This document shows, piece by piece, positions 1 to 64,000 of a stretch of 64,000 nucleotides of DNA. The stretch lies in the NCBI RefSeq assembly GCF_025822765.1, contig NZ_JACKUK010000023.1, positions 453,535 through 517,534 on the forward strand, written 5' to 3'. The notes under the pieces are model-generated. The model made no database searches, was not told the DNA's origin, and saw nothing but the letters and a program-made list of their open reading frames with translations. Position 1 is the stretch's first letter; each line of letters begins with the position of its first letter. Made by a program: the position numbers and the translations under genes. Source of the stretch: Mycobacterium barrassiae (lineage in GTDB: Bacteria; Actinomycetota; Actinomycetes; Mycobacteriales; Mycobacteriaceae).

Positions 1-88
1 CGCCCATCTGTGCGACCTGAGGAGCGACAGGCTCCAGCGCGCGCGCCCAGCCTTCTTCGACGAGTTCATTCAGCGGTCGTGCACCCAC
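1..88 (-). CDS. ung: uracil-DNA glycosylase, N-terminal fragment
   Basis: Only the first 29 codons are in the window; the rest runs off the left edge. Reading leftward from a GTG at 88-86 gives a peptide starting [19 protein letters not shown] after the initiator, which matches the N-terminus of mycobacterial family-1 uracil-DNA glycosylase as I remember it. The enzyme removes uracil from DNA in base-excision repair. It lies 28 bp downstream of thiL on the same strand, the same ung-thiL order as in M. tuberculosis. The catalytic motifs are outside the window, so the call rests on the N-terminus and synteny. Confidence 0.8.
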
Positions 89-116
89 GATGGGTCAACT
101 TAGCGTGCGTCGCCAC

Positions 117-1073
117 TCAGAACGACTGCCAGCCCGCGTGTCCGTGCCACTGCTCGCCGTCGACCAGGACCCGCGGCGGGCCGTCGAGCACTCGCCCGAT
201 CACCTGCCAACCCGTCGGCGGGGCGCCCGGGAACGTCGCCACCAGCGAATGATCCTCGCCTCCACCGAGCACCCACTCCCACGGATCCATCGCGACAGCG
301 GCCGCCGCCTCGACGAGTGGATCGTGGTCTGCCCGCAGCGAATCCGTCGACAGGTTGATGCCCACCTTCGATGCGCGCGCGATATGCCCGAGATCGGCGA
401 CCAGCCCGTCGGAGACGTCGGTCATCGACGTCGCACCCGCATCCGACGCGACTCGACCCTGCCCGTAGGGCGGCTCCGGCACCAGATGACGACGACGCAG
501 GTCCTCGAAGCCTGCAATATCGTTGCGCCACAACGCATATCCGGCCGCCGACCAGCCGACGTCTCCGATGACGGCCACGTGGTCACCCGCGCGGGCGCCG
601 TCGAGCCGGACCGCGTCGCGGCCACCCAGATCCCCGAGCGCGGTCACCGAGATCACCCACTGCGGTGCCGTCACCAGATCACCGCCCACGATGCCTGCAC
701 CCAGCAGGCGCGCCTCGTGCCACAGACCGTCGGCGAGCTCGACGACCTGCGCAGCCGGCGTATCACCCGCCGCCCCGAACGCGACGACGAATGCGGTGGC
801 CGCCGCCCCCATCGCCTCGATGTCCGCGGCGTTCTGTGCGATCGCCTTGCGGCCGACATCGTGGGGCGTCGACCAGTCGAGCCGGAAGTGACTTCCCTCG
901 ACGAGCATGTCCGTCGATACCACCGTCGCGCCGTCGCCTGCCCGCACGACCGCGGCGTCGTCGCCGGGTCCCAGCGCCACCACGTCCGGTTGTCGACGGC
1001 CCGCGACAAGCCGGTCGATGACGGCGAACTCACCCACGCCGGCCAGAGTCTCGGGGGGCTGTTCACTCGTCAT
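117..1073 (-). CDS. thiL: thiamine-monophosphate kinase
   Basis: 318 residues, full length for ThiL, which phosphorylates thiamine monophosphate with ATP to give the cofactor thiamine diphosphate. The N-terminal GPGDDAAV motif at residues 35-42 is the conserved Asp-rich metal/nucleotide site of the PurM/ThiL fold, and a second acidic cluster (TDVSDGLVADLGHI) follows in the C-terminal half. Starts at ATG 1073. It is transcribed toward ung and may be cotranscribed with it. It diverges from the small AsnC-type gene starting at 1147, leaving a 73-bp shared upstream region. Confidence 0.95.
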   Translation of the reverse strand: MTSEQPPETLAGVGEFAVIDRLVAGRRQPDVVALGPGDDAAVVRAGDGATVVSTDMLVEGSHFRLDWSTPHDVGRKAIAQNAADIEAMGAAATAFVVAFGAAGDTPAAQVVELADGLWHEARLLGAGIVGGDLVTAPQWVISVTALGDLGGRDAVRLDGARAGDHVAVIGDVGWSAAGYALWRNDIAGFEDLRRRHLVPEPPYGQGRVASDAGATSMTDVSDGLVADLGHIARASKVGINLSTDSLRADHDPLVEAAAAVAMDPWEWVLGGGEDHSLVATFPGAPPTGWQVIGRVLDGPPRVLVDGEQWHGHAGWQSF

Positions 1074-1146
1074 GTCGCCTCCCCTGCGCTGCGGTACGTT
1101 TGGTCCCTGCGGCGGAGTCTATGCAGCCAGGAGGGAGGACAGCCGG

Positions 1147-1389
1147 GTGGTCGAGGCGTTTATGCTCATCCAGACCGAGGTGGGCCGCGCAGAAGTGATC
1201 GCCAAGCAGCTCGCGGGCCTGCCAGGTGTGCTGTCCGCCGAGTACGTTACGGGTCCCTACGACGTGGTGGTGCGAGTCGGCTCGGAAACCCTCGATGAGC
1301 TGCAGTCCAGCGTTGTGCCCAGTGTGCAGCAGATCGCAGGCATCACCCGGACGCTGACCTGTCCGATCGCCAACGGGGTGCGCCCATAG
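1147..1389 (+). CDS. stand-alone Lrp/AsnC ligand-binding (RAM) domain protein
   Basis: 80 residues consisting of only the C-terminal effector domain (RAM/ACT-like ferredoxin fold) of Lrp/AsnC regulators; there is no helix-turn-helix. Diagnostic segments are AFMLIQTEVGRAE, the YDVVVRVG strand and a PSVQQIAGITRTLTC end. The GTG at 1147 is chosen because an AGGAGGGAGGA Shine-Dalgarno sits 8-9 nt upstream. The open frame reaches further back to 907 but that part overlaps thiL antisense. Stand-alone RAM proteins usually oligomerise and bind amino acids; the ligand here is unknown. A secreted-protein gene follows 9 nt downstream on the same strand. Confidence 0.85.
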   Translation: MVEAFMLIQTEVGRAEVIAKQLAGLPGVLSAEYVTGPYDVVVRVGSETLDELQSSVVPSVQQIAGITRTLTCPIANGVRP

Positions 1390-1398
1390 AGTTTGGGC

Positions 1399-1956
1399 GT
1401 GGACACCGAAACGCGTGACGGCCCACCCCGGGCTTTGATGATCGCGGCGATTGTGGTGGCGGTGGGCGCCATCGTCACGATCCTGGTCGTGGTGGCTCTG
1501 CGTCAGCGTCCGGTCCCAGAACAACCTGTTGCGATCGTCACGATCCCCGCCCCGCAGTCAGAAAGCGCACAGTGCCGGGAAATGGTCGAGGAGCTGCCTG
1601 AGCGGCTCGGCGATTACCGGCGCGCGACGCTCGCAGACCCGGCACCCGCCGGTGCCGCGGCGTGGCGGGCGACCCCGGACGGCGAGGCGGTGATCCTGCG
1701 GTGCGGTGTGGAGCGGCCCGCCGAGTTCGTCCTCGGCAGCCCCCTTCAGGTCGTGGACGACGTATCGTGGTTTCGGGTGGGCGAGGCAGGAGCAGGTGGC
1801 GACGACGGGCGCAGCACATGGTTCGCCGTTGACCGCCCCGTGTATGTGGCTCTGACGCTGCCGCCGGGTTCAGGCCCGACGCCGATTCAGGAGATCTCGC
1901 GGTTGATCGCAAAATCGTTGCCGGCCAAGGCCGTCGACCCTGCACCGGTGGGCTAG
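1399..1956 (+). CDS. DUF3515 membrane-anchored protein (Rv2980-like)
   Basis: About 185 residues: a short basic N-terminus, one hydrophobic segment (roughly residues 13-36) and an extracytoplasmic region with two cysteines (SAQCREM and ILRCGVE) typical of the actinobacterial DUF3515 family. Function is unknown. A GTG at 1399 is preferred; a TTG at 1393 is possible and neither has a strong Shine-Dalgarno. Its TAG stop (1954-1956) interlocks with the ddlA stop on the other strand (1953-1955): the four-base palindrome CTAG terminates both convergent genes. Confidence 0.8.
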
Positions 1957-3080
1957 CGCAGACCGGTCCCGCGCTTGAGAGCGGTCTCGACCATGGTGGC
2001 CAACAGCGTCGGATAGTCGACACCGCTGGCGCCCCACATCCTCGGGAACATCGAGATGGTGGTGAAGCCCGGCATCGTGTTGATCTCGTTGATGATCGGG
2101 CCGTCATCGGTGAGGAAGAAGTCCACGCGGGCCAGACCCTGGCAGTCGATGGCGTGGAAGGCGCGAATCGACAAGTGGCGCACCTCATCTGCGACACTGT
2201 CGTCGACCTTGGCGGGCACGTCGAGCTCCGCGGCGTCTTCGAGGTACTTGGTCGCGAAGTCGTAGAACGAGTCCTCACGGCCGCGGACACCCGCCACCCG
2301 GATCTCGCCGACGGTGCTCGCTTCGATCCGGCCGTCGGGGAATTCCAGTACGCCACACTCCAATTCACGTCCGGCGATCGCCGCCTCGATGATCACTTTG
2401 GGATCGTGGCGACGCGCCAGCTCGATGGCCGCCGGTAGTTGATCCCACGCCGTCACGCGACTGACGCCGATCGACGATCCCCCGCGAGCCGGTTTGACGA
2501 AGACCGGCAGCCCGAGTCGTTCGCGCTCCCCGAGCGCCAGCGTCTCCTGGCGCGGGCGCAGCACGGCGTGCGGGCCGACCGGCAGGCCCTCGGCCGCCAA
2601 CAGCTTCTTGGTGAACTCCTTGTCCATGCCCGACGCGCTGGCAAGCACGCCCGCACCGACATACGGCACGCCCGCCAGCTCGAGCAGCCCCTGGATGGTG
2701 CCGTCCTCACCGTATGGCCCGTGCAGGACCGGAAACACGACGTCGACGGTGTCCAGCACCTCGCCGGCGCCCTCGCCGGGCGACAGCAGTTCACCGCGTC
2801 GCCCCGGATCGGTCGCGAGGGCCAGCTGCTTGCCCGATGCGTCGGTGACCTGCGGCAACTGTCCGTCGGCGATCGCTAGAGCGTCGGGCTCGGCGTCGGT
2901 GAGCACCCACGCTCCGTCCGGGGTGATGCCGACGGCGACCACCTCGAAGCGTCCCGGATCGAGATTGCGCAGGATGCTGCCTGCGGAAACGCAGGAAATC
3001 GCGTGCTCGGAGCTGCGGCCGCCGTAGACGACGGCGACGCGGACGCGTCCTCTCGCAGCGGATTCCTTGCGGGCAGTCAC
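1953..3080 (-). CDS. ddlA: D-alanine--D-alanine ligase
   Basis: 375 residues, the usual length for mycobacterial Ddl. It is a cytoplasmic ATP-grasp enzyme that joins two D-Ala for peptidoglycan precursors and is the target of D-cycloserine. Visible are the N-terminal [13 protein letters not shown] loop, the [18 protein letters not shown]-grasp core and the C-terminal EINTMPGFT metal/substrate motif. It initiates at GTG 3080. It follows a PLP enzyme and gpsA on the same strand (61-bp gap), so the three may form an operon gpsA-PLP enzyme-ddlA. Convergent with the DUF3515 gene and overlapping it by the stop codons. Confidence 0.97.
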
Positions 3081-3141
3081 AACCTAAAGAGGCTACCGCC
3101 CAGCCTCAGCGAGGGCCGTGCCAGTCACCTGACCTGCAATT

Positions 3142-4245
3142 TCACCGTAACGCCTGCTCGAAATCGCTGATCAGGTCGTCGGTGTCCTCGATGCCCAGCG
3201 AGATGCGGGCGAAGCCGTCGCTGACCGAATCGCCCCAGCGGGCCCGGCGGTCCAGGGAGGTGTGGATGCCCCCGAAGCTCGTGGACGAGACGACAAGTGC
3301 GCTGCGCTCGACGAATTCGTTGACCGCCTGAGCGCTCTCGAGCTCGACGGCGATGAGCCCGCCGAAGCGCCTCATCTGCAACGTCGCGACCGGATGGGAC
3401 GGATCGCCTGGCAGGCCCGGATAGCGGACGGACTTGACCGCGGGATGGCGGGCCAGCGTCACCGCGAGCGCCTGCGCGTTCTGACACTGCCGTTCGAACC
3501 GCAGCCCGGCGCTGCCGAGACTCCGCAACAACAACCACGCTTCGAACGGCCCGAGGATGGGGCCGGCGAGCAGACGCTCCTGTTCGACCGCGGCCATCAA
3601 CTCCTCGTGGCTGCCCGCGACGTATCCCGCGATCAGGTCACTGTGCCCCGACAGCGCTTTGGTGGCGCTGGCCACCACGAGATCGGCCCCGAGGGACAGC
3701 GGTTGCTGACCGAGCGGGGTCGCGGTGGTGTTGTCGACGACCAGCGTCGAACCCCTGCTCCTGCAGTCCATCGCCAACCGGTGCAGATCCACGACATCGA
3801 GGCCCGGGTTGGCCGGCGTCTCGGCGAGCACGATATCGGCGTCCGACGCCGCAACGCACATCTCCGAGCTGGTCGCCTCGATGACTGTAACCCCCTGCGG
3901 TGCAAGGTATTCCCTGGCATAGCGGCGGACTTGGTTGTAGCCGTCGGCGGGTACGACGAGTTTGGCGCCCGGCTTCGTGAGAGCTCGCAGCACCGACGTG
4001 ATGGCCGCCATGCCGGAACCGAACACCAACGCCGCGGCGGCGCCCTCGAGCTCGGCGAGCGCCGATTCCAGCTGTCTCCAGGTGGGGTTCGAGTAGCGCC
4101 CGTACTTGTCCAACGCCTCCGAGTCGTCGGGCGACAGATGGAAGGTCGACGCGGGTACCGGGGGCGAAACGACGGGGGTGCCCGGAATCGGCTCCGAGCC
4201 AACCGCTTTGACGCTGCGAGTGGAATCGCCGTATCGGCCGTCCAT
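3142..4245 (-). CDS. Cys/Met-metabolism PLP enzyme (cystathionine gamma-lyase/synthase family)
   Basis: 367 residues from ATG 4245, only 4 nt after the gpsA stop. It carries the family signature SATKALSGHSD with the predicted PLP Schiff-base lysine at about K196, the upstream VVDNTTATPL strand (Asp for the pyridine nitrogen) and the YSNPT substrate loop. Members catalyse gamma- or beta-elimination/replacement on cystathionine, homoserine esters or methionine. The sequence alone does not say which. The open frame continues 155 codons upstream, but that part is gpsA antisense. I recall no gene at this position in M. tuberculosis. Confidence 0.88.
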   Translation of the reverse strand: MDGRYGDSTRSVKAVGSEPIPGTPVVSPPVPASTFHLSPDDSEALDKYGRYSNPTWRQLESALAELEGAAAALVFGSGMAAITSVLRALTKPGAKLVVPADGYNQVRRYAREYLAPQGVTVIEATSSEMCVAASDADIVLAETPANPGLDVVDLHRLAMDCRSRGSTLVVDNTTATPLGQQPLSLGADLVVASATKALSGHSDLIAGYVAGSHEELMAAVEQERLLAGPILGPFEAWLLLRSLGSAGLRFERQCQNAQALAVTLARHPAVKSVRYPGLPGDPSHPVATLQMRRFGGLIAVELESAQAVNEFVERSALVVSSTSFGGIHTSLDRRARWGDSVSDGFARISLGIEDTDDLISDFEQALR

Positions 4246-4249
4246 CGGT

Positions 4250-5937
<1,688 letters not shown>

Positions 5938-5991
5938 CAGTTACCTCATCGCGGTGGCAGCACTACTACTCAATAGGGGATCATCTGAGGA

Positions 5992-8202
5992 ATGACGGAT
6001 GCCGATACTGAGATCCTTGCCGCCGACCCCGCCGCGTCGGCCGCGCGGCCGTCGACACCGGACTCGACCGTGCGTCCCAGCGCCCCCCAGTCGGGAGACT
6101 CGGCGCCTGAGGCGCCACCCGCGGCGACGTTGCAGGCGGTCGACAACGCGCTGCCCGAGGATCGCTACCTCAACCGCGAACTGAGCTGGCTCGACTTCAA
6201 CGCACGCGTGCTGGCACTCGCAGCCGACCCGTCTCTACCGCTTCTGGAGCGGGCGAAGTTCCTTGCGATCTTCGCGTCCAACCTCGACGAGTTCTACATG
6301 GTCCGGGTGGCGGGCCTGAAACGGCGCGACGAAATGGGATTGTCGGTGCGTTCGGCCGACGGCCTGTCCCCGCGGGAACAACTGCGCCGGATCAACGAAC
6401 GCACTCAGCAGATCTCCAACCGCCATGCGCATGTGTTCCTCGATTCGGTGCGGCCTGCGCTCGCCGACGAGGGGATCGTGATCGTCACGTGGGCCGACGT
6501 CGACGAGGACGAGCGCGCACGGTTGTCGACGTACTTCCATGAGCAGGTGTTCCCGGTGCTGACGCCGCTCGCGGTTGATCCGGCGCACCCCTTCCCGTTC
6601 GTGAGCGGGCTGAGTCTGAACCTCGCCGTCACGGTGCGACAGCCCGAGGACGGCGGACAGCACTTCGCGCGAATCAAGGTGCCGGACAACGTCGACCGCT
6701 TCGTGGAGCTGGCGCGCCGTGAAGGCTCGTCCGATATCGTGCGGTTCCTCCCGATGGAGGAACTGATCGCGGCCTTCCTGCCGGTGCTGTTCCCCGGTCT
6801 GGAGATCGTCGAGCATCACGCGTTCCGCATCACCCGCAACGCGGACTTCGAGGTCGAAGAGGACCGTGACGAAGACTTGTTGCAGGCGCTTGAGCGAGAA
6901 CTGGCGCGACGACGCTTCGGTTCACCGGTTCGCCTCGAGGTGTCCGACGACATGACCGAGAGCATGCTCGAATTACTGTTGCGCGAACTCGATGTGGACA
7001 CCGGCGATGTCATCGAGGTGCCCGGCCTCCTCGACCTGTCGTCGCTCTGGCAGATCTACGACCAGGATCGCCCCGCACTCAAGGACCGCCCGTTCGTTCC
7101 TGCGACACCGCCTGCGTTCGGCGAACGCGAGACCCCCAAGAGCATCTTCTCGACCCTGCGCGACGGTGACGTGCTGGTGCACCATCCGTACGACTCGTTC
7201 TCCACCACGGTGCAACGGTTCATCGAACAGGCCGCGGCGGATCCCAACGTGCTGGCCATCAAACAGACGCTGTACCGCACGTCGGGTGATTCACCGATCG
7301 TCAATGCGCTCATCGACGCCGCCGCGGCGGGTAAACAGGTTGTCGCGCTGGTGGAGATCAAGGCGCGGTTCGACGAGCAGGCCAACATCAAATGGGCGCG
7401 CGCCCTCGAACGTGCGGGAGTGCACGTCGTCTACGGACTGGTCGGGTTGAAGACACATTGCAAGACTTGTCTTGTGGTGCGCCGCGAAGGATCGGCGATT
7501 CGGCGCTACTGCCACATCGGCACCGGCAACTACAACAGCAAGACCGCGCGACTCTACGAGGACGTCGGCTTGTTGACAGCGGCGCCGGACATCGGCGCAG
7601 ACCTCACCGATCTCTTCAACTCACTGACCGGATACTCGCGCAAAGAGTCGTACCGCAACCTGTTGGTCGCACCCTATGGCGTCCGCAGAGGGATCATCGA
7701 ACGCATCGAACGAGAGATCGCCGCCAAACAATCAGGCGCCGACGCCCGCATTCGACTGAAGGCGAACGCGTTGGTCGACGAGCAGGTGATCGATTCGCTT
7801 TATCGCGCGTCGCAGGCGGGGGTGCCGGTCGAGGTCGTGGTTCGCGGTATCTGTGCGTTGCGGCCGGGCGTGCCCGGCTACTCCGAAAACATCTCGGTGC
7901 GCTCGATTCTGGGCCGGTTCCTCGAGCACTCGCGAGTCATTCACTTCCGCGCCATAGACGAGTTCTGGATCGGTAGTGCCGACATGATGCACCGTAATCT
8001 CGATCGACGTGTCGAGGTGATGGCTCAGGTCAAGGATCCGAGGCTGACGTCGCAACTGAACGACGTCCTCGATTCCGCGCTCGATCCCGCCACCCGCTGC
8101 TGGGAGTTGGACAGCAACGGTAAGTGGACGGCATCGCCGCAAGAGGGTCACACGGTCCGCGACCACCAGGTGTCGCTGATGGATCTGCGCCGGCACCCTT
8201 GA
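5992..8202 (+). CDS. ppk1: polyphosphate kinase 1
   Basis: 736 residues. PPK1 reversibly transfers the gamma phosphate of ATP onto polyphosphate. The order is N domain ([12 protein letters not shown], about 58-69), head domain, then two catalytic phospholipase-D-like domains. H489 in [11 protein letters not shown] matches the autophosphorylated histidine of E. coli PPK and H646 in FLEHSRV matches the second conserved histidine; [17 protein letters not shown] lies between. The first 50 or so residues are Ala/Pro-rich and probably disordered. Start ATG 5992. Followed 51 bp later by mutT1, as in other mycobacteria. Confidence 0.98.
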
Positions 8203-8253
8203 GATCCGTCGGCGGTGAGCTCTCCGGGGCCCGAATGATCAGCAGGAGTTGAC

Positions 8254-9180
8254 GTGCCGAAGGAGAATCCCGACGCCGTCCCGACGGGCAAGGCCATTCT
8301 TGCCGCGGGCGCAGTGCTGTGGCGACCCGGTGACGATCCCGCCGTGCCCGAAGTCGCGATCATTCACCGACCCCGGTACGACGACTGGTCACTTCCCAAG
8401 GGCAAAGTCGACCCCGGTGAAACCGAACCTGTGACCGCCGTGCGTGAGGTGGCCGAGGAGACCGGCTACACAGCGCATCTCGGTCGTCGCCTCGCCGCCG
8501 TGAGCTACCCCATCGAACAGGGCATCAAGAAGGTGCGGTACTGGTCTGCGCGCGCCATCGGTGGCGAGTTCAGCCCCAACGACGAAGTCGACGAACTCAA
8601 GTGGTTGCCCGCCTCCCAAGCCGTCAAAGCACTCGGTTACCCGCATGACCGAAAGGTGCTACGCCGCTTCATGAAGCTGCCCGCCGAAACAAAGACAGTG
8701 CTGATAGTCAGGCACGGCACGGCGGGTAGTAAGTCCCGCTACAAAGGCGACGACCGGCACCGCCCGTTGGACAAGCGCGGGCGTGCACAAGCCGAATCTC
8801 TCGTCGGCCAGCTGCTCGCGTTCGGCGCCGATACGCTCTACGCCGCGGACCGGACACGATGCCGGCAGACGCTCGAACCGCTGGCCGAGGAACTCGGCGC
8901 CAGCATCAAGAGCGAACCGCTGCTGACCGAGGAAGCCTATGCCGACAACCGCAAGGCTGCGCGCAACCGTTTCCTCGAGATCGCCGCTGCCGACGGCACG
9001 CCCGTGATCTGTACGCAGGGCAAGGTGATTCCGGATCTCATCTCGTGGTGGTGTGAGCGCGACGGTGTTCGTCCCGACAAGTCGCGCAATCGCAAGGGCA
9101 GCACGTGGGTGATGTCGTTGTTCGACGGACACGTGATCGCCGCCGACCACATCGGAAGTCCGCTCGCCGTCAAGAAGTGA
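8254..9180 (+). CDS. mutT1: MutT1: Nudix hydrolase fused to a histidine phosphatase domain
   Basis: 308 residues from GTG 8254 with a CAGGAG Shine-Dalgarno 7 nt upstream. The Nudix box runs from G50 to Y72 (GX5EX7REVAEETGY) and a second domain of the histidine phosphatase superfamily starts at the RHG motif, residues 153-155. In mycobacteria this two-domain enzyme sanitises 8-oxo-dGTP/GTP and hydrolyses diadenosine polyphosphates, with the phosphatase domain acting on the diphosphate product. Convergent with hupB; a strong hairpin separates the two stop codons. Confidence 0.96.
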
Positions 9181-9205
9181 GCGCCGCGCTCACTTGCCAC
9201 ACACA

Positions 9206-9240
9206 AACGCGCCGTGGGTCGTGATGACCCACGGCGCGTT
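9206..9240. terminator. bidirectional terminator between mutT1 and hupB
   Basis: A perfect 15-bp inverted repeat (AACGCGCCGTGGGTC at 9206-9220 and its complement at 9226-9240) with a 5-nt GTGAT loop. It lies 26 nt past the mutT1 stop and 12 nt past the hupB stop. On the minus strand it is followed by a TTTGTGTGTG tract, on the plus strand by CGTTGTTG. Position between convergent genes and stem strength fit a terminator serving both directions. Confidence 0.88.
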
Positions 9241-9251
9241 CGTTGTTGAAC

Positions 9252-9560
9252 CTACCTGCGGCCCTTCTTGGCCGGAGCGCGCTTCACAGCCTTCTTGGCA
9301 GCGGTGCGCTTCACAGCCTTCTTGGCCGCAGCGCGCTTCACCGTCTTCTTGGCTGCTGCCTTCTTGACGGTCTTCTTGGCTGCTGCCTTCTTCACAGCCT
9401 TCTTGGCAGCGGTGCGCTTCACAGCCTTCTTCGCCGCGGTCCGCTTCACAGCCTTCTTGGCGGCGGTGCGCTTCACAGCCTTCTTGACTGCTGCCTTCTT
9501 CACAGCCTTCTTGACTGCCTTCTTGGCCGCTGCCTTCTTCACGGCCTTGCGGGCACCGCC
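9252..9560. repeat. Lys/Ala-coding degenerate tandem repeat in hupB
   Basis: The 3' half of hupB is built from imperfect 15-30 bp units of the type TTCACAGCCTTCTTGGCAGC (plus-strand view), each encoding a KKAVK-like pentapeptide block. Arrays of this kind can change length by slippage, so the tail length is a likely point of strain variation. Confidence 0.75.
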
Positions 9561-9884
9561 CGCAGTCACACCACGCTTCACTGCTGGTCCTTCCGCTGGG
9601 AGGCGCTGTGCGCCAGAGACAACCGCTTTGAACTGAGCACCCGGCCGGAATGCCGGTACGGACGTTGGCTTGACTTTCACGGTCTCGCCGGTGCGCGGGT
9701 TGCGCGCAACACGGGCAGCGCGACGGCGTTGTTCGAAAACGCCGAAGCCGGTAATAGTGACGCTGTCACCCTTGTGAACCGCACGCACGATGGTGTCTAC
9801 GACATTCTCCACCGCGAGGGTTGCCGACCGACGATCCGAGCCCAATTTCTCCGTGAGTACGTCGATGAGCTCCGCTTTGTTCAT
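9252..9884 (-). CDS. hupB: histone-like DNA-binding protein HupB (HU with basic Lys/Ala tail)
   Basis: 210 residues from ATG 9884, with a GGAGG 7 nt upstream. Residues 1-90 are a canonical HU domain ([34 protein letters not shown]; beta-arm [21 protein letters not shown]). Residues from about 107 are a low-complexity Lys/Ala tail of [11 protein letters not shown]-type repeats, similar to histone H1 and typical of mycobacterial HupB. It is the major nucleoid protein and is also linked to iron homeostasis. An in-frame extension to 9980 has no separate support. It faces mutT1 across the terminator. Confidence 0.97.
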
Positions 9885-10056
9885 CCAAAACCTCCGAAAA
9901 CCAGTAGCCCACTTTGGGCCGACTAGTGGACACGGTAAACCTATTGGCCACTGATTTCCAAGAGCCACGCGCAATTTCAAGAGAAACTAGCGAACTTTCT
10001 TGCCCCCCTTGGACTCCTGCCGGGGGCCCGGATAACCGGGTTAAGTAATGAATTCG

Positions 10057-10073
10057 TCGGCTCGTAGAGCCGA
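10057..10073 (-). terminator. possible leuD terminator hairpin
   Basis: TCGGCTC-GTA-GAGCCGA, a perfect 7-bp stem with a 3-nt loop, 4 nt beyond the leuD stop. No T-run follows, so it may be an RNA 3'-end structure or weak terminator. The rest of 9885-10077 is the hupB upstream region; another short palindrome (CCCGG-ATAA-CCGGG, 10027-10040) is the only other structure seen. Confidence 0.4.
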
Positions 10074-10077
10074 TTCG

Positions 10078-10671
10078 TCACATTGCCAGAGTGCGTGGTT
10101 TCCAGCTCGGACGACGCGCTTCGTACGCCTCGATTTCATCGCATTTCCGCAGCGTAATGCCTATATCGTCGAGTCCTTCGAGAAGTCGCCAGGCGGTGTA
10201 ATCGTCAATGTTGAACGGCACCATGACCGTTCCGGCGACCACGTTCCGATCTTGAAGATTCACAGTAATTTCCATGCCTGGCTGCTCCTCGAGGAGCTTC
10301 CACAACAGTTCGACATCATCCTGGGCGACTTGCGCCGCCAAGAGGCCCGCCTTGCCCGCGTTGCCCCGAAAAATATCGGCGAAGCGCGACGAGATGACGA
10401 CTCTGAATCCAAAGTCCATGAGTGCCCAGACGGCATGCTCGCGTGACGAACCGGTGCCGAAATCCGGGCCCGCCACCAACACCGACCCTTTGTCGAAGGG
10501 TGAAACATTGAGCACGAACGAGGGGTCGGTGCGCCATGCGGCGAACAAACCGTCCTCGAAACCCGTTCGGGTTACCCGCTTCAAATAGACCGCAGGAATG
10601 ATTTGGTCGGTGTCGACATTGGAGCGCCGAAGCGGAACGCCGATACCGGTATGGGTGCGGAATGGTTCCAT
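10078..10671 (-). CDS. leuD: 3-isopropylmalate dehydratase small subunit
   Basis: 197 residues, full length. LeuD forms the swivelling domain of isopropylmalate isomerase with LeuC and helps convert 2- to 3-isopropylmalate in leucine synthesis. It starts [27 protein letters not shown] and contains [13 protein letters not shown], the conserved substrate loop. ATG 10671 lies 14 nt after the leuC stop, so leuC-leuD is a cotranscribed pair. Confidence 0.97.
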
Positions 10672-10685
10672 GGGAATTCCTTCTA

Positions 10686-12116
10686 TTAACTCAGGTCTGC
10701 GGGCGAAGACAACGTGCCGCGCACAGCGGTGGCCGCCGCGACCGCTGGGGACACCAAATGTGTGCGGCCGCCCTTACCTTGGCGACCTTCGAAATTTCGG
10801 TTCGACGTCGATGCGCAACGCTGTCCCGGCGAGAGTTGATCTGGATTCATTCCAAGACACATCGAACAACCGGCCTGCCGCCACTCGGCGCCGGCGGCGG
10901 TGAAGATTTCGCCGAGGCCCTCTGATTCGGCCTGTGCACGCACTCGCATCGAGCCGGGCACGATGAGCATCCGCACGCCGTCGGCGACCTTGCGGCCTTT
11001 CAACACATCGGCGACCACCCGCAGATCCTCGATGCGGCCGTTAGTACACGAGCCGACGAAGACGGTGTCGACAGCGATGTCGCGCATCGCCGTACCGGGC
11101 CGAAGATCCATGTACGCCAACGCTTTCTCGGCGGACTGCCGCGCGCTCTCGTCAACCATCAACTCGGGATCGGGCACCGACGCAGACAGCGGGACGCCCT
11201 GACCCGGGTTGGTCCCCCACGTGACGAACGGGCTCAGGGTCGCGGCGTCGATGTACACCTCGGTGTCGAACTCGGCGCCCTCGTCGGTACGCAGTTGCTG
11301 CCACTCCGCCACCGCGGCATCCCAGTCGGCACCCTTCGGTGCGTGCGGACGACCACGCAAGAACTCGAAGGTTGTCTCGTCGGGTGCGACCATGCCCGCG
11401 CGCGCGCCCGCCTCGATGCTCATGTTGCAGATCGTCATGCGGCCTTCCATCGACAGCGATTCGATGGCGCTGCCGCGGTATTCGATGACGTACCCCTGTC
11501 CCCCGCCGGTACCGATCTTGGCGATCACCGCGAGGATGATGTCCTTCGCGCTCACACCGGCGGGCAGTCGGCCGTCGACATTGACCGCCATCGTCTTGAA
11601 CGGCCGCAGCGGCAGCGTCTGCGTCGCGAGTACGTGCTCGACCTCCGAAGTGCCGATACCCATCGCGAGCGCGCCGAACGCACCGTGCGTCGAGGTATGG
11701 CTGTCGCCGCACACCACCGTCATGCCCGGCTGCGTGAGCCCGAGCTGCGGCCCGATGATGTGAACGATTCCCTGTTCCGCATCGCCCATCGAGTGCAGAC
11801 GGATGCCGAACTCCTCGCAGTTGCGGCGCAGCGTTTCGACCTGTGTACGCGACACCGGGTCGGCGATCGGTTTGTCGATGTCGATCGTCGGGACGTTGTG
11901 GTCCTCGGTTGCGATGGTCAGGTCGGGCCTGCGGACCGGACGGCCGTTGAGTCGAAGCCCGTCGAATGCCTGCGGGCTGGTCACCTCGTGGACGAGATGC
12001 AGGTCGATGTAGATGAGGTCGGGCTCGCGCGCTGCACCCTCGCCGGAACCGTAGGCGACGACATGGTCGTCCCACACCTTTTCTGCCAGCGTCCGCGGCT
12101 TTTCTTCGGTAACCAT
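10686..12116 (-). CDS. leuC: 3-isopropylmalate dehydratase large subunit
   Basis: 476 residues from ATG 12116. LeuC carries the [4Fe-4S] cluster of isopropylmalate isomerase. The ligands are in [12 protein letters not shown] and in the [12 protein letters not shown] pair of cysteines near the C-terminus, and [14 protein letters not shown] is the aconitase-family signature. The open frame continues upstream through the regulator gene antisense; the chosen start gives the usual length. Only 38 bp separate it from the divergent IclR gene, and that gap holds two palindromic elements. Confidence 0.97.
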
Positions 12117-12124
12117 CTTGACTT

Positions 12125-12160
12125 TCTCACATTCTGGGAAGATAGTATCTCCCTGTGAGA
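12125..12160. promoter_or_regulatory. candidate IclR-type operator between leuC and its regulator
   Basis: TCTCACA (12125-12131) and TGTGAGA (12154-12160) form an inverted repeat spaced by 22 bp, and inside it AGATA-G-TATCT (12140-12150) is a perfect 11-bp palindrome. The right half overlaps the GTG start of the regulator, so bound protein could block both promoters. In Corynebacterium (LtbR) and Streptomyces (NdgR) an IclR regulator divergent from leuCD acts on this intergenic region; the exact site here is inferred. Confidence 0.55.
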
Positions 12161-12856
12161 CAGGATAGCGGCATCGGCGTGCTGGACAAAGCCGTGGGCG
12201 TGCTTCACGCGATCGCCGAGTCCCCATGCGGGCTCGCCGAGTTGTGTGAACGCACCGGGCTACCGCGTGCCACCGCGCATCGGCTGGCCGCGGGTCTGGA
12301 AGTGCACCGGCTGTTGACCCGTAACGGAGACGGCCGATGGCGGCTCGGACCTGGGCTCACCGAGTTGGCGGCACAGGTCAACGATCCACTGCTGGCTGCC
12401 GGTGCCGTCGTCCTTCCCCGCCTCCGCGAGATCACCGGCGAAAGCGTTCAGCTGTACCGCCGCGAAGGCACCTCACGCATCTGTATCGCCGCCCTCGAAC
12501 CACCTGCAGGGCTAAGGGATACCGTTCCGGTCGGCACGAGACTGCCGATGACGGCGGGCTCGGGGGCCAAGGTGCTGCTCGCCCACGCCGACGTCGCCAC
12601 CCAGCAGGCCGTGCTGCCTGCGGCGAAATTCACCGACCGAACCCTGGCCGAGGTACGCAAACGCGGCTGGGCGCAGAGCGCCGCCGAACGCGAGCCCGGC
12701 GTGGCGAGTGTTTCTGCGCCGGTGCGTGATGCGCACGGCGCGGTGATCGCGGCGGTGTCGGTGTCCGGCCCGATCGACCGGATGGGCCGGCGCCCTGGAG
12801 CGAGATGGGCCGCCGATCTCTTGGCCGCGGCCGAAGCGCTCACGCGTCGCCTGTAA
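12155..12856 (+). CDS. IclR-family regulator of leucine biosynthesis (LtbR/NdgR type)
   Basis: 233 residues from GTG 12155. The N-terminal winged helix-turn-helix ([26 protein letters not shown], about 25-50) is followed by an IclR effector domain ([51 protein letters not shown]). Divergence from leuCD, conserved across actinobacteria, indicates that it controls leucine genes. The gene may start at the transcript 5' end, as no Shine-Dalgarno is evident. Its 3' end overlaps the convergent SulP gene by 17 bp. Confidence 0.92.
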
Positions 12857-14555
12857 AGGGTTTTCGGACATCTGACCGCTGCCGAAACGCCTCCACAGCG
12901 GTCGGCAGCGTCATGAAGATTCGGTGTTCGCCGATTTTTTCCAGCAGACCCGCGGCGCCAAGCGCCTGCCGCAGATCCTGTTTGACCCGCGCCATCGCGA
13001 ACACGACGCCGCGACGCGCGAGATCCTCGCGGAGCTGCTCGAGCGCATCGAGCGCAGTGAGATCGACTTCGACATTCGCTTCGGCGTTCAGCACGAACCA
13101 CTCGACGGGTCCGTCGTTTTCAGTTACGGCCGCCAGTGCTCGGCGCCGGAAGTCCTGTGCGTTCGCAAAGCACAGCGGGGCGTCGTACCTGTAGATCATG
13201 AGACCGGGTATCGAGGTGGCCTCCGGGTAGTCCTCGATGTCGTGCATCCCGGGGATGCCGGGAACGAAGCCGAGGACGCTGTCATGGGCGTGCGCGACGC
13301 GGCGAAGCAGATCCAGGATGGAAAGGGCGACCGCTGCGAGCACCCCGTACAGCACACCGACACCGAGTACGGCTGCGGCGGTTGCCACCGCCAGGATCAA
13401 CTCGCTTCGGCGGAATCGCGCGAGCCGGCGGTACTCACCGACATCGATCAGCCGGCACGCGGCGAACACGACCAAGGCCCCCAGCGCGACAGTCGGAAAT
13501 TGCGCCAGCACACCTCTTCCCCACAACAGCACCGCAAGGACGGTCACCACCACGACCATCGAGCACAACTGGGTGCGGCTGCCAACGGCATCTCCGACCG
13601 CGGTGCGGGACGCGCTCGAACTCACCGGAAATCCGTGTGTCAAACCCACGCCGAGGTTGGCGGCCCCGAGCGCACGCAGTTCGGCATTGGCGTCGATCTC
13701 CTCGCCCTCGCGAGCCGCGAACGCACGCGCAGTCAACACATTGTCGGAAAAGGCGACGATCGCAATTCCGACCGCAGGAAGAATCAGGGCAACGACATCG
13801 CCGGGATCCACGCGAGGCACCCCCAGCGTCGGCCAGCCACTCGGGATCGCACCGACCACGCTGATTCCATTGGCCTGCAACGACAGCAGTGCCACCGCCG
13901 CCGCAGCCGCGAGCACCGCGATCAACGGTCCTGGCGCTCGTGGCACCCACCGTCCGAGACCTTCCAACAGCAGAAGAACGCCGACGGCAAGCACGATCGT
14001 CGGCCAATGGACGTCGTCGACGTTGGTGATGAACGAGCGAATCAGTTCGATGAAGTCACCACCTTCGACTGTGGTGCCTGTGACCTTGCCGAGTTGGCTG
14101 GCGATCATCAGCAGCGCGATGCCCGTCATGTAGCCGACGAGCACGGGTTTGGACAACATGTTGGCCAGAAACCCCAACCGCGCGAGCGCCGCCATGAAAG
14201 ATATGGCGCCGACGAGGATCGCCAGCAGCGCCGCGAGCATCGCGTACCGCCCGCTGTCACCGAGGGCGAGCGGCGCGAGAACGGCAACCGTCATCAACGC
14301 GGTGGTCGATTCGGGCCCGACTGAAAGCTTGCGCGACGAGCCGATGAGGACGTAGACCACCAGCGCAACCGCCGCGACCCACAATCCGACGACAGCGGGC
14401 AGACCCGCCAGCGTCGCATAGGCCATCACCTGCGGAACAAGGTAAGCCGTGACGGTCAGTCCCGCGATCACATCGCCACGCAGCCAGGCGCGCTCGTAAT
14501 TCCGGAACTGCGCGACGCCCGGCGCCCAGTCTCTGAAGCTCCGCAGGTTCCCCAT
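12840..14555 (-). CDS. SulP-family anion transporter with C-terminal STAS domain
   Basis: 571 residues from ATG 14555. The N-terminal SulP signature WLRGDVIAGLTVTAYLVPQVMAYATLAGLP leads into about ten to twelve membrane segments (residues 25-430). A cytoplasmic STAS domain follows (about 455-555). SulP proteins move sulfate, bicarbonate or other anions; the substrate cannot be read from sequence. It diverges from the 31-residue membrane protein/universal-stress-protein genes across a 469-bp region with DosR-like boxes, which suggests it belongs to the same regulon. Convergent overlap with the IclR gene. Confidence 0.92.
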   Translation of the reverse strand: MGNLRSFRDWAPGVAQFRNYERAWLRGDVIAGLTVTAYLVPQVMAYATLAGLPAVVGLWVAAVALVVYVLIGSSRKLSVGPESTTALMTVAVLAPLALGDSGRYAMLAALLAILVGAISFMAALARLGFLANMLSKPVLVGYMTGIALLMIASQLGKVTGTTVEGGDFIELIRSFITNVDDVHWPTIVLAVGVLLLLEGLGRWVPRAPGPLIAVLAAAAAVALLSLQANGISVVGAIPSGWPTLGVPRVDPGDVVALILPAVGIAIVAFSDNVLTARAFAAREGEEIDANAELRALGAANLGVGLTHGFPVSSSASRTAVGDAVGSRTQLCSMVVVVTVLAVLLWGRGVLAQFPTVALGALVVFAACRLIDVGEYRRLARFRRSELILAVATAAAVLGVGVLYGVLAAVALSILDLLRRVAHAHDSVLGFVPGIPGMHDIEDYPEATSIPGLMIYRYDAPLCFANAQDFRRRALAAVTENDGPVEWFVLNAEANVEVDLTALDALEQLREDLARRGVVFAMARVKQDLRQALGAAGLLEKIGEHRIFMTLPTAVEAFRQRSDVRKPFTGDA

Positions 14556-14664
14556 GGTGTGAGTCAGTGTCTCCCGAACGGTGCTGTCACGAGCAGGACG
14601 CTACCGATCTGTGCCGGTCAGCGGCACCCACCGCGCACGGTTGGTGACCTTCGGCCGTTGCCGA

Positions 14665-14678
14665 GGGACCTACGACCC
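14665..14678. promoter_or_regulatory. DosR/DevR-like box upstream of the SulP gene
   Basis: GGGACCTACGACCC matches 11 of 14 core positions of the M. tuberculosis DosR consensus (GGGACTWWAGTCCC). It lies 110 bp upstream of the SulP start on its coding side. Candidate only; the distance allows a promoter in between. Confidence 0.4.
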
Positions 14679-14938
14679 GGTCCGAAAGACGCCACAGCTG
14701 AATACCGTTGACGCACCAACGCCGAATGGACAGGAGCACGGGAGGCGACGGCGGGCCGGGTCACGAATCGATGGTCGAGCAGCAATCGGGGAGCGCCGCT
14801 TCGCCAGGCGCCAGTCCCGATGTTGGGTAGCACAACCGATTTGGACCGCATCGTCGTGCTCATCGTGCGAAGAAGGGCAGCCGGCTGACTTCCGCGGTTT
14901 GACCGCACCGCCGCTTGCCGCAGATTACCGTTCGATCG

Positions 14939-14974
14939 GGGACGACAGACACCGCGTGAAGGGACCAACGGCCC
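14939..14974. promoter_or_regulatory. tandem DosR/DevR-like boxes upstream of the microprotein/USP operon
   Basis: Box 1 at 14939-14952 (GGGACGACAGACAC, 10/14 core matches) and box 2 at 14961-14974 (GGGACCAACGGCCC, 11/14) are 22 bp apart start to start. That is two helical turns, the spacing used for cooperative DevR binding in M. tuberculosis dormancy promoters. They end 50 bp upstream of the ATG at 15025. The downstream genes encode universal stress proteins, a hallmark DosR-regulon class. Confidence 0.6.
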
Positions 14975-15024
14975 TGCCTAACGTCTTCGGCCGACCGTAA
15001 CGTCGGCCGAAAAGGAGGCTCGTT

Positions 15025-15120
15025 ATGGATTGGCCCACTGCCGCAGTATTGATCGCTGTTGTCATCGCCGTCATGACGATTTTGACCACCTATATCAACG
15101 GCCGCTATTCCAAGAAGTAG
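15025..15120 (+). CDS. 31-residue single-pass membrane protein
   Basis: A 32-codon gene with an excellent AAGGAGG Shine-Dalgarno 7 nt upstream of ATG 15025. The protein begins MDWPTAAVLI, continues as an uninterrupted hydrophobic stretch of about 18 residues (AAVLIAVVIAVMTILTTY), and ends in the basic tail NGRYSKK. This fits a single transmembrane helix with a cytoplasmic positive C-terminus. It lies 11 nt before the first universal stress protein gene and under the tandem DosR-like boxes, so it is probably the first cistron of that operon. I do not recognise a family; a role as a membrane microprotein partner is inference. Confidence 0.75.
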   Translation: MDWPTAAVLIAVVIAVMTILTTYINGRYSKK

Positions 15121-15131
15121 GAGGAATGACG

Positions 15132-16028
15132 ATGAGCCAGAGTTCCCCGAAGTACGGGATCCTTGTCGGAGTCGATGGGTCGCCCGAATCGGAGGCGGCC
15201 ATCCGATGGGCCACCCATGAGGCCGTCATGCGTGACCAGCCGATCACCCTGTTGCACGCCATCCCGCCTGTCGTCGTCAGCTGGCCCGTCGCGTATCTGG
15301 AAACGAGCTTCGCCGAGTCGCAGGAGAATTTCGCCCGCGAGGTTCTCGACAAAGCGCAGAAGACGGTCCAGGCAAGCATCGGAGAAGCTCAGCCCCCGGA
15401 AGTTCGATCCGAGGTCATGCATATCGACGCCCCCTCAGCGATGGTGACAGCGTCGCGCGACGCGTATATGACGGTGGCCGGCAGTAGGGGGCTCGGCGCG
15501 ATCGGGCGCACGATTCTGGGCTCGGTCAGTAGCGGTTTACTCCACCACGGGTATGGGCCGATCGTGATCATTCCCTCCGACCAGGCTCCTGCGCCCCACG
15601 GCTCCGCACCCGTTCTTCTCGGTGTCGACGGCTCCCCCGCATCCGAGGATGCGACGGCCCTGGCGTTCGACGAGGCGTCCCGAAGGGGCGTCGATCTGGT
15701 CGCCTTGCACGCATGGAGTGATGTCGGCGTCTTGCCGGTCCTCGGAATGGACTGGCACAAGTACGAAGACGAGGGACACGAGGTATTGGCTGAACGCCTC
15801 GCGGGATGGCAGGAGCAGTACCCGGATGTGCGTATCCACCGCCGGATCGTCTGCGACCAGCCCGCACGATGGCTCATCGAGGAGTCTGAAAAGGCTCAGC
15901 TCGTGGTGATCGGCAGCCACGGTCGCGGCGGCTTCGCCGGTATGCTGCTCGGCTCGGTCAGCTCGAAGGTGGCGCAGGGGTCGAAGGCCCCTGTGATCGT
16001 CGTCCGCGCCCGGCGTGATTCGAAATGA
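15132..16028 (+). CDS. universal stress protein, tandem UspA domains
   Basis: 298 residues from ATG 15132. The AGGAGG at 15119-15124 is correctly spaced (7 nt) for this ATG but too close to the one at 15126. Two UspA domains are present; each has the ATP-binding motif G-2x-G-9x-G-S: GSRGLGAIGRTILGSVSSG (first) and GSHGRGGFAGMLLGSVSS (second), and each opens with LVGVDGSPESEAAIRWA-type strands. This is the architecture of the DosR-induced Rv2005c/Rv2623 group, where ATP binding is linked to growth arrest. Its stop overlaps the next start by 4 nt (ATGA), so the two Usp proteins are translationally coupled. Confidence 0.93.
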   Translation: MSQSSPKYGILVGVDGSPESEAAIRWATHEAVMRDQPITLLHAIPPVVVSWPVAYLETSFAESQENFAREVLDKAQKTVQASIGEAQPPEVRSEVMHIDAPSAMVTASRDAYMTVAGSRGLGAIGRTILGSVSSGLLHHGYGPIVIIPSDQAPAPHGSAPVLLGVDGSPASEDATALAFDEASRRGVDLVALHAWSDVGVLPVLGMDWHKYEDEGHEVLAERLAGWQEQYPDVRIHRRIVCDQPARWLIEESEKAQLVVIGSHGRGGFAGMLLGSVSSKVAQGSKAPVIVVRARRDSK

Positions 16029-16900
16029 CGGACACCACGAGGCCCATCGTCGTCGGCGTCGACGGTAGCGACGCAGCGATGTCGGCGGCGATATGGGCGG
16101 CCGCGGTAGCGCTGAAATTCGAGGTTCCGCTCGAGTTGGTCAGTGGCGCACCTGAAGCCGGTCACCTGCTGACCGACGCCGCCATGGCCATCCGGGCCGC
16201 CGCGCTCGCCGAGCATCACGAGCAGGCGGCCGCGCTGCTCAAATCGACCGAGGAACAGGTGCGCGCCGCGGCGCCCGGGCTCGAGGTGACCACGCTGCGA
16301 TCCGATGAGCCTGCCGACGCCCTGCTGATTTCACGCAGCCGCTCCGCCCGATTCGTGGTTCTCGGCGCCGGGGCGATATCGCCTGCGGCCGCTCTGCTGG
16401 TCGGGTCGACAACCCTTGCCGTAACGGCACATTCGGCATGTCCGGTGGTGGTGTGGCGCGGTGACAGTGACGTGCCCACGAAGAAGCCCATCGTGCTCGG
16501 AGTGGACGGGGAGCGGACGGGCGCGGTCGCGTTTGAAACTGCTTTCGAGTTGGCGAGCAGATTCGACGTCGAGTTGAGGGCCGTCCACGCCTGGCCGTCG
16601 GTTCGGCCGCCGGCGTGGGTCACCGAGCCGTTGCTGACCGATTGGGACGGTCTCGAGAGCCTTGAGTGGGCAAAGCTTCTCAACATTCTCGAGCCGTGGA
16701 CCGCGCGCTATCCGGACGTGAAGGTGACGAACTACATCGAACCGGATGGACCTGCCAAGGTTCTCCTGCGGCATGCGGCCGATTCGCAGCTTGTCATCGT
16801 GGGCAGCCGGAAGCGCACTCTGCTGGCGGCGACGCTGGTGGGCTCCACCGGGCTCAATCTCTTGCATCACTGCCCAACCCCGGTCGTCATCTGTCATTGA
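16025..16900 (+). CDS. universal stress protein, tandem domains with degenerate ATP-binding loops
   Basis: 291 residues from ATG 16025, overlapping the preceding gene by ATGA. Two Usp folds are visible ([37 protein letters not shown]), but the nucleotide loops are altered: GAGAISPAAALLVGST in the first domain and GSRKRTLLAATLVGST in the second. Neither keeps the G-2x-G that precedes the nine-residue spacer in its partner. It may not bind ATP and may act as a heterodimer partner of the coupled upstream Usp; that is inference. Convergent with the next Usp gene across 10 nt. Confidence 0.88.
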   Translation: MTDTTRPIVVGVDGSDAAMSAAIWAAAVALKFEVPLELVSGAPEAGHLLTDAAMAIRAAALAEHHEQAAALLKSTEEQVRAAAPGLEVTTLRSDEPADALLISRSRSARFVVLGAGAISPAAALLVGSTTLAVTAHSACPVVVWRGDSDVPTKKPIVLGVDGERTGAVAFETAFELASRFDVELRAVHAWPSVRPPAWVTEPLLTDWDGLESLEWAKLLNILEPWTARYPDVKVTNYIEPDGPAKVLLRHAADSQLVIVGSRKRTLLAATLVGSTGLNLLHHCPTPVVICH

Positions 16901-16910
16901 CGACCGGGCG

Positions 16911-17780
16911 TCATGAACGAGCGACGATCACCGGAATCTGCGCTGCTTGCACAACCGCGGTGCTCACCGAACCCAACAACGTGCTCGCGACGGCTCCGTG
17001 TCCGTGGCTGCCGACGACGATCATCTGCGGCGGTCCGGGGTAGTCGACCAGACGCAGCGCCGGTTGATCCCGAACAACCACCCTGCGCACGACGACATCG
17101 GAATAGCGGTCTTGCCACGCGGCCAGCCGCTCAGCGAACTGTTGGTCGACCTCGATGCGCAGATTCTCCCAGTCGAGGGTGAATTCGAACGCCCCCGAAC
17201 CCCACCACGCGTGCAGCGCCACCAATTCGACTCCACGTCGGGATGCTTCCTCGAAGGCCAGCGAGGTGGCCGCCGCCGCCGAGGGCGAGAGATCGCAGCC
17301 GAGCAGAACCGGCCCGTCGACATTTGGCGTTTCCTCGCGGATGACGGCCACCGGGCACCGCGCATGGTGCACCAGACCCATGCTCACCGAACCAAGCAAT
17401 GCGCGTGCGAGTCGTCCCCGACCTCGGTTGCCCACCACCACCATTTCGGCATGCTGTGACATCTCGACCAGCGCCGGCACCGCGGTCGCGCGAAGCAGTT
17501 CGGTCGAAATCTGCAGTGCCCCATCTGAGGCCCCATTCGCAGCGTCCGTCGCCACCGAGACAGCCTCGTCGAGGATCTGCCGGCCCAGGTCGTTCTGCCA
17601 ACTCAACACGTCGGGTGGCACCGGTGTTGCCAGCCAGGTGCCGACCACCGGCGCAATGGCATGGACGATGGTCAGGCGCGTGTCACGCAGGCGGGCATCA
17701 TGTGCGGCCCATCGAAGGGCCGCCTCGGCCGAAGGTGAACCGTCAACGGCGACAACGACGCCTGCCTCGCCGGTGCTCAC
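16911..17780 (-). CDS. universal stress protein, tandem UspA domains
   Basis: 289 residues from GTG 17780. Both domains keep the ATP-binding loop: [19 protein letters not shown] and [18 protein letters not shown]; the N-terminus reads [20 protein letters not shown]. The start overlaps the stop of the DUF1918 gene by 4 nt (GTGA), so it is the last cistron of a minus-strand operon of kinase/ATPase, wax-ester synthase, DUF1918 and Usp. That operon starts at the DosR-like boxes near 21.0 kb. Probable role: ATP-sensing stress/dormancy protein in the cytoplasm. Confidence 0.93.
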
Positions 17781-18025
17781 GTGCGCTGGCCGTGGATGTC
17801 GGCGTGATGGCCAGCGCGTTCCTCGGCAGCTCGTTGCTCAGCAGCCGTGACGATGACCGCGTCGGGCCCGGGAAACACAGTCGCCGTGTGGTCATTGTCG
17901 AGCCATCGGACGACGTAGGGTGGCGAGCCGTCATCGGAATGCACTTCAGTGATCAGTCCGCGTCGCTCGGGATGGTCGATAGTGAGGCCTTTGGTCACAA
18001 GCCAATCCCCGACTTCGGCTTTCAT
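17777..18025 (-). CDS. DUF1918 protein
   Basis: 82 residues from ATG 18025, chosen for its GGAGGGAGAT Shine-Dalgarno immediately upstream; an earlier in-frame start at 18046 lacks one. The N-terminal 60 residues ([49 protein letters not shown]) form the small beta-barrel-like DUF1918 domain of unknown function, common in mycobacteria beside stress genes. A short charged tail follows. It is coupled by GTGA overlap to the Usp gene downstream. Confidence 0.88.
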
Positions 18026-18059
18026 ATCTCCCTCCTCATCAATCAAGGCATCAGATCAA

Positions 18060-19418
18060 TCACACCAAGTCGATCAATTCGTCGATTCCCTGCTCGATTC
18101 CGCGTGCGAGTTCGTCCACATCGGGCGCGGCGTCGTAATCCGCCGTGATACCGAAGGTGAGTTCATCGGCGTAGCTCACGATCGCCACGCCGGTGCGGAG
18201 GTTCAGGGCGATCGGCGGAATCGGCATCATCCGTAGGACTTCGCGGTCCAAGATTCGGAGTCGGTGGCGTGGCCCGGGGACGTTGGTGGCCAGCGTCACG
18301 ACACCATGCTGCGGGAGTTTGGTGAGCGCGCGAACGGTCCACGCGGTCAACGCGAACGGCACCATGTTGACGGCCGCAACGAATGCGCTCCCCGCCTCAC
18401 GCTGTCCGCTGGACTTTGCCCGCGTCAACCGTTTGTGCACCGTCTGCAGCCGGTCGACGGGGTCCTCGCGGTCCACTGGGAGGAAGGGCAGCATCACGGA
18501 GACCCGGTTATCCGTGATGTCCATCTCGTCGTTCGACCGCACGGACACAGGCACCAGCGTCCGCAATGAGTTCCGCTTCGGCGGCGTGCCCCGACGGATC
18601 AGCGCGGCCCGGTAGCTGGCTGAGATCGCCGACAACGCAACGTCGTTCAGCGTCACATCAAATGCATCCTGTATTTTCGCGACATCCCGAAGGCTCACTC
18701 GCGCAGCGCTGTAACGCCGCATGGTTGTCACGGGGCCAACGAGTGGTGAGTCGGCGGCCGGACTCAAGATTGCGCTGGCGATCTTCACCGCACCTCCGAC
18801 CGCCAGCTCCGCACTGGCCGCTGCCTCAGTAGCGAGACTCCAGGTGGCGCGCGCCCAATCCAAGGGATTCAGACTCAGTTTGAAGGAAGCGTCCTGCTTC
18901 GCGGGCACCTGCTTGGCAGCCCGGATCTCCGTCGCGAAGGTTTCGCCCTTGCCCCCGTCGGCGAGCCCGGACAGCATGTGCATGGTCGTGATTCCGTCCG
19001 CAATGCAGTGGTGGATCTTGAGCAGCATCGCCCATTGTCCGCCCGAGAGGCCCTCGATGATCCAGCATTCCCACAGTGGGTGGTCACGATCCAACCGCCG
19101 TTCCATGATGTCGGCGGTCAGCCGGAACAACTCATTGTCGCTTCCGGGCGCGGGTACAGCGATGTGATGAATATGGTGGGAGAGATCGATATCCGGCGCG
19201 TCCTCCCATTCCGGCGGTTGAAGATCGAGCAGGTGAGTCCGAAGTACCTGCCTCATCCTGGGCACTGCGGTCGCTCTCTCCAAAACGGCCGCCGCCAGAG
19301 TTTCGAATTCTGGGATCGGGCCCTCCAGCACCGATAGGCCGCCGATCGCAAGGCTGATGTGGGGGTCGGCGTCCTCCGCTTCGAGAAAGCCCGCATCAAG
19401 GGGGGTCAATCGCTCCAC
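18060..19418 (-). CDS. wax ester synthase / diacylglycerol O-acyltransferase (WS/DGAT, Tgs family)
   Basis: 452 residues from GTG 19418, with a GAGG 6-8 nt upstream. The acyltransferase motif HHCIADG (HHxxxDG) is at residues 136-142, the N-terminus has the family opening RLTPLDAGFLEAED and the C-terminal half contains NVPGPRHRL, another conserved block. These membrane-associated enzymes make triacylglycerol or wax esters from acyl-CoA; several are DosR-controlled in M. tuberculosis (Tgs1). It lies 38 nt after the kinase/ATPase gene and 34 nt before DUF1918 in one operon, consistent with lipid storage during growth arrest. Confidence 0.93.
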   Translation of the reverse strand: MERLTPLDAGFLEAEDADPHISLAIGGLSVLEGPIPEFETLAAAVLERATAVPRMRQVLRTHLLDLQPPEWEDAPDIDLSHHIHHIAVPAPGSDNELFRLTADIMERRLDRDHPLWECWIIEGLSGGQWAMLLKIHHCIADGITTMHMLSGLADGGKGETFATEIRAAKQVPAKQDASFKLSLNPLDWARATWSLATEAAASAELAVGGAVKIASAILSPAADSPLVGPVTTMRRYSAARVSLRDVAKIQDAFDVTLNDVALSAISASYRAALIRRGTPPKRNSLRTLVPVSVRSNDEMDITDNRVSVMLPFLPVDREDPVDRLQTVHKRLTRAKSSGQREAGSAFVAAVNMVPFALTAWTVRALTKLPQHGVVTLATNVPGPRHRLRILDREVLRMMPIPPIALNLRTGVAIVSYADELTFGITADYDAAPDVDELARGIEQGIDELIDLV

Positions 19419-19456
19419 TGCTGCCTCACTCTCCGTACGCCCGTGCAATACCGAAG

Positions 19457-20950
19457 TCAGAACTGCAAGCAACAGATCTCGAGCGCCTCCGTGACTGAGT
19501 CGGCCACTGGCCGACTGGTATCCAAGCGATGCCCGCCCGGCCACCCCTGGCTTTCCTCGGCCAGCTCGACCGCGATCGCAGGCGTGGCGTCGGATGTCGA
19601 CTCCGGCCTGGACGCAACCCGCGCCGACGCCTCGTCTGCCGGAATCGAGCAGGTGAATTCGGAGAACGGGGCCGCGGCGTCGGCCGCGATGCGGCGCGCC
19701 CGTTCTCGCTGCCCTGTATCGCGCCACGTTCCGTCAAGGATGACCGACACACCACGCTGGAGCAGAACACTCGCGCGCCGCAGAACTTCGTCGTACACGG
19801 CAGCCACATTGCGCGGGTCGTAGAGGCCGGCGTTGAGGCTGCCCGGTTCGCCGCCGATGGCACCGCTCTGCTGCAGTTCGCGGCGGACGTCGTCGGTTGA
19901 GATCACCTGGGCACGAATCTGTTCCGCGAGCCCGCGGGCCACGGTGGTCTTACCCGTTCCGGGGCCGCCGCCGATGAGCAGAAGTCTGACGACGCCCGCT
20001 CTCAGGTGATCAAGCGCGATGTCGAAATGTCGTTGCGCATCCACGCCCGCGGCGGGGTGCCCTTGTGCCACACGCACACAATCGACCTTGGCGCGGACAA
20101 CCGCACGGTATGCGATGTAGAAGTCCACGAGCGACTCGGGCGCCGTCTCCCCCGCGGCTCGGCGGTATGCCGCGAGGAAGTGGGTCGCCAGCTCGGGGCG
20201 GCCCAGGAACTCGAGGTCCATCGCGAGGAACGCAGCATCATCGATACCGTCGATGAATCGGAGCGTGTCGTCGAACTCCATGCAATCGAGGATCGCCAAC
20301 TCGCCTGGCGGGCAGAAGATGTCGTCGGCGAGGAGATCGCCGTGCCCGTCGACGACCCTGCCGTCTGCCACACGCTGGGCGAACAACGGCGCACGGCCCG
20401 CGACAAACGACGTGACCAGCTGACGTACTTCAGTGATCTTGTCCGCTGCAATCACCCCGTGGCGTTCGAGTTCGCGCAGGTTCTGTTCCCACCGAGCAGT
20501 GATGGCGTCTGGGCCGGCCTGCTGCGCGATCGCTTCACTGCGAACCGCATCGCGATGAAACCGTGCGAGCGTATCGGCGATGGCCGTCAACTGCTCGTGC
20601 ACGGGCTCACCGTTTCTGACCTTCCAGGACAGCCGATGGTGGTCGCCGTAGCGACGCATCACCACCACCGGTTCCGCCAGTCCTCCGGACGGCCCCACGA
20701 AGTGTGCGACACCGAGGTAACTGTTCGGTGCCAGTCTGCTGTTGAGCGCGACTTCACGTTCGCACACGCTTTCCCGTTGCTCGACGGTCGTGAAGTCGAG
20801 GAAATCCGTGGCGATCGGCTTCTTCGCCTTGTAAGCCTTGTCCCCCAGCAGCATGACGACGCCCGTGTGCGTCTCGTGGACCTCCGCAGCGAAGTTGCCG
20901 GCCACAGTCCAGGGCTCGCGGATCTCATCGGACATCGTCATGGCATCCAT
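19457..20950 (-). CDS. two-domain protein: APH-like kinase fold plus P-loop ATPase (Rv2004c-like)
   Basis: 497 residues from ATG 20950 (ATGs at 20941 and 20935 are also in frame; none has a clear Shine-Dalgarno). The N-terminal part resembles aminoglycoside phosphotransferase-type kinases, with a Brenner-like DGHGDLLADDIF and a following ILDCMEFDD metal motif. The C-terminal part has the Walker A GGGPGTGKTT (Lys about 334) of the zeta-toxin/gluconate-kinase-like ATPases, then VISTDDVRREL. The same combination occurs in M. tuberculosis Rv2004c, a DosR-regulon gene of unknown function. It diverges from the acg-like gene across a 106-bp region with two DosR-like boxes. Confidence 0.88.
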   Translation of the reverse strand: MDAMTMSDEIREPWTVAGNFAAEVHETHTGVVMLLGDKAYKAKKPIATDFLDFTTVEQRESVCEREVALNSRLAPNSYLGVAHFVGPSGGLAEPVVVMRRYGDHHRLSWKVRNGEPVHEQLTAIADTLARFHRDAVRSEAIAQQAGPDAITARWEQNLRELERHGVIAADKITEVRQLVTSFVAGRAPLFAQRVADGRVVDGHGDLLADDIFCPPGELAILDCMEFDDTLRFIDGIDDAAFLAMDLEFLGRPELATHFLAAYRRAAGETAPESLVDFYIAYRAVVRAKVDCVRVAQGHPAAGVDAQRHFDIALDHLRAGVVRLLLIGGGPGTGKTTVARGLAEQIRAQVISTDDVRRELQQSGAIGGEPGSLNAGLYDPRNVAAVYDEVLRRASVLLQRGVSVILDGTWRDTGQRERARRIAADAAAPFSEFTCSIPADEASARVASRPESTSDATPAIAVELAEESQGWPGGHRLDTSRPVADSVTEALEICCLQF

Positions 20951-20986
20951 GGTTCACATCATGGGCGTGCTGACCGTCGCTTTCCA

Positions 20987-21021
20987 GGGTATTAAGACCC
21001 GCTCCTCGGGACCATTGACCC
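20987..21021. promoter_or_regulatory. tandem DosR/DevR-like boxes in the acg/kinase divergent promoter
   Basis: Box at 20987-21000 (GGGTATTAAGACCC) and box at 21008-21021 (GGGACCATTGACCC, preceded by CTC) each match 11 of 14 core positions of the DosR consensus and are 21 bp apart, on the same DNA face. They sit between the divergent starts at 20950 and 21057, and acg of M. tuberculosis is itself controlled by DosR boxes. A single site pair could drive both the acg-devR transcript and the four-gene minus-strand operon. Confidence 0.68.
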
Positions 21022-21056
21022 TGGTGACACGCGGTCTTGCGGCGGAAACTGAGAGC

Positions 21057-22061
21057 ATGCGCGACACCGTGGTGGACACCCGAATCCTCAAGCAGGCCGT
21101 ACAGCTGGCCTGCCGCGCGCCGTCGCTGCACAACAGCCAGCCCTGGCGCTGGGTGGTCGATGGGAGCGTCGACGGGAGCACGGTGATGCTGTACCTCGAC
21201 CGGAACCGGGTCTTGCACGCCACCGACCACACGGGTGCGGAGGCGCTACTCGGCTGCGGCGCTGCCCTCGACCACTTCCGCGTGGTGATGGCCGCGGCCG
21301 GCTGGGTGGCGCATGTCGAGCGCTTCCCGAATCCCAACAACCGGATGCATCTGGCATCGATCGAGTTCAGTCCCATGGAATACGTGACCGACGGGCACCG
21401 CGCCCTCGCGGACGCCATACTCCGTCGGCGAACCGACCGACTGCCGTTCGGCCCGCCGCACAACTGGGAGTCGGTCTCGGTCGCGCTCCAACGAGCCGTC
21501 ACGAGTGACGCCGTGCGCCTCGACGAGGTCTCAGACGAACTGCGCAATGAATTGGCGCAGGCATCGGACATCGCCGAATCACTCCGCGTCTACGACTCGG
21601 CCTACCAATCCGAACTCGATTGGTGGACAGGGCTTTTCGAATCCACCCAGGGTATTCCGCATAGTTCGCTGGTATCAGCTTCCGAAAGCGATCGTGTCGA
21701 GATAGGCCGCCACTTTCCAGTCACCCCCACCAGCGAACGGCGTCCTCAGTTGGCTCGTGACCAGGCCACGATCCTCGTGTTGTCGACATATGACACCGAC
21801 CGCACCAGTGTGCTCGAGTGCGGAGAGATGCTGTCTGCCGTCCTCCTCGAGGCCACCGTGGCCGGCCTGGCCACGTGCACGCTGACCAACATCACGGAGT
21901 TGTGGCCCGGACGCGACGTGGTGGCGTCGCTGATCGGGCAGACGACGACGCCGCAGGTCATCATCCGCGTCGGGCAGGCGCCAGGCTTGGAGGAGTTGCC
22001 GCCCCCGACGCCACGGCGGCCGATCGATGAGGTCCTCGAGGTGCGCTCCCACCACCAATGA
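21057..22061 (+). CDS. acg: Acg-family nitroreductase-fold protein
   Basis: 334 residues from ATG 21057, close in length and sequence to M. tuberculosis Acg (Rv2032) as I recall it: [22 protein letters not shown] near the N-terminus, [47 protein letters not shown] and the end [14 protein letters not shown]. Acg proteins are dimer-domain nitroreductase relatives that bind and sequester FMN rather than reduce nitro compounds. They are induced by hypoxia and NO through DosR. The frame stays open upstream to 20838 but that overlaps the divergent gene. devR follows on the same strand. Confidence 0.92.
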
Positions 22062-22213
22062 TCAGTAGGAGGTGCAGAATGCACCGCGACCTGGTGGCGG
22101 CGGACCCTCGGGATCGTGTCGCACCATCCGCCGAGCACAACGGGTTGTTCTGTGCCCCTTCGCCGTCCCCGGTCAGTATGGTGGCGGGCACGAGCGCGGA
22201 GGAGGGACTTGCC

Positions 22214-22864
22214 ATGGTCAGAGTCTTTCTCGTCGACGACCATGAGGTGGTGCGCCGCGGGCTGATCGACCTGCTGAATTCCGACCCCGAACTCGAGGTG
22301 GTCGGCGAGGCGGACTCGGTCGCCCACGCGATGGCGCGGATCCCCGCGCTGAAACCTGACGTCGCGGTGCTCGACGTGCGGTTGCCCGACGGCAACGGCA
22401 TCGAACTCTGTCGCGACCTCCTGTCCAGGCTGCCCGATCTCCGGTGCCTGATGCTGACGTCGTTCACCTCGGACGAGGCGATGCTGGACGCCATACTGGC
22501 CGGCGCCAGCGGATACGTCGTCAAAGACATCAAGGGCATGGAACTGGCGCGAGCAGTCAAGGAAGTCGGCGCGGGCCGCTCTCTGCTCGACAACCGCGCT
22601 GCGGCGGCGCTGATGGCAAAGCTGCGCGGCGCCGCCGACAAGTCCGACCCCCTGTCGGGACTCAGCGACCAGGAGCGGGTCCTGCTGGACCTGCTGGGCG
22701 AAGGCCTCACGAACAAGCAGATCGCCGCGCGAATGTTCCTCGCCGAAAAAACGGTAAAGAACTATGTGTCACGGCTATTGGCCAAACTCGGCATGGAACG
22801 CCGCACCCAGGCGGCGGTGTTCGTGTCGAAATTGAACCAATCCCGCGCGCACGCCGAGGAGTAG
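22214..22864 (+). CDS. devR: DevR/DosR paralogue, NarL-type response regulator (orphan)
   Basis: 216 residues from ATG 22214, nearly the length of M. tuberculosis DevR. The receiver domain has D8/D9 and phosphoacceptor D54 ([10 protein letters not shown]), T82 and K104. The LuxR-type HTH ([10 protein letters not shown]-like block, about 162-190) keeps K179, K182 and N183, the residues that contact DNA in DevR. It should therefore read the same GGGACT-type boxes. No DevS-like kinase is in the window. A second in-frame ATG at 22079, with a strong GGAGG, would add 45 residues; 22214 is preferred by homology. It lies behind acg, hence probably autoregulated. Confidence 0.93.
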
Positions 22865-22914
22865 TCGTTCCGCGCCGGCCCGCGGTCAATCCCTCACCGG
22901 CACAGGGACTTCGG

Positions 22915-23805
22915 TCAGCTGCCCCGCGCCACGATCACCGGCATACGCGCTGCCTGCGCGACGGCCGAGCTGACCGAACCCAGGAGCAGTCCCGCGAACC
23001 CACCGCGGCCACGGCTGCCTACGACCAACAGTTGCGCTTTCTCGGACTCCTCGACGAGCCGATGCGCCGGATTGCCCTGTTCGACAACCCGTCGGACAAC
23101 GACGTCCGGGTACTGCTCGCAATAGCCCGCCAACCGCTGAGCGAGTTCCTCGTCAGCCTGCGTCACCACCTCGTCGGGCAGGATGTCGAGGGGAAAGTCT
23201 GCGAAGTTCATCCAGGTGTGAACCGCGACCAATTCGACTCCTCGACGGCTGGCCTCGTCGAACGCGATCGCCGTCGCCAGCTCTGAAGCCGGCGACCCGT
23301 CCACACCGACCACGACGGGCGCGGCGCTCGGGTAGTCCATCAACGGATCCTCGTCGTGGATGACGGCCACCGGGCAGTGCGCATGGTGGAGAACGCCGGA
23401 GCTGACCGAACCGAGCAACAGTCCCGCCACTCCACCCAAACCGCGGCAGCCAACCACGACCAGCTCGGCGCCCTTGGACATCTCCACCAGCACCGACACC
23501 ACGTTGCCGGGCACGACGCGGTGGTCGACGGCGAGCTTCGGCTCGTCAGCCGTCGCGTCGAACACGAGCTTCAGCGCGTCGTCGATGACCTCTTGCGCGC
23601 GTTGCTCGCGTTCTTCGGCGTAATACGGGACATCGACGAAGGGACCGAACTCCGCCGGCGGAACGACTGTCACCACCGTCAGCGGCACATGGCGAAGCGC
23701 CGCCTCACGCGCCGCCCAGTCGGTCGCCACACGTGATGCGGGTGAGCCGTCGACGCCCACCACAATGCCGTGGCCCTTGAGCTTCGGATCTGACTTAGCG
23801 GACAT
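22915..23805 (-). CDS. universal stress protein, tandem UspA domains
   Basis: 296 residues from ATG 23805, preceded by GAGGAG. Open frame continues upstream to 23892 without a good start. Both Usp domains carry intact ATP loops ([37 protein letters not shown]). The second strand set begins [35 protein letters not shown], shared with the Usp encoded at 15132. Convergent with devR across 50 bp. A DosR-like box lies about 100 bp upstream. A Usp next to devR recalls Rv3134c-devR-devS, although here the orientation is convergent. Confidence 0.93.
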
Positions 23806-23907
23806 TTCGTTCTCCTCGTCGCCGTGGCACGTTGCTGAATCACACGACTGATCGGAGATTAACGTCGCAAACGACCTGACCTCAGGAGGCATTCGTCCTG
23901 TACGGAA

Positions 23908-23921
23908 TGGTCAAAAGTCCC
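23908..23921 (-). promoter_or_regulatory. DosR/DevR-like box upstream of the fourth USP gene
   Basis: Read on the minus strand, GGGACTTTTGACCA matches 11 of 14 core positions of the DosR consensus and has the preferred GGGACT start. It is 103 bp upstream of the Usp ATG at 23805. A weaker half-conserved copy (GGCGTGTTAGTCGC, 9/14) begins 20 bp further upstream at 23928-23941, so this may also be a tandem site. Confidence 0.5.
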
Positions 23922-23969
23922 GCGATGGCGACTAACACGCCTAGGAGCGGCGCTGTTGAGGTGAAGACG

Positions 23970-23994
23970 CGGTCTCCGTATGGCATGGAGACCG
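23970..23994 (-). terminator. hairpin downstream of tRNA-Glu
   Basis: CGGTCTCC (23970-23977) pairs with GGAGACCG (23987-23994) around a 9-nt loop, 15 nt beyond the tRNA-Glu 3' end. Likely tRNA transcript terminator or processing boundary; there is no T-run. Confidence 0.45.
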
Positions 23995-24009
23995 GTGCCG
24001 CGATATTTG

Positions 24010-24082
24010 TACCCCCGATGGGATTCGAACCCACGCTACCGCCGTGAGAGGGCGGCGTCCTAGGCCGCTAGACGACGGGGGC
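24010..24082 (-). tRNA. tRNA-Glu (CTC)
   Basis: 73 nt. Read on the minus strand it folds into a cloverleaf: acceptor GCCCCCG with CGGGGGT, anticodon stem CCGCC/GGCGG enclosing loop CTCTCAC with anticodon CTC, and T-arm GTGGGTTCGAATCCCAT. The first acceptor pair is G-U. CCA is not encoded. It reads GAG codons and lies near gltX, the synthetase that charges it. Confidence 0.95.
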
Positions 24083-24113
24083 TAGAACATTTCCGGAGAG
24101 CCAGCATAGCCCA

Positions 24114-24138
24114 GCGGATTATGCGGTTCATAATCCGC
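24114..24138. other. perfect 10-bp inverted repeat between the two tRNA genes
   Basis: GCGGATTATG (24114-24123) and CATAATCCGC (24129-24138) with a 5-nt CGGTT loop lie between tRNA-Gln and tRNA-Glu. It could terminate the tRNA-Gln transcript, mark RNA processing, or be a protein-binding palindrome. Confidence 0.6.
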
Positions 24139-24174
24139 GAAGCTCGACGCTTGTCGCGCCGGCGTCCGCCGGAA

Positions 24175-24249
24175 TGGCTGGGGTACCAGGACTCGAACCT
24201 AGAATGGCTGAACCAGAATCAGCTGTGTTGCCAATTACACCATACCCCA
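24175..24249 (-). tRNA. tRNA-Gln (CTG)
   Basis: 75 nt including an encoded CCA (24175-24177). Acceptor TGGGGTA pairs with TACCCCA, with discriminator G; the anticodon arm GCTGA-TTCTGGT-TCAGC has anticodon CTG, and the T-arm is CTAGGTTCGAGTCCTGG. Mycobacteria make Gln-tRNA by amidation of Glu-tRNA(Gln), so this tRNA connects gltX here with gatCAB at 40.7-45.2 kb. Confidence 0.96.
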
Positions 24250-24365
24250 TTGGCCGCTCGTAACCGCAGGTCACGAGCCTTTTTCGACCCTTTCACGCTT
24301 TCGGCTGTGCCGCCGCGCGTTGTTCTGGGCCGACGTGCAGACTACCAAAGATTTGCGACTGCCTT

Positions 24366-25850
24366 TCACGCGTGGGCCGCCGCGGCAGCAGCGTGGTCGC
24401 GGCCCGCCCGCAGCCGGTGCAGGCTGCGGTCTCGGCCCAGCAGCTCGAGCGACTCGAACAGCGGCGGGCTGACCGTCGCGCCGGTGGCCGCGACCCGGAT
24501 CGGGCCGAACGCCTTGCGCGGCTTGAGCGCCAGCTTCTCCAGCAGCGAGTCTTTGAGAGCGTTCTCGATCTCGGCAGTGGTCCACTCCCCGATCGTCTCG
24601 AGCGCACCGAGGGCGGCGTCCAGAACCGCCACAGCCTCTGGACCGAGCTCCTTGGCTGCGGCTTTCTCGTCGAGAGCGAACTCCGCGTCGTTGAGGAACT
24701 TCAGCAGGTCCCACGCGTCGCCGAGCACGACGATCCGGGTCTGCACCAACCGGGCGGCCTCCGCGAACTGCGTCTCGTCGAGACCCGTCTCGTGGCCGTG
24801 GGCGGCGAAGAACGCCGCCAGCCGAGAGGTGAAATCCTCCTCGCTCAACAGCCGGATGTGTTCGGCGTTGAGCGCGTCCGCTTTCTTCTGGTCGAAACGC
24901 GCGGGGTTGGAGTTCACGTCGGCGACGTCGAAGGCGGCCACCATCTCGTCGAGGCTGAAGACGTCGCGGTCCTCGGCGATACCCCAGCCCAGCAGCGCGA
25001 GGTAGTTCAGCAAGCCCTCGGGAATGAATCCGCGTTCGCGGTGGATGAACAGGTTCGACTGCGGATCGCGTTTGGACAGCTTCTTGTTGCCGTCTCCGAG
25101 CACGCTCGGCAGGTGGGCGAACTCGGGTATCCGTTCTGCGACTCCGATGCGGATCAGCGCCTGGTACAGCGCGATCTGGCGCGGTGTGGACGGCAGCAGA
25201 TCCTCGCCACGCAGCACGTGGGTGATCTTCATCAGCGCGTCGTCGACGGGATTGACCAAGGTGTACAACGGATCTCCGCTGGCGCGGGTCAACGCGAAGT
25301 CGGGGACCACGCCCGCGGCGAACGTGGTCTCGCCGCGGACGAGATCGTGCCAGGTGATGTCCTCGTCGGGCATCCGTAACCGAAGCACCGGCCTGCGCCC
25401 TTCGGAGATGAACGCGGCGCGCTGTGCATCCGTCAGCTCGCGATCGTAATTGTCGTAGCCCAGCTTGGGATTTCGGCCCGCGGCGATGTGGCGCGCCTCC
25501 ACTTCCTCCGCCGTCGAGAACGCCTCGTAAGCGTCACCGGACTCCACAAGGCGCGCGAGCACGTCACGGTAGATCTCGCGACGCTCAGACTGCCGGTACG
25601 GCGCATACGGACCACCGATTTCGGGACCCTCGTCGTAGTTCAACCCCAACCAGCTCAAAGCATCCAGCAGCGCCAGATAGCTTTCCTCGCTGTCACGCTC
25701 GGCATCGGTGTCCTCGAGCCGGAATACGAAAGTCCCGCCGCAATGGCGGGCGTATGCCCAGTTGAACAGCGCCGTGCGGATCAGACCTACGTGCGGTGTA
25801 CCCGTCGGCGATGGGCAGAACCGCACTCGCATATCGGAGCTAGCTGTCAT
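24366..25850 (-). CDS. gltX: glutamyl-tRNA synthetase (non-discriminating type likely)
   Basis: 494 residues from ATG 25850. Class I synthetase: the HIGH-equivalent HVGL starts at H20 ([20 protein letters not shown]) and the KMSKS-equivalent KKLSKRD follows about 235 residues later. The enzyme charges Glu onto tRNA-Glu and, given gatCAB in the same window, probably also onto tRNA-Gln. Its start overlaps the stop of the FAH-family gene by 4 nt, so the two are cotranscribed. The 116 bp between its stop and tRNA-Gln carry no gene. Confidence 0.97.
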
Positions 25851-26635
25851 GACTTTCCTTTGCGGACAACCGGATTCGACAACGTTCCGATACCCTCGAT
25901 GGTGATGCTGACGGTATCCCCGTCTTCGATCGGACCCACACCCTCAGGAGTCCCGGTGAGGATGAGGTCGCCGGGCAGCAGGGTCATCACCGCCGAGATC
26001 CATTCCACGATGGCGCCGACGTCGTGGATCATCAGTGACGTCCGGCTGCGCTGTTTCGTTTCTCCGTTGACCTCGGTGCGCAACTCCAGATCGGCAGGAT
26101 CGACATCGGTCACGATCCACGGCCCGATCGGACAGAACGTGTCGTGGCCCTTGGCCCTGGTCCACTGACCGTCCTTCTTCTGCTGATCGCGCGCCGATAC
26201 GTCGTTGCCGATGGTGTAGCCGAGGATGTTCTCAGCGGCGCGGGCGGCGGGCACGTCCTTGCAGGGCCTGCCGATGACGACGGCGAGCTCGCCCTCGAAG
26301 TGCACCGGGTTGGCGTCGGCCGGCAGTTGGATGGGCACATTCGGGCCGATGATCGCCGTGTTGGGCTTCATGAACATCACCGGGTCGGGGAAATCCCCGC
26401 CGCCCATCTCGGCGACGTGGGCCGCGTAGTTCTTGCCGATGCAGACCACCTTGCTGGCCAGGATCGGCGCCAGCAGCCGCACATCGGCAAGGGGCCATTG
26501 TCGTCCGGTGAAGGTCGGCGTGCCGAAGGGATGCTCGGCGATCTCGCGAGCGACTGCCTGGCTGAGATCATCGGGCGGACCTTCGATGGCAACGAAGGCG
26601 ACTCCGTCGGGGCTGGCGATACGACCAAGGCGCAT
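25847..26635 (-). CDS. fumarylacetoacetate hydrolase-family protein (Rv2993c-like)
   Basis: 262 residues from ATG 26635. FAH-fold hallmarks are [31 protein letters not shown], the metal-binding [13 protein letters not shown] and [20 protein letters not shown] with the catalytic cluster, ending [17 protein letters not shown]. Such enzymes are hydrolases, isomerases or decarboxylases of 2-oxo acids in aromatic catabolism, or oxaloacetate decarboxylases; the substrate is not determinable. Overlaps gltX by ATGA. Confidence 0.92.
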
Positions 26636-26694
26636 TCCCTCAGCCTAGTGGCCGCGGTCATCAGCGCTGCGACCGCACTTGCCAGCGACGCTGT

Positions 26695-26731
26695 TTCAGA
26701 TAGTGAGACAATCATTCAGATATATGAGACA
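26695..26731. promoter_or_regulatory. direct-repeat operator candidate upstream of the MFS gene
   Basis: TTCAGATAGTGAGACA (26695-26710) and TTCAGATATATGAGACA (26715-26731) are near-identical direct repeats whose starts are 20 bp apart, about two helical turns. They lie 20-56 bp upstream of the MFS start. The TGAGACA half also occurs at 12156-12162 next to the IclR gene. A regulator binding site is likely; its protein is unknown. Confidence 0.5.
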
Positions 26732-26750
26732 GTTGTGCGACCATGAGGTC

Positions 26751-27935
26751 ATGGCCGTCGAGACGATCAGCACCGCGCGCCGCTGGTCGCTGCTCGTCAT
26801 CGCACTGACCGCCACGACAAGTGCCAACGTATTCATCAACGGTGCGGCCTTCCTGATTCCGAGCCTGCAGAGAGAGCGCGGGCTGGACCTCGCCGCCGCG
26901 GGACTGCTGTCGTCGATGGCCGGCTTCGGCCTGGTGCTCACGCTCATCGCGTGGGGCTACGTGGTCGACCGCGTCGGTGAGCGCATCGTGTTGTCCCTCG
27001 GCTCGGCTCTCATCGCCGCGGCCGCATTCGCGGCTGCGTCCGTGGACTCCCTGTTCGCCGTCGGCGCGTTCCTGCTTCTCGGCGGAATGGCGGCCGCGAG
27101 CAGCAATTCGGCCAGCGGTCGGCTGGTGGTCGGCTGGTTCCCGCCGGATCAACGCGGGTTGGTCATGGGGATCCGGCAGACCGCGACACCTCTCGGAGTC
27201 GGGTTGGGCGCCTTGGTGATTCCGCGGCTGGCCGAGAGCTACAGCATCTCGGTGGCACTGTTGTTCCCCGCAGTGGTGTGCGCGGTATCCGCGGTGATCT
27301 GTGCGGTGGCGGTGATCGACCCGCCGCGTCCGCCGCGCGCCGAGGCTCCGGCCGAGGACCTGGCGAACCCATATCGCGCATCGTCGGTGTTGACGCGTAT
27401 TCACGCCGCGTCCGTGCTGCTGGTGGTGCCCCAGGCGGTGCTGTGGACGTTCGCGCTGGTATGGCTGATGACCGACCGCGGCTGGTCGGCGGCGTCGGCG
27501 GGCCTCGTCGTCACGGTGGCCCAGGTATTGGGCGCCGGTGGCCGCATCGCTGCCGGTCGTTGGTCGGATGTCGCGGGCTCGCGGCTGAGGCCGATCCGCA
27601 CCATCGCCCTTGCGGCCGCGGTCGCAATGGGCCTGTTGGCGCTGACCGATTGGCTCAGTTCACCGGTCAGTGTGGCGATGATGGTGATCGCCTCGGTGAT
27701 CACGGTGTCGGACAACGGGTTGGCGTTCACCGCGATCGCCGAGATCGCCGGCCCGTTCTGGAGCGGACGGGCACTCGGTGTGCAGAACACCAATCAGCAC
27801 CTGGCTTCCGCTGCTGCCGCACCGCTTTTCGGCGCATTGATCGGAGTGGCCGGCTACGCCGCGGCGTTCGCCGTGAGCGCCCTCCTACCGCTACTGGCGG
27901 TGCGCGTCGTACCGGTCGAACCGAAGCGGACCTGA
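26751..27935 (+). CDS. major facilitator superfamily transporter (Rv2994-like)
   Basis: 394 residues from ATG 26751 (alternative in-frame ATG 26724). Twelve predicted membrane segments; the loop between TM2 and TM3 carries GYVVDRVGERIVLSLG, the MFS motif A (G-X3-D-X2-G-X-R), and a repeat of it, RIAAGRWSDVAGSRLRP, is found in the second half. Substrate unknown. It diverges from the FAH-family gene (116 bp) and converges on a membrane-protein gene 4 nt away. Confidence 0.9.
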   Translation: MAVETISTARRWSLLVIALTATTSANVFINGAAFLIPSLQRERGLDLAAAGLLSSMAGFGLVLTLIAWGYVVDRVGERIVLSLGSALIAAAAFAAASVDSLFAVGAFLLLGGMAAASSNSASGRLVVGWFPPDQRGLVMGIRQTATPLGVGLGALVIPRLAESYSISVALLFPAVVCAVSAVICAVAVIDPPRPPRAEAPAEDLANPYRASSVLTRIHAASVLLVVPQAVLWTFALVWLMTDRGWSAASAGLVVTVAQVLGAGGRIAAGRWSDVAGSRLRPIRTIALAAAVAMGLLALTDWLSSPVSVAMMVIASVITVSDNGLAFTAIAEIAGPFWSGRALGVQNTNQHLASAAAAPLFGALIGVAGYAAAFAVSALLPLLAVRVVPVEPKRT

Positions 27936-27939
27936 CACC

Positions 27940-28560
27940 TCACGTGTGCCGGGAGCGTCGTGGCAGCACCACCAGCGCCGCGATCAGGAAGCACAGCGCG
28001 CCGAAGAACGTGCCGGCGTTGGCCAGCAGCGCGTCCTCGGTGACACCGGAGTTGCTCACGAACGCACCGAGCGCCGACACCGCGAAGGCCACGCAGCCGA
28101 TCATGTTGATCCACTCCCCCTGCCAGTCAGGGGATTTCAGCTCGACGATCCCGACAGCGGCGGTCACGGCGATCACCCCGAGCACACCGCTGATCAGGAA
28201 GGCCATCGATCCGGTGACGTCTGGCACCCACACAAACCGCCGCTCAGGCTTGACCGCATGCGCCCACAGCGCGGAGCCCGTGCTGATGTTGAACAGGATC
28301 GTCCCCGCGAACTGAGTGACCGCCGAGAGCCAGCCGATCCGCATCGGCGGTCCGGACAACACGAGTTGCATCCAGCCCGCGGCGGTGAAGAACCAGGAGC
28401 CGATGAAGCACAACAGGTTGGCGATCCCGGCGCCCGCGACGGTCGACATCCCCGGAACGGTCGCGAGCGCGAACAGCGTCGAACCGATTGCGAACAACCA
28501 GCACTGTCGTCTGAGGGTCGCGACGGCGACCAGCTCAGAGAAGCGAGGCGATCCGGTCAC
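27940..28560 (-). CDS. multi-pass membrane protein, YrhK-like
   Basis: 206 residues from GTG 28560, which has GGAG a few nt upstream and overlaps the 3' end of leuB by 26 bp. About six membrane segments, with repeated GS-x-LF/GSWFF motifs ([30 protein letters not shown]) that resemble YrhK-domain proteins. Function unknown. Position suggests it is the third cistron of serA-leuB. The frame remains open further into leuB, but no better start is visible. Confidence 0.7.
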
Positions 28561-29545
28561 CGATCTCCGTGGTGGAGCGCTGCTCGTCGCCGCGGGTGGC
28601 CAGATGCTGCTCGACGGCCTTGTCCACGCGGGCGGCCGCATCGATTTCACCCTGGTGGGACAGCAACAGGGCCACCGACATGATCGCGGCGGTGGGATCG
28701 GCGATGCCCTGTCCGGCGATGTCGGGCGCGCTGCCGTGCACAGGCTCGAACATCGAGGGATTCGTGCGCGTCGCATCGATGTTGCCGCTCGCCGCCAAGC
28801 CGATGCCGCCACATACGGCCGCGGCCAGGTCGGTCACGATGTCGCCGAACAGGTTGTCGGTGACGATGACGTCGAATCGACCCGGATCGGTGACGAGGTG
28901 GATGGTCGCGGAGTCGACGTGCTGGTAAGCGATCTCGACGTCGGGGTACTCGGTGCCGACCTCCTGCACGGTGCGCCACCACAGTGCGCCCGCATAGGTC
29001 AGCACGTTGTTCTTGTGCACCAGGGTCAACTGACCGCGTCGTCGCGATGCCCGCGCAAAGGCGTCGTGCACCACGCGTCGCACCCCGAACGCGGTGTTGA
29101 CGCTGACCTCGGTGGCGATCTCATGCGGAGTCCCGACCCGGATCGCGCCGCCGTTGCCCGTGTAGGGGCCCTCGGTGCCTTCGCGGACGACGACGAAGTC
29201 GATGTCCGGGTTTCCGGCGAGCGGACTGTTCACCCCCGGGTAGAGCCGGGCGGGCCGCAGGTTGATGTGGTGGTCGAGTTCGAACCGAATCCTCAGCAGC
29301 AGACCGCGTTCCAGCAGACCGCTTGGCACCGACGGGTCGCCGATCGCGCCGAGCAGGATGGCGTCGTGCCCACGCAGTTCGTCGAGCACGGAATCCGGCA
29401 GTACCTCGCCGCTGGCGTGGTATCTGCGCGCGCCGAGGTCGTAGTTGGTCTTGTCCACACCGGGCAGGACGGCATCGAGCACCTTCACGGCCTCGCCCAC
29501 GACCTCGGGGCCGATGCCGTCGCCGGCGATGATCGCCAGTTTCAC
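28535..29545 (-). CDS. leuB: 3-isopropylmalate dehydrogenase
   Basis: 336 residues from ATG 29545, overlapping the serA stop by ATGA. It oxidatively decarboxylates 3-isopropylmalate with NAD+ in leucine synthesis. It begins [18 protein letters not shown] and contains [19 protein letters not shown] (substrate Arg), the metal-binding [16 protein letters not shown] and [15 protein letters not shown]. Genetically separate from leuCD, as in other mycobacteria, but joined to serA. Confidence 0.97.
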
Positions 29546-31128
29546 GAGAGATCCACCACTTCCAGCAGCTTGGCGCCCACGGCCGCGGTGATCGCGGCTC
29601 GGACGTCCTCGGGTACGTCACGGTTGATGCGCAGCAGGATCGTCGCGCCCGGCCCCTCGGCATCCTCGCTGAGTTGGGCGGCGTGAATGTTGATGTCGGC
29701 GGTGCCCAGCAGCGTGCCGATCTTGCCCAGCGTGCCCGGCTGATCGATGTAGTTGATGATCAGGTAGACGCCCTCGGCGCGCAGATCGAAGTTGCGGCCG
29801 TTGATCTGGACGATCTTCTCCACCAGCTGCGGGCCCGACAGGGTTCCCGTGACGTTGGCGACCGCACCGTCGGAATAGACCGCACGGACGTCGACGACGC
29901 TGCGGTGGTTCGGGCTCTCGGTGGCGGTGCTGATGTCGGCTTCAACCCCCCGCTCGGCGGCCAGCGCGGGGGCGTTGACGAACGTCACCGGGTCTTCGAT
30001 GACGGCGCTGAACAAGCCGCGCAACGCCGAAAGGCGAAGTACCTCAACATCTTCGGAGGCCAGCTCGCCGCGGACCTGAACCGAAAGCGACACCGGCAGG
30101 TCGGTGGACAACACCCCGACGAGCAGTCCCAGCTTGCGCACCAAGTCGAGCCACGGTGCAACCTCCTCGCCGACCACCCCGCCGCCGACGTTCACCGCGT
30201 CGGGTACGAACTCGCCCGCCAGCGCCAGCTTCACGCTCTCGGCGACGTCGGTGCCCGCCCGGTCCTGGGCCTCGGCCGTCGACGCGCCGAGGTGTGGCGT
30301 CACCACCACCTGGGGTAGCTCGAAAAGTGGGCTGTCCGTGCACGGTTCGGTGGCGAAGACGTCGAGGCCTGCGGCGCGCACCCGTCCGTCGGCGATGGCT
30401 TCAGCCAACGCCGCCTCATCGACCAGGCCGCCGCGTGCGGCGTTGACGATGATGACGCCGGGCTTGACCTTGGTCAGCGCCTCCTTGCCGATCAGACCGG
30501 CCGTCTCCTTGGTCTTCGGCAGGTGTACCGAGATGAAGTCGGCCCGGCCCAGCAGTTCGTCGAGCGTGAGCAGTTCGATGCCGAGTTGGGCGGCGCGCGC
30601 GGCCGACACGTACGGGTCGTAGGCCACGATGTGGGTACCGAAGGCGGCCAACCGCTGCGCCACCAACTGTCCGATACGGCCGAGGCCGACGACGCCGACC
30701 GTCTTGCCGTAGATCTCGGTGCCGGAGAACGACGAGCGCTTCCAGGTGTGCTCGCGAAGCGTCGCGTCGGCAGCGGGAATCTGCCGCGCCGCCGAAAGCA
30801 GGAGCGCCACCGCATGCTCGGCGGCGCTGTGGATGTTCGACGTCGGCGCGTTGACCACCAGGACACCGCGGGCGGTGGCGGCGTCCACGTCGACGTTGTC
30901 CAGGCCGACGCCGGCGCGGGCGACGATCTTGAGCTTGGGCGCGGCGGCGAGCACCTCGGCGTCCACCGTGGTCGCCGAGCGCACCAGGAGCGCGTCGGCC
31001 TCAGGCACCGCGGCCAGTAACTTTTGTCGGTCCGGACCGTCGACCCAGCGGACTTCCACCTGGTCACCCAGGGCGGCCACGGTCGATGGCGCCAGCTTGT
31101 CGGCGATCAATACAACGGGCAGGCTCAC
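29542..31128 (-). CDS. serA: D-3-phosphoglycerate dehydrogenase
   Basis: 528 residues, the long mycobacterial form: a catalytic and Rossmann core ([37 protein letters not shown]; catalytic [14 protein letters not shown]), an intervening allosteric substrate-binding domain (about 318-455) and a C-terminal ACT domain ([18 protein letters not shown]) that senses serine. First step of serine synthesis. First gene of serA-leuB-membrane protein. Starts at GTG 31128; a run of short direct repeats lies upstream. Confidence 0.97.
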
Positions 31129-31166
31129 GCGGTCAGCCTAATGGGCTGCAATCTGCGGGTGGTGGG

Positions 31167-31225
31167 CGGGAGAATCGCAAGCGCGGGGGCGGGAGAATCG
31201 CGAAAGTGGCGGACGGGAGAATCGC
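31167..31225. repeat. three 12-bp direct repeats upstream of an FAD oxidoreductase gene
   Basis: CGGGAGAATCGC occurs at 31167-31178, 31190-31201 and 31214-31225, with start-to-start spacings of 23 and 24 bp. The third copy supplies the GGGAGA Shine-Dalgarno for the GTG at 31230; the second is similarly placed before an in-frame GTG at 31206. They lie between the divergent serA and oxidoreductase genes and could be a local duplication of the translation start region or an operator array. Confidence 0.75.
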
Positions 31226-31229
31226 AAGC

Positions 31230-32660
31230 GTGGACGTCACCGTGGTCGGCAGCGGACCCAACGGCCTGGCCGCCGCCGTGGTGTGTGCCCGCGCCGGCCT
31301 GTCCGTGCAGGTTTTCGAGGCCCAGCCGACGCTGGGTGGCGGTGCACGCACCCTCGCCGATCCCGAGTTCGGCGGGGTGTCCCACGACATCTGCTCGGCC
31401 GTGCATCCGCTGGCACTCGCATCGCCGTTCCTGGCGCAGTTCGATCTGCCCGCCCGCGGGGTGACGCTGAAGGTGCCGACGGTCTCCTACGCCAATCCCC
31501 TTCCCGGCAAGCCGACGGCGGTCGGGTATCACGACCTCGACCGCACCTGCGCGGAGTTGGTCCACGGTGATTCCTGGCGACGGCTGCTCGGTCCGCTCAC
31601 CAACCGCGACGGCGGTGTCGTCAACTTCCTGCTCGGCGACAAGCGTTCGATTCCGCGTGATCCGATCGCCGCGGCGTTCATCGCGAGGAACATGCTCGAA
31701 CAGGGCACGCCACTGTGGGGCAAGCTCGCAGGCGCGGATGCCCGCGCGTTGTTCACCGGCGTCGCGGCGCACGCCATCAACCGGATGCCGTCGTTCGTCA
31801 CCACCGGCGCCGGGTTGATGCTGGCGACACTCGCGCACACCGTCGGCTGGCCGATTCCGGTCGGCGGCAGCCAGGCGATTCCGGACGCACTGATCGCTGA
31901 TCTGCGCGCCCACGGGGGCGTCATCACCGCCGGTGAGGAGATCGCCGAACCACCAAGCGGTGTCGTACTTTTCGACACCGCGCCGACCGCGCTGCTCACG
32001 ATCTACCGAGACCGGATTCCCGCCCGGTACGCAAAAGCGTTGCAGCGCTATCGGTTCGGTCCGGGGGTGGCGAAGGTCGATTTCGTGCTGTCCGACGAGA
32101 TCCCGTGGGCGGATCCGCGCGCAGCCGAAGCTCCGACGCTGCATATGGGCGGCACCCGGGAGCAGATGGCGCACGCGGAGAAGGAGATCGCCGAGGGCAG
32201 GCACGCCGACTGGCCGATGATCCTTGCCGCGCTACCCCACCTGGCCGACCCGGGCCGCGTCGACGAGCAGGGCCGCCGGCCGCTGTGGACGTATGCGCAC
32301 GTGCCGCACGGTTCACCCGTCGATCAGACCGAAACGATCACCAAGGTGTTCGAGCGGTTCGCACCAGGTTTCCGTGACATCGTCGTCGCGGCGCGTTCGG
32401 TACCCGCTGCCCGGTTGGCCGACCACAACGCCAACCTCGTCGGCGGTGACATCGGCGTCGGAGGCAACTCGCTGATACATGCGCTGGCCGGGCCGACACC
32501 GAGGTTGAACCCGTGGGCCACCCCGATCCCGAAGGTCTATCTGTGTTCGTCGGCGACTCCGCCTGGTGGCGGCGTGCACGGCATGTCGGGTTTCTACGCG
32601 GCGCGCACGGTGCTGCGCCGCGAGTTCGGCATCAAGAGGCTGCCGCGACTGTCGCCGTAG
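31230..32660 (+). CDS. FAD-dependent amine oxidase/phytoene desaturase-type oxidoreductase (Rv2997-like)
   Basis: 476 residues from GTG 31230. The N-terminal dinucleotide-binding motif VVGSGPNGLAAAVVCARAG (residues 5-23) is followed by FEAQPTLGGGARTL, typical of the phytoene desaturase/NAD(P)/FAD family. The C-terminus ends with PGGGVHGMSGFYAART, the second FAD motif. Substrate is unknown; carotenoid or lipid oxidation is possible. A GTG at 31206 would add eight residues. Diverges from serA. Confidence 0.88.
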   Translation: MDVTVVGSGPNGLAAAVVCARAGLSVQVFEAQPTLGGGARTLADPEFGGVSHDICSAVHPLALASPFLAQFDLPARGVTLKVPTVSYANPLPGKPTAVGYHDLDRTCAELVHGDSWRRLLGPLTNRDGGVVNFLLGDKRSIPRDPIAAAFIARNMLEQGTPLWGKLAGADARALFTGVAAHAINRMPSFVTTGAGLMLATLAHTVGWPIPVGGSQAIPDALIADLRAHGGVITAGEEIAEPPSGVVLFDTAPTALLTIYRDRIPARYAKALQRYRFGPGVAKVDFVLSDEIPWADPRAAEAPTLHMGGTREQMAHAEKEIAEGRHADWPMILAALPHLADPGRVDEQGRRPLWTYAHVPHGSPVDQTETITKVFERFAPGFRDIVVAARSVPAARLADHNANLVGGDIGVGGNSLIHALAGPTPRLNPWATPIPKVYLCSSATPPGGGVHGMSGFYAARTVLRREFGIKRLPRLSP

Positions 32661-32697
32661 CGCGTTTCGCCCATCTGGCCAGGGGTACCCGCGCGAC

Positions 32698-33126
32698 ATG
32701 GCCGAGCCGGATACGAGAAAGAGCCTGCGACCAGAGGGTGTGGACGATGCGACGGTCGAGGCCGTCGGCGCGGTGTCCAAGGCATTGGAATGGGTGGAGC
32801 GGGCGCGGGGCGAGTTGTATTCGTTTCATCAGCTGATGGGGCGTGCCGACCTGTTGCTCGGCGAGGCGTGCGACAAGTTGCGCGACGCCGGCCACGGGGC
32901 AGTGGCGGACCGCCTCGCGAAGGAGCTGGTCGGTCGCAACGTGCTGCAGGGGCGCTGGACGTTTCAGATCGTCGAGGAGTTCGACGACGACTACTGGTCG
33001 GTGTTCCGCGATCATGAACGGCGCGTCCGCGACGAGTTGCAGCAGGGTGTGCGGCACGTATTCGAGGCCGAGATGAAAGAGCGGCGCCGGACCCACGGCA
33101 ACCCCGGTCACGAACACCGGCCGTAG
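32698..33126 (+). CDS. conserved hypothetical protein, helical
   Basis: 142 residues from ATG 32698. No family recognised. The middle is predicted mostly alpha-helical and acidic (EWVERARGELYSFHQLMGRAD; RWTFQIVEEFDDDYWSVF), ending with a basic, disordered tail (KERRRTHGNPGHEHRP). It sits 37 nt after the FAD oxidoreductase and 48 nt before a phosphoribosyltransferase gene, all co-directional. Confidence 0.75.
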   Translation: MAEPDTRKSLRPEGVDDATVEAVGAVSKALEWVERARGELYSFHQLMGRADLLLGEACDKLRDAGHGAVADRLAKELVGRNVLQGRWTFQIVEEFDDDYWSVFRDHERRVRDELQQGVRHVFEAEMKERRRTHGNPGHEHRP

Positions 33127-33174
33127 AAACTCGTTGCGCTCGCCGATCTGCCCACGACGGTTTACGGTTTGCCA

Positions 33175-33630
33175 ATGGCCGATCGGGAAGAACTGTCGTG
33201 GGACCAGTTCGGTGCCGCCACACGACAACTCGCCTCCGCTGTTGTCGGTGACGGGTTCGCACCCGATGTGATTCTGGCCGTCGCACGCGGCGGGTTGTTC
33301 CTCGCGGGGGCGCTCGGCTACGCGCTCGGCGTCAAGAACGTCCACATGATGAACGTCGAGTACTACACCGGAGTCGACGAGCGGCTTAACGCGCCGGTGC
33401 TGCTGCCGCCGATGCCGGACATCGCCGATCTGGGTGGTGCCCGCATGCTGATTGCCGACGACGTCGCCGATACAGGGGCGACGCTGTGCTTCGTCCGCGA
33501 CTTCTGCGCCCAGCATGCCGCCGAGGTGCGGTGCGCCGTCGTCTACCAGAAGCCGCAATCGGAAGTCGATTGCGAGTACGTGTGGCGCCACACCGATCTC
33601 TGGATCGACTTTCCCTGGAGTCGCGAGTGA
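33175..33630 (+). CDS. phosphoribosyltransferase (type I PRT fold)
   Basis: 151 residues from ATG 33175. The PRPP-binding signature MLIADDVADTGATL is in the centre (about 87-100), and the N-terminal VILAVARGGLFLAGALGYALG matches the pyrophosphate loop of xanthine/hypoxanthine PRTs. Purine salvage is likely, but the base specificity is unresolved. Its TGA stop lies inside the left arm of a 49-nt palindrome. Confidence 0.88.
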   Translation: MADREELSWDQFGAATRQLASAVVGDGFAPDVILAVARGGLFLAGALGYALGVKNVHMMNVEYYTGVDERLNAPVLLPPMPDIADLGGARMLIADDVADTGATLCFVRDFCAQHAAEVRCAVVYQKPQSEVDCEYVWRHTDLWIDFPWSRE

Positions 33631-33677
33631 TTTCGGCGTGTTGGGTCACGCTGAGCGTGACCCAACACGCCGAAATC
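33629..33677. terminator. 49-nt perfect palindrome (terminator / REP-like copy 1)
   Basis: Arms 33629-33651 and 33655-33677 are perfectly complementary over 23 bp, with a TGA loop (core GGGTCACGC-TGA-GCGTGACCC, ends GATTTCGGCG/CGCCGAAATC). The left arm begins in the stop codon of the phosphoribosyltransferase gene. A diverged second copy is at 34294-34348, on the other side of the WrbA gene. Stem strength suits termination; the repetition suggests a REP-like family. Confidence 0.85.
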
Positions 33678-33695
33678 GCTGCTTAACTAGTCGCC

Positions 33696-34295
33696 ATGGC
33701 CAAGCTTTCCGTCATCTACTACTCCGCGACCGGTCACGGCGCGACGATGGCCAAGCGCGTCGCCGCCGCGGCCGAGGTCGCCGGCGCCGACGTGCGCATC
33801 CGTCATGTCGCCGAGACGCGGGACCCGGCGTCGTTCGCACAGAACCCCGCATGGACCGCCAACTACGAGGCGACGAAGGACCTGCCCGCGGCGACCGGCG
33901 ACGACATCGTCTGGGCGGACGCCGTCATCTTCGGTTCGCCCACGCGGTTCGGCTCCGTCGCCTCGCAGATGCGCAACTTCCTCGACTCGCTGGGCGGACT
34001 ATGGGCCGACGGCAAGCTCGCCGACAAGGTGTACGCGGCCTACACGTCGTCGAACACCGCGCACGGCGGGCAGGAGACGACGATTCTCACGCTGTACGTC
34101 ACGCTGATGCATTTCGGCGGCATCATCGTGCCGCCCGGCTACACCGACCCGCTGAAATTCGTCGACGGAAACCCCTACGGCGCGAGTCTCGTCGCGACAC
34201 ACGAGAACATCGCCGAGATCGACGACGCAACGAACAACGCGCTTGACCATCTGGCCAAGCGCGTTGTCGAGGTCGCGAACCGCCTCGCGTCGTAG
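33696..34295 (+). CDS. wrbA: NAD(P)H:quinone oxidoreductase, WrbA flavodoxin-like family
   Basis: 199 residues from ATG 33696. Flavodoxin fold: FMN phosphate loop YYSATGHGATMAKRVAAAA at the N-terminus, FGSPTRFGSVASQMRNFLDSLGGLW and TSSNTAHGGQETTILTLY for the isoalloxazine site. WrbA proteins reduce quinones by two electrons to avoid semiquinone radicals. It is flanked on both sides by copies of the same large palindrome, so it is probably transcribed as a single gene. Confidence 0.92.
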   Translation: MAKLSVIYYSATGHGATMAKRVAAAAEVAGADVRIRHVAETRDPASFAQNPAWTANYEATKDLPAATGDDIVWADAVIFGSPTRFGSVASQMRNFLDSLGGLWADGKLADKVYAAYTSSNTAHGGQETTILTLYVTLMHFGGIIVPPGYTDPLKFVDGNPYGASLVATHENIAEIDDATNNALDHLAKRVVEVANRLAS

Positions 34296-34348
34296 CGATT
34301 TCGGCGTGGCTGGTCACGCTGAGCGTGACCCAGCACGCCGAAATCGCT
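34294..34348. terminator. 55-nt near-perfect palindrome (bidirectional terminator / REP-like copy 2)
   Basis: AGCGATTTCGGCGTG (34294-34308) pairs with CACGCCGAAATCGCT (34334-34348) and GGTCACGC-TGA-GCGTGACC forms the tip, with one bulged base on each side between them. It overlaps the WrbA stop and ends 4 nt before the convergent ilvC stop, so it can terminate both. Sequence shows common descent with the element at 33629. Confidence 0.85.
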
Positions 34349-34351
34349 AGC

Positions 34352-35914
<1,563 letters not shown>

Positions 35915-35915
<1 letters not shown>

Positions 35916-37771
35916 CAGGCATGCCCTTCTTCTGGATCGTCGAACAACGGGCGGATGCCACGTGCAGCCTGGATCTCGTCATTGCTGGTGCCCGCGGCCA
36001 CCATCGGCCACACCTGGGCGTCGGCGCCGACGATGAAGTCGATCACCACCGGCCGGTCGTTGATCTCACGCGCCTGCTGGATGACGGCCTCCACGTCTTC
36101 GGCCCGCTCACAACGCAATCCGACGCAGCCCAGCGCCTCGGCCAGCTTGACGAAGTCCGGGATGCGATGCGAGTGCGTGGCCAGATCGGTTTGGCTGTAC
36201 CGCTCTTCGTAGAACAGCGTCTGCCACTGCCGCACCATGCCCAGGTTGCCGTTGTTGATGATGGCCACCTTGATCGGCGCGCCCTCGACGGCACACGTCG
36301 CCAACTCCTGGTTGGTCATCTGGAAGCAGCCATCGCCGTCGATCGCCCACACCTCGGCCTCGGGACGACCGAACTTGGCGCCCATCGCGGCGGGAACGGC
36401 GTAACCCATCGTTCCCAGACCGCCCGAATTCAGCCACGTCTTCGGCTTCTCGTACTTGATGAACTGCGCGGCCCACATCTGATGCTGCCCAACGCCGGCG
36501 ACGTAGACGGCATCCGAACCCGCGATCTTGCCGAGCGTCTCGATGACGTACTCCGGCGACAGGCTCCCGTCGCTCTGTGCGCCGTAACTCAACGGGTAGG
36601 TCGCCTGCACGCCGCGCAGGTACTCCCACCAGTTGTCGATCTTGATCGAACCGATGCTGCCGTCACGCCGCAACGCCTCGATCAGATCGACGATCACCGC
36701 CTTGACGTCACCGACGATCGGCACGTCGGCGTGCCGGTTCTTCCCGATCTCGGCGGGGTCGATGTCGGCATGGATGACTTTGGCTTCCGGCGCAAAGGAA
36801 TCCAGCCTGCCCGTCACCCGGTCGTCGAAACGGGTGCCGAGTGCGATCAGCAGATCGCTCCGCTGCAGCGCCGCAACCGCGGCCACCGTGCCGTGCATTC
36901 CCGGCATGCCCATGTTCTGCGGGTGGCTGTCCGGGAACGCGCCGCGCGCCATCAGCGTGGTGACGACCGGAATGCCGGTCAGCTCCGCCAGATTCAGCAA
37001 CTCCTCGCTGGCTTCACCGCGGATCACCCCGCCGCCGACGTACAGCACCGGCTTACGCGACGTAGCGATCAGCTTGGCCGCTTCGCGGACCTGTCGGCTG
37101 TGCGGTTTGGTGTTCGGCTTGTAGCCCGGCAGATCGATCTGCGGCGGCCAGCTGAACGTGCACTGTCCCTGAAGCACATCCTTGGGGATGTCGACCAGCA
37201 CCGGGCCCGGTCGGCCCGACCGCGCCAGATGGAACGCCTCGGCCATCACCTGAGCGATCTCGTCGCCGTTGCGGACCAGGAAGTTGTGCTTGGTGATCGG
37301 CATGGTGATGCCGGAGATGTCAGCTTCCTGGAAGGCATCGGTGCCGATCAGCTGTCGGCCGACCTGTCCGGTGACCGCGACCACCGGGATGGAGTCCATG
37401 TACGCGTCGGCGAGCGGGGTGACCAAGTTCGTCGCCCCCGGACCCGAAGTCGCCATGCACACACCGACCTTGCCGGTGGCATGCGCGTATCCACTGGCGG
37501 CGTGTCCGGCGCCCTGCTCGTGGCGCACCAGGACGTGGCGCAGCTTCTTCGAGTCGAAAAGCGGGTCGTAGACCGGCAACACAGCACCGCCCGGGATGCC
37601 GAAGATGGTGTCGACGTCGAGTTCCTCCAGCGACCGGATTACCGCCTGCGCACCCGTGAGTTGGTGCGGCGCAATGCGTTTGGACTGCGCCGACACTGGC
37701 TTGGATGCGGCAGGTGCCCCGTTAGGCGCGGTCTCCGACTGCTCGGGCGGTCGCGTGGTGGGTGCGCTCAC
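35915..37771 (-). CDS. ilvB: acetolactate synthase large (catalytic) subunit
   Basis: 618 residues from GTG 37771, ThDP-dependent. The N-terminal about 35 residues are Pro/Ala-rich. [14 protein letters not shown] and [21 protein letters not shown] hold the catalytic Glu. The ThDP/Mg motif is [19 protein letters not shown] with [15 protein letters not shown]. It condenses pyruvate to acetolactate (or acetohydroxybutyrate), the first common step of valine/isoleucine/leucine synthesis, and is the sulfonylurea target. It is preceded by a leader peptide and attenuator. Confidence 0.98.
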
Positions 37772-37827
37772 GATGGTCTCTCTCTGTTCCTGTGTTTTCT
37801 AGGGTCTCAAATCGGTGGTGGGGCAAC

Positions 37828-37863
37828 AAAAAACCCCCGTCAGCTGGGCTGCTGTACGAGGGT
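37828..37863 (-). terminator. ilvB attenuator (intrinsic terminator)
   Basis: On the minus strand ACCCTCGTACAGC (37863-37851) pairs with GCTGACGGGGG (37844-37834) with a bulge and one mismatch, a 6-nt loop, followed at once by a T6 run (37833-37828). It lies between the leader peptide stop (37883) and the ilvB start (37771). Upstream, 37908-37919 and 37865-37876 are perfect 12-nt complements and may form the alternative (pause) stem. Confidence 0.85.
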
Positions 37864-37882
37864 CGCGCGTTGATGCGGTTGG

Positions 37883-37954
37883 CTATGCCCGGGCGAGGGC
37901 AAGCGCGGCATCAACGCGCTTCCCAATTACTACGAGCATTCCCAGGGCCTGCAT
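37883..37954 (-). CDS. ilvB leader peptide (branched-chain attenuation)
   Basis: 23 residues from ATG 37954 to TAG 37883. It carries the control run M-L-V-V-I (residues 6-10), further Val and Leu codons at 14, 18 and 20, and ends just before the attenuator. A ribosome stalled at the Val-Val-Ile codons would cover the start of the 12-nt pairing segment that follows (37908-37919). No well-spaced Shine-Dalgarno (GGAGG lies 14-15 nt away). Instead a TACCGT -10 hexamer ends 8 nt upstream, suggesting a leaderless mRNA beginning at or near the ATG. Confidence 0.8.
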   Translation of the reverse strand: MQALGMLVVIGKRVDAALALARA

Positions 37955-37962
37955 AACCGTTG

Positions 37963-37992
37963 ACGGTAGCCTCCGCACTGGTCACCGGTCAA
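37963..37992 (-). promoter_or_regulatory. putative ilvB operon promoter
   Basis: Read on the minus strand: TTGACC (37992-37987, -35, one base from TTGACA), an 18-bp spacer, and TACCGT (37968-37963, -10 of TAnnnT type). The predicted start site falls close to the leader peptide ATG at 37954. The -35 hexamer is formed by the first bases of the adjoining 26-bp tandem repeat. Confidence 0.6.
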
Positions 37993-38102
37993 ATTCCCGG
38001 CTCGGCCGGGGCGGTCAAATTCCCGGCTCGGCCGGGGCGGTCAAATTCCCGGCTCAGCCGGGGCGGTCAAATTCCCGGCTCAGCCGGGGCGGTCAAATTC
38101 CC
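37987..38102. repeat. 26-bp tandem repeat, four full copies plus a partial
   Basis: Copies start at 37987, 38013, 38039 and 38065, with a 12-nt fifth start at 38091. Each unit opens with GGTCAAATTCCC and continues as the hairpin CCCGGC-TC(G/A)-GCCGGG; the third and fourth copies share the A variant. Copies are otherwise identical, indicating recent expansion. The array lies between the divergent ilvB leader and cfp6, and every unit carries TTGACC in the ilvB direction. It is a VNTR-type locus, not CRISPR, as there are no unique spacers. Confidence 0.95.
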
Positions 38103-38134
38103 TACCCATCCCCCTCCAGTGCGAAGATGGCCAG

Positions 38135-38524
38135 GTGAGCGCCGACACCGACCAGAAGCCCGTCGTCATCCGGATTTCCCCGATGGCGCACTTCGCGGTC
38201 GGATTCCTCACATTGGGCCTGCTGGCAGTGATTCTCGCCGGTCCGCCGTGGGTTGCGCTCCTGCTCGTCATCCCGATCATGCTGTCGGTGGCGGTGGTGC
38301 GGTACCGGACCGTCGCGGACGCCGAGACGGTCACCGCACGTTCACTGCTGAGCAGCGAGACCGTCGGGTGGGACGACATCCACGGGCTGCGGTTCAGCAG
38401 GTCGTCGTGGGCGACCGCGCAGCTCAAAGACGGCCAGGAACTGCGGCTTCCCGCAGTGACCTTCGCGACACTGCCCCGGCTCACCGAAATCAGCGGCGGC
38501 CGGGTGCCCAATCCGTACGCGTAG
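38135..38524 (+). CDS. cfp6: Cfp6-like PH-domain membrane protein (Rv3004)
   Basis: 129 residues from GTG 38135. Two hydrophobic segments near the N-terminus (AHFAVGFLTLGLLAVILAG; VALLLVIPIMLSVAVV) and a small bacterial PH-like domain (SETVGWDDIHGLRF; LKDGQELRLPAVTFATLP), ending GRVPNPYA as in M. tuberculosis Cfp6, known as a culture-filtrate T-cell antigen. Function unknown. Start 33 nt after the tandem repeat array; convergent with doxX, 5 nt apart. Confidence 0.9.
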   Translation: MSADTDQKPVVIRISPMAHFAVGFLTLGLLAVILAGPPWVALLLVIPIMLSVAVVRYRTVADAETVTARSLLSSETVGWDDIHGLRFSRSSWATAQLKDGQELRLPAVTFATLPRLTEISGGRVPNPYA

Positions 38525-38529
38525 AGCTA

Positions 38530-39360
38530 TTAACCCAGCGGGTTGCCGCCGTTGAGCAGCACCCACGCCGCGACGCCGACACCGACGCCCAGCAGCAGCG
38601 CAATGAAAGAGCCGACGAACGGCCGACGCGCCCAGCCCCGTCCGGCGTCGAGTCCGTAACGGCCGGGACCGGTCAGGACCAGCGCCGCAACTCCGCACGC
38701 CAGGAAGACCTGGTACTCATGGCCGTCGGTGAGGAACGACCCCAGCCGGGCCGCTTCGTGCGCCGCCATCGCCTCGGCCAGCAGCCCCGTCACCAGGTAC
38801 GCCAGCGCTCCGGCCGCCGCCACCGGCGTGAAAAGCCCCAGGATCAGCAGCAGGCCTGCGGCGAGCTGACCGACCGTCGTGACGTAGGTCAGGATGTCGG
38901 CGTACTTGAAGCCCATCTCGGCCAGCGAGTCCCCCCAGGCGTCCAGACCTGGGCCGCCCCACAAACCGAAGGCCTTCTGCAGGCCGTGCACGATCAGGAT
39001 CGCTCCTGCGCCGACACGCAGCAGCAGAAGACCCAGGTCCTGCGTGCCGCGCCGGTCCGCACCGGTGGTGTCGACACCGGACCCGAATTCGGCTGGTTCC
39101 GCCCCGTACGGGGGCATTGCGTGCCGGCCGCCCGGCTGCACGTACGGCAGCGGTTCCGGGTCGTTGAGCAGCGAGAATGCGGGAGTCTCTGTCGAGGACC
39201 GGTTCGAGTCGTACGACGGGATCGCCGTGGTTTCGAAATCGCCCGCGTAATCCGCGGAGGGAAGATCGTCTTCGGGGTCGACCAGACTTGCCGACGTGGG
39301 GCGCCCAGCCGCGTCGTCCGGCCGCTGCCACGCGCTTGGGTCGTGGGGATTACTGGTCAC
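38530..39360 (-). CDS. DoxX-family membrane protein (Rv3005c-like)
   Basis: 276 residues from GTG 39360. The first 105 or so residues are acidic/Pro-rich and probably disordered. They are followed by a DoxX domain of four membrane helices (LGLLLLRVGAGAILIVHGLQKAFG; TVGQLAAGLLLILGLFTPVAAAGAL) and a final C-terminal helix. In M. tuberculosis the orthologue forms a membrane oxidoreductase complex with SodA and SseA that protects against oxidative stress; neither partner is encoded nearby. Confidence 0.9.
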   Translation of the reverse strand: MTSNPHDPSAWQRPDDAAGRPTSASLVDPEDDLPSADYAGDFETTAIPSYDSNRSSTETPAFSLLNDPEPLPYVQPGGRHAMPPYGAEPAEFGSGVDTTGADRRGTQDLGLLLLRVGAGAILIVHGLQKAFGLWGGPGLDAWGDSLAEMGFKYADILTYVTTVGQLAAGLLLILGLFTPVAAAGALAYLVTGLLAEAMAAHEAARLGSFLTDGHEYQVFLACGVAALVLTGPGRYGLDAGRGWARRPFVGSFIALLLGVGVGVAAWVLLNGGNPLG

Positions 39361-39496
39361 GACAGCCAGCGTAAGTGCTAGTCACCCGTTAACCGAGGAT
39401 TGGCGCGGCGCTTTCGGCACCCTATTCACGGACGTTGCAGGCGCGTGAGCGCAGGTGCGTGGCGCGTAGGGCCGAACAATCCGTAACCTGGCTCGC

Positions 39497-40618
39497 ATGA
39501 GAATGCGCCGGTCGATGCGGGGTGTGTTCGCCGTGGTGTGTGCGGCGTTGCTCGTCGGGTCCGGCTGCGCGCGATTCGACGACGCGCAATCGCAGCCGTT
39601 CACCACCGAGCCGGAACTCGCGCCAGGGCCGACGACGTCGCCTCCGCCCCCTCCGCCGCTGCCGCCAAAGCCGTTCCCGAAGGAATGCCCGGCACCAGGG
39701 GTGATGCAGGGCTGCCTGGAAAGCACCAGCGGTCTGATCATGCTGCCCGACAGCCAGTCGGCGCTGGTGGCCGAGCGGACGACCGGCGCCGTCAAAGAGG
39801 TGTCGGTGCGCGCAGAACCCAAGGTCAAAACCGTTTTGCCGGTCGACGGCAGCGGCGACGGCGGGCTCATGGACATTGTGTTGTCGCCGACCTACACCCA
39901 GGACCGGCTGATGTACGCCTACGTCAGCACGCCAACCGACAACCGGGTCATCCGCATCGCCGACGGCGACATTCCCAAGCCCATCCTGACCGGCATCCCC
40001 AAGGGCGCGACGGGTAACACCGGCGCGCTCATCTTCACCAGCCCGACCACGCTGCTGGTGCAGACCGGCGACGCCGGCAACCCCGCTGAGGCGAATGACC
40101 CCCGTTCGCTGGCAGGCAAGCTGCTGCGGATCGAGCAGCCGACGACGGTCGATCAGGCGCCGACGACGACGGCGCTGTCAGGCCTGGGCGCCGGCGGCGG
40201 GCTGTGCATCGATCCGTCGGACCAGTCGCTGTATGTCACCGACCGCACCCCGACCGGTGACCGCCTCCAGCGCATCACCAAGGACTCCAAGGTGTCGACG
40301 GTGTGGACGTGGCCCGACCGCCCCGGTGTGGCGGGGTGCGCAGCGCTCGACGGCACCGTGCTGGTGAACCTGGTGAACACCAAGCAGTCGGTCGCCGTCC
40401 GCCTGGCTCCGGAGACCGGCGCCGTCACCGGCGATCCCGAGGTGGTCCGCCAGGACCTGCACGGGCACGCGTGGGCGATGCAGGTGTCGTCCGACGGCAA
40501 CGTCTGGGCCGCCACCGTCAACAAGACGGCCGGCGACGCCGAGAAGTTGGACGACGTCGTCTTCCCGCTGTTCCCGCAGGGCGGCGGCTTCCCGCGCAGC
40601 AACGCCGACAACACCTGA
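39497..40618 (+). CDS. lppZ: lipoprotein LppZ, beta-propeller (PQQ/glucose dehydrogenase-like)
   Basis: 373 residues from ATG 39497. Signal peptide with lipobox LVGSGC, lipidated Cys at 24, then a Pro-rich linker (PPPPPPLPPKP). The mature domain resembles soluble glucose/sorbosone dehydrogenase propellers: GGLMDIVLSPTYTQDRLMYAY, GNTGALIFTSPTTLLVQTGDAGNPAEANDP, LAGKLLRIEQ. Anchored on the outer face of the membrane. Catalytic activity is not established for LppZ. A hairpin follows the stop. Confidence 0.93.
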   Translation: MRMRRSMRGVFAVVCAALLVGSGCARFDDAQSQPFTTEPELAPGPTTSPPPPPPLPPKPFPKECPAPGVMQGCLESTSGLIMLPDSQSALVAERTTGAVKEVSVRAEPKVKTVLPVDGSGDGGLMDIVLSPTYTQDRLMYAYVSTPTDNRVIRIADGDIPKPILTGIPKGATGNTGALIFTSPTTLLVQTGDAGNPAEANDPRSLAGKLLRIEQPTTVDQAPTTTALSGLGAGGGLCIDPSDQSLYVTDRTPTGDRLQRITKDSKVSTVWTWPDRPGVAGCAALDGTVLVNLVNTKQSVAVRLAPETGAVTGDPEVVRQDLHGHAWAMQVSSDGNVWAATVNKTAGDAEKLDDVVFPLFPQGGGFPRSNADNT

Positions 40619-40620
40619 CG

Positions 40621-40659
40621 CGCAGTGGGCACGGGCCGATCCAATGTGCGTCCACTGCG
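40621..40659 (+). terminator. lppZ terminator hairpin
   Basis: CGCAGTGG (40621-40628) pairs with CCACTGCG (40652-40659), extended by GCAC/GTGC (40629-40632/40646-40649) and followed by AAAAAT. It starts 2 nt after the lppZ stop. Faces gatB, which ends 60 nt further on. Confidence 0.65.
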
Positions 40660-40718
40660 AAAAATCCTGCCTCACTTCGCAGTACGCGCACGTTCGACGC
40701 ACACCGCCAAGTCGGCGC

Positions 40719-42221
40719 CTAGCTGCAGGCGGCCAGTACCAGTTCGCGCACGCGTGCCGCGTCGGCCTGTCCCTTGGTGGCCTTCATGACGGCGCCGACG
40801 ATCGCGCCTGCCGCCTGCACCTTGCCGCCGCGAATCTTCTCCGCGACATCGGGGTTGGCGGCAAGTGCTTCGTCGACGGCGGACTGAATCAGCGAGTCGT
40901 CGCGCACGACGGCAAGGCCGCGGTCGGTCATCACCTGTTCGGGCTCACCTTCTCCGGCGAGCACACCCTCGACGACCTGACGCGCCAGCTTGTTCGACAG
41001 CTTGCCCTCGTCGATCAGCTTCACCACCGCGGCAACCTGCGCCGGCGTGATGGGAAGCGCGTCGAGTTCGACGCCGGCCTCGTTGGCCTTCTGCACCAGG
41101 AAGTTTCCCCACCAGGCCCGAGCCGCCTCGCTTGATGCGCCGTGTTCGACCGTCGCGGCGACCAGATCGGTGGCGCCATTGTTGACCAGATCGCGCATCA
41201 CCTCGTCGGAGATACCCCACTCCTGCTGAATCCGCTTGCGGGTCAACCACGGTAGCTCGGGGATGGTGGCGCGCAGCTGCTCGATGAGTTCCTTGCTCGG
41301 CGCCACCGGTTCGAGGTCGGGCTCCGGGAAATACCGGTAGTCCTGTGCGGTCTCCTTGCTGCGGCCCGCCGTCGTGTACCCGTCCTCGTGGAAGTGCCGG
41401 GTCTCCTGCGTGATCGTGCCGCCCGCCTCGAGAATGGCTGCCTGGCGGCGCATCTCGTATCGCACCGCGACCTCGACGCTCTTGAGCGAGTTCACGTTCT
41501 TGGTCTCGGTGCGTGTACCGAATTCAGTGGCGCCCTTGGGTTTCAGGGAGAGGTTGGAGTCGCACCGCATCGAGCCCTGATCCATTCGGACGTCCGAAAC
41601 TCCCAAGGCTCGCAACAGATCCCGCAGCGCGGTCACATATGCCCGTGCGATCTCGGGCGCCCTCTCCCCGGTGCCCTCGATCGGCTTGGTGACGATCTCG
41701 ATCAGCGGTACACCCGCCCGGTTGTAGTCGAGCAGCGACGTCGTCGCGCCCTCGATGCGGCCCGTCTCGCTGCCGAGGTGCGTCAGCTTGCCGGTGTCCT
41801 CCTCCATGTGCGCGCGTTCGATCTCCACACGCCATGTGGTGCCGTCTTCCAGCGGCACATCGAGGTAGCCGTTGACCGCGATCGGCTCGTCGTACTGGCT
41901 GATCTGGTAGTTCTTCGGCTGGTCCGGATAGAAGTAGTTCTTCCGCGCGAACCTGCCCCACGGCGCGATGTCGCAGTTCAGCGCCAGCCCGATCCGGATC
42001 GCCGACTCGACGGCGGACTGGTTGAGCACCGGCAACGAGCCGGGCAGACCCAGGCAGACGGGGCACACCTGCGTGTTGGGCTCGCCGCCGAATTCGTTAG
42101 CGCACCCGCAGAACATCTTGGTGGCAGTGGAGAGCTCGACGTGGACTTCCATGCCCATCACCGGTTCGTATTTGGCGATAACCTCGTCGTAGTCGAGAAG
42201 CTCAGCAGCCGCGACAGTCAT
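40719..42221 (-). CDS. gatB: Asp/Glu-tRNA amidotransferase subunit B
   Basis: 500 residues from ATG 42221. Kinase-like cradle domain beginning [23 protein letters not shown] with the Cys cluster FCGC...[11 protein letters not shown] (zinc-type), [18 protein letters not shown], and a C-terminal YqeY-like tail that binds tRNA. GatB phosphorylates Glu-tRNA(Gln)/Asp-tRNA(Asn) before amide transfer. It closes the operon gatC-gatA-pfkA-gatB, 120 bp after pfkA. Confidence 0.98.
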
Positions 42222-42341
42222 GATTCCGATCCTAGTGGGTCACGTTTTCCTGCCGACCAGACGCAAACGGCCACGACGCGCCGATGCGACACGCCCTTTT
42301 GCGTTCCCCAGCTTCGCGTGGGCCCTGTTCGCGAGAAGAAC

Positions 42342-43373
42342 TCAGCCGAAGAACTCGGCCGCGTCGTCGTACCGGCTCTGCGGCACCAGCTTGAGCTGCC
42401 GCACGGCGTCGGCGAGGGGCACCCGACCGATCTCCTGGCCGCGAAGCGACACCATCATGCCGTACTCCCCCGCATGCGCGGCGTCGGCGGCGTTCACCCC
42501 GAAGCGGGTGGCCAGTATTCGGTCATACGGTGTCGGCGTCCCACCACGTTGCACATGCCCGAGCACGGTGACCCGCACCTCTTTGTTGATCCGCTTCTCG
42601 ACCTCGACGGCGAGCTGCTGAGCGATACCGGTGAATCTCTCGTGACCGAACTCGTCGATTCCGCCCTCGCGCAACTGCATTGAGCCCTCGGCGGGCTTTG
42701 CGCCTTCGGCGACCACACAGATGAAGTGGGCATCGCCGCGCACAAACCGCGCCTTGATCAGTCGGCATACCTCTTCGACATCGAAGGGCTGCTCGGGAAT
42801 CAACGTCATGTGCGCCCCGGACGCCAGTCCGGCATTCAGCGCGATCCAGCCGGCGTGCCGGCCCATCACCTCGACGAGCATCACCCGCTGGTGCGACTCG
42901 GCGGTGCTGTGCAACCGGTCGATCGCCTCGCTGGCGACGCCGAGCGCGGTGTCGTGGCCGAACGTCACATCGGTGCAGTCGATGTCGTTGTCGATCGTCT
43001 TGGGTACGCCGACCACAGGAACGTTCTCTTCCGACAGCCAGTGCGCGGCGGTCAGCGTGCCCTCGCCGCCGATAGGAATCAGCACATCGATGCCGTTGTC
43101 GTCGAGGGTCTGCTTGATCTGATCGAGCCCGGCGCGCAGCTTCTCGGGATGCACCCGCGCGGTGCCCAACATCGTTCCGCCCTTGGCCAGCAACCGGTCG
43201 TTACGGTCGTCGTTGGCCAGTTGGATGCGGCGGTTCTCCAGCAGCCCGCGCCAACCGTCCTGAAAACCCACGACCGACGAGCCATAGCGCACGTCACATG
43301 TCCGCACGACCGCCCGGATCACCGCGTTCAGCCCAGGACAGTCGCCCCCACCGGTCAGTATTCCGATCCGCAT
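42342..43373 (-). CDS. pfkA: 6-phosphofructokinase (ATP-type)
   Basis: 343 residues from ATG 43373. [23 protein letters not shown] is the nucleotide-binding loop; [12 protein letters not shown] shows the glycine used by ATP-dependent enzymes; [16 protein letters not shown] holds the catalytic Asp. It phosphorylates fructose-6-phosphate in glycolysis. Embedded between gatA (17 nt away) and gatB. Confidence 0.96.
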
Positions 43374-43390
43374 AGCTCCATCCTCCCCCG

Positions 43391-44875
43391 TCAGAGCGCT
43401 GTTGGCAGCGGACCTCGGGCAACTTCATAGGCGGCACCCACCCGGTAGAGCCGGTCATCGGCCAGCGCAGGGGCCATGATCTGCAGCCCCACCGGCAGGT
43501 TGTCGTCGGCCGACAGTCCCGACGGCACCGACATCCCGCAGTGCCCGGCCAGGTTCAGCGGCAGCGTGCACAGGTCGAACAGATACATCGCCAGCGGATC
43601 GTCGACCTTCTCCCCCAGCGGGAACGCCGTGGTCGGCGTCGCCGGCGAGATCAGCACATCGACCTTCTGGTAGGCCTCGTCGAGATCGCGAGCGATCAGC
43701 GTCCGGACCTTCTGCGCCTGGTTGTAATAGGCGTCGTAATAGCCCGCCGAGAGCGCATACGTACCGATCATGATGCGGCGCTTCACTTCTGGACCGAATC
43801 CCGCCGCGCGGGTCAACGCCATCACCTCCTCGGCGCTGCGGGTGCCGTCGTCGCCTACCCGCAGCCCATACCGCATGGCGTCAAACCGGGCGAGGTTCGA
43901 CGACACCTCCGACGGGAGGATCAGGTAGTACGCAGGCAGCGAGTAGTCAAAGTGCGGGCAGTCGACCTCGCTGACCTCTGCGCCCAGCGCGGTGAGCTGC
44001 TCGACGGCGGCGTTGAACGACGCCAGCACGCCGTCCTGGTATCCGTCGCCGCGCAACTGCTTCACCACGCCGATCCGCACACCCTTCAGGTCACCCGCAG
44101 CACCGGCGCGCGCTGCGCCCACCACGTCGGGCACCTCGGCGTCGACCGAGGTCGAGTCCTTCGGGTCGTGTCCGGCGATCACCTGGTGCAGCAGCGCGGT
44201 GTCGAGCACCGTCCGCGCGCACGGCCCGCCCTGGTCCAGTGAGGAGGCGCAGGCCACCAGCCCGTAGCGCGACACCGTGCCGTAGGTCGGTTTCACCCCG
44301 ACTGTCGAGGTCAGCGCGGCCGGCTGCCGGATCGAACCGCCGGTGTCGGTGCCGATGGCCAGCGGCGCCTGGAACGCCGCCAGCGCCGCGGCACTGCCGC
44401 CGCCGGAGCCACCGGGCACGCGGTCGGTGTCCCAGGGATTGCGGGTCGGCCCGTACGCGGAGTTCTCGGTGGACGAACCCATCGCGAACTCGTCCATGTT
44501 CGTCTTGCCCAGAATCGGGATGCCCGCCGCCCGCAGCCGCGCCGTCACCGTCGCGTCGTACGGCGACGTCCAGCCCTCGAGAATCTTCGAACCGCAGGTG
44601 GTGGGCATATCGGTGGTGGTGAACACGTCCTTGAGCGCCAGCGGCACACCGGCCAGCGGTGACGGCAGCGTCTCACCGGCGGCGATCAGCGCATCCACCT
44701 GCGCCGCCGCGGCCAGTGCCTTTTCGTCCGCGACGTGCAGGAACGCGTGGTACTCGCCGTCGGTAGCAGCGATCTGATCCAGGCAGGCGCGGGTCGCCTC
44801 GGTCGCCGACACCTCCTTGGCCGCGATCTTGGTGCCCAGCGTGGCGGCGTCGAGCCGGGTCAGGTCGGAGCTCAT
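43391..44875 (-). CDS. gatA: Asp/Glu-tRNA amidotransferase subunit A
   Basis: 494 residues from ATG 44875, overlapping the gatC stop by ATGA. Amidase-signature enzyme with the Ser-cisSer-Lys triad: Lys in [10 protein letters not shown] and the serines in [13 protein letters not shown]...[13 protein letters not shown]. It hydrolyses glutamine to supply ammonia for tRNA-dependent amidation. Its frame happens to stay open across gatC and beyond to 45784, but that is not translated as one protein. Confidence 0.98.
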
Positions 44876-45171
44876 TCGGCCTCCCCCAGGATCCGCGGGA
44901 CGGCGAACCGGCCGTCGACCGCCTTGGGCGCCTGGGCCAGCGCTTCCTCCTGGGTCAGGCACGGCTCGATGCGGTCGGGCCGGAACACGTTGACGTCCTT
45001 GAGGGGATTGCCGGTCGGGTCGACTCCGGCGACGTCGACGGCCTGAATCTGGCTGACGTGACTGAGGATGGCGTCCAGCTGTCCTGCGAAGCTGTCCAGC
45101 TCGTCCTCGGTCAGGGCGAGCCGGGCCAGGCGCGCCAGATGGGCTACCTCGTCTCGGGAGATCTGCGACAC
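44872..45171 (-). CDS. gatC: Asp/Glu-tRNA amidotransferase subunit C
   Basis: 99 residues from GTG 45171. Typical Gat[26 protein letters not shown] at the N-terminus, [21 protein letters not shown] in the middle, and [29 protein letters not shown] at the C-terminus. It wraps around and links GatA and GatB. First gene of gatC-gatA-pfkA-gatB; 112 bp upstream lies a divergent ACT-domain gene. Confidence 0.97.
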
Positions 45172-45283
45172 GACTGCAAAGCCTAGTCACCGCTGTTGCG
45201 GCGCTGAATCTGCCGTCTCCGGACCCCGTCGGCGCCCGTTGCCGGAAATGCTGAGCCTCAGGCGCTGTGAAACAGTGTTGCGC

Positions 45284-45940
45284 GTGCCTTCGTATCTGCT
45301 GCGGGTCCAGCTCGAGGACCGACCGGGCAGCCTCGGCTCCTTGGCCGTGGCGCTCGGCTCCGTGGGCGCCGACATCCTGTCGCTCGACGTCGTCGAACGC
45401 GGCGCCGGCTTCGCCGTCGACGATCTGGTCGTCGATCTGCCTCCCGGCGCGATGCCCGACATGCTCATCACGGCGGCCGAACAGATCAAGGGCGTCTACG
45501 TCGACACCATCCGGCCGCACATGGGCCTGCTGGAGGCGCACCGCGAACTCGAGCTCATCGATCACATCGCCGCGGCGCCGGCACAGGACAAGCTGCAGGT
45601 GCTCGCTGAGGAGTCGCCGCGTGTTTTGCGCGTCGGCTGGTGCACCGTGGTCCGCCTCACCGAAGCCGGTCCCGAGCGCATAGTCGGGAGCCACGGTGCG
45701 CCCGAGACGCAGGCCGCCGAGACGCCCTGGCTTCCGCTGGAGCACGCCGAAGCGCTTGACGGCGAGGCGGATTGGGTGCCGCAACTGTGGCGCGATATGA
45801 ACACCACGCTGGCCGCCGCACCCCTGGGAGACCCGCGCACCGCTGTGGTGCTGGGCCGACCCGGTGGTCCGTTGTTCCGGCCGTCTGAGGTCGCGCGGCT
45901 GGGTTACCTAGCCGGCATCGTCGCGACGATCCTGCGCTGA
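45284..45940 (+). CDS. ACT-domain protein (Rv3013-like)
   Basis: 218 residues from GTG 45284 (GTG 45275 and TTG 45278 are also in frame). The N-terminal ACT domain reads [35 protein letters not shown]; the remainder is a GAF-like/unknown domain. Probably senses an amino acid; target unknown. Divergent from gatC and convergent with the Cys-rich gene 1 nt away. Confidence 0.85.
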
Positions 45941-45941
45941 C

Positions 45942-46196
45942 TCAGGCTCCCGCGGGCACCGGGTAGCGGTCGTTGACGTCGGCGTTGCTGTCCTTCCGCG
46001 CGCAGTGGGCGCAACAGAAGATCGCGTCGGGTGTCTCGATACCGTGGCCCAGGATCCGGCACCCGCAGTGCGCGCACTCCGGCGCCAACTGGGCTGCCGC
46101 GCACTCGATGCTGTCGAACGTCGCGGTCTTGCCGTCGCCCCAGCTCACGGTGAACGCCTTGTCGTAGTCGTTTCCGCAGGTATCGCAGATCGCCAT
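45942..46196 (-). CDS. small Cys-rich metallothionein-like protein
   Basis: 84 residues from ATG 46196 with a GAGGAG Shine-Dalgarno. Nine cysteines: CDTCGNDYDK at the N-terminus, then an internal block CAHCGCRILGHGIETPDAIF followed by CCAHCARKDSN. The second block resembles the C-x-C...YCCxxCA pattern of prokaryotic metallothioneins (SmtA family), suggesting zinc or copper binding. The N-terminal C-x2-C may pair with another cysteine as a zinc ribbon. No regulator lies next to it. Confidence 0.75.
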   Translation of the reverse strand: MAICDTCGNDYDKAFTVSWGDGKTATFDSIECAAAQLAPECAHCGCRILGHGIETPDAIFCCAHCARKDSNADVNDRYPVPAGA

Positions 46197-46272
46197 CTTT
46201 GCTCCTCGTTTGCCACCGAAAGTTCGTCACCGAACGGGTGCCCGGTGCCCTGCGGCGACAAACGCGGGCTGC

Positions 46273-48390
<2,118 letters not shown>

Positions 48391-48437
48391 CTAACCGAGG
48401 CCCCGGACACGTCGTCACGAGCAGATAGCCTGACCGC

Positions 48438-48845
48438 ATGCCGCACCCGATCATGTTCCGTGACGACGACCCGGTGCTGGCCAGGGTGCGCACGATTGCC
48501 CTCGGGTTTCCCGAGGCGTTCGAAAAGGTCTCCCACGGCCGACCGGCCTTCTTCGTCACGAAGATGTTCGTGATGTACGGCGGCAGCGTGAAGCCGCAGA
48601 CCAAGGGCGCCGAATATCGCCACTACCCGCAGTCGATCATGGTCAAGGTGGACGAGAGCGACCGTCGGGCCCTCGAGCAGGATCGCAGGTTCTTCTTCCC
48701 GGCCTACCTGGGCCCATCGGGCTGGCTCGGGCTGGATCTCGCGGCGACGAAGAAAGTCGACTGGACAGAGGTCACCGAGCTGATCGACGCCTCGTACCGC
48801 TTGGTCGCACCCAAGAAGCTCGTCGCGCGGCTAAACGAAGCTTGA
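48438..48845 (+). CDS. MmcQ/YjbR-family protein
   Basis: 135 residues from ATG 48438. It matches the small MmcQ/YjbR double-wing DNA-binding-like fold: FPEAFEKVSHGRPAFFVTKMFVMY near the N-terminus, MVKVDESDRRALEQDRRFFFPAYLGPSGWLGLDL centrally, and ELIDASYRLVAPKKLVARL at the end. Biological role unknown. Co-directional with the CoA ligase 34 nt later. Confidence 0.87.
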   Translation: MPHPIMFRDDDPVLARVRTIALGFPEAFEKVSHGRPAFFVTKMFVMYGGSVKPQTKGAEYRHYPQSIMVKVDESDRRALEQDRRFFFPAYLGPSGWLGLDLAATKKVDWTEVTELIDASYRLVAPKKLVARLNEA

Positions 48846-48879
48846 CGGACGGTCGGCAGCCCATGGTTCGATCAGGGCC

Positions 48880-50487
48880 ATGAGCTTCGCGAGCCCCTTC
48901 CCCGAAGTCGATATCCCATCGGCGAGCGTCTACGACTATTTGTTCGCCGACATCGACGAGGCCGATCTCGACCGGGTCGCGCTCGTCGATGCAGATTCGG
49001 GCAGGGAGACCACCTACCGCGAGATGGTCGACCGAGTCGACGCGTTCGCCGGGGCGCTGACCGGTCGCGGCATCGGCGTCGGCGACGTCGTCGGACTGTT
49101 GGCGCCGAACAGCTCGCGCTTCGCGGTCGCCTTTCACGGCATCCTGCGCTCGGGCGCGACCGCCACCACCATCAACGCGTTGTTCACGGCGAAGGACATC
49201 GCCAAGCAGCTGACGGATTCCAACGCCAAGATGCTGGTGACGGTGGCGCCGCTGCTGGCGCAGGCCAAGGAGGCTGCCGCGGCTGTCGGGCTCGCCGACA
49301 GCGACCTCGTCGTGCTCGACGGCGAGGGCCATGAGATCGCCGGCCATCCCAACGCCGCCGACCTGATGGCGCCGGGGCTGCCCGCACCAGATGTCAGCTT
49401 CGCCCCGTCGTCACATCTTGCGGTGTTGCCGTACAGCTCCGGCACGACCGGAAACCCCAAGGGCGTCATGCTGACCCACCGCAATCTGGTGGCCAACGTC
49501 GCGCAGATCCGGCCGCTGCACGGGATGGTCGCCGACGACGTGATCGTCGCCGTGCTGCCCTTCTTCCACATCTACGGAATGACCGTGCTGCTCAACGCCG
49601 CCCTGCATGCCAGGGCGCGGCTGGTGATCATGGGCGGTTTCGATCTGACCAAGTTTCTCGCAAACATCGCCGACCACAAGTGCACAATCGCCTTCATCGC
49701 GCCGCCCGTCGCCGTGGCGCTGGCCAAGCATCCACTGATCGACGAGTACGACCTGACGTCGCTGAAAGTCGTCATGTCCGGCGCCGCACCGCTGGACGCC
49801 GACCTCGGTCAGGCCGTCGCCGACCGACTGGGGTGTCGCGTTGTGCAGGGCTACGGTATGAGCGAGCTGAGCCCGGTCAGCCACATCACTCCGTTCGACG
49901 CGGGTGCGCATGACATGAAGTCGGCCGCGCCGCTGAGCTCGGTCGGTTGGACGGTTTCCAACGCCGCGTCCAAGATCGTCAACCCTGAGACCGGCGTCGA
50001 GATCGAAGTTCCGACAGTGGGTCTCAGCGAAACCGGCGAACTCTGGTACAAGGGCCCCAACGTGATGGCGGGCTATCTGAACAACGACGAAGCCACCAGG
50101 GAAACCATCGATGACGACGGGTGGCTGCACACCGGCGATCTCGCTCAGGTCGACGCGAACGGCTGCGTCTACATCGTCGACCGGCTCAAGGAGCTGATCA
50201 AGTACAAGGGCTACCAGGTGCCGCCCGCCGAACTCGAGGCGGTGCTGCTGAGCCATCCCGCGATTGCCGACGCCGCGGTCATCGGCGTCGTCGATGCCGA
50301 CGGTGAAGAGGTGCCAAAAGCGTTCGTGGTCAAGCAATCCGAGGCCGACCTAACGGCAGACGAGGTGATGGACTTCGTCGCGGGACAGGTCGCGCCGTAC
50401 AAGAAGGTGCGCCAGGTCCAGTTCATCGAGGCGATCCCGAAGTCGGCGTCAGGCAAGATCCTGCGCAAGGATCTACGAACCGCGTAG
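48880..50487 (+). CDS. acyl-CoA / 4-coumarate-CoA ligase family enzyme
   Basis: 535 residues from ATG 48880. ANL superfamily: P-loop YSSGTTGNPKGVMLTHRN (about 184-201), VQGYGMSELSP for the adenylate, GWLHTGDLAQVD and RLKELIKYKGYQVPPAELE hinge motifs, and catalytic Lys in SASGKILRKDL near the C-terminus. It activates a carboxylate as AMP ester then thioester; acid specificity (fatty or aromatic) is not readable. The strongest similarity is to 4-coumarate-CoA ligase-type proteins. Three 17-bp repeats follow. Confidence 0.93.
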   Translation: MSFASPFPEVDIPSASVYDYLFADIDEADLDRVALVDADSGRETTYREMVDRVDAFAGALTGRGIGVGDVVGLLAPNSSRFAVAFHGILRSGATATTINALFTAKDIAKQLTDSNAKMLVTVAPLLAQAKEAAAAVGLADSDLVVLDGEGHEIAGHPNAADLMAPGLPAPDVSFAPSSHLAVLPYSSGTTGNPKGVMLTHRNLVANVAQIRPLHGMVADDVIVAVLPFFHIYGMTVLLNAALHARARLVIMGGFDLTKFLANIADHKCTIAFIAPPVAVALAKHPLIDEYDLTSLKVVMSGAAPLDADLGQAVADRLGCRVVQGYGMSELSPVSHITPFDAGAHDMKSAAPLSSVGWTVSNAASKIVNPETGVEIEVPTVGLSETGELWYKGPNVMAGYLNNDEATRETIDDDGWLHTGDLAQVDANGCVYIVDRLKELIKYKGYQVPPAELEAVLLSHPAIADAAVIGVVDADGEEVPKAFVVKQSEADLTADEVMDFVAGQVAPYKKVRQVQFIEAIPKSASGKILRKDLRTA

Positions 50488-50490
50488 AAC

Positions 50491-50541
50491 TACAAACGAC
50501 GGTGCGTTAGAAACGACGGTGCCTTAGAAACGACGCAGCCG
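50491..50541. repeat. three tandem 17-bp repeats at a convergent gene boundary
   Basis: TACAAACGACGGTGCGT (50491-50507), TAGAAACGACGGTGCCT (50508-50524) and TAGAAACGACGCAGCCG (50525-50541). The last copy holds the final codons and stop of the minus-strand secreted-protein gene; the other two sit between its stop and the CoA ligase stop. It looks like duplication of a gene end including its stop codon. Confidence 0.8.
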
Positions 50542-51294
50542 TTCCGCCGCATGGGCGGCGCGTGCCTGCCGGTACCCGAGAGCCGCACCCGCGCAAGGGA
50601 TCAGCAGCAGACCTGCGAGACCCCACCACGGATTCTGCCAATCGTCGACCTCTGCGACGTCCAGTCGCTGCGTCTGCACCGGCTGGATCGGGTTCATCTT
50701 GACTTCGGCGGGCGGCGGCGGAGCGGGCGCGGCCGGAGGCGGAGGCGGCGGTGCGACGGGCACCGGTTCTGGTAGCGCAGGAGCCCGCCATTGCGGTTCC
50801 GGTGTGCCCTTCTTGATGCCCGGCTCCCGCCCGTTGCCCACTGTGACAGGCGGAGGGCCGACTCGGACGCTGGGAACGCCGGCGCGAGCTGAGCCGGACC
50901 CGCCGCCGCTGGACAGGGTCGGCCCGGATCCGTTGAACAGTCCCGGCCCTGTGCCGCTCGAAACCGTTTCCCCCGAGTCGGCCGCGGTGCGCGGCGCCGC
51001 CTCTGCGACGTCGGCGCGGCCCGATCCGACTCGAACCGTCGGGCTCTCGACGATGCCCGGGCCGTCTTCGACTTCGCCACGTTTGCCGCCGTCAATGTTG
51101 CCGACGCGGTCGCGATCGTGGCGCTCCGACCCCCCTCGGCCGTTGCCACCGCCGCTGCCGCGGTCGAAACCGCTTCCCCGATTTGAATGCGAACCACCCG
51201 GATCAGCGACTGCCATCGCAGCCGGTCCGCCTAGCAGGAGAAACACCGACAGAACCCCCACACCTGCCATGAGGCGCGGACTGAATCGGGCCAC
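50524..51294 (-). CDS. exported Gly/Pro-rich protein with C-terminal membrane segment
   Basis: 256 residues from GTG 51294 (GGAG 6-9 nt upstream; longer in-frame start at 51399 lacks support). Signal peptide-like N-terminus (MAGVGVLSVFLLLGGPAAMAVADPG), a low-complexity Gly/Ser/Arg region, a Pro-rich stretch (PVAPPPPPPAAPAPPPPAEV), then one hydrophobic segment (WWGLAGLLLIPCAGAALGY) and a basic tail RQARAAHAAERLRRF. Probably a cell-envelope protein spanning the wall space. Function and family unknown. Confidence 0.8.
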   Translation of the reverse strand: MARFSPRLMAGVGVLSVFLLLGGPAAMAVADPGGSHSNRGSGFDRGSGGGNGRGGSERHDRDRVGNIDGGKRGEVEDGPGIVESPTVRVGSGRADVAEAAPRTAADSGETVSSGTGPGLFNGSGPTLSSGGGSGSARAGVPSVRVGPPPVTVGNGREPGIKKGTPEPQWRAPALPEPVPVAPPPPPPAAPAPPPPAEVKMNPIQPVQTQRLDVAEVDDWQNPWWGLAGLLLIPCAGAALGYRQARAAHAAERLRRF

Positions 51295-51410
51295 AGTTTC
51301 TCCTGCGGGTGGCAAAGCTGATTCGACGGTGTCGTCGATGCATTGTTGCACGCGGCGCTGACCCCTGGCCGACCCGTCCCACGAGCGCGGAAAGGTCATC
51401 GTCGAGCGGT

Positions 51411-51737
51411 TTAATTGTCCTCAACGTAAGTACGCAGTCGGCCAATTGCATTGTCCCACCGACGTGACAGCGCGTCGAGGTATTCGCTCGCCTCATTCAG
51501 CGGTTCCGGCCGCACCCGCCAGATCCGTTCCCTGCCATTGCGCTGACTGCTCACCAACCCCACCGCCTCCAACAGCAACAGGTGTTTGGTCGCCGCCTGT
51601 CGGCTAACCGATACGACCTCGGTGATCTTGGTTGTCGAGCAGGGTCCGCCGTCGCACAGACGCGTGATGATGCGCAGGCGATTCGGATCGCCCAGAGCGT
51701 CGAACAGCGGCGCCCTGGCAACGACGGACGTGCTCAC
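51411..51737 (-). CDS. ArsR-family transcriptional regulator
   Basis: 108 residues from GTG 51737, overlapping the SRPBCC stop by GTGA. Winged helix-turn-helix of ArsR type: LFDALGDPNRLRIITRLC, STTKITEVVSVSRQAATKHLLLLE recognition helix, VGLVSSQRNGRERIWRV wing. There is no metal-binding cysteine pair typical of ArsR/SmtB sensors, so control may be by dimer state or another ligand. Paired with an AHSA1 protein, as in many actinobacteria; likely binds the palindromes at 52231-52294. Confidence 0.9.
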   Translation of the reverse strand: MSTSVVARAPLFDALGDPNRLRIITRLCDGGPCSTTKITEVVSVSRQAATKHLLLLEAVGLVSSQRNGRERIWRVRPEPLNEASEYLDALSRRWDNAIGRLRTYVEDN

Positions 51738-52228
51738 ACCTTCTCGCTGAGGGCCAGATACTTCCGGATTAGCTCGGTCTGGGCGGCCCAGCCTTCGCTG
51801 TTGGCCTCGAACGCCGTCCGTCGACGGTTTGCCGGGATGGCGTCGAAACCGGATTCGACAATGCGCAGCAGCACGCCGTCGGAGGTGTCTTCGAGAGTGA
51901 ACTCCACCAGCGTCGTGGGCTCCTGCGAGACGTCCACGCCGGCCTCCACTCCGTATGGATGCCAGCGGAACGCCAGCCGCCGCTGCGGCTCCACCGCGAC
52001 GATGTGCCACGCATCGGCCTGACCTTCATAAGGCTGCTGGGTCGCTGCGACGTCGTCATCCACCTCCGTTGGCGCCATGGTGCCGGTGACTGACTTCCCC
52101 GCGACGAACGGCCCGTCGAAGCGCACTCCGAACCACCGGCCGAACTCCTCGCTATCGCTGATCGCCCGCCAGACACGGTCCAGCGGCGCCTTCAAAACGA
52201 CTTCCTTCTCGATCCGATCTGAATTCAT
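51734..52228 (-). CDS. SRPBCC (AHSA1-like START-fold) protein
   Basis: 164 residues from ATG 52228; AGGAGG 6 nt before it decides the start. Begins IEKEVVLKAPLDRVWRAISDSEEFGRWFGV, the classic AHSA1/Polyketide-cyclase-2 motif, and ends with a helix FEANSEGWAAQTELIRKYLA lining the hydrophobic pocket. It presumably binds a small hydrophobic ligand. Coupled to the ArsR regulator downstream. Confidence 0.9.
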   Translation of the reverse strand: MNSDRIEKEVVLKAPLDRVWRAISDSEEFGRWFGVRFDGPFVAGKSVTGTMAPTEVDDDVAATQQPYEGQADAWHIVAVEPQRRLAFRWHPYGVEAGVDVSQEPTTLVEFTLEDTSDGVLLRIVESGFDAIPANRRRTAFEANSEGWAAQTELIRKYLALSEKV

Positions 52229-52230
52229 AT

Positions 52231-52294
52231 GCAACCTCCTGGTTGCTTTTCACGCTAGCCCCGATGCAGGTAATGCGCAACCTTTTAGTTGCGC
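52231..52294. promoter_or_regulatory. two palindromic operators for the ArsR-SRPBCC pair
   Basis: GCAACCTCCTGGTTGC (52231-52246; 6-bp arms) overlaps the Shine-Dalgarno of the SRPBCC gene. GCGCAACCTTTTAGTTGCGC (52275-52294; 7-bp arms) lies 44 bp upstream start to start. Both share GCAACCT-nnT-n-GTTGC. They are the only good inverted repeats in the 82-bp gap and fit autoregulation by the ArsR protein. Confidence 0.7.
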
Positions 52295-52310
52295 TTTGTT
52301 CGTGCGGACG

Positions 52311-53321
52311 CTACACCGCGTCGGGATCGTCGGCGAACACGTCGGCGGCCTTCTGCGCCAGTTCGACGGCAATGCGGGCCCACTCAGGGGTGGCCCCCGC
52401 GAGCCCGCAGGCGGGGGTGACGCCGATCCGCTCACGCAGGACCGCTCGCGGAAAGCCGAGACGATCGGTCACGGCCGCCGCCGACGTCGCGATCTCCTCG
52501 AACGAGGGGCGTGCGGCAGGAGCAGACGTTGGGACAACCCCGAGCAGTACGGTCCGCCCGGTTTCGACGAACTCGCCGATGCCGTCCAGATCAGCGGCGA
52601 CGAGCGTCGACGCATCGACGGACAACGCATGAATCGAACTGCGCTGCAACATGTTCCATGGCAGGGCGGCGGCGCAGCTGTGCAGCACCACATCGGCGCC
52701 CACCGTCGCGATGCAGTCGTCGATCAGTCCGATCGCCACCGGCTCGTCCACCGGGTGCACCGGCGTGAGACTGGTGACTCCCGACAGCCGGCCTTCGAGT
52801 GCGGCAGCCAACAGCGGCTCGTCGAACTGCACCACGACTGTGGTGTCCAGCCTCCTGGCGACCTCCGCCCGGTGCACCGCCACCCCCTCGGCGAGCGAGG
52901 CGGCCAGATCCCGCACGGCGCCTGCATCGGTGATGGCGCGATGCCCGCCGGGCAGCTCCAACTGCGCGGCCAGGGTGATCGGGCCCGGGCTTTGCACCTT
53001 GACCGTGCGGGTCGCGCCACGCAGCCCGGCGTTCTCCCACGCCTCCTCGAGCGCGTCGAGATCCTCGTTGAGCAGACTGACGGCCCGCCGCAGCACCGCG
53101 CTGCGGCCCGAGCCGATCCGGTACCCGCGGGGCACCGTGTCGATCCCGATGTCGACGAGCAGGGCGCCGCCACGGCCGATCATGTCCGCGCCGACGCCAC
53201 GGGCCGGCAACTCGACCAGATGCGGCAGCGTATGCAATTCGCCGACGACGATCTCCGCTGCCTCACGAGGCGAGGTACCCGGCCACGATCCGATGCCGGT
53301 GGCGGCGGCGAAAACACTCAC
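52311..53321 (-). CDS. MetE C-terminal-domain-like protein (Rv3015c)
   Basis: 336 residues from GTG 53321, the length of the M. tuberculosis relative as I recall. TIM-barrel of the cobalamin-independent methionine synthase type: GIGSWPGTSPREAAEIVV at the N-terminus, KVQSPGPITLAAQLELP, FDEPLLAA, zinc-type ligands VVLHSCAAALPW (HxC) and TPACGLAG. It lacks the N-terminal half of MetE, so it is probably a methyltransferase on a homocysteine-like thiol; substrate unproven. Confidence 0.85.
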   Translation of the reverse strand: MSVFAAATGIGSWPGTSPREAAEIVVGELHTLPHLVELPARGVGADMIGRGGALLVDIGIDTVPRGYRIGSGRSAVLRRAVSLLNEDLDALEEAWENAGLRGATRTVKVQSPGPITLAAQLELPGGHRAITDAGAVRDLAASLAEGVAVHRAEVARRLDTTVVVQFDEPLLAAALEGRLSGVTSLTPVHPVDEPVAIGLIDDCIATVGADVVLHSCAAALPWNMLQRSSIHALSVDASTLVAADLDGIGEFVETGRTVLLGVVPTSAPAARPSFEEIATSAAAVTDRLGFPRAVLRERIGVTPACGLAGATPEWARIAVELAQKAADVFADDPDAV

Positions 53322-53376
53322 TCGTTGAACAGTATTCGATGGGACTAGGCTCGACCCAAAGGGTTGGGAGGTGGCC

Positions 53377-54018
53377 ATGCCCGCAGCGGCCAGACTGATG
53401 ACTGTCTGGGGTGCCGCGGCGCTACTGGCTGTGGGGTGTACGCAATCCATCACGGGTACGGCGGTGCGGGCGATCCCTGGCATCGACGACGACTCACTGT
53501 CGCCGGTCGACGTCGAGACCGTCGTGCTGGATCAGTCACAGATGCGGGCGATCACCGGGGCGGGCGAGGACCTCTCGATCATCCCGAGCATGGACGGAAA
53601 GTTTCCGGTCGACATCGAACCGCTCGTCAAAGGGGCTCCCCCGCAATGCGAATGGCTGTTCGCCGAGACGCAGACGTTCGGCCGCGAGGTCGAGGAATTC
53701 CGCAAGACCACGTTTCAGAATCCTCCCGACGGCGGACTCATCTCGGAAGCCGTCGCCGCCTACCGCTCCCCCGAGGTCGCCCGTGCCGCGTTCGACAGTC
53801 TCGCGGGACTGGTCGACGGCTGTGGCTCAAGCACTTTGGGGCCGGATCTCGTCGGCCAATGGACGGTCGCGGACGACATGGTGCGGACGCGTCCTGGCGC
53901 CTGCGGTCGCGACTATCGCGTGAAATCGGTGGTGCTGGTTGAGGTCACGTTCTGCCGCTTCCCCGGATCGGTGCCCGACATCGTCATGACGAACATCCTC
54001 GCGAATGTGCCGGAGTGA
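53377..54018 (+). CDS. lpqA: lipoprotein LpqA, PknH-like sensor domain
   Basis: 213 residues from ATG 53377 (GGGAGG 6 nt upstream; GTG 53371 also in frame). Signal peptide with lipobox LAVGC, lipidated Cys at 21. The mature part resembles the extracellular sensor domain of PknH: SQMRAITGAGEDLSIIP, CEWLFAETQTFG, CGSSTLG, GACGRDYRVKSVVLVEVTFCR; the paired cysteines probably make disulfides. Ends 6 nt before the convergent mnmA stop. In M. tuberculosis an ESX cluster follows; here it does not. Confidence 0.88.
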   Translation: MPAAARLMTVWGAAALLAVGCTQSITGTAVRAIPGIDDDSLSPVDVETVVLDQSQMRAITGAGEDLSIIPSMDGKFPVDIEPLVKGAPPQCEWLFAETQTFGREVEEFRKTTFQNPPDGGLISEAVAAYRSPEVARAAFDSLAGLVDGCGSSTLGPDLVGQWTVADDMVRTRPGACGRDYRVKSVVLVEVTFCRFPGSVPDIVMTNILANVPE

Positions 54019-54024
54019 TCGCCG

Positions 54025-55092
54025 TTAGCGCGTGATCGTCGCGCTGCCCAGCACCTCGTCGCCGTCGGGATCGGGACGGTAGAGCACCATGGTCTGCCCC
54101 GCGGCCACCCCGCGGATCGGGGCACGCAGTTCGACGACGATGCGACCGTCCCGCACCTCGGCGACACCATCGCCGATCCCGCCGTGCGCACGCACCTGCA
54201 CATGGCATTCGGTCGGGCCTGCGGGCGCGACACCAGAAGTGAACACCGGTCGTTCGCCGGTCAGCGTCCACACGTCGAGATCCGCGGCGGTCCCGACGTG
54301 CACCGTGCCGGTGTCGGCGTCGATGCCGGTGACGTATCGCGGCTGACCGTCCGGTCCCGGTCCGGCGATGCCGAGGCCCTTGCGCTGGCCGATGGTGAAT
54401 CCGTGCACGCCCTCGTGCTCGGCGAGCACCGTTCCGCCCGCATCGACCACGGCACCACGGCGCACACCGATCCGGGCGCCGAGAAACGCACGCGTGTCAC
54501 CCGAGGGGATGAAGCAGATGTCGTGGCTGTCCGGCTTTTCGGCGACCGCAAGCCCCCGCCGGGCCGCTTCCTCGCGGATCTGGGGCTTGGGGGTGTCGCC
54601 GACGGGAAACACGGCGTGGCGCAACTGCTCGGCGGTGAGTACACCGAGGACGTAGGACTGGTCCTTGTCGGCATCGACAGCGCGACGTAGCCGCCCGTCC
54701 GACAGCCGGGCATAGTGTCCGGTTGCCACCGCGTCGAATCCGAGCGCCAGCGCGCGAGCCGCCAACGCGGAGAACTTGATTCGCTCATTGCATCGGACGC
54801 ACGGGTTCGGGGTCTCACCGCGGGCGTAGGACGATACGAAGTCGTCCACCACGTCCTCAGCGAACCGGTCCGCGAAATCCCAGACATAGAAGGGGATGTC
54901 GAGCACATCGGCGACGCGGCGGGCATCTCCGGCATCTTCCTTCGAGCAGCACCCCCGTGATCCGGTGCGCAGTGTGCCGGGTGCAGACGAGAGCGCCAGG
55001 TGCACGCCGACCACGTCATGACCGGCGTCGACCATGCGGGCCGCTGCCACCGACGAGTCCACCCCGCCGCTCATCGCTACGAGTACGCGCAC
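54025..55092 (-). CDS. mnmA: tRNA-specific 2-thiouridylase
   Basis: 355 residues from GTG 55092, whose G is also the last base of the iscS stop. N-type ATP pyrophosphatase: P-loop AMSGGVDSS (residues 6-14), catalytic cysteines in [16 protein letters not shown] and [10 protein letters not shown], then a central and C-terminal beta-barrel ([16 protein letters not shown]-type). It thiolates U34 of Lys/Glu/Gln tRNAs, using sulfur supplied by IscS, which is the adjacent gene. Open frame upstream is iscS shadow. Confidence 0.97.
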
Positions 55093-56312
55093 TAGTCGAC
55101 CACTCCCGAACTGGCCAGCGCCGCCTGGCGCGCCCGCTCGACCGCAGCAGGCAGGACGGCCAGCGCCGCGTCGACGTCGGCCTCGGTGCTGGTGTGCCCC
55201 AAAGAAAGTCGCAGCGAGCCGCGCGCACTCGCCGGATCGGCGCCCATCGCGATCAACACGTGGGAGGGCTGCGCCACGCCTGCGGTGCACGCCGAACCCG
55301 TCGAGCACTCGACACCCTTGGCGTCCAGCAGCATCAGCAGCGAGTCGCCCTCGCAGCCGCGGAACGTGAAGTGGGTGTTGCCGGGAAGTCGATCCGCACC
55401 GGCCGCGCCGTTGAGACGCACATCGTCGATGCTCGACATCACACCGTCGATCAGGCGGTCGCGCAGTTCGGCGACGCGCGCACTGTTGGCTTCCAGACCT
55501 TCGACCGCGATCTTCGCGGCGGTGGCCATCGCGACGGCGCCCGCGACATCCGGTGTGCCCGAACGGACGTCGCGTTCCTGACCGCCTCCGTGCAGCAACG
55601 GCACACACGCCGTATCGCGACGCAACAGCAAGGCGCCGACACCGGTGGGTCCGCCGAACTTGTGCGCGGTGATGCTCATCGCCGAGAGTCCGCTCGCGCC
55701 GAAGTCGATGGGAATCTGACCTACAGCCTGTACGGCGTCACTGTGCATCGGGATGTCGAATTCGGCTGCGATGGCGGCGAGTTCCGCGATCGGCATGATG
55801 GTGCCGACCTCGTTGTTGGCCCACATGACCGTCACCAATGCGACGTCGTCGGGGTCCTGCAGTGCATCGCGGAGTGCCGCCGGTGAGACCGAACCCTCTG
55901 AGTCGACAGGCAACCAGGTCACCTCGGCGCCTTCGTGCTCGACCAGCCACTCGACGGCATCGAGCACCGCGTGGTGCTCGACGCCGGTGGTGACGATGCG
56001 CCTGCGGCGTGGATCGCCGTCGCGGCGCGCCCAGTAGATGCCCTTGACCGCGAGGTTGTCACTCTCGGTTCCGCCGGCGGTGAACACCACCTCGGACGGC
56101 CGCGCGCCGAGCAGCTGGGCAAGCGTCTCGCGCGCTTCCTCCATGCGGCGGCGCGCAGCGCGCCCGGTGCCGTGCAGTGAGGACGCGTTGCCGACCGTCG
56201 CCAGGACAGACGTCATCGCCTCGATGGCAGCAGGGTGCATCGGGGTGGTGGCGGCGTGATCCAGATAGACCGGCGAGGAGCCGCTAACACGCAGAACATC
56301 TGACGAGGTCAT
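55092..56312 (-). CDS. iscS: cysteine desulfurase
   Basis: 406 residues from ATG 56312. PLP-binding lysine K218 in [12 protein letters not shown] and the catalytic Cys loop in [19 protein letters not shown]-terminal [18 protein letters not shown]. It mobilises sulfur from cysteine for Fe-S clusters and tRNA thiolation. The catalytic loop is the short, MnmA-compatible type. Directly overlaps mnmA. Confidence 0.96.
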
Positions 56313-56359
56313 AGCCGTTCCATGGTAGCCGCCCCGGACCGGCCGCCCAGATCCCGTGG

Positions 56360-57190
56360 TCAGGCCACCAGCGCGTGACCGTGTCCTCGGCGCGACCCGT
56401 CCCCGCGTACCGCGGATTCGCAGCGGGCGGCGAGGTCACGGCGGTCGGTGCCCGGCAGCTGCAGCGACTCGACGTGCACGCGCACGATCGTGCGCTGGGC
56501 GGTGATCAGCCGCCGGATCGACGCGAGCAGCGTGTCCGTTCCGACATAGGCGGCGATGGTCGACGGGCGGCCGTCGCGCCCGTGGTAGCTCAGCTGCAGC
56601 GGTTGCACCGGCCTGCCGGCGTCCACCGCGGCCTGGAACATCGCGGGCCGGAACTGCCCGTACGCCAGGCCACACCACGTCGTGCCCTCGGGGAAGGCCA
56701 CAACCGTCTGGCCCGCCCGCAGCCGACCCGCGATCAGGGACACCACGTCGGGCAGCCTCCGCAGATCGCCTCGCTCGATCGGGATGACCTTCATCAGCCG
56801 CGCCAGGAGCCCCAGGCCCGGCCAGTTGACCATCTCGGACTTGGCGACGAACCGACCCGGCAGGACGGAACCGATCGCGAAGACGTCCACCCACGACACG
56901 TGGCCACTCACCACCAGGACGCCCCGCAGGTTGCGAATCGGCCCTCCGGACACCGTGATTCGCACACCGAGGCATCGCAGCATCAGGCGGCAATAGCGGC
57001 GCTGCACGTGAGAGCGGCCCGGCACGGGAATCGCCAACAGGGGCACCGCAGAGAGCAACAGGAAGGCGAATGTGGCACGAATCGCGACGCGCCACGCGAC
57101 GACCACCCGCTGACCGGCCGGCTCCTCGGTCGCACTGACGCAACTGGTGTCGCATGTGGCGCGTGGAAGCCAGGGACTGTCGACGGTCAT
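56360..57190 (-). CDS. 1-acyl-sn-glycerol-3-phosphate acyltransferase family (Rv3026c-like)
   Basis: 276 residues from ATG 57190, overlapping the GNAT gene stop by ATGA. PlsC motifs: [14 protein letters not shown] (HX4D), [13 protein letters not shown], and FPEGTTWCG. An N-terminal hydrophobic segment ([18 protein letters not shown]) anchors it. Transfers acyl groups to a glycerolipid or other acceptor; pairing with the next gene suggests an ornithine-lipid-like pathway (OlsA/OlsB), which is inference. Confidence 0.88.
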
Positions 57191-58011
57191 GACGCCATCG
57201 CGCTCACCGCGCCCACCGACCTCAGCCGGTTGAGGTACCGCATGTCGGCCTGTCTTTTATCCAGCAGCGCGGGGAAATCACCCACCCCGAACTCGGGATC
57301 ATGGGCCGGATCGCCGCATACCCGCGCGCCGAGTCGCAGGTAGCCCCGCATCAGCGGCGGCACAGTCACCCGTGCCGGCGCGGCGATGGCGTCGAGGCCC
57401 CTCCCGTCGACCGTCACCGGCTGGTACGGATACACCGTGTGCTCGGCGGGGGCCGCGTGGCGGCGGCGGACGAAGTCACGCACACCTCGGATCTGGCTGC
57501 CGGGTGCGGCGCCGTCAGCACCAGCGACAGGCACCGACACACAACCGGTCGCGTACTCGTAGCCGCAGCGGTCCAGGTAGGCCAGGATGCCGGCCCACAC
57601 CAGCAGCACCACACCACCGTTGCGGTGATCCTGACGAACTACCGCACGGCCCATTTCGACGAGCGAAGGCCGCAATGCGTCGAGTCCTCGAACGTCGAAT
57701 TCTGTTGCGGTGTAAAGGCCTCCGGCGGCGATGGCGCCGGGCGGCGGCAGCATCCGATAGCAGCCGACGAGTTCACCCGAGTTGTCCTCTCGGACGAGCA
57801 AATGATCGCAGTACTCGTCGAAGCGGTCGGCGTCCCTGCCGTCGGCGGCTGGGGGCAGCGCGAAGCCCGGTTCCGAGGTGAACACGTCGTGGCGAAGCCG
57901 CTGCGCCGCGTCGATGAGCGCTGGGTCGGTGGACAGCAGCAGGGTGTAGCGCGGGGTCTTCGATGCTTGGGCGGACCTGTCGGGGGCGATGAGGACAGAA
58001 GCAGTGCTCAT
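57187..58011 (-). CDS. GNAT-type acyltransferase, OlsB-like hemolysin family (Rv3027c-like)
   Basis: 274 residues from ATG 58011 (a further in-frame ATG at 58035). TPRYTLLLSTDPALIDAAQRLRHDVFTSEPGFALPP and ELVGCYRMLPPPGAIAAGGLYTATEFDV match ornithine N-acyltransferase/autoinducer synthase-like GNAT folds; EMGRAVVRQDHRNGGVVLLVWAGI is the central block. OlsB makes 3-acyl-ornithine; activity here is not shown. Coupled to the PlsC-type gene. Confidence 0.83.
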   Translation of the reverse strand: MSTASVLIAPDRSAQASKTPRYTLLLSTDPALIDAAQRLRHDVFTSEPGFALPPAADGRDADRFDEYCDHLLVREDNSGELVGCYRMLPPPGAIAAGGLYTATEFDVRGLDALRPSLVEMGRAVVRQDHRNGGVVLLVWAGILAYLDRCGYEYATGCVSVPVAGADGAAPGSQIRGVRDFVRRRHAAPAEHTVYPYQPVTVDGRGLDAIAAPARVTVPPLMRGYLRLGARVCGDPAHDPEFGVGDFPALLDKRQADMRYLNRLRSVGAVSAMAS

Positions 58012-58106
58012 GGCTGCACGGTCGCCCAGCAGCATCTCCGGATGGCGTCGGGAGTGTGACGTGTCCGTGAGCGCTGGGTGACGAGTTGGCCTTTTTTACC
58101 TGCTCA

Positions 58107-58124
58107 CGTGTGCAAATTCACACG
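58107..58124. other. short palindrome upstream of the GNAT gene
   Basis: CGTGTG (58107-58112), spacer CAAATT, CACACG (58119-58124). It resembles the larger element at 58142 (both contain GTGnGAnTTTGCA on the minus strand) and may be a diverged copy or an operator for the acyltransferase operon. The 58012-58194 gap otherwise contains no gene. Confidence 0.5.
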
Positions 58125-58141
58125 CGCATCAGGCCCGGAAT

Positions 58142-58182
58142 GCAAAATCGCACGTTCCGCCGAGCGGAACGTGCGACTTTGC
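58142..58182 (-). terminator. etfA terminator, 19-bp stem
   Basis: GCAAAATCGCACGTTCCGC (58142-58160) and GCGGAACGTGCGACTTTGC (58164-58182) pair along 19 bp with one G-U, loop CGA. It lies 12 nt past the etfA stop. No T-run, but a strong stem; separates etfBA from the acyltransferase operon. Confidence 0.78.
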
Positions 58183-58194
58183 GAGTCCTGCGAA

Positions 58195-59151
58195 CTAGCC
58201 CTTGCGAGCCTTGATCGCCTCGGTGAGCTGCGGCGCGACCTTGAACAGGTCGCCGACGATACCGAGGTCGGCGATCTCGAAGATCGGCGCCTCTTCGTCC
58301 TTGTTCACCGCGATGATCGTCTTGGACGTCTGCATACCGGCGCGGTGCTGGATCGCACCCGAGATGCCCAGCGCGATGTACAGCTGCGGCGACACGGTCT
58401 TGCCGGTCTGGCCCACCTGGAACTGGCCCGGGTAGTAGCCGGAGTCGACGGCCGCGCGCGACGCACCGACAGCGGCTCCGAGCGAGTCGGCCAATTCCTC
58501 GACGACGCTGAAGTTCTCAGCGCTGCCGACACCACGGCCGCCCGACACCACAACGGTGGCCTCGGTGAGCTCGGGACGGTCACCGGCAACCGCGGGCTCA
58601 CGCTTGGTGATCTTGGTCGCGTTCTCGGCCTGCGCGGGCACCTCGACGGTGACCACTTCGCCTGCACCGTCGGCGGGTTCGGCCTCCACGGCGCCGGGAC
58701 GCACGGTGATCACGGGCACCTCGGTGGTCGCCTCGGCCTCGACGGTGAACGCGCCACCGAAGATGGAGTGAACGGCCTTGCCGCCATCCTTGACCTCGAC
58801 CACGTCGGTCAGCACACCGGAGCCGATACGCGCGGCCAGCCGGCCGGCGATCTCCTTGCCGTCCGCCGACGCGGCCAGCACCACACCGGCGGGGCTTGCG
58901 GACTCGACCAGCGAGGCAAGCACGTCCACAAACGGAGTGATGAGATAGTTCTCGGCGTCGTCGGACTCGGCCACGTAGATCTTGGCGGCACCGGCCGCCT
59001 TGAGCCCGTCGATCAGTCCTTCGGACGTGCCCGGCTTGCCCACCACGACGGCGGAGGGCTCACCCAATTTGCGTGCGGCAGTGATGAGTTCGGCGGTGAC
59101 CTTCTTAGGGGCACCTTCTGCGTGCTCAACGAGCACAAGTACTTCAGCCAT
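58195..59151 (-). CDS. etfA: electron transfer flavoprotein alpha subunit
   Basis: 318 residues from ATG 59151. [30 protein letters not shown] begins domain I. The FAD-binding C-terminal half has [41 protein letters not shown] and [39 protein letters not shown]. Shuttles electrons from acyl-CoA dehydrogenases to the respiratory chain. 41 nt after etfB. Confidence 0.98.
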
Positions 59152-59192
59152 GTGTCTTCGTTATCTTTCTGGGTTCTGTTCAGCGTCTGGGG

Positions 59193-59987
59193 CTAGATGA
59201 TCTTCTGGGCCACGAGGTACTCGGCAACCTTGGTGCCACCGTCACCTTCATCGGTGACCTTCTCGCCCGCGGTCTTGGGCGGCTTCGGGGTCGACGCGGT
59301 CACCTTCGTACCGGCGTTCGCGACACCCACCTCATCGGCCTCGACACCGATCTCAGCCAGCGTCAGCGTCGTGACTTCCTTCTTCTTCGCGGCCATGATG
59401 CCCTTGAAGGAGGGGAAGCGCGGCTCGTTGATCTTCTCGTTGACGCTGATCACGGCGGGCAGCGACGCCTCGACGGTGAACACACCCTCGTCGGTCTCGC
59501 GCTCGCCGACGACCTTGCCGCCCTCGACCGTCACCTTGCGCAGGTGCGTGAGCTGGGGCAGGCCCAGGTACTCGGCCACGATCGCGGGGACCGCGCCGCC
59601 GACGCCGTCGGTGGCCTCGTTACCGGCGATGACCAGCTCCGTGCCCTCGATGGTGCCCAGCGCGCGGGCCAGCGCCCAACCCGTCTGGACCATGTCCGAC
59701 CCGTGCACGCCCTCGTCGACGAGGTGCACCGCCTTGTCGGCGCCCATCGAGAGCGCCTTGCGGATGGCCTCGGTCGCACGCTCCGGTCCGGCTGTGAGCA
59801 CTGTCACAGTGCCGGCGGCGTCGCCCTCGCGCTCCTTGATCAGGAGTGCCTCTTCGACGGCGCGCTCGTTGATTTCGTCGAGCACGGCGTCGGCGGCCTC
59901 CCGGTCGAGGGTGAAATCGCCGTCGGACAGCTTGCGCTCCGACCAGGTGTCAGGGACCTGTTTGATCAGGACCACGATGTTCGTCAT
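59193..59987 (-). CDS. etfB: electron transfer flavoprotein beta subunit
   Basis: 264 residues from ATG 59987. NIVVLIKQVPDTWSERKLSDGDFTLDREA at the N-terminus and the AMP-binding VIAGNEATDGVGGAVPAIVAEYLGLPQL region; ends with a short Lys/Pro-rich tail. Forms the ETF heterodimer with EtfA. Divergent from the methyltransferase gene across 195 bp with no other gene. Confidence 0.98.
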   Translation of the reverse strand: MTNIVVLIKQVPDTWSERKLSDGDFTLDREAADAVLDEINERAVEEALLIKEREGDAAGTVTVLTAGPERATEAIRKALSMGADKAVHLVDEGVHGSDMVQTGWALARALGTIEGTELVIAGNEATDGVGGAVPAIVAEYLGLPQLTHLRKVTVEGGKVVGERETDEGVFTVEASLPAVISVNEKINEPRFPSFKGIMAAKKKEVTTLTLAEIGVEADEVGVANAGTKVTASTPKPPKTAGEKVTDEGDGGTKVAEYLVAQKII

Positions 59988-60182
59988 GAGTCTGGTTCGT
60001 CCTCCTCGAAGGGGCCGATGACCGGCCCGCAATACCACGTTTCAAGCAACCACCATCATGTTACTCGCGGGTAACTTAAGATGGATCGCAGGAACACCAT
60101 AGCTGGTCGAAGTTTGCGTTCTAGCAGCACGTAGGCGGTGAACTGTTCGCCAGTGAGCTGTTTCACGTTAGCCTGCCTTGCA

Positions 60183-60953
60183 ATGAGCGCATTCGTTACC
60201 GACGGTCCGGACCTGCCTTTGACCGGAGAACGCACGGTTCCCGGCCTTGCGGAGGAGAACTACTGGTTCCGTCGCCATGAGGTTGTCTACGAGCGGCTGG
60301 CCGCTCTCTGTGCGGATCGCGACGTGCTCGAAGCAGGGTGCGGCGAGGGGTACGGAGCGGACCTGATCGCCGACGTGGCCAACAGTGTCATCGGGCTGGA
60401 TTACGACGACTCCGCGGTCGCCCACGTGCGCGCCCGCTACCCGCGGGTCGACATGCGTCAGGGCAACCTGGCCGAGCTTCCGCTCGCCGACGGCTCCGTC
60501 GATGTCGTGGTGAACTTCCAGGTGATCGAACACCTGTGGGATCAAGGGCAATTCGTCGCCGAGTGTCTTCGCGTGCTGCGCCCCAGCGGTCTGCTGCTGA
60601 TGTCGACACCGAACCGGATCACCTTCAGCCCCGGTCGCGACACCCCGATCAACCCGTTCCACACCCGGGAACTGAACGCCGCCGAGCTGTCCGAACTGCT
60701 GTCCGGGGAGGGCTTTTCAGTGGAATCGATGCTGGGCGTATTCCACGGTGCGCGGTTGGCCGAGCTCGACGCGCGCCATGGGGGCTCCATCATCGACGCA
60801 CAGATCGCGCGCGCCTTGGCCGATAAGCCATGGCCCACCGATCTGCTCGACGATGTCGCATCGGTGACCACCGATGACTTCGACCTACTGGACGCCGCCG
60901 AGCGAAACATCGACGAAAGCCTCGACCTTGTCGCGATCGCGGTGCGGCCATGA
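60183..60953 (+). CDS. SAM-dependent methyltransferase of the MGLP cluster (Rv3030-like)
   Basis: 256 residues from ATG 60183. Class I fold: DVLEAGCGEGYGADLIADVA (SAM loop), VIGLDYDDSAVAHVRARYP, VVVNFQVIEHLWDQGQFV. It is placed before a GH57 and a GT4 gene, the cluster linked to methylglucose lipopolysaccharide synthesis, so methylation of glucose residues is likely. No Shine-Dalgarno; a TAGCCT hexamer ends 8 nt upstream, suggesting leaderless initiation. Overlaps the next start by ATGA. Confidence 0.88.
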   Translation: MSAFVTDGPDLPLTGERTVPGLAEENYWFRRHEVVYERLAALCADRDVLEAGCGEGYGADLIADVANSVIGLDYDDSAVAHVRARYPRVDMRQGNLAELPLADGSVDVVVNFQVIEHLWDQGQFVAECLRVLRPSGLLLMSTPNRITFSPGRDTPINPFHTRELNAAELSELLSGEGFSVESMLGVFHGARLAELDARHGGSIIDAQIARALADKPWPTDLLDDVASVTTDDFDLLDAAERNIDESLDLVAIAVRP

Positions 60954-62494
60954 CGCAGCCGACTCCCCGCTCCGATGCCGCCGGCACTCCGGGCATGTTC
61001 ACACTCGTCCTCCACACCCACCTCCCTTGGCTGGCGCATCATGGACGCTGGCCGGTCGGCGAGGAGTGGCTCTACCAGTCGTGGTCGGCGGCCTACATCC
61101 CGCTGATGCGCGTCCTGCGCACGCTGGCTGCCGAGAACCGCAGTCATCTCCTGACGTTGGGCATGACGCCGGTGGTCACCGCCCAACTCGACGACCCGTA
61201 CTGCCTGACCGGGATGCACCACTGGCTCGCCAACTGGGGGTTGCGTGCCCTGGAAGCGACGACGCTCGGTGATCCGTTGCGAGAGTTCGGCATTCGCGAA
61301 CACGCCGAAGCCGAGCGGGCCCTCGAGGATTTCGCGACCTTGTGGGCGCACGGGGGCAGCCCACTGCTGCGTCAGCTGATCGACGCCGAGGCGATCGAAC
61401 TGCTCGGCGGACCGCTTTCGCATCCCTTCCAGCCGCTGCTCAATCCGCGGTTGCGCGAGTTCGCTCTGCGGGAAGGACTGGCCGACGCGCAACTTCGGTT
61501 CGCGCACACACCCACCGGGATCTGGGCGCCCGAGTGCGCATACGCCCCGGGCATGGAAATCGATTACGCCGCAGCGGGTATCGGCCACTTCATGGTCGAC
61601 GGTCCGTCGCTTCACGGCGACACCGCGCTCGGGCGGCCCGTCGCAGCGTCGGATGTCATCGCGTTCGGGCGTGATCTGCAGGTCAGCTACCGGGTGTGGT
61701 CACCGAAATCCGGCTATCCCGGCCACGCCGCCTACCGCGACTTCCACACCTACGACCACACGACGGGCCTCAAGCCGGCGAGAGTGACCGGCCGCAACGT
61801 CGCCTCTGACGACAAGGCGCCGTATGACCCCCAGCGCGCCGACGCCGCGATCGACGGCCACGTCACTGATTTCGTCTCCCATGTGCGTCAGCGCCTCATC
61901 GACGAGAGCGCACGAATCGGTCGGCCCGCGCACGTGATCGCGGCCTTCGACACCGAACTGTTCGGGCATTGGTGGTACGAAGGTCCGGTCTGGTTGGAAC
62001 GCGTGTTGCGCGCGCTGCCGGAGGCCGGGATTCGCGTCGGCACCCTGTCCGATGCGATCACGGAGGGGTTTGTCGGCTCACCCGTCGAATTGCCGCCCAG
62101 CTCTTGGGGTTCCGGTAAGGACTGGCAGGTGTGGGCGGGCGAGCAGGTTGCCGACCTGGTCCAGTTGAACAGTGAAGTCGTCGACACCGCACTCACGACC
62201 GTCGACAAGACACTGGGTGAGACCGACACGGCACCGGCCAGAAACTTCGTCGCCGACCAGATCCTGCGGGAAACCCTGTTGACGGTGTCCAGCGACTGGC
62301 CGTTCATGGTCAGCAAGGATTCGGCAGCGGACTATGCGCGGTATCGCGCACACCTGCACGCCCACGCCACCCGCGAGATCGCCGGAGCGATGGCGTCGGG
62401 TCGCCACGACCACGCACAGCGCCTCGCCGAGGGCTGGAATCGCGCCGACGGCCTGTTCGGCGCGCTCGACGCACGGAGACTCCCCCGACCGTGA
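60950..62494 (+). CDS. GH57 alpha-1,4-glucan branching enzyme (Rv3031-like)
   Basis: 514 residues from ATG 60950. GH57 motifs: FTLVLHTHLPWLAHHGRWPV (HxH), GIWAPECAYAPGM with the catalytic Glu, and AAFDTELFGHWWYEGPVWLERVL with the acid/base Asp; a helical C-terminal domain follows. Such enzymes add alpha-1,6 branches to alpha-1,4 glucans; in mycobacteria it is placed in MGLP/glycogen-type glucan synthesis. 106 bp before the GT4 gene. Confidence 0.92.
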   Translation: MTQPTPRSDAAGTPGMFTLVLHTHLPWLAHHGRWPVGEEWLYQSWSAAYIPLMRVLRTLAAENRSHLLTLGMTPVVTAQLDDPYCLTGMHHWLANWGLRALEATTLGDPLREFGIREHAEAERALEDFATLWAHGGSPLLRQLIDAEAIELLGGPLSHPFQPLLNPRLREFALREGLADAQLRFAHTPTGIWAPECAYAPGMEIDYAAAGIGHFMVDGPSLHGDTALGRPVAASDVIAFGRDLQVSYRVWSPKSGYPGHAAYRDFHTYDHTTGLKPARVTGRNVASDDKAPYDPQRADAAIDGHVTDFVSHVRQRLIDESARIGRPAHVIAAFDTELFGHWWYEGPVWLERVLRALPEAGIRVGTLSDAITEGFVGSPVELPPSSWGSGKDWQVWAGEQVADLVQLNSEVVDTALTTVDKTLGETDTAPARNFVADQILRETLLTVSSDWPFMVSKDSAADYARYRAHLHAHATREIAGAMASGRHDHAQRLAEGWNRADGLFGALDARRLPRP

Positions 62495-62519
62495 AACCCC
62501 ACACCCCCGCCCCCTCCTC

Positions 62520-62582
62520 CGCCGAGACTGCGCACAGATCGCCCGATCCGGGCAAATTGGCGATCTGTCAGCAGTTTCGGCG
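62520..62582. repeat. 24-bp imperfect inverted repeat between GH57 and GT4 genes
   Basis: CCGAGACTGCGCACAGATCGCC (62522-62543, given in two blocks of the arm: CCGAGACTGC and ACAGATCGCC) pairs with GGCGATCTGT and GCAGTTTCGG (62559-62580) across a 15-nt loop; two mismatches and one G-U. One base pair on each side (G-C, C-G) extends it. It ends 18 nt before the GT4 start and could block or regulate read-through into that gene. Confidence 0.75.
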
Positions 62583-62600
62583 CATGCCTGGAGCACGATC

Positions 62601-63842
62601 GTGAAGATCCTCATGGTGTCGTGGGAGTACCCGCCGGTTGTGATCGGCGGGCTCGGGCGGCACGTTCATCACCTCGCGACGGCGCTGGCCGATGCGGGCC
62701 ACGAAGTGGTGGTACTGAGCCGTCGGCCCAGCGGTACCGATCCCAGCACGCATCCGTCGACCGACGAGATCGTCGAAGGTGTGCGCGTCGTCGCCGCCGC
62801 CCAGGACCCGCACGAGTTCGACTTCGGCAGCGACATGATGGCGTGGACGCTGGCGATGGGTCATTCGATGATCCGCGCCGGACTCGCCATCAAGGGCCGC
62901 CGCGGCAAACCGTGGCAACCGGACGTCGTGCACGCCCATGACTGGCTGGTCGCGCACCCGGCGATCGCACTCGCCGAATACTTCGATGTGCCACTGGTTT
63001 CCACGATCCATGCGAGCGAAGCGGGCCGACACTCAGGCTGGGTGTCGGGTGCCATCAGCAGGCAGGTGCACGCGATCGAGTCGTGGCTGGTTCACGAATC
63101 CGATTCGCTGATCACATGTTCGGCGTCGATGAGCGACGAGATCGTCGAGCTCTTCGGGCCGGGGCTGGCGGAGACCCGGGTGATCCGCAACGGAATCGAG
63201 ACCGCGCGTTGGCCGTTCGCGAAGCGTCGTCCGCGCACGGGGCCCGCCCAGCTGATGTATCTGGGTCGCCTGGAGTACGAGAAAGGCGTCCACGATCTCA
63301 TCGCCGCGCTCCCCCGGATTCGTCGTACCCATCCCGGCACGACGTTGACGATCGCCGGAACCGGCACCCAGCAGCAGTTTCTGATCGAACAGGCGCGTAA
63401 GCACAAGGTGCTCAAGGCCGTCACGTTCGCGGGGCATCTGCACCACGAGGAACTCGTGAGCATGCTGCACACCGCGGACGTCGCCGTCCTACCCAGCCAC
63501 TACGAGCCGTTCGGCATCGTCGCACTCGAAGCCGCCGCCACCGGAATCCCGTTGGCTACCTCGAATGTCGGTGGCCTCGGCGAGGCGGTGATCGACGGGC
63601 AGACCGGCGTCTCCTTCCCCCCGCGCGACATCGCCGGGATCGCGGCTGCCGTCCGCAAAGTCCTCGACGACCCCGACGCGTCACAACAGCGCGCGATCGC
63701 CGCCCGCGAGCGCCTCAACTCCGATTTCGAATGGCACACCATCGCAGGCGAGACCGCGCAGGTCTACCTGGCCGCCAAACGGCGTGAGCGCGAACCGCAT
63801 CGGCGGCGCCCCATCGTCGAGCATGCGCTGCCCGATCGCTGA
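62601..63842 (+). CDS. GT4 alpha-1,4-glucosyltransferase of MGLP/glucan synthesis (Rv3032-like)
   Basis: 413 residues from GTG 62601 (GGAG 8 nt upstream), the length of Rv3032. GT-B fold, GT4 family: SWEYPPVVIGGLGRHVHHLATAL donor-side glycine loop, VVHAHDWLVAHPA, and the C-terminal EX7E motif in PSHYEPFGIVALEAAATGIPLATSNVGG. It elongates alpha-1,4-linked glucose chains for methylglucose lipopolysaccharide and capsular glucan in M. tuberculosis. The long inverted repeat precedes it. Confidence 0.93.
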   Translation: MKILMVSWEYPPVVIGGLGRHVHHLATALADAGHEVVVLSRRPSGTDPSTHPSTDEIVEGVRVVAAAQDPHEFDFGSDMMAWTLAMGHSMIRAGLAIKGRRGKPWQPDVVHAHDWLVAHPAIALAEYFDVPLVSTIHASEAGRHSGWVSGAISRQVHAIESWLVHESDSLITCSASMSDEIVELFGPGLAETRVIRNGIETARWPFAKRRPRTGPAQLMYLGRLEYEKGVHDLIAALPRIRRTHPGTTLTIAGTGTQQQFLIEQARKHKVLKAVTFAGHLHHEELVSMLHTADVAVLPSHYEPFGIVALEAAATGIPLATSNVGGLGEAVIDGQTGVSFPPRDIAGIAAAVRKVLDDPDASQQRAIAARERLNSDFEWHTIAGETAQVYLAAKRREREPHRRRPIVEHALPDR

Positions 63843-63851
63843 CCACCAGGT

Positions 63852-64000
63852 TTAGCGCGCGGCCTTCTTGCGTTCGATGTCCGCCAGCGCCGCGGCGAGC
63901 TCGGCACGCTGAGCCGCCGACGTCTCCCACGACAGCTTGCGGTTCTTGACGACCTTCGCCGGTGCGCCGACGGCGATCGAGAAGTCCGGGATCTCACCTT
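63852..64000 (-). CDS. left-handed beta-helix (hexapeptide-repeat) transferase, C-terminal part
   Basis: 49 codons up to the TAA at 63854-63852; the gene continues past the right edge. The visible C-terminus reads GEIPDFSIAVGAPAKVVKNR, the end of an LbH acyltransferase domain, followed by a helical tail that ends ADIERKKAAR. I think of M. tuberculosis Rv3034c, a possible acetyl/acyl transferase of the MGLP cluster, but cannot confirm the rest. Stops convergent with the GT4 gene, 9 nt apart. Confidence 0.72.
   Translation of the reverse strand, partial: GEIPDFSIAVGAPAKVVKNRKLSWETSAAQRAELAAALADIERKKAAR

Follow-up and report, generated by a model that had tools for sequence, protein, structure and literature searches.

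The single DevR response regulator encoded in the window, which is the whole 64,000-nucleotide stretch of Mycobacterium barrassiae DNA analysed here, is likely (probability of about 0.8) to form an ordinary hypoxia/NO two-component pair with a distant DosT-type DevS kinase, the two genes having been split by relocation. The pair would regulate both the block of genes surrounding devR and the distant devS cluster. What is unusual is the split arrangement; the system itself is already known.

The devR block is an insertion between iclR and tRNA-Glu/tRNA-Gln-gltX. It extends from the iclR stop at 12856 to the 3' end of tRNA-Glu at 24009, and its gene content covers 12840-24005, the end of the SulP gene overlapping the iclR stop by 17 bases. 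The block and its right flank comprise the following features, for which the names UspA to UspD are ours.

12840..14555, minus strand: SulP-family anion transporter with a STAS domain, left block end (PF00916, PF01740, TIGR00815)
15025..15120, plus strand: 31-aa hydrophobic ORF directly upstream of UspA (ORF only)
15126..16028, plus strand: UspA, tandem-domain universal stress protein (PF00582, two stretches)
16025..16900, plus strand: UspB, tandem-domain universal stress protein (PF00582, two stretches)
16911..17780, minus strand: UspC, tandem-domain universal stress protein (PF00582, two stretches)
17777..18025, minus strand: DUF1918 protein upstream of UspC (PF08940, 93.2 bits)
18060..19418, minus strand: WS/DGAT triacylglycerol synthase family protein (TIGR02946, 411 bits, cut-off 310; GTG start at 19418)
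19457..20950, minus strand: AAA_33 kinase/ATPase (PF13671), which we take to be Rv2004c-like
21057..22061, plus strand: Acg family FMN-binding oxidoreductase, Rv3131 type (NF047509 Rv3131_FMN_oxido, 314.7 bits, cut-off 199; ATG at 21057)
22214..22864, plus strand: devR/dosR (family match, residues, trees)
22915..23805, minus strand: UspD, tandem-domain universal stress protein, right block end (PF00582, 200 bits, two stretches; ATG at 23805)
24009..24082, minus strand: tRNA-Glu(CTC), whose 3' end is the right block junction (ARAGORN)
24175..24249, minus strand: tRNA-Gln(CTG), adjoining tRNA-Glu upstream of gltX (ARAGORN)

A preliminary description had placed a dormancy-regulon-like island at 12840..23941. 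Pfam and NCBIfam families confirm SulP, four Usp proteins, DUF1918, WS/DGAT, the Rv2004c-like protein, Acg and DevR in this interval, and its limits agree well with the iclR stop and the tRNA-Glu 3' end. The genes that it named are all present, but it overlooked the 31-aa ORF (15025-15120), for which a Pfam scan gave no match, and the DUF1918 gene (17777-18025). An ORF at 14581-15000 was treated as spurious, having no Pfam/NCBIfam family and overlapping candidate boxes. Genome-wide, 21 Usp domain matches were observed. The SulP protein is 92% identical to that of the equivalent block in the near relative G039 and 71% identical to the devS-side SulP of the sister genomes G145 and G124; a DNA search of 60 genomes returned G039 as its nearest copy and nothing further. 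UspA is 89% identical to its G039 counterpart and 78% to that of G124.

DevR comprises a REC domain and a LuxR-type HTH, and aligns without gaps over 212 residues with Mycobacterium tuberculosis DevR (3c3w, 385.8 bits). The residues D54, T82, K104, K179, K182 and N183 are all present, as had been noted from the sequence, together with D8 and D9. A longer start at 22058 was rejected, as M53, encoded at 22214, is where the match to the family starts. DevR does not group with unrelated NarL regulators: it is 83-98% identical to many mycobacterial DevR proteins, against 37% for the genome's next-best full-length regulator, and the trees contain DevR homologues only. A genome search found no second DevR (the next full-length match has 37% identity and 123 bits), although the assembly has 49 contigs (completeness 99.98) and a missed copy is therefore still slightly possible.

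One full-length DevS is encoded in the genome, outside the window, at G000:C23:808290-809999, on the same contig and 332 kb from devR. It matches DevS with 463.9 bits over positions 17-573 of 576, the next match reaching 52 bits. None of the seven DevS-like matches of the genome falls within the 64-kb window, as the preliminary description had stated, and devR has no neighbouring devS there. The kinase sits inside a second DosR-type cluster and has the domain order GAF-GAF-HisKA_3-HATPase_c. The best match of its GAF-A domain is 2vzw, which we take to be DosT (263.6 bits, compared with 220-224 for DevS entries). The proximal haem His, the distal Tyr and the phospho-His are conserved. At the equivalents of DosS E87, H89, D90, H97, V108, L118 and T169, it carries G, R, G, E, R, R and N. 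The available part of PMC4082495 reports that these seven sites distinguish DosT from DosS, and the kinase has the DosT-type residue at all seven. The earlier view that a true DevR sits within an island of DosR-regulon type stands, from sequence, synteny and candidate DosR boxes, whereas the terms paralogue, orphan and without its sensor do not: the regulator is the sole DevR found, and a genome-wide devS/dosT search yields this DosT-type kinase on the same contig.

Both devR and devS occur in 140 of 158 genus genomes, with neither in 16 and a mismatch in 2. Among the matches listed, 56 genomes have one devR and one devS, both located; counted by hand, 36 of these pairs are tandem, 3 share a strand with 2.3-3.8 kb between the genes, and in 17, the window genome included, the genes are divergent, distant from each other or carried on separate contigs. 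Adjacency of devR and devS is usual, not universal. In the devS tree (79 of 82 rows kept; L061, L012 and L026 left out), the kinase of the window genome belongs to a clade of 26 (SH-aLRT 88), none of which is in tandem with devR. Linkage labels in the devR and devS trees rest on fetched flanks, some only 1.5 kb long; L192, L194 and L195 are labelled 'none', and L190 'noR', though longer loci or match lists give a nearby partner, and all four lie outside the 26-row clade and the 17-row devR clade described below. Since devR and devS are divergent, or tens or hundreds of kilobases apart, in a set of mycobacterial genomes, a sensor missing from a 64-kb view need not imply a new input, and calling such unlinked devR genes orphans would mislead annotation.

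In the devR tree, the window gene belongs to a clade of 17 rows (94/94), in which no member is in tandem with devS. Four M. smegmatis-group genomes (G349, G077, G158, G161) have their second devR copy in this clade; in another six genomes with two copies (G162, G095, G056, G083, G155, G009), the second copy falls elsewhere. Fourteen duplicate rows were merged in the first devR tree; the second kept 87 of 91, leaving out L061_1, L184_2, L026_1 and L023_1. M. smegmatis dosR2 is MSMEG_3944 according to the available part of PMC6898941; the portions available of PMC8125079, PMC13393426 and PMC10034137 contain nothing on dosR2 or split devR/devS loci. Whether the window gene is the orthologue of this second DosR or an independent copy, a question raised earlier, appears largely answered in favour of the dosR2-type group. 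The AU test weakly rejects a clade of the window gene with the devS-linked (dosR1) copies in G349 and G077 (p-AU 0.035) and does not reject one with three second copies (p 0.18); the inner node uniting the window gene with the four second copies is weak (46/25), and M. smegmatis itself is absent from the 396 genus genomes searched and hence from the tree. Rv2004c-acg also adjoins the second devR in G077 and G161 (L211, L213). The window devR differs from dosR2 in being the sole DosR found, with no devS-linked dosR1 in its genome. The clade, the other-type kinase near the second copy in two of those genomes and the lack of a kinase in the window might suggest an orphan DevR paralogue that answers to a different input or, by cross-talk, to a distant kinase. 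We consider this very improbable, given that the genome search found a single DevR, that the sole full-length DevS comes from a clade never in tandem with devR, and that the two genes occur together in 140 of 158 genus genomes.

The insertion site is well defined by comparison with close relatives. The iclR-gltX gap measures 351-457 bp in 8 of the 10 relatives searched, 2.5 kb in G122 and 12.2 kb in G039 (devR 98%), which has the same block. In G145 and G124, the equivalent block lies within a single 58-63-kb devR-devS supercluster, where UspA-UspB-UspC-Rv2004c-acg-devR is located between hyp86 and acg2; these genes are missing there in the window genome and in G039. The relatives supply an empty site, an occupied site and an intact supercluster, a clean natural case for asking whether a two-component pair outlives the loss of its linkage. 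The genes shared by the block and the missing native block are in the same order. Ancestors probably had devR and devS in one supercluster, and in the lineage of the window genome and G039 the devR block would have left it for the iclR-tRNA-Glu/tRNA-Gln-gltX site.

A regulator swap is a possible but lesser explanation: a block arriving horizontally at tRNA-Glu from a different mycobacterium would have been followed by loss of the native devR block, leaving the resident DevS to drive a DosR2-type DevR of foreign origin. Such a swap would fit an insertion point at a tRNA 3' end, and also the devR, Rv2004c and UspB trees, which set the window genome and G039 apart from G145 and G124, whereas the devS tree joins all four at 99. 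However, with at most 60 best matches per gene, the trees of acg (95), UspA (92, G124 only) and SulP (89, 6 rows) join the window genome and G039 with G145 and/or G124, and those of UspC and UspD give no decision. This gene-by-gene conflict provides no clean proof of horizontal transfer, and the AU test does not reject a vertical devR clade (p 0.27). Dividing each gene's distance to G145 by its distance to G039 gives a median of 3.7 for block genes and 2.3 for devS-cluster genes (Mann-Whitney p 0.004), placing block genes relatively farther from G145, but the test is biased, because core genes also give 2.2-6.5 and some G145 best matches (WSDGAT, UspD) are not orthologues. The conserved gene order also speaks against a swap. 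No integrase was found among the scanned block proteins (Pfam/NCBIfam), and no direct repeat of the tRNA end was seen by eye at the left junction, so that site-specific integration is not supported. It is unlikely that a natural rewiring took place, with a DosR2-type block entering at tRNA-Glu, the native devR module deleted and the old DevS kept to serve the transferred regulator; if it did, the kinase and the regulator of a global dormancy switch would differ in history.

Candidate DosR boxes were scored with a PWM trained on relatives.

14662..14681, unstranded: candidate box upstream of the Usp operon (12.6 bits; exact match to GGGACNNNNGNCCC)
14958..14977, unstranded: candidate box ~50 bp upstream of the 31-aa ORF and UspA (15.4 bits, second-best in the window; exact pattern match)
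20984..21003, unstranded: candidate box 1 of a tandem pair in the Rv2004c-acg promoter (13.9 bits)
21005..21024, unstranded: candidate box 2 of this pair (16.8 bits, best in the window; conserved in some relatives)
23905..23924, unstranded: weaker candidate box upstream of UspD (8.6 bits, within chance range)

The island's intergenic DNA (1046 bp) holds four of the five best window matches. Of the four good sites in the island, two lie in the orthologue of the PWM training region. The 21-bp spacing of the tandem boxes is retained in some relatives. In the 52-kb devS region, 7 sites reach at least 14 bits, against 0.125 per 64 kb in window shuffles. At 6.5 bits, the window shows no excess (22 vs 27). 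A PWM built on the M. tuberculosis DosR consensus alone gave no clear excess in the window (7 vs 4.7 at 10 bits or more, 1 vs 1.2 at 12 bits or more), its two best matches lying outside the island; a loose box pattern allowing 2 mismatches matched less often than in shuffles (318 vs 500). Under the expression used, 7 of 20 Rv2004c-acg promoters have no site. The box evidence in the window appears moderate and PWM-dependent. This, and the wide occurrence of Usp genes reflected in their 21 matches, would agree with block genes outside DevR control that merely share a hot spot beside tRNA genes. Such a chance neighbourhood is improbable, as the divergent Rv2004c-acg pair, present in 20 loci, adjoins devR in many mycobacterial loci among those examined, with tandem boxes in some.

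For the split DevR-DevS pair, low O2 or NO would be sensed at the DevS GAF-A haem, leading to autophosphorylation at the HisKA_3 histidine H388 and probably to transfer of the phosphate to DevR D54. By binding the candidate boxes of the block (Rv2004c/acg and the Usp operon) and those of the devS cluster 332 kb away, DevR would then turn on the genes of both. DevS may not be the sole kinase acting on DevR.

The pair resembles the DosR/DosS/DosT (DevR/DevS) system of mycobacteria in its DevR residues and gapless alignment, in the domain order, haem and phospho-histidines of DevS, and in the Acg, Rv2004c-like, WS/DGAT, Usp, Rv2632c-like and PfkB genes found across the two clusters of the window genome. 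It differs in the 332 kb that separate the usually adjacent devR and devS, with the devR block inserted beside tRNA-Glu, and in having one kinase, of DosT type. In the available part of PMC5069765, SCO0203 and SCO0204 of Streptomyces coelicolor are described as the OsdK/OsdR pair, and the OsdK kinase is credited with another cognate regulator, the product of an orphan gene. As far as that part goes, the OsdR locus is similar in harboring a DevR-type regulator in a Usp-rich setting, whereas in the window genome it is the sole pair that is unlinked.

The block between iclR and gltX is genuine, and the preliminary description was mistaken in reading its regulator as an orphan. The window (C23:453535-517534 of the 5.90-Mb, 49-contig genome G000) carries in this interval the following features:

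SulP gene
15025-15120, hydrophobic 31-aa ORF flanked by a candidate DosR box and UspA; a Pfam search of it gave no match
two tandem-domain Usp genes (+)
Usp gene (-), with DUF1918 upstream
WS/DGAT gene (-)
Rv2004c-like AAA_33 protein gene (-)
Acg gene (+)
devR (+)
Usp gene after devR (-)
tRNA-Glu, then tRNA-Gln, past the last Usp gene and before gltX

Judged by its sequence, the regulator is a true DevR, since it aligns to 3c3w without gaps and has every DevR residue cited in the preliminary description. The term paralogue was not borne out: a search of the genome with this DevR returned 41 matches, of which the best full-length one after itself (100%) reaches only 37% identity (123 bits), with a few short partial matches at 38-40%. 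The regulator had also been described as lacking its sensor, but a search with the DevS of M. persicum revealed a single full-length relative at C23:808296-809939 (-), scoring 463.9 bits. The six remaining matches score 52 bits or less and are confined to the C-terminal part, none starting before residue 276.

This distant DevS comprises two GAF domains, HisKA_3 and HATPase_c, and keeps H147 (haem histidine), Y169 (distal tyrosine) and H388 (phospho-histidine). Its GAF-A matches structure 2vzw, which we take to be DosT, better (263.6 bits) than DevS structures (220-224 bits). The equivalents of DosS E87, H89, D90, H97, V108, L118 and T169 are G, R, G, E, R, R and N; PMC4082495 describes seven GAF-A residues conserved differently in DosS and DosT, and lists the same substitutions. 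Because both match and residues are DosT-like, the kinase likely senses the usual signal, a fall in O2 (or NO/CO), and does so in the manner of DosT. PMC4082495 also places M. smegmatis DosS nearer DosT, as an O2-binding form resistant to autoxidation. PMC11876180 reports that a second kinase in M. avium did not replace DosS.

The devS gene sits in a second cluster, seemingly the complementary half of a DosR-type regulon, with:

C23:812882-814927 (L096:14883-16928), phosphoribosyltransferase/erythromycin-esterase-domain fusion
Rv2632c-like protein, adjoining the fusion
KASIII-like protein
pyridoxamine-oxidase-like protein
[NiFe]-hydrogenase large subunit and diaphorase-like subunit
two WS/DGAT genes
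two tandem-domain Usp genes
trehalose-phosphatase/GH65
PfkB
PPDK
nitroreductase-family (Acg-like) gene
ferredoxin

A strong candidate DosR box lies at 815294, beside the fusion and Rv2632c-like genes. The fusion is common to the devS clusters of genomes G039, G145, G124 and G068.

Candidate boxes were scored with a position weight matrix trained iteratively on 39 sites in 18 Rv2004c-acg promoters from relatives, without those of the window and G039, and seeded with the M. tuberculosis consensus. In the 64-kb window, the candidates at 21005, 14958, 20984 and 14662 rank first, second, third and fifth, all within 1046 bp of island intergenic DNA; the fourth-ranked site falls inside a Usp gene. 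At 12 bits or more the window holds 5 sites versus 1.1 expected, and at 6.5 bits 22 versus 27. The 52-kb devS region has 7 sites at 14 bits or more, versus 0.125 per 64 kb in window shuffles. Independent of the training set are 14958, 14662 and the devS-cluster sites, but not 20984 and 21005. The 21-bp spacing of the latter pair recurs in loci L009/L155 (one genome), L154, L167, L168 and L172; with the expression used, the 20 promoters examined include 7 that lack a site and 6 that have just one. The M. tuberculosis consensus alone gave no clear excess of candidates in the window scan, and three sites of at least 14 bits in the devS region. The DosR motifs that PMC6448022 gives for M. smegmatis have the same shape.

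The block is an insertion beside tRNA genes. Measured by match coordinates in 10 chosen relatives, iclR and gltX are 351-457 bp apart in eight (G145, G124, G137, G011, G066, G132, G143, G079) and 2.5 kb apart in G122. The gap reaches 12.2 kb in the near relative G039, which has the same block at the same site, a single devR 98% identical to ours and a single devS 473 kb from it. At the eight short sites the stretch downstream of iclR reaches tRNA-Glu within about 10-140 bp, and the exact tRNA-Glu and tRNA-Gln strings occur in 8 and 6 of them, respectively; in the window this stretch is broken, with the iclR stop on one side of the break and the 3' end of tRNA-Glu on the other.

The sister genomes G145 and G124 have one 58-63 kb supercluster, with SulP-devS at one end, acg2-Usp at the other, and UspA-UspB ... 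UspC ... Rv2004c-acg-Usp-devR-Usp in the hyp86-acg2 interval. In G000 and G039 this interval is empty, acg2 directly following hyp86; thus, the native block either moved to the iclR-gltX site or was lost and replaced by an equivalent one coming in. We slightly favour the move. Genes common to block and supercluster keep identical order and orientation, although the block has an extra WS/DGAT and SulP and no Usp between acg and devR. Trees of acg (95), UspA (92) and SulP (89, 6 rows) unite window and G039 with G145 and/or G124, and the AU test does not reject this grouping for devR (p 0.27). Arrival of an equivalent block, less favoured, would agree with the devR, Rv2004c and UspB trees, which set window and G039 elsewhere while the devS tree unites all four at 99. 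It would also agree with the greater relative distance to G145 of block than of devS-cluster genes (p 0.004), but this test is biased: core-gene ratios are also 2.2-6.5, and some best G145 matches (WSDGAT, UspD) are non-orthologous. UspC and UspD trees favour neither reading.

Across the genus sample, DevR is present in 141 of 158 genomes (E <= 1e-85), as one copy in 96, two in 37 and three in 8. At the thresholds used, devR and devS occur together in 140 genomes and are both absent from 16; the exceptions are G048, with devR alone, and G008 (70% complete), with devS alone. Several 99-100% complete genomes (G014, G055, G136, G148, G151) lack both at these thresholds. Fifty-six genomes have exactly one of each with both places among the matches listed; among these matches devS follows devR in tandem in 36, the two lie 2.3-3.8 kb apart on the same strand in 3, and the remaining 17, including ours, have them in divergent orientation, at a distance or on separate contigs. 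The split is even wider in the single-contig genome G026, whose only devR and only devS are 1.6 Mb apart (C1:1526978, C1:3126984). We regard the system as a known one, split and relocated, of moderate evolutionary interest. A title and abstract search found nothing on a split devR/devS arrangement; a 2011 comparative study of dormancy regulons may already describe one.

In M. smegmatis, PMC6898941 gives the name dosR1 to MSMEG_5244, on account of its proximity to dosS, and dosR2 to MSMEG_3944. A search of 396 genus genomes did not find this species; its two matches, identified by DosS GAF-B, were G349 (90%) and G077 (88%). These two, M. peregrinum (G158, L016) and M. canariasense (G161, L020) have two devR copies each. 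In a carefully built DNA tree (87 rows), a clade of 17 rows (94/94) unites the window devR with all four second copies and with unlinked devR genes from M. stellerae, M. novocastrense and M. pyrenivorans, and has no member in tandem with devS. The genomes G162, G095, G056, G083, G155 and G009 have their second copies elsewhere. The AU test weakly rejects a grouping of the window devR with the G349 and G077 first copies (p-AU 0.035) and does not reject one with three of the second copies (p 0.18). Given this clade and these tests, the window devR is probably DosR2-like, in a genome without DosR1. It may be an orthologue of the second M. smegmatis DosR, a question raised in the preliminary description; support for the inner node that unites it with these four second copies is low (46/25).

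In the kinase tree, a 26-row clade (SH-aLRT 88) that includes the DevS of G000 has only members labelled unlinked or divergent, and none of the 49 tandem rows. A divergent-type DevS, 45-47% identical to that of M. persicum, lies within 3 kb of the second devR, on the opposite strand, in the M. smegmatis relatives G349 (L209, C1:4354000-4373900, 9.8-12.5 kb) and G077 (L211, C1:1854000-1873900, 9.7-14.8 kb). Because of this adjacency, DosR2 may have its own kinase in these two genomes. A devR-devS locus also occurs on a contig labelled as a Bifidobacterium breve MAG (L012, CAMCWJ010000075.1); its devR falls inside the mycobacteria, and the contig is probably mis-binned.
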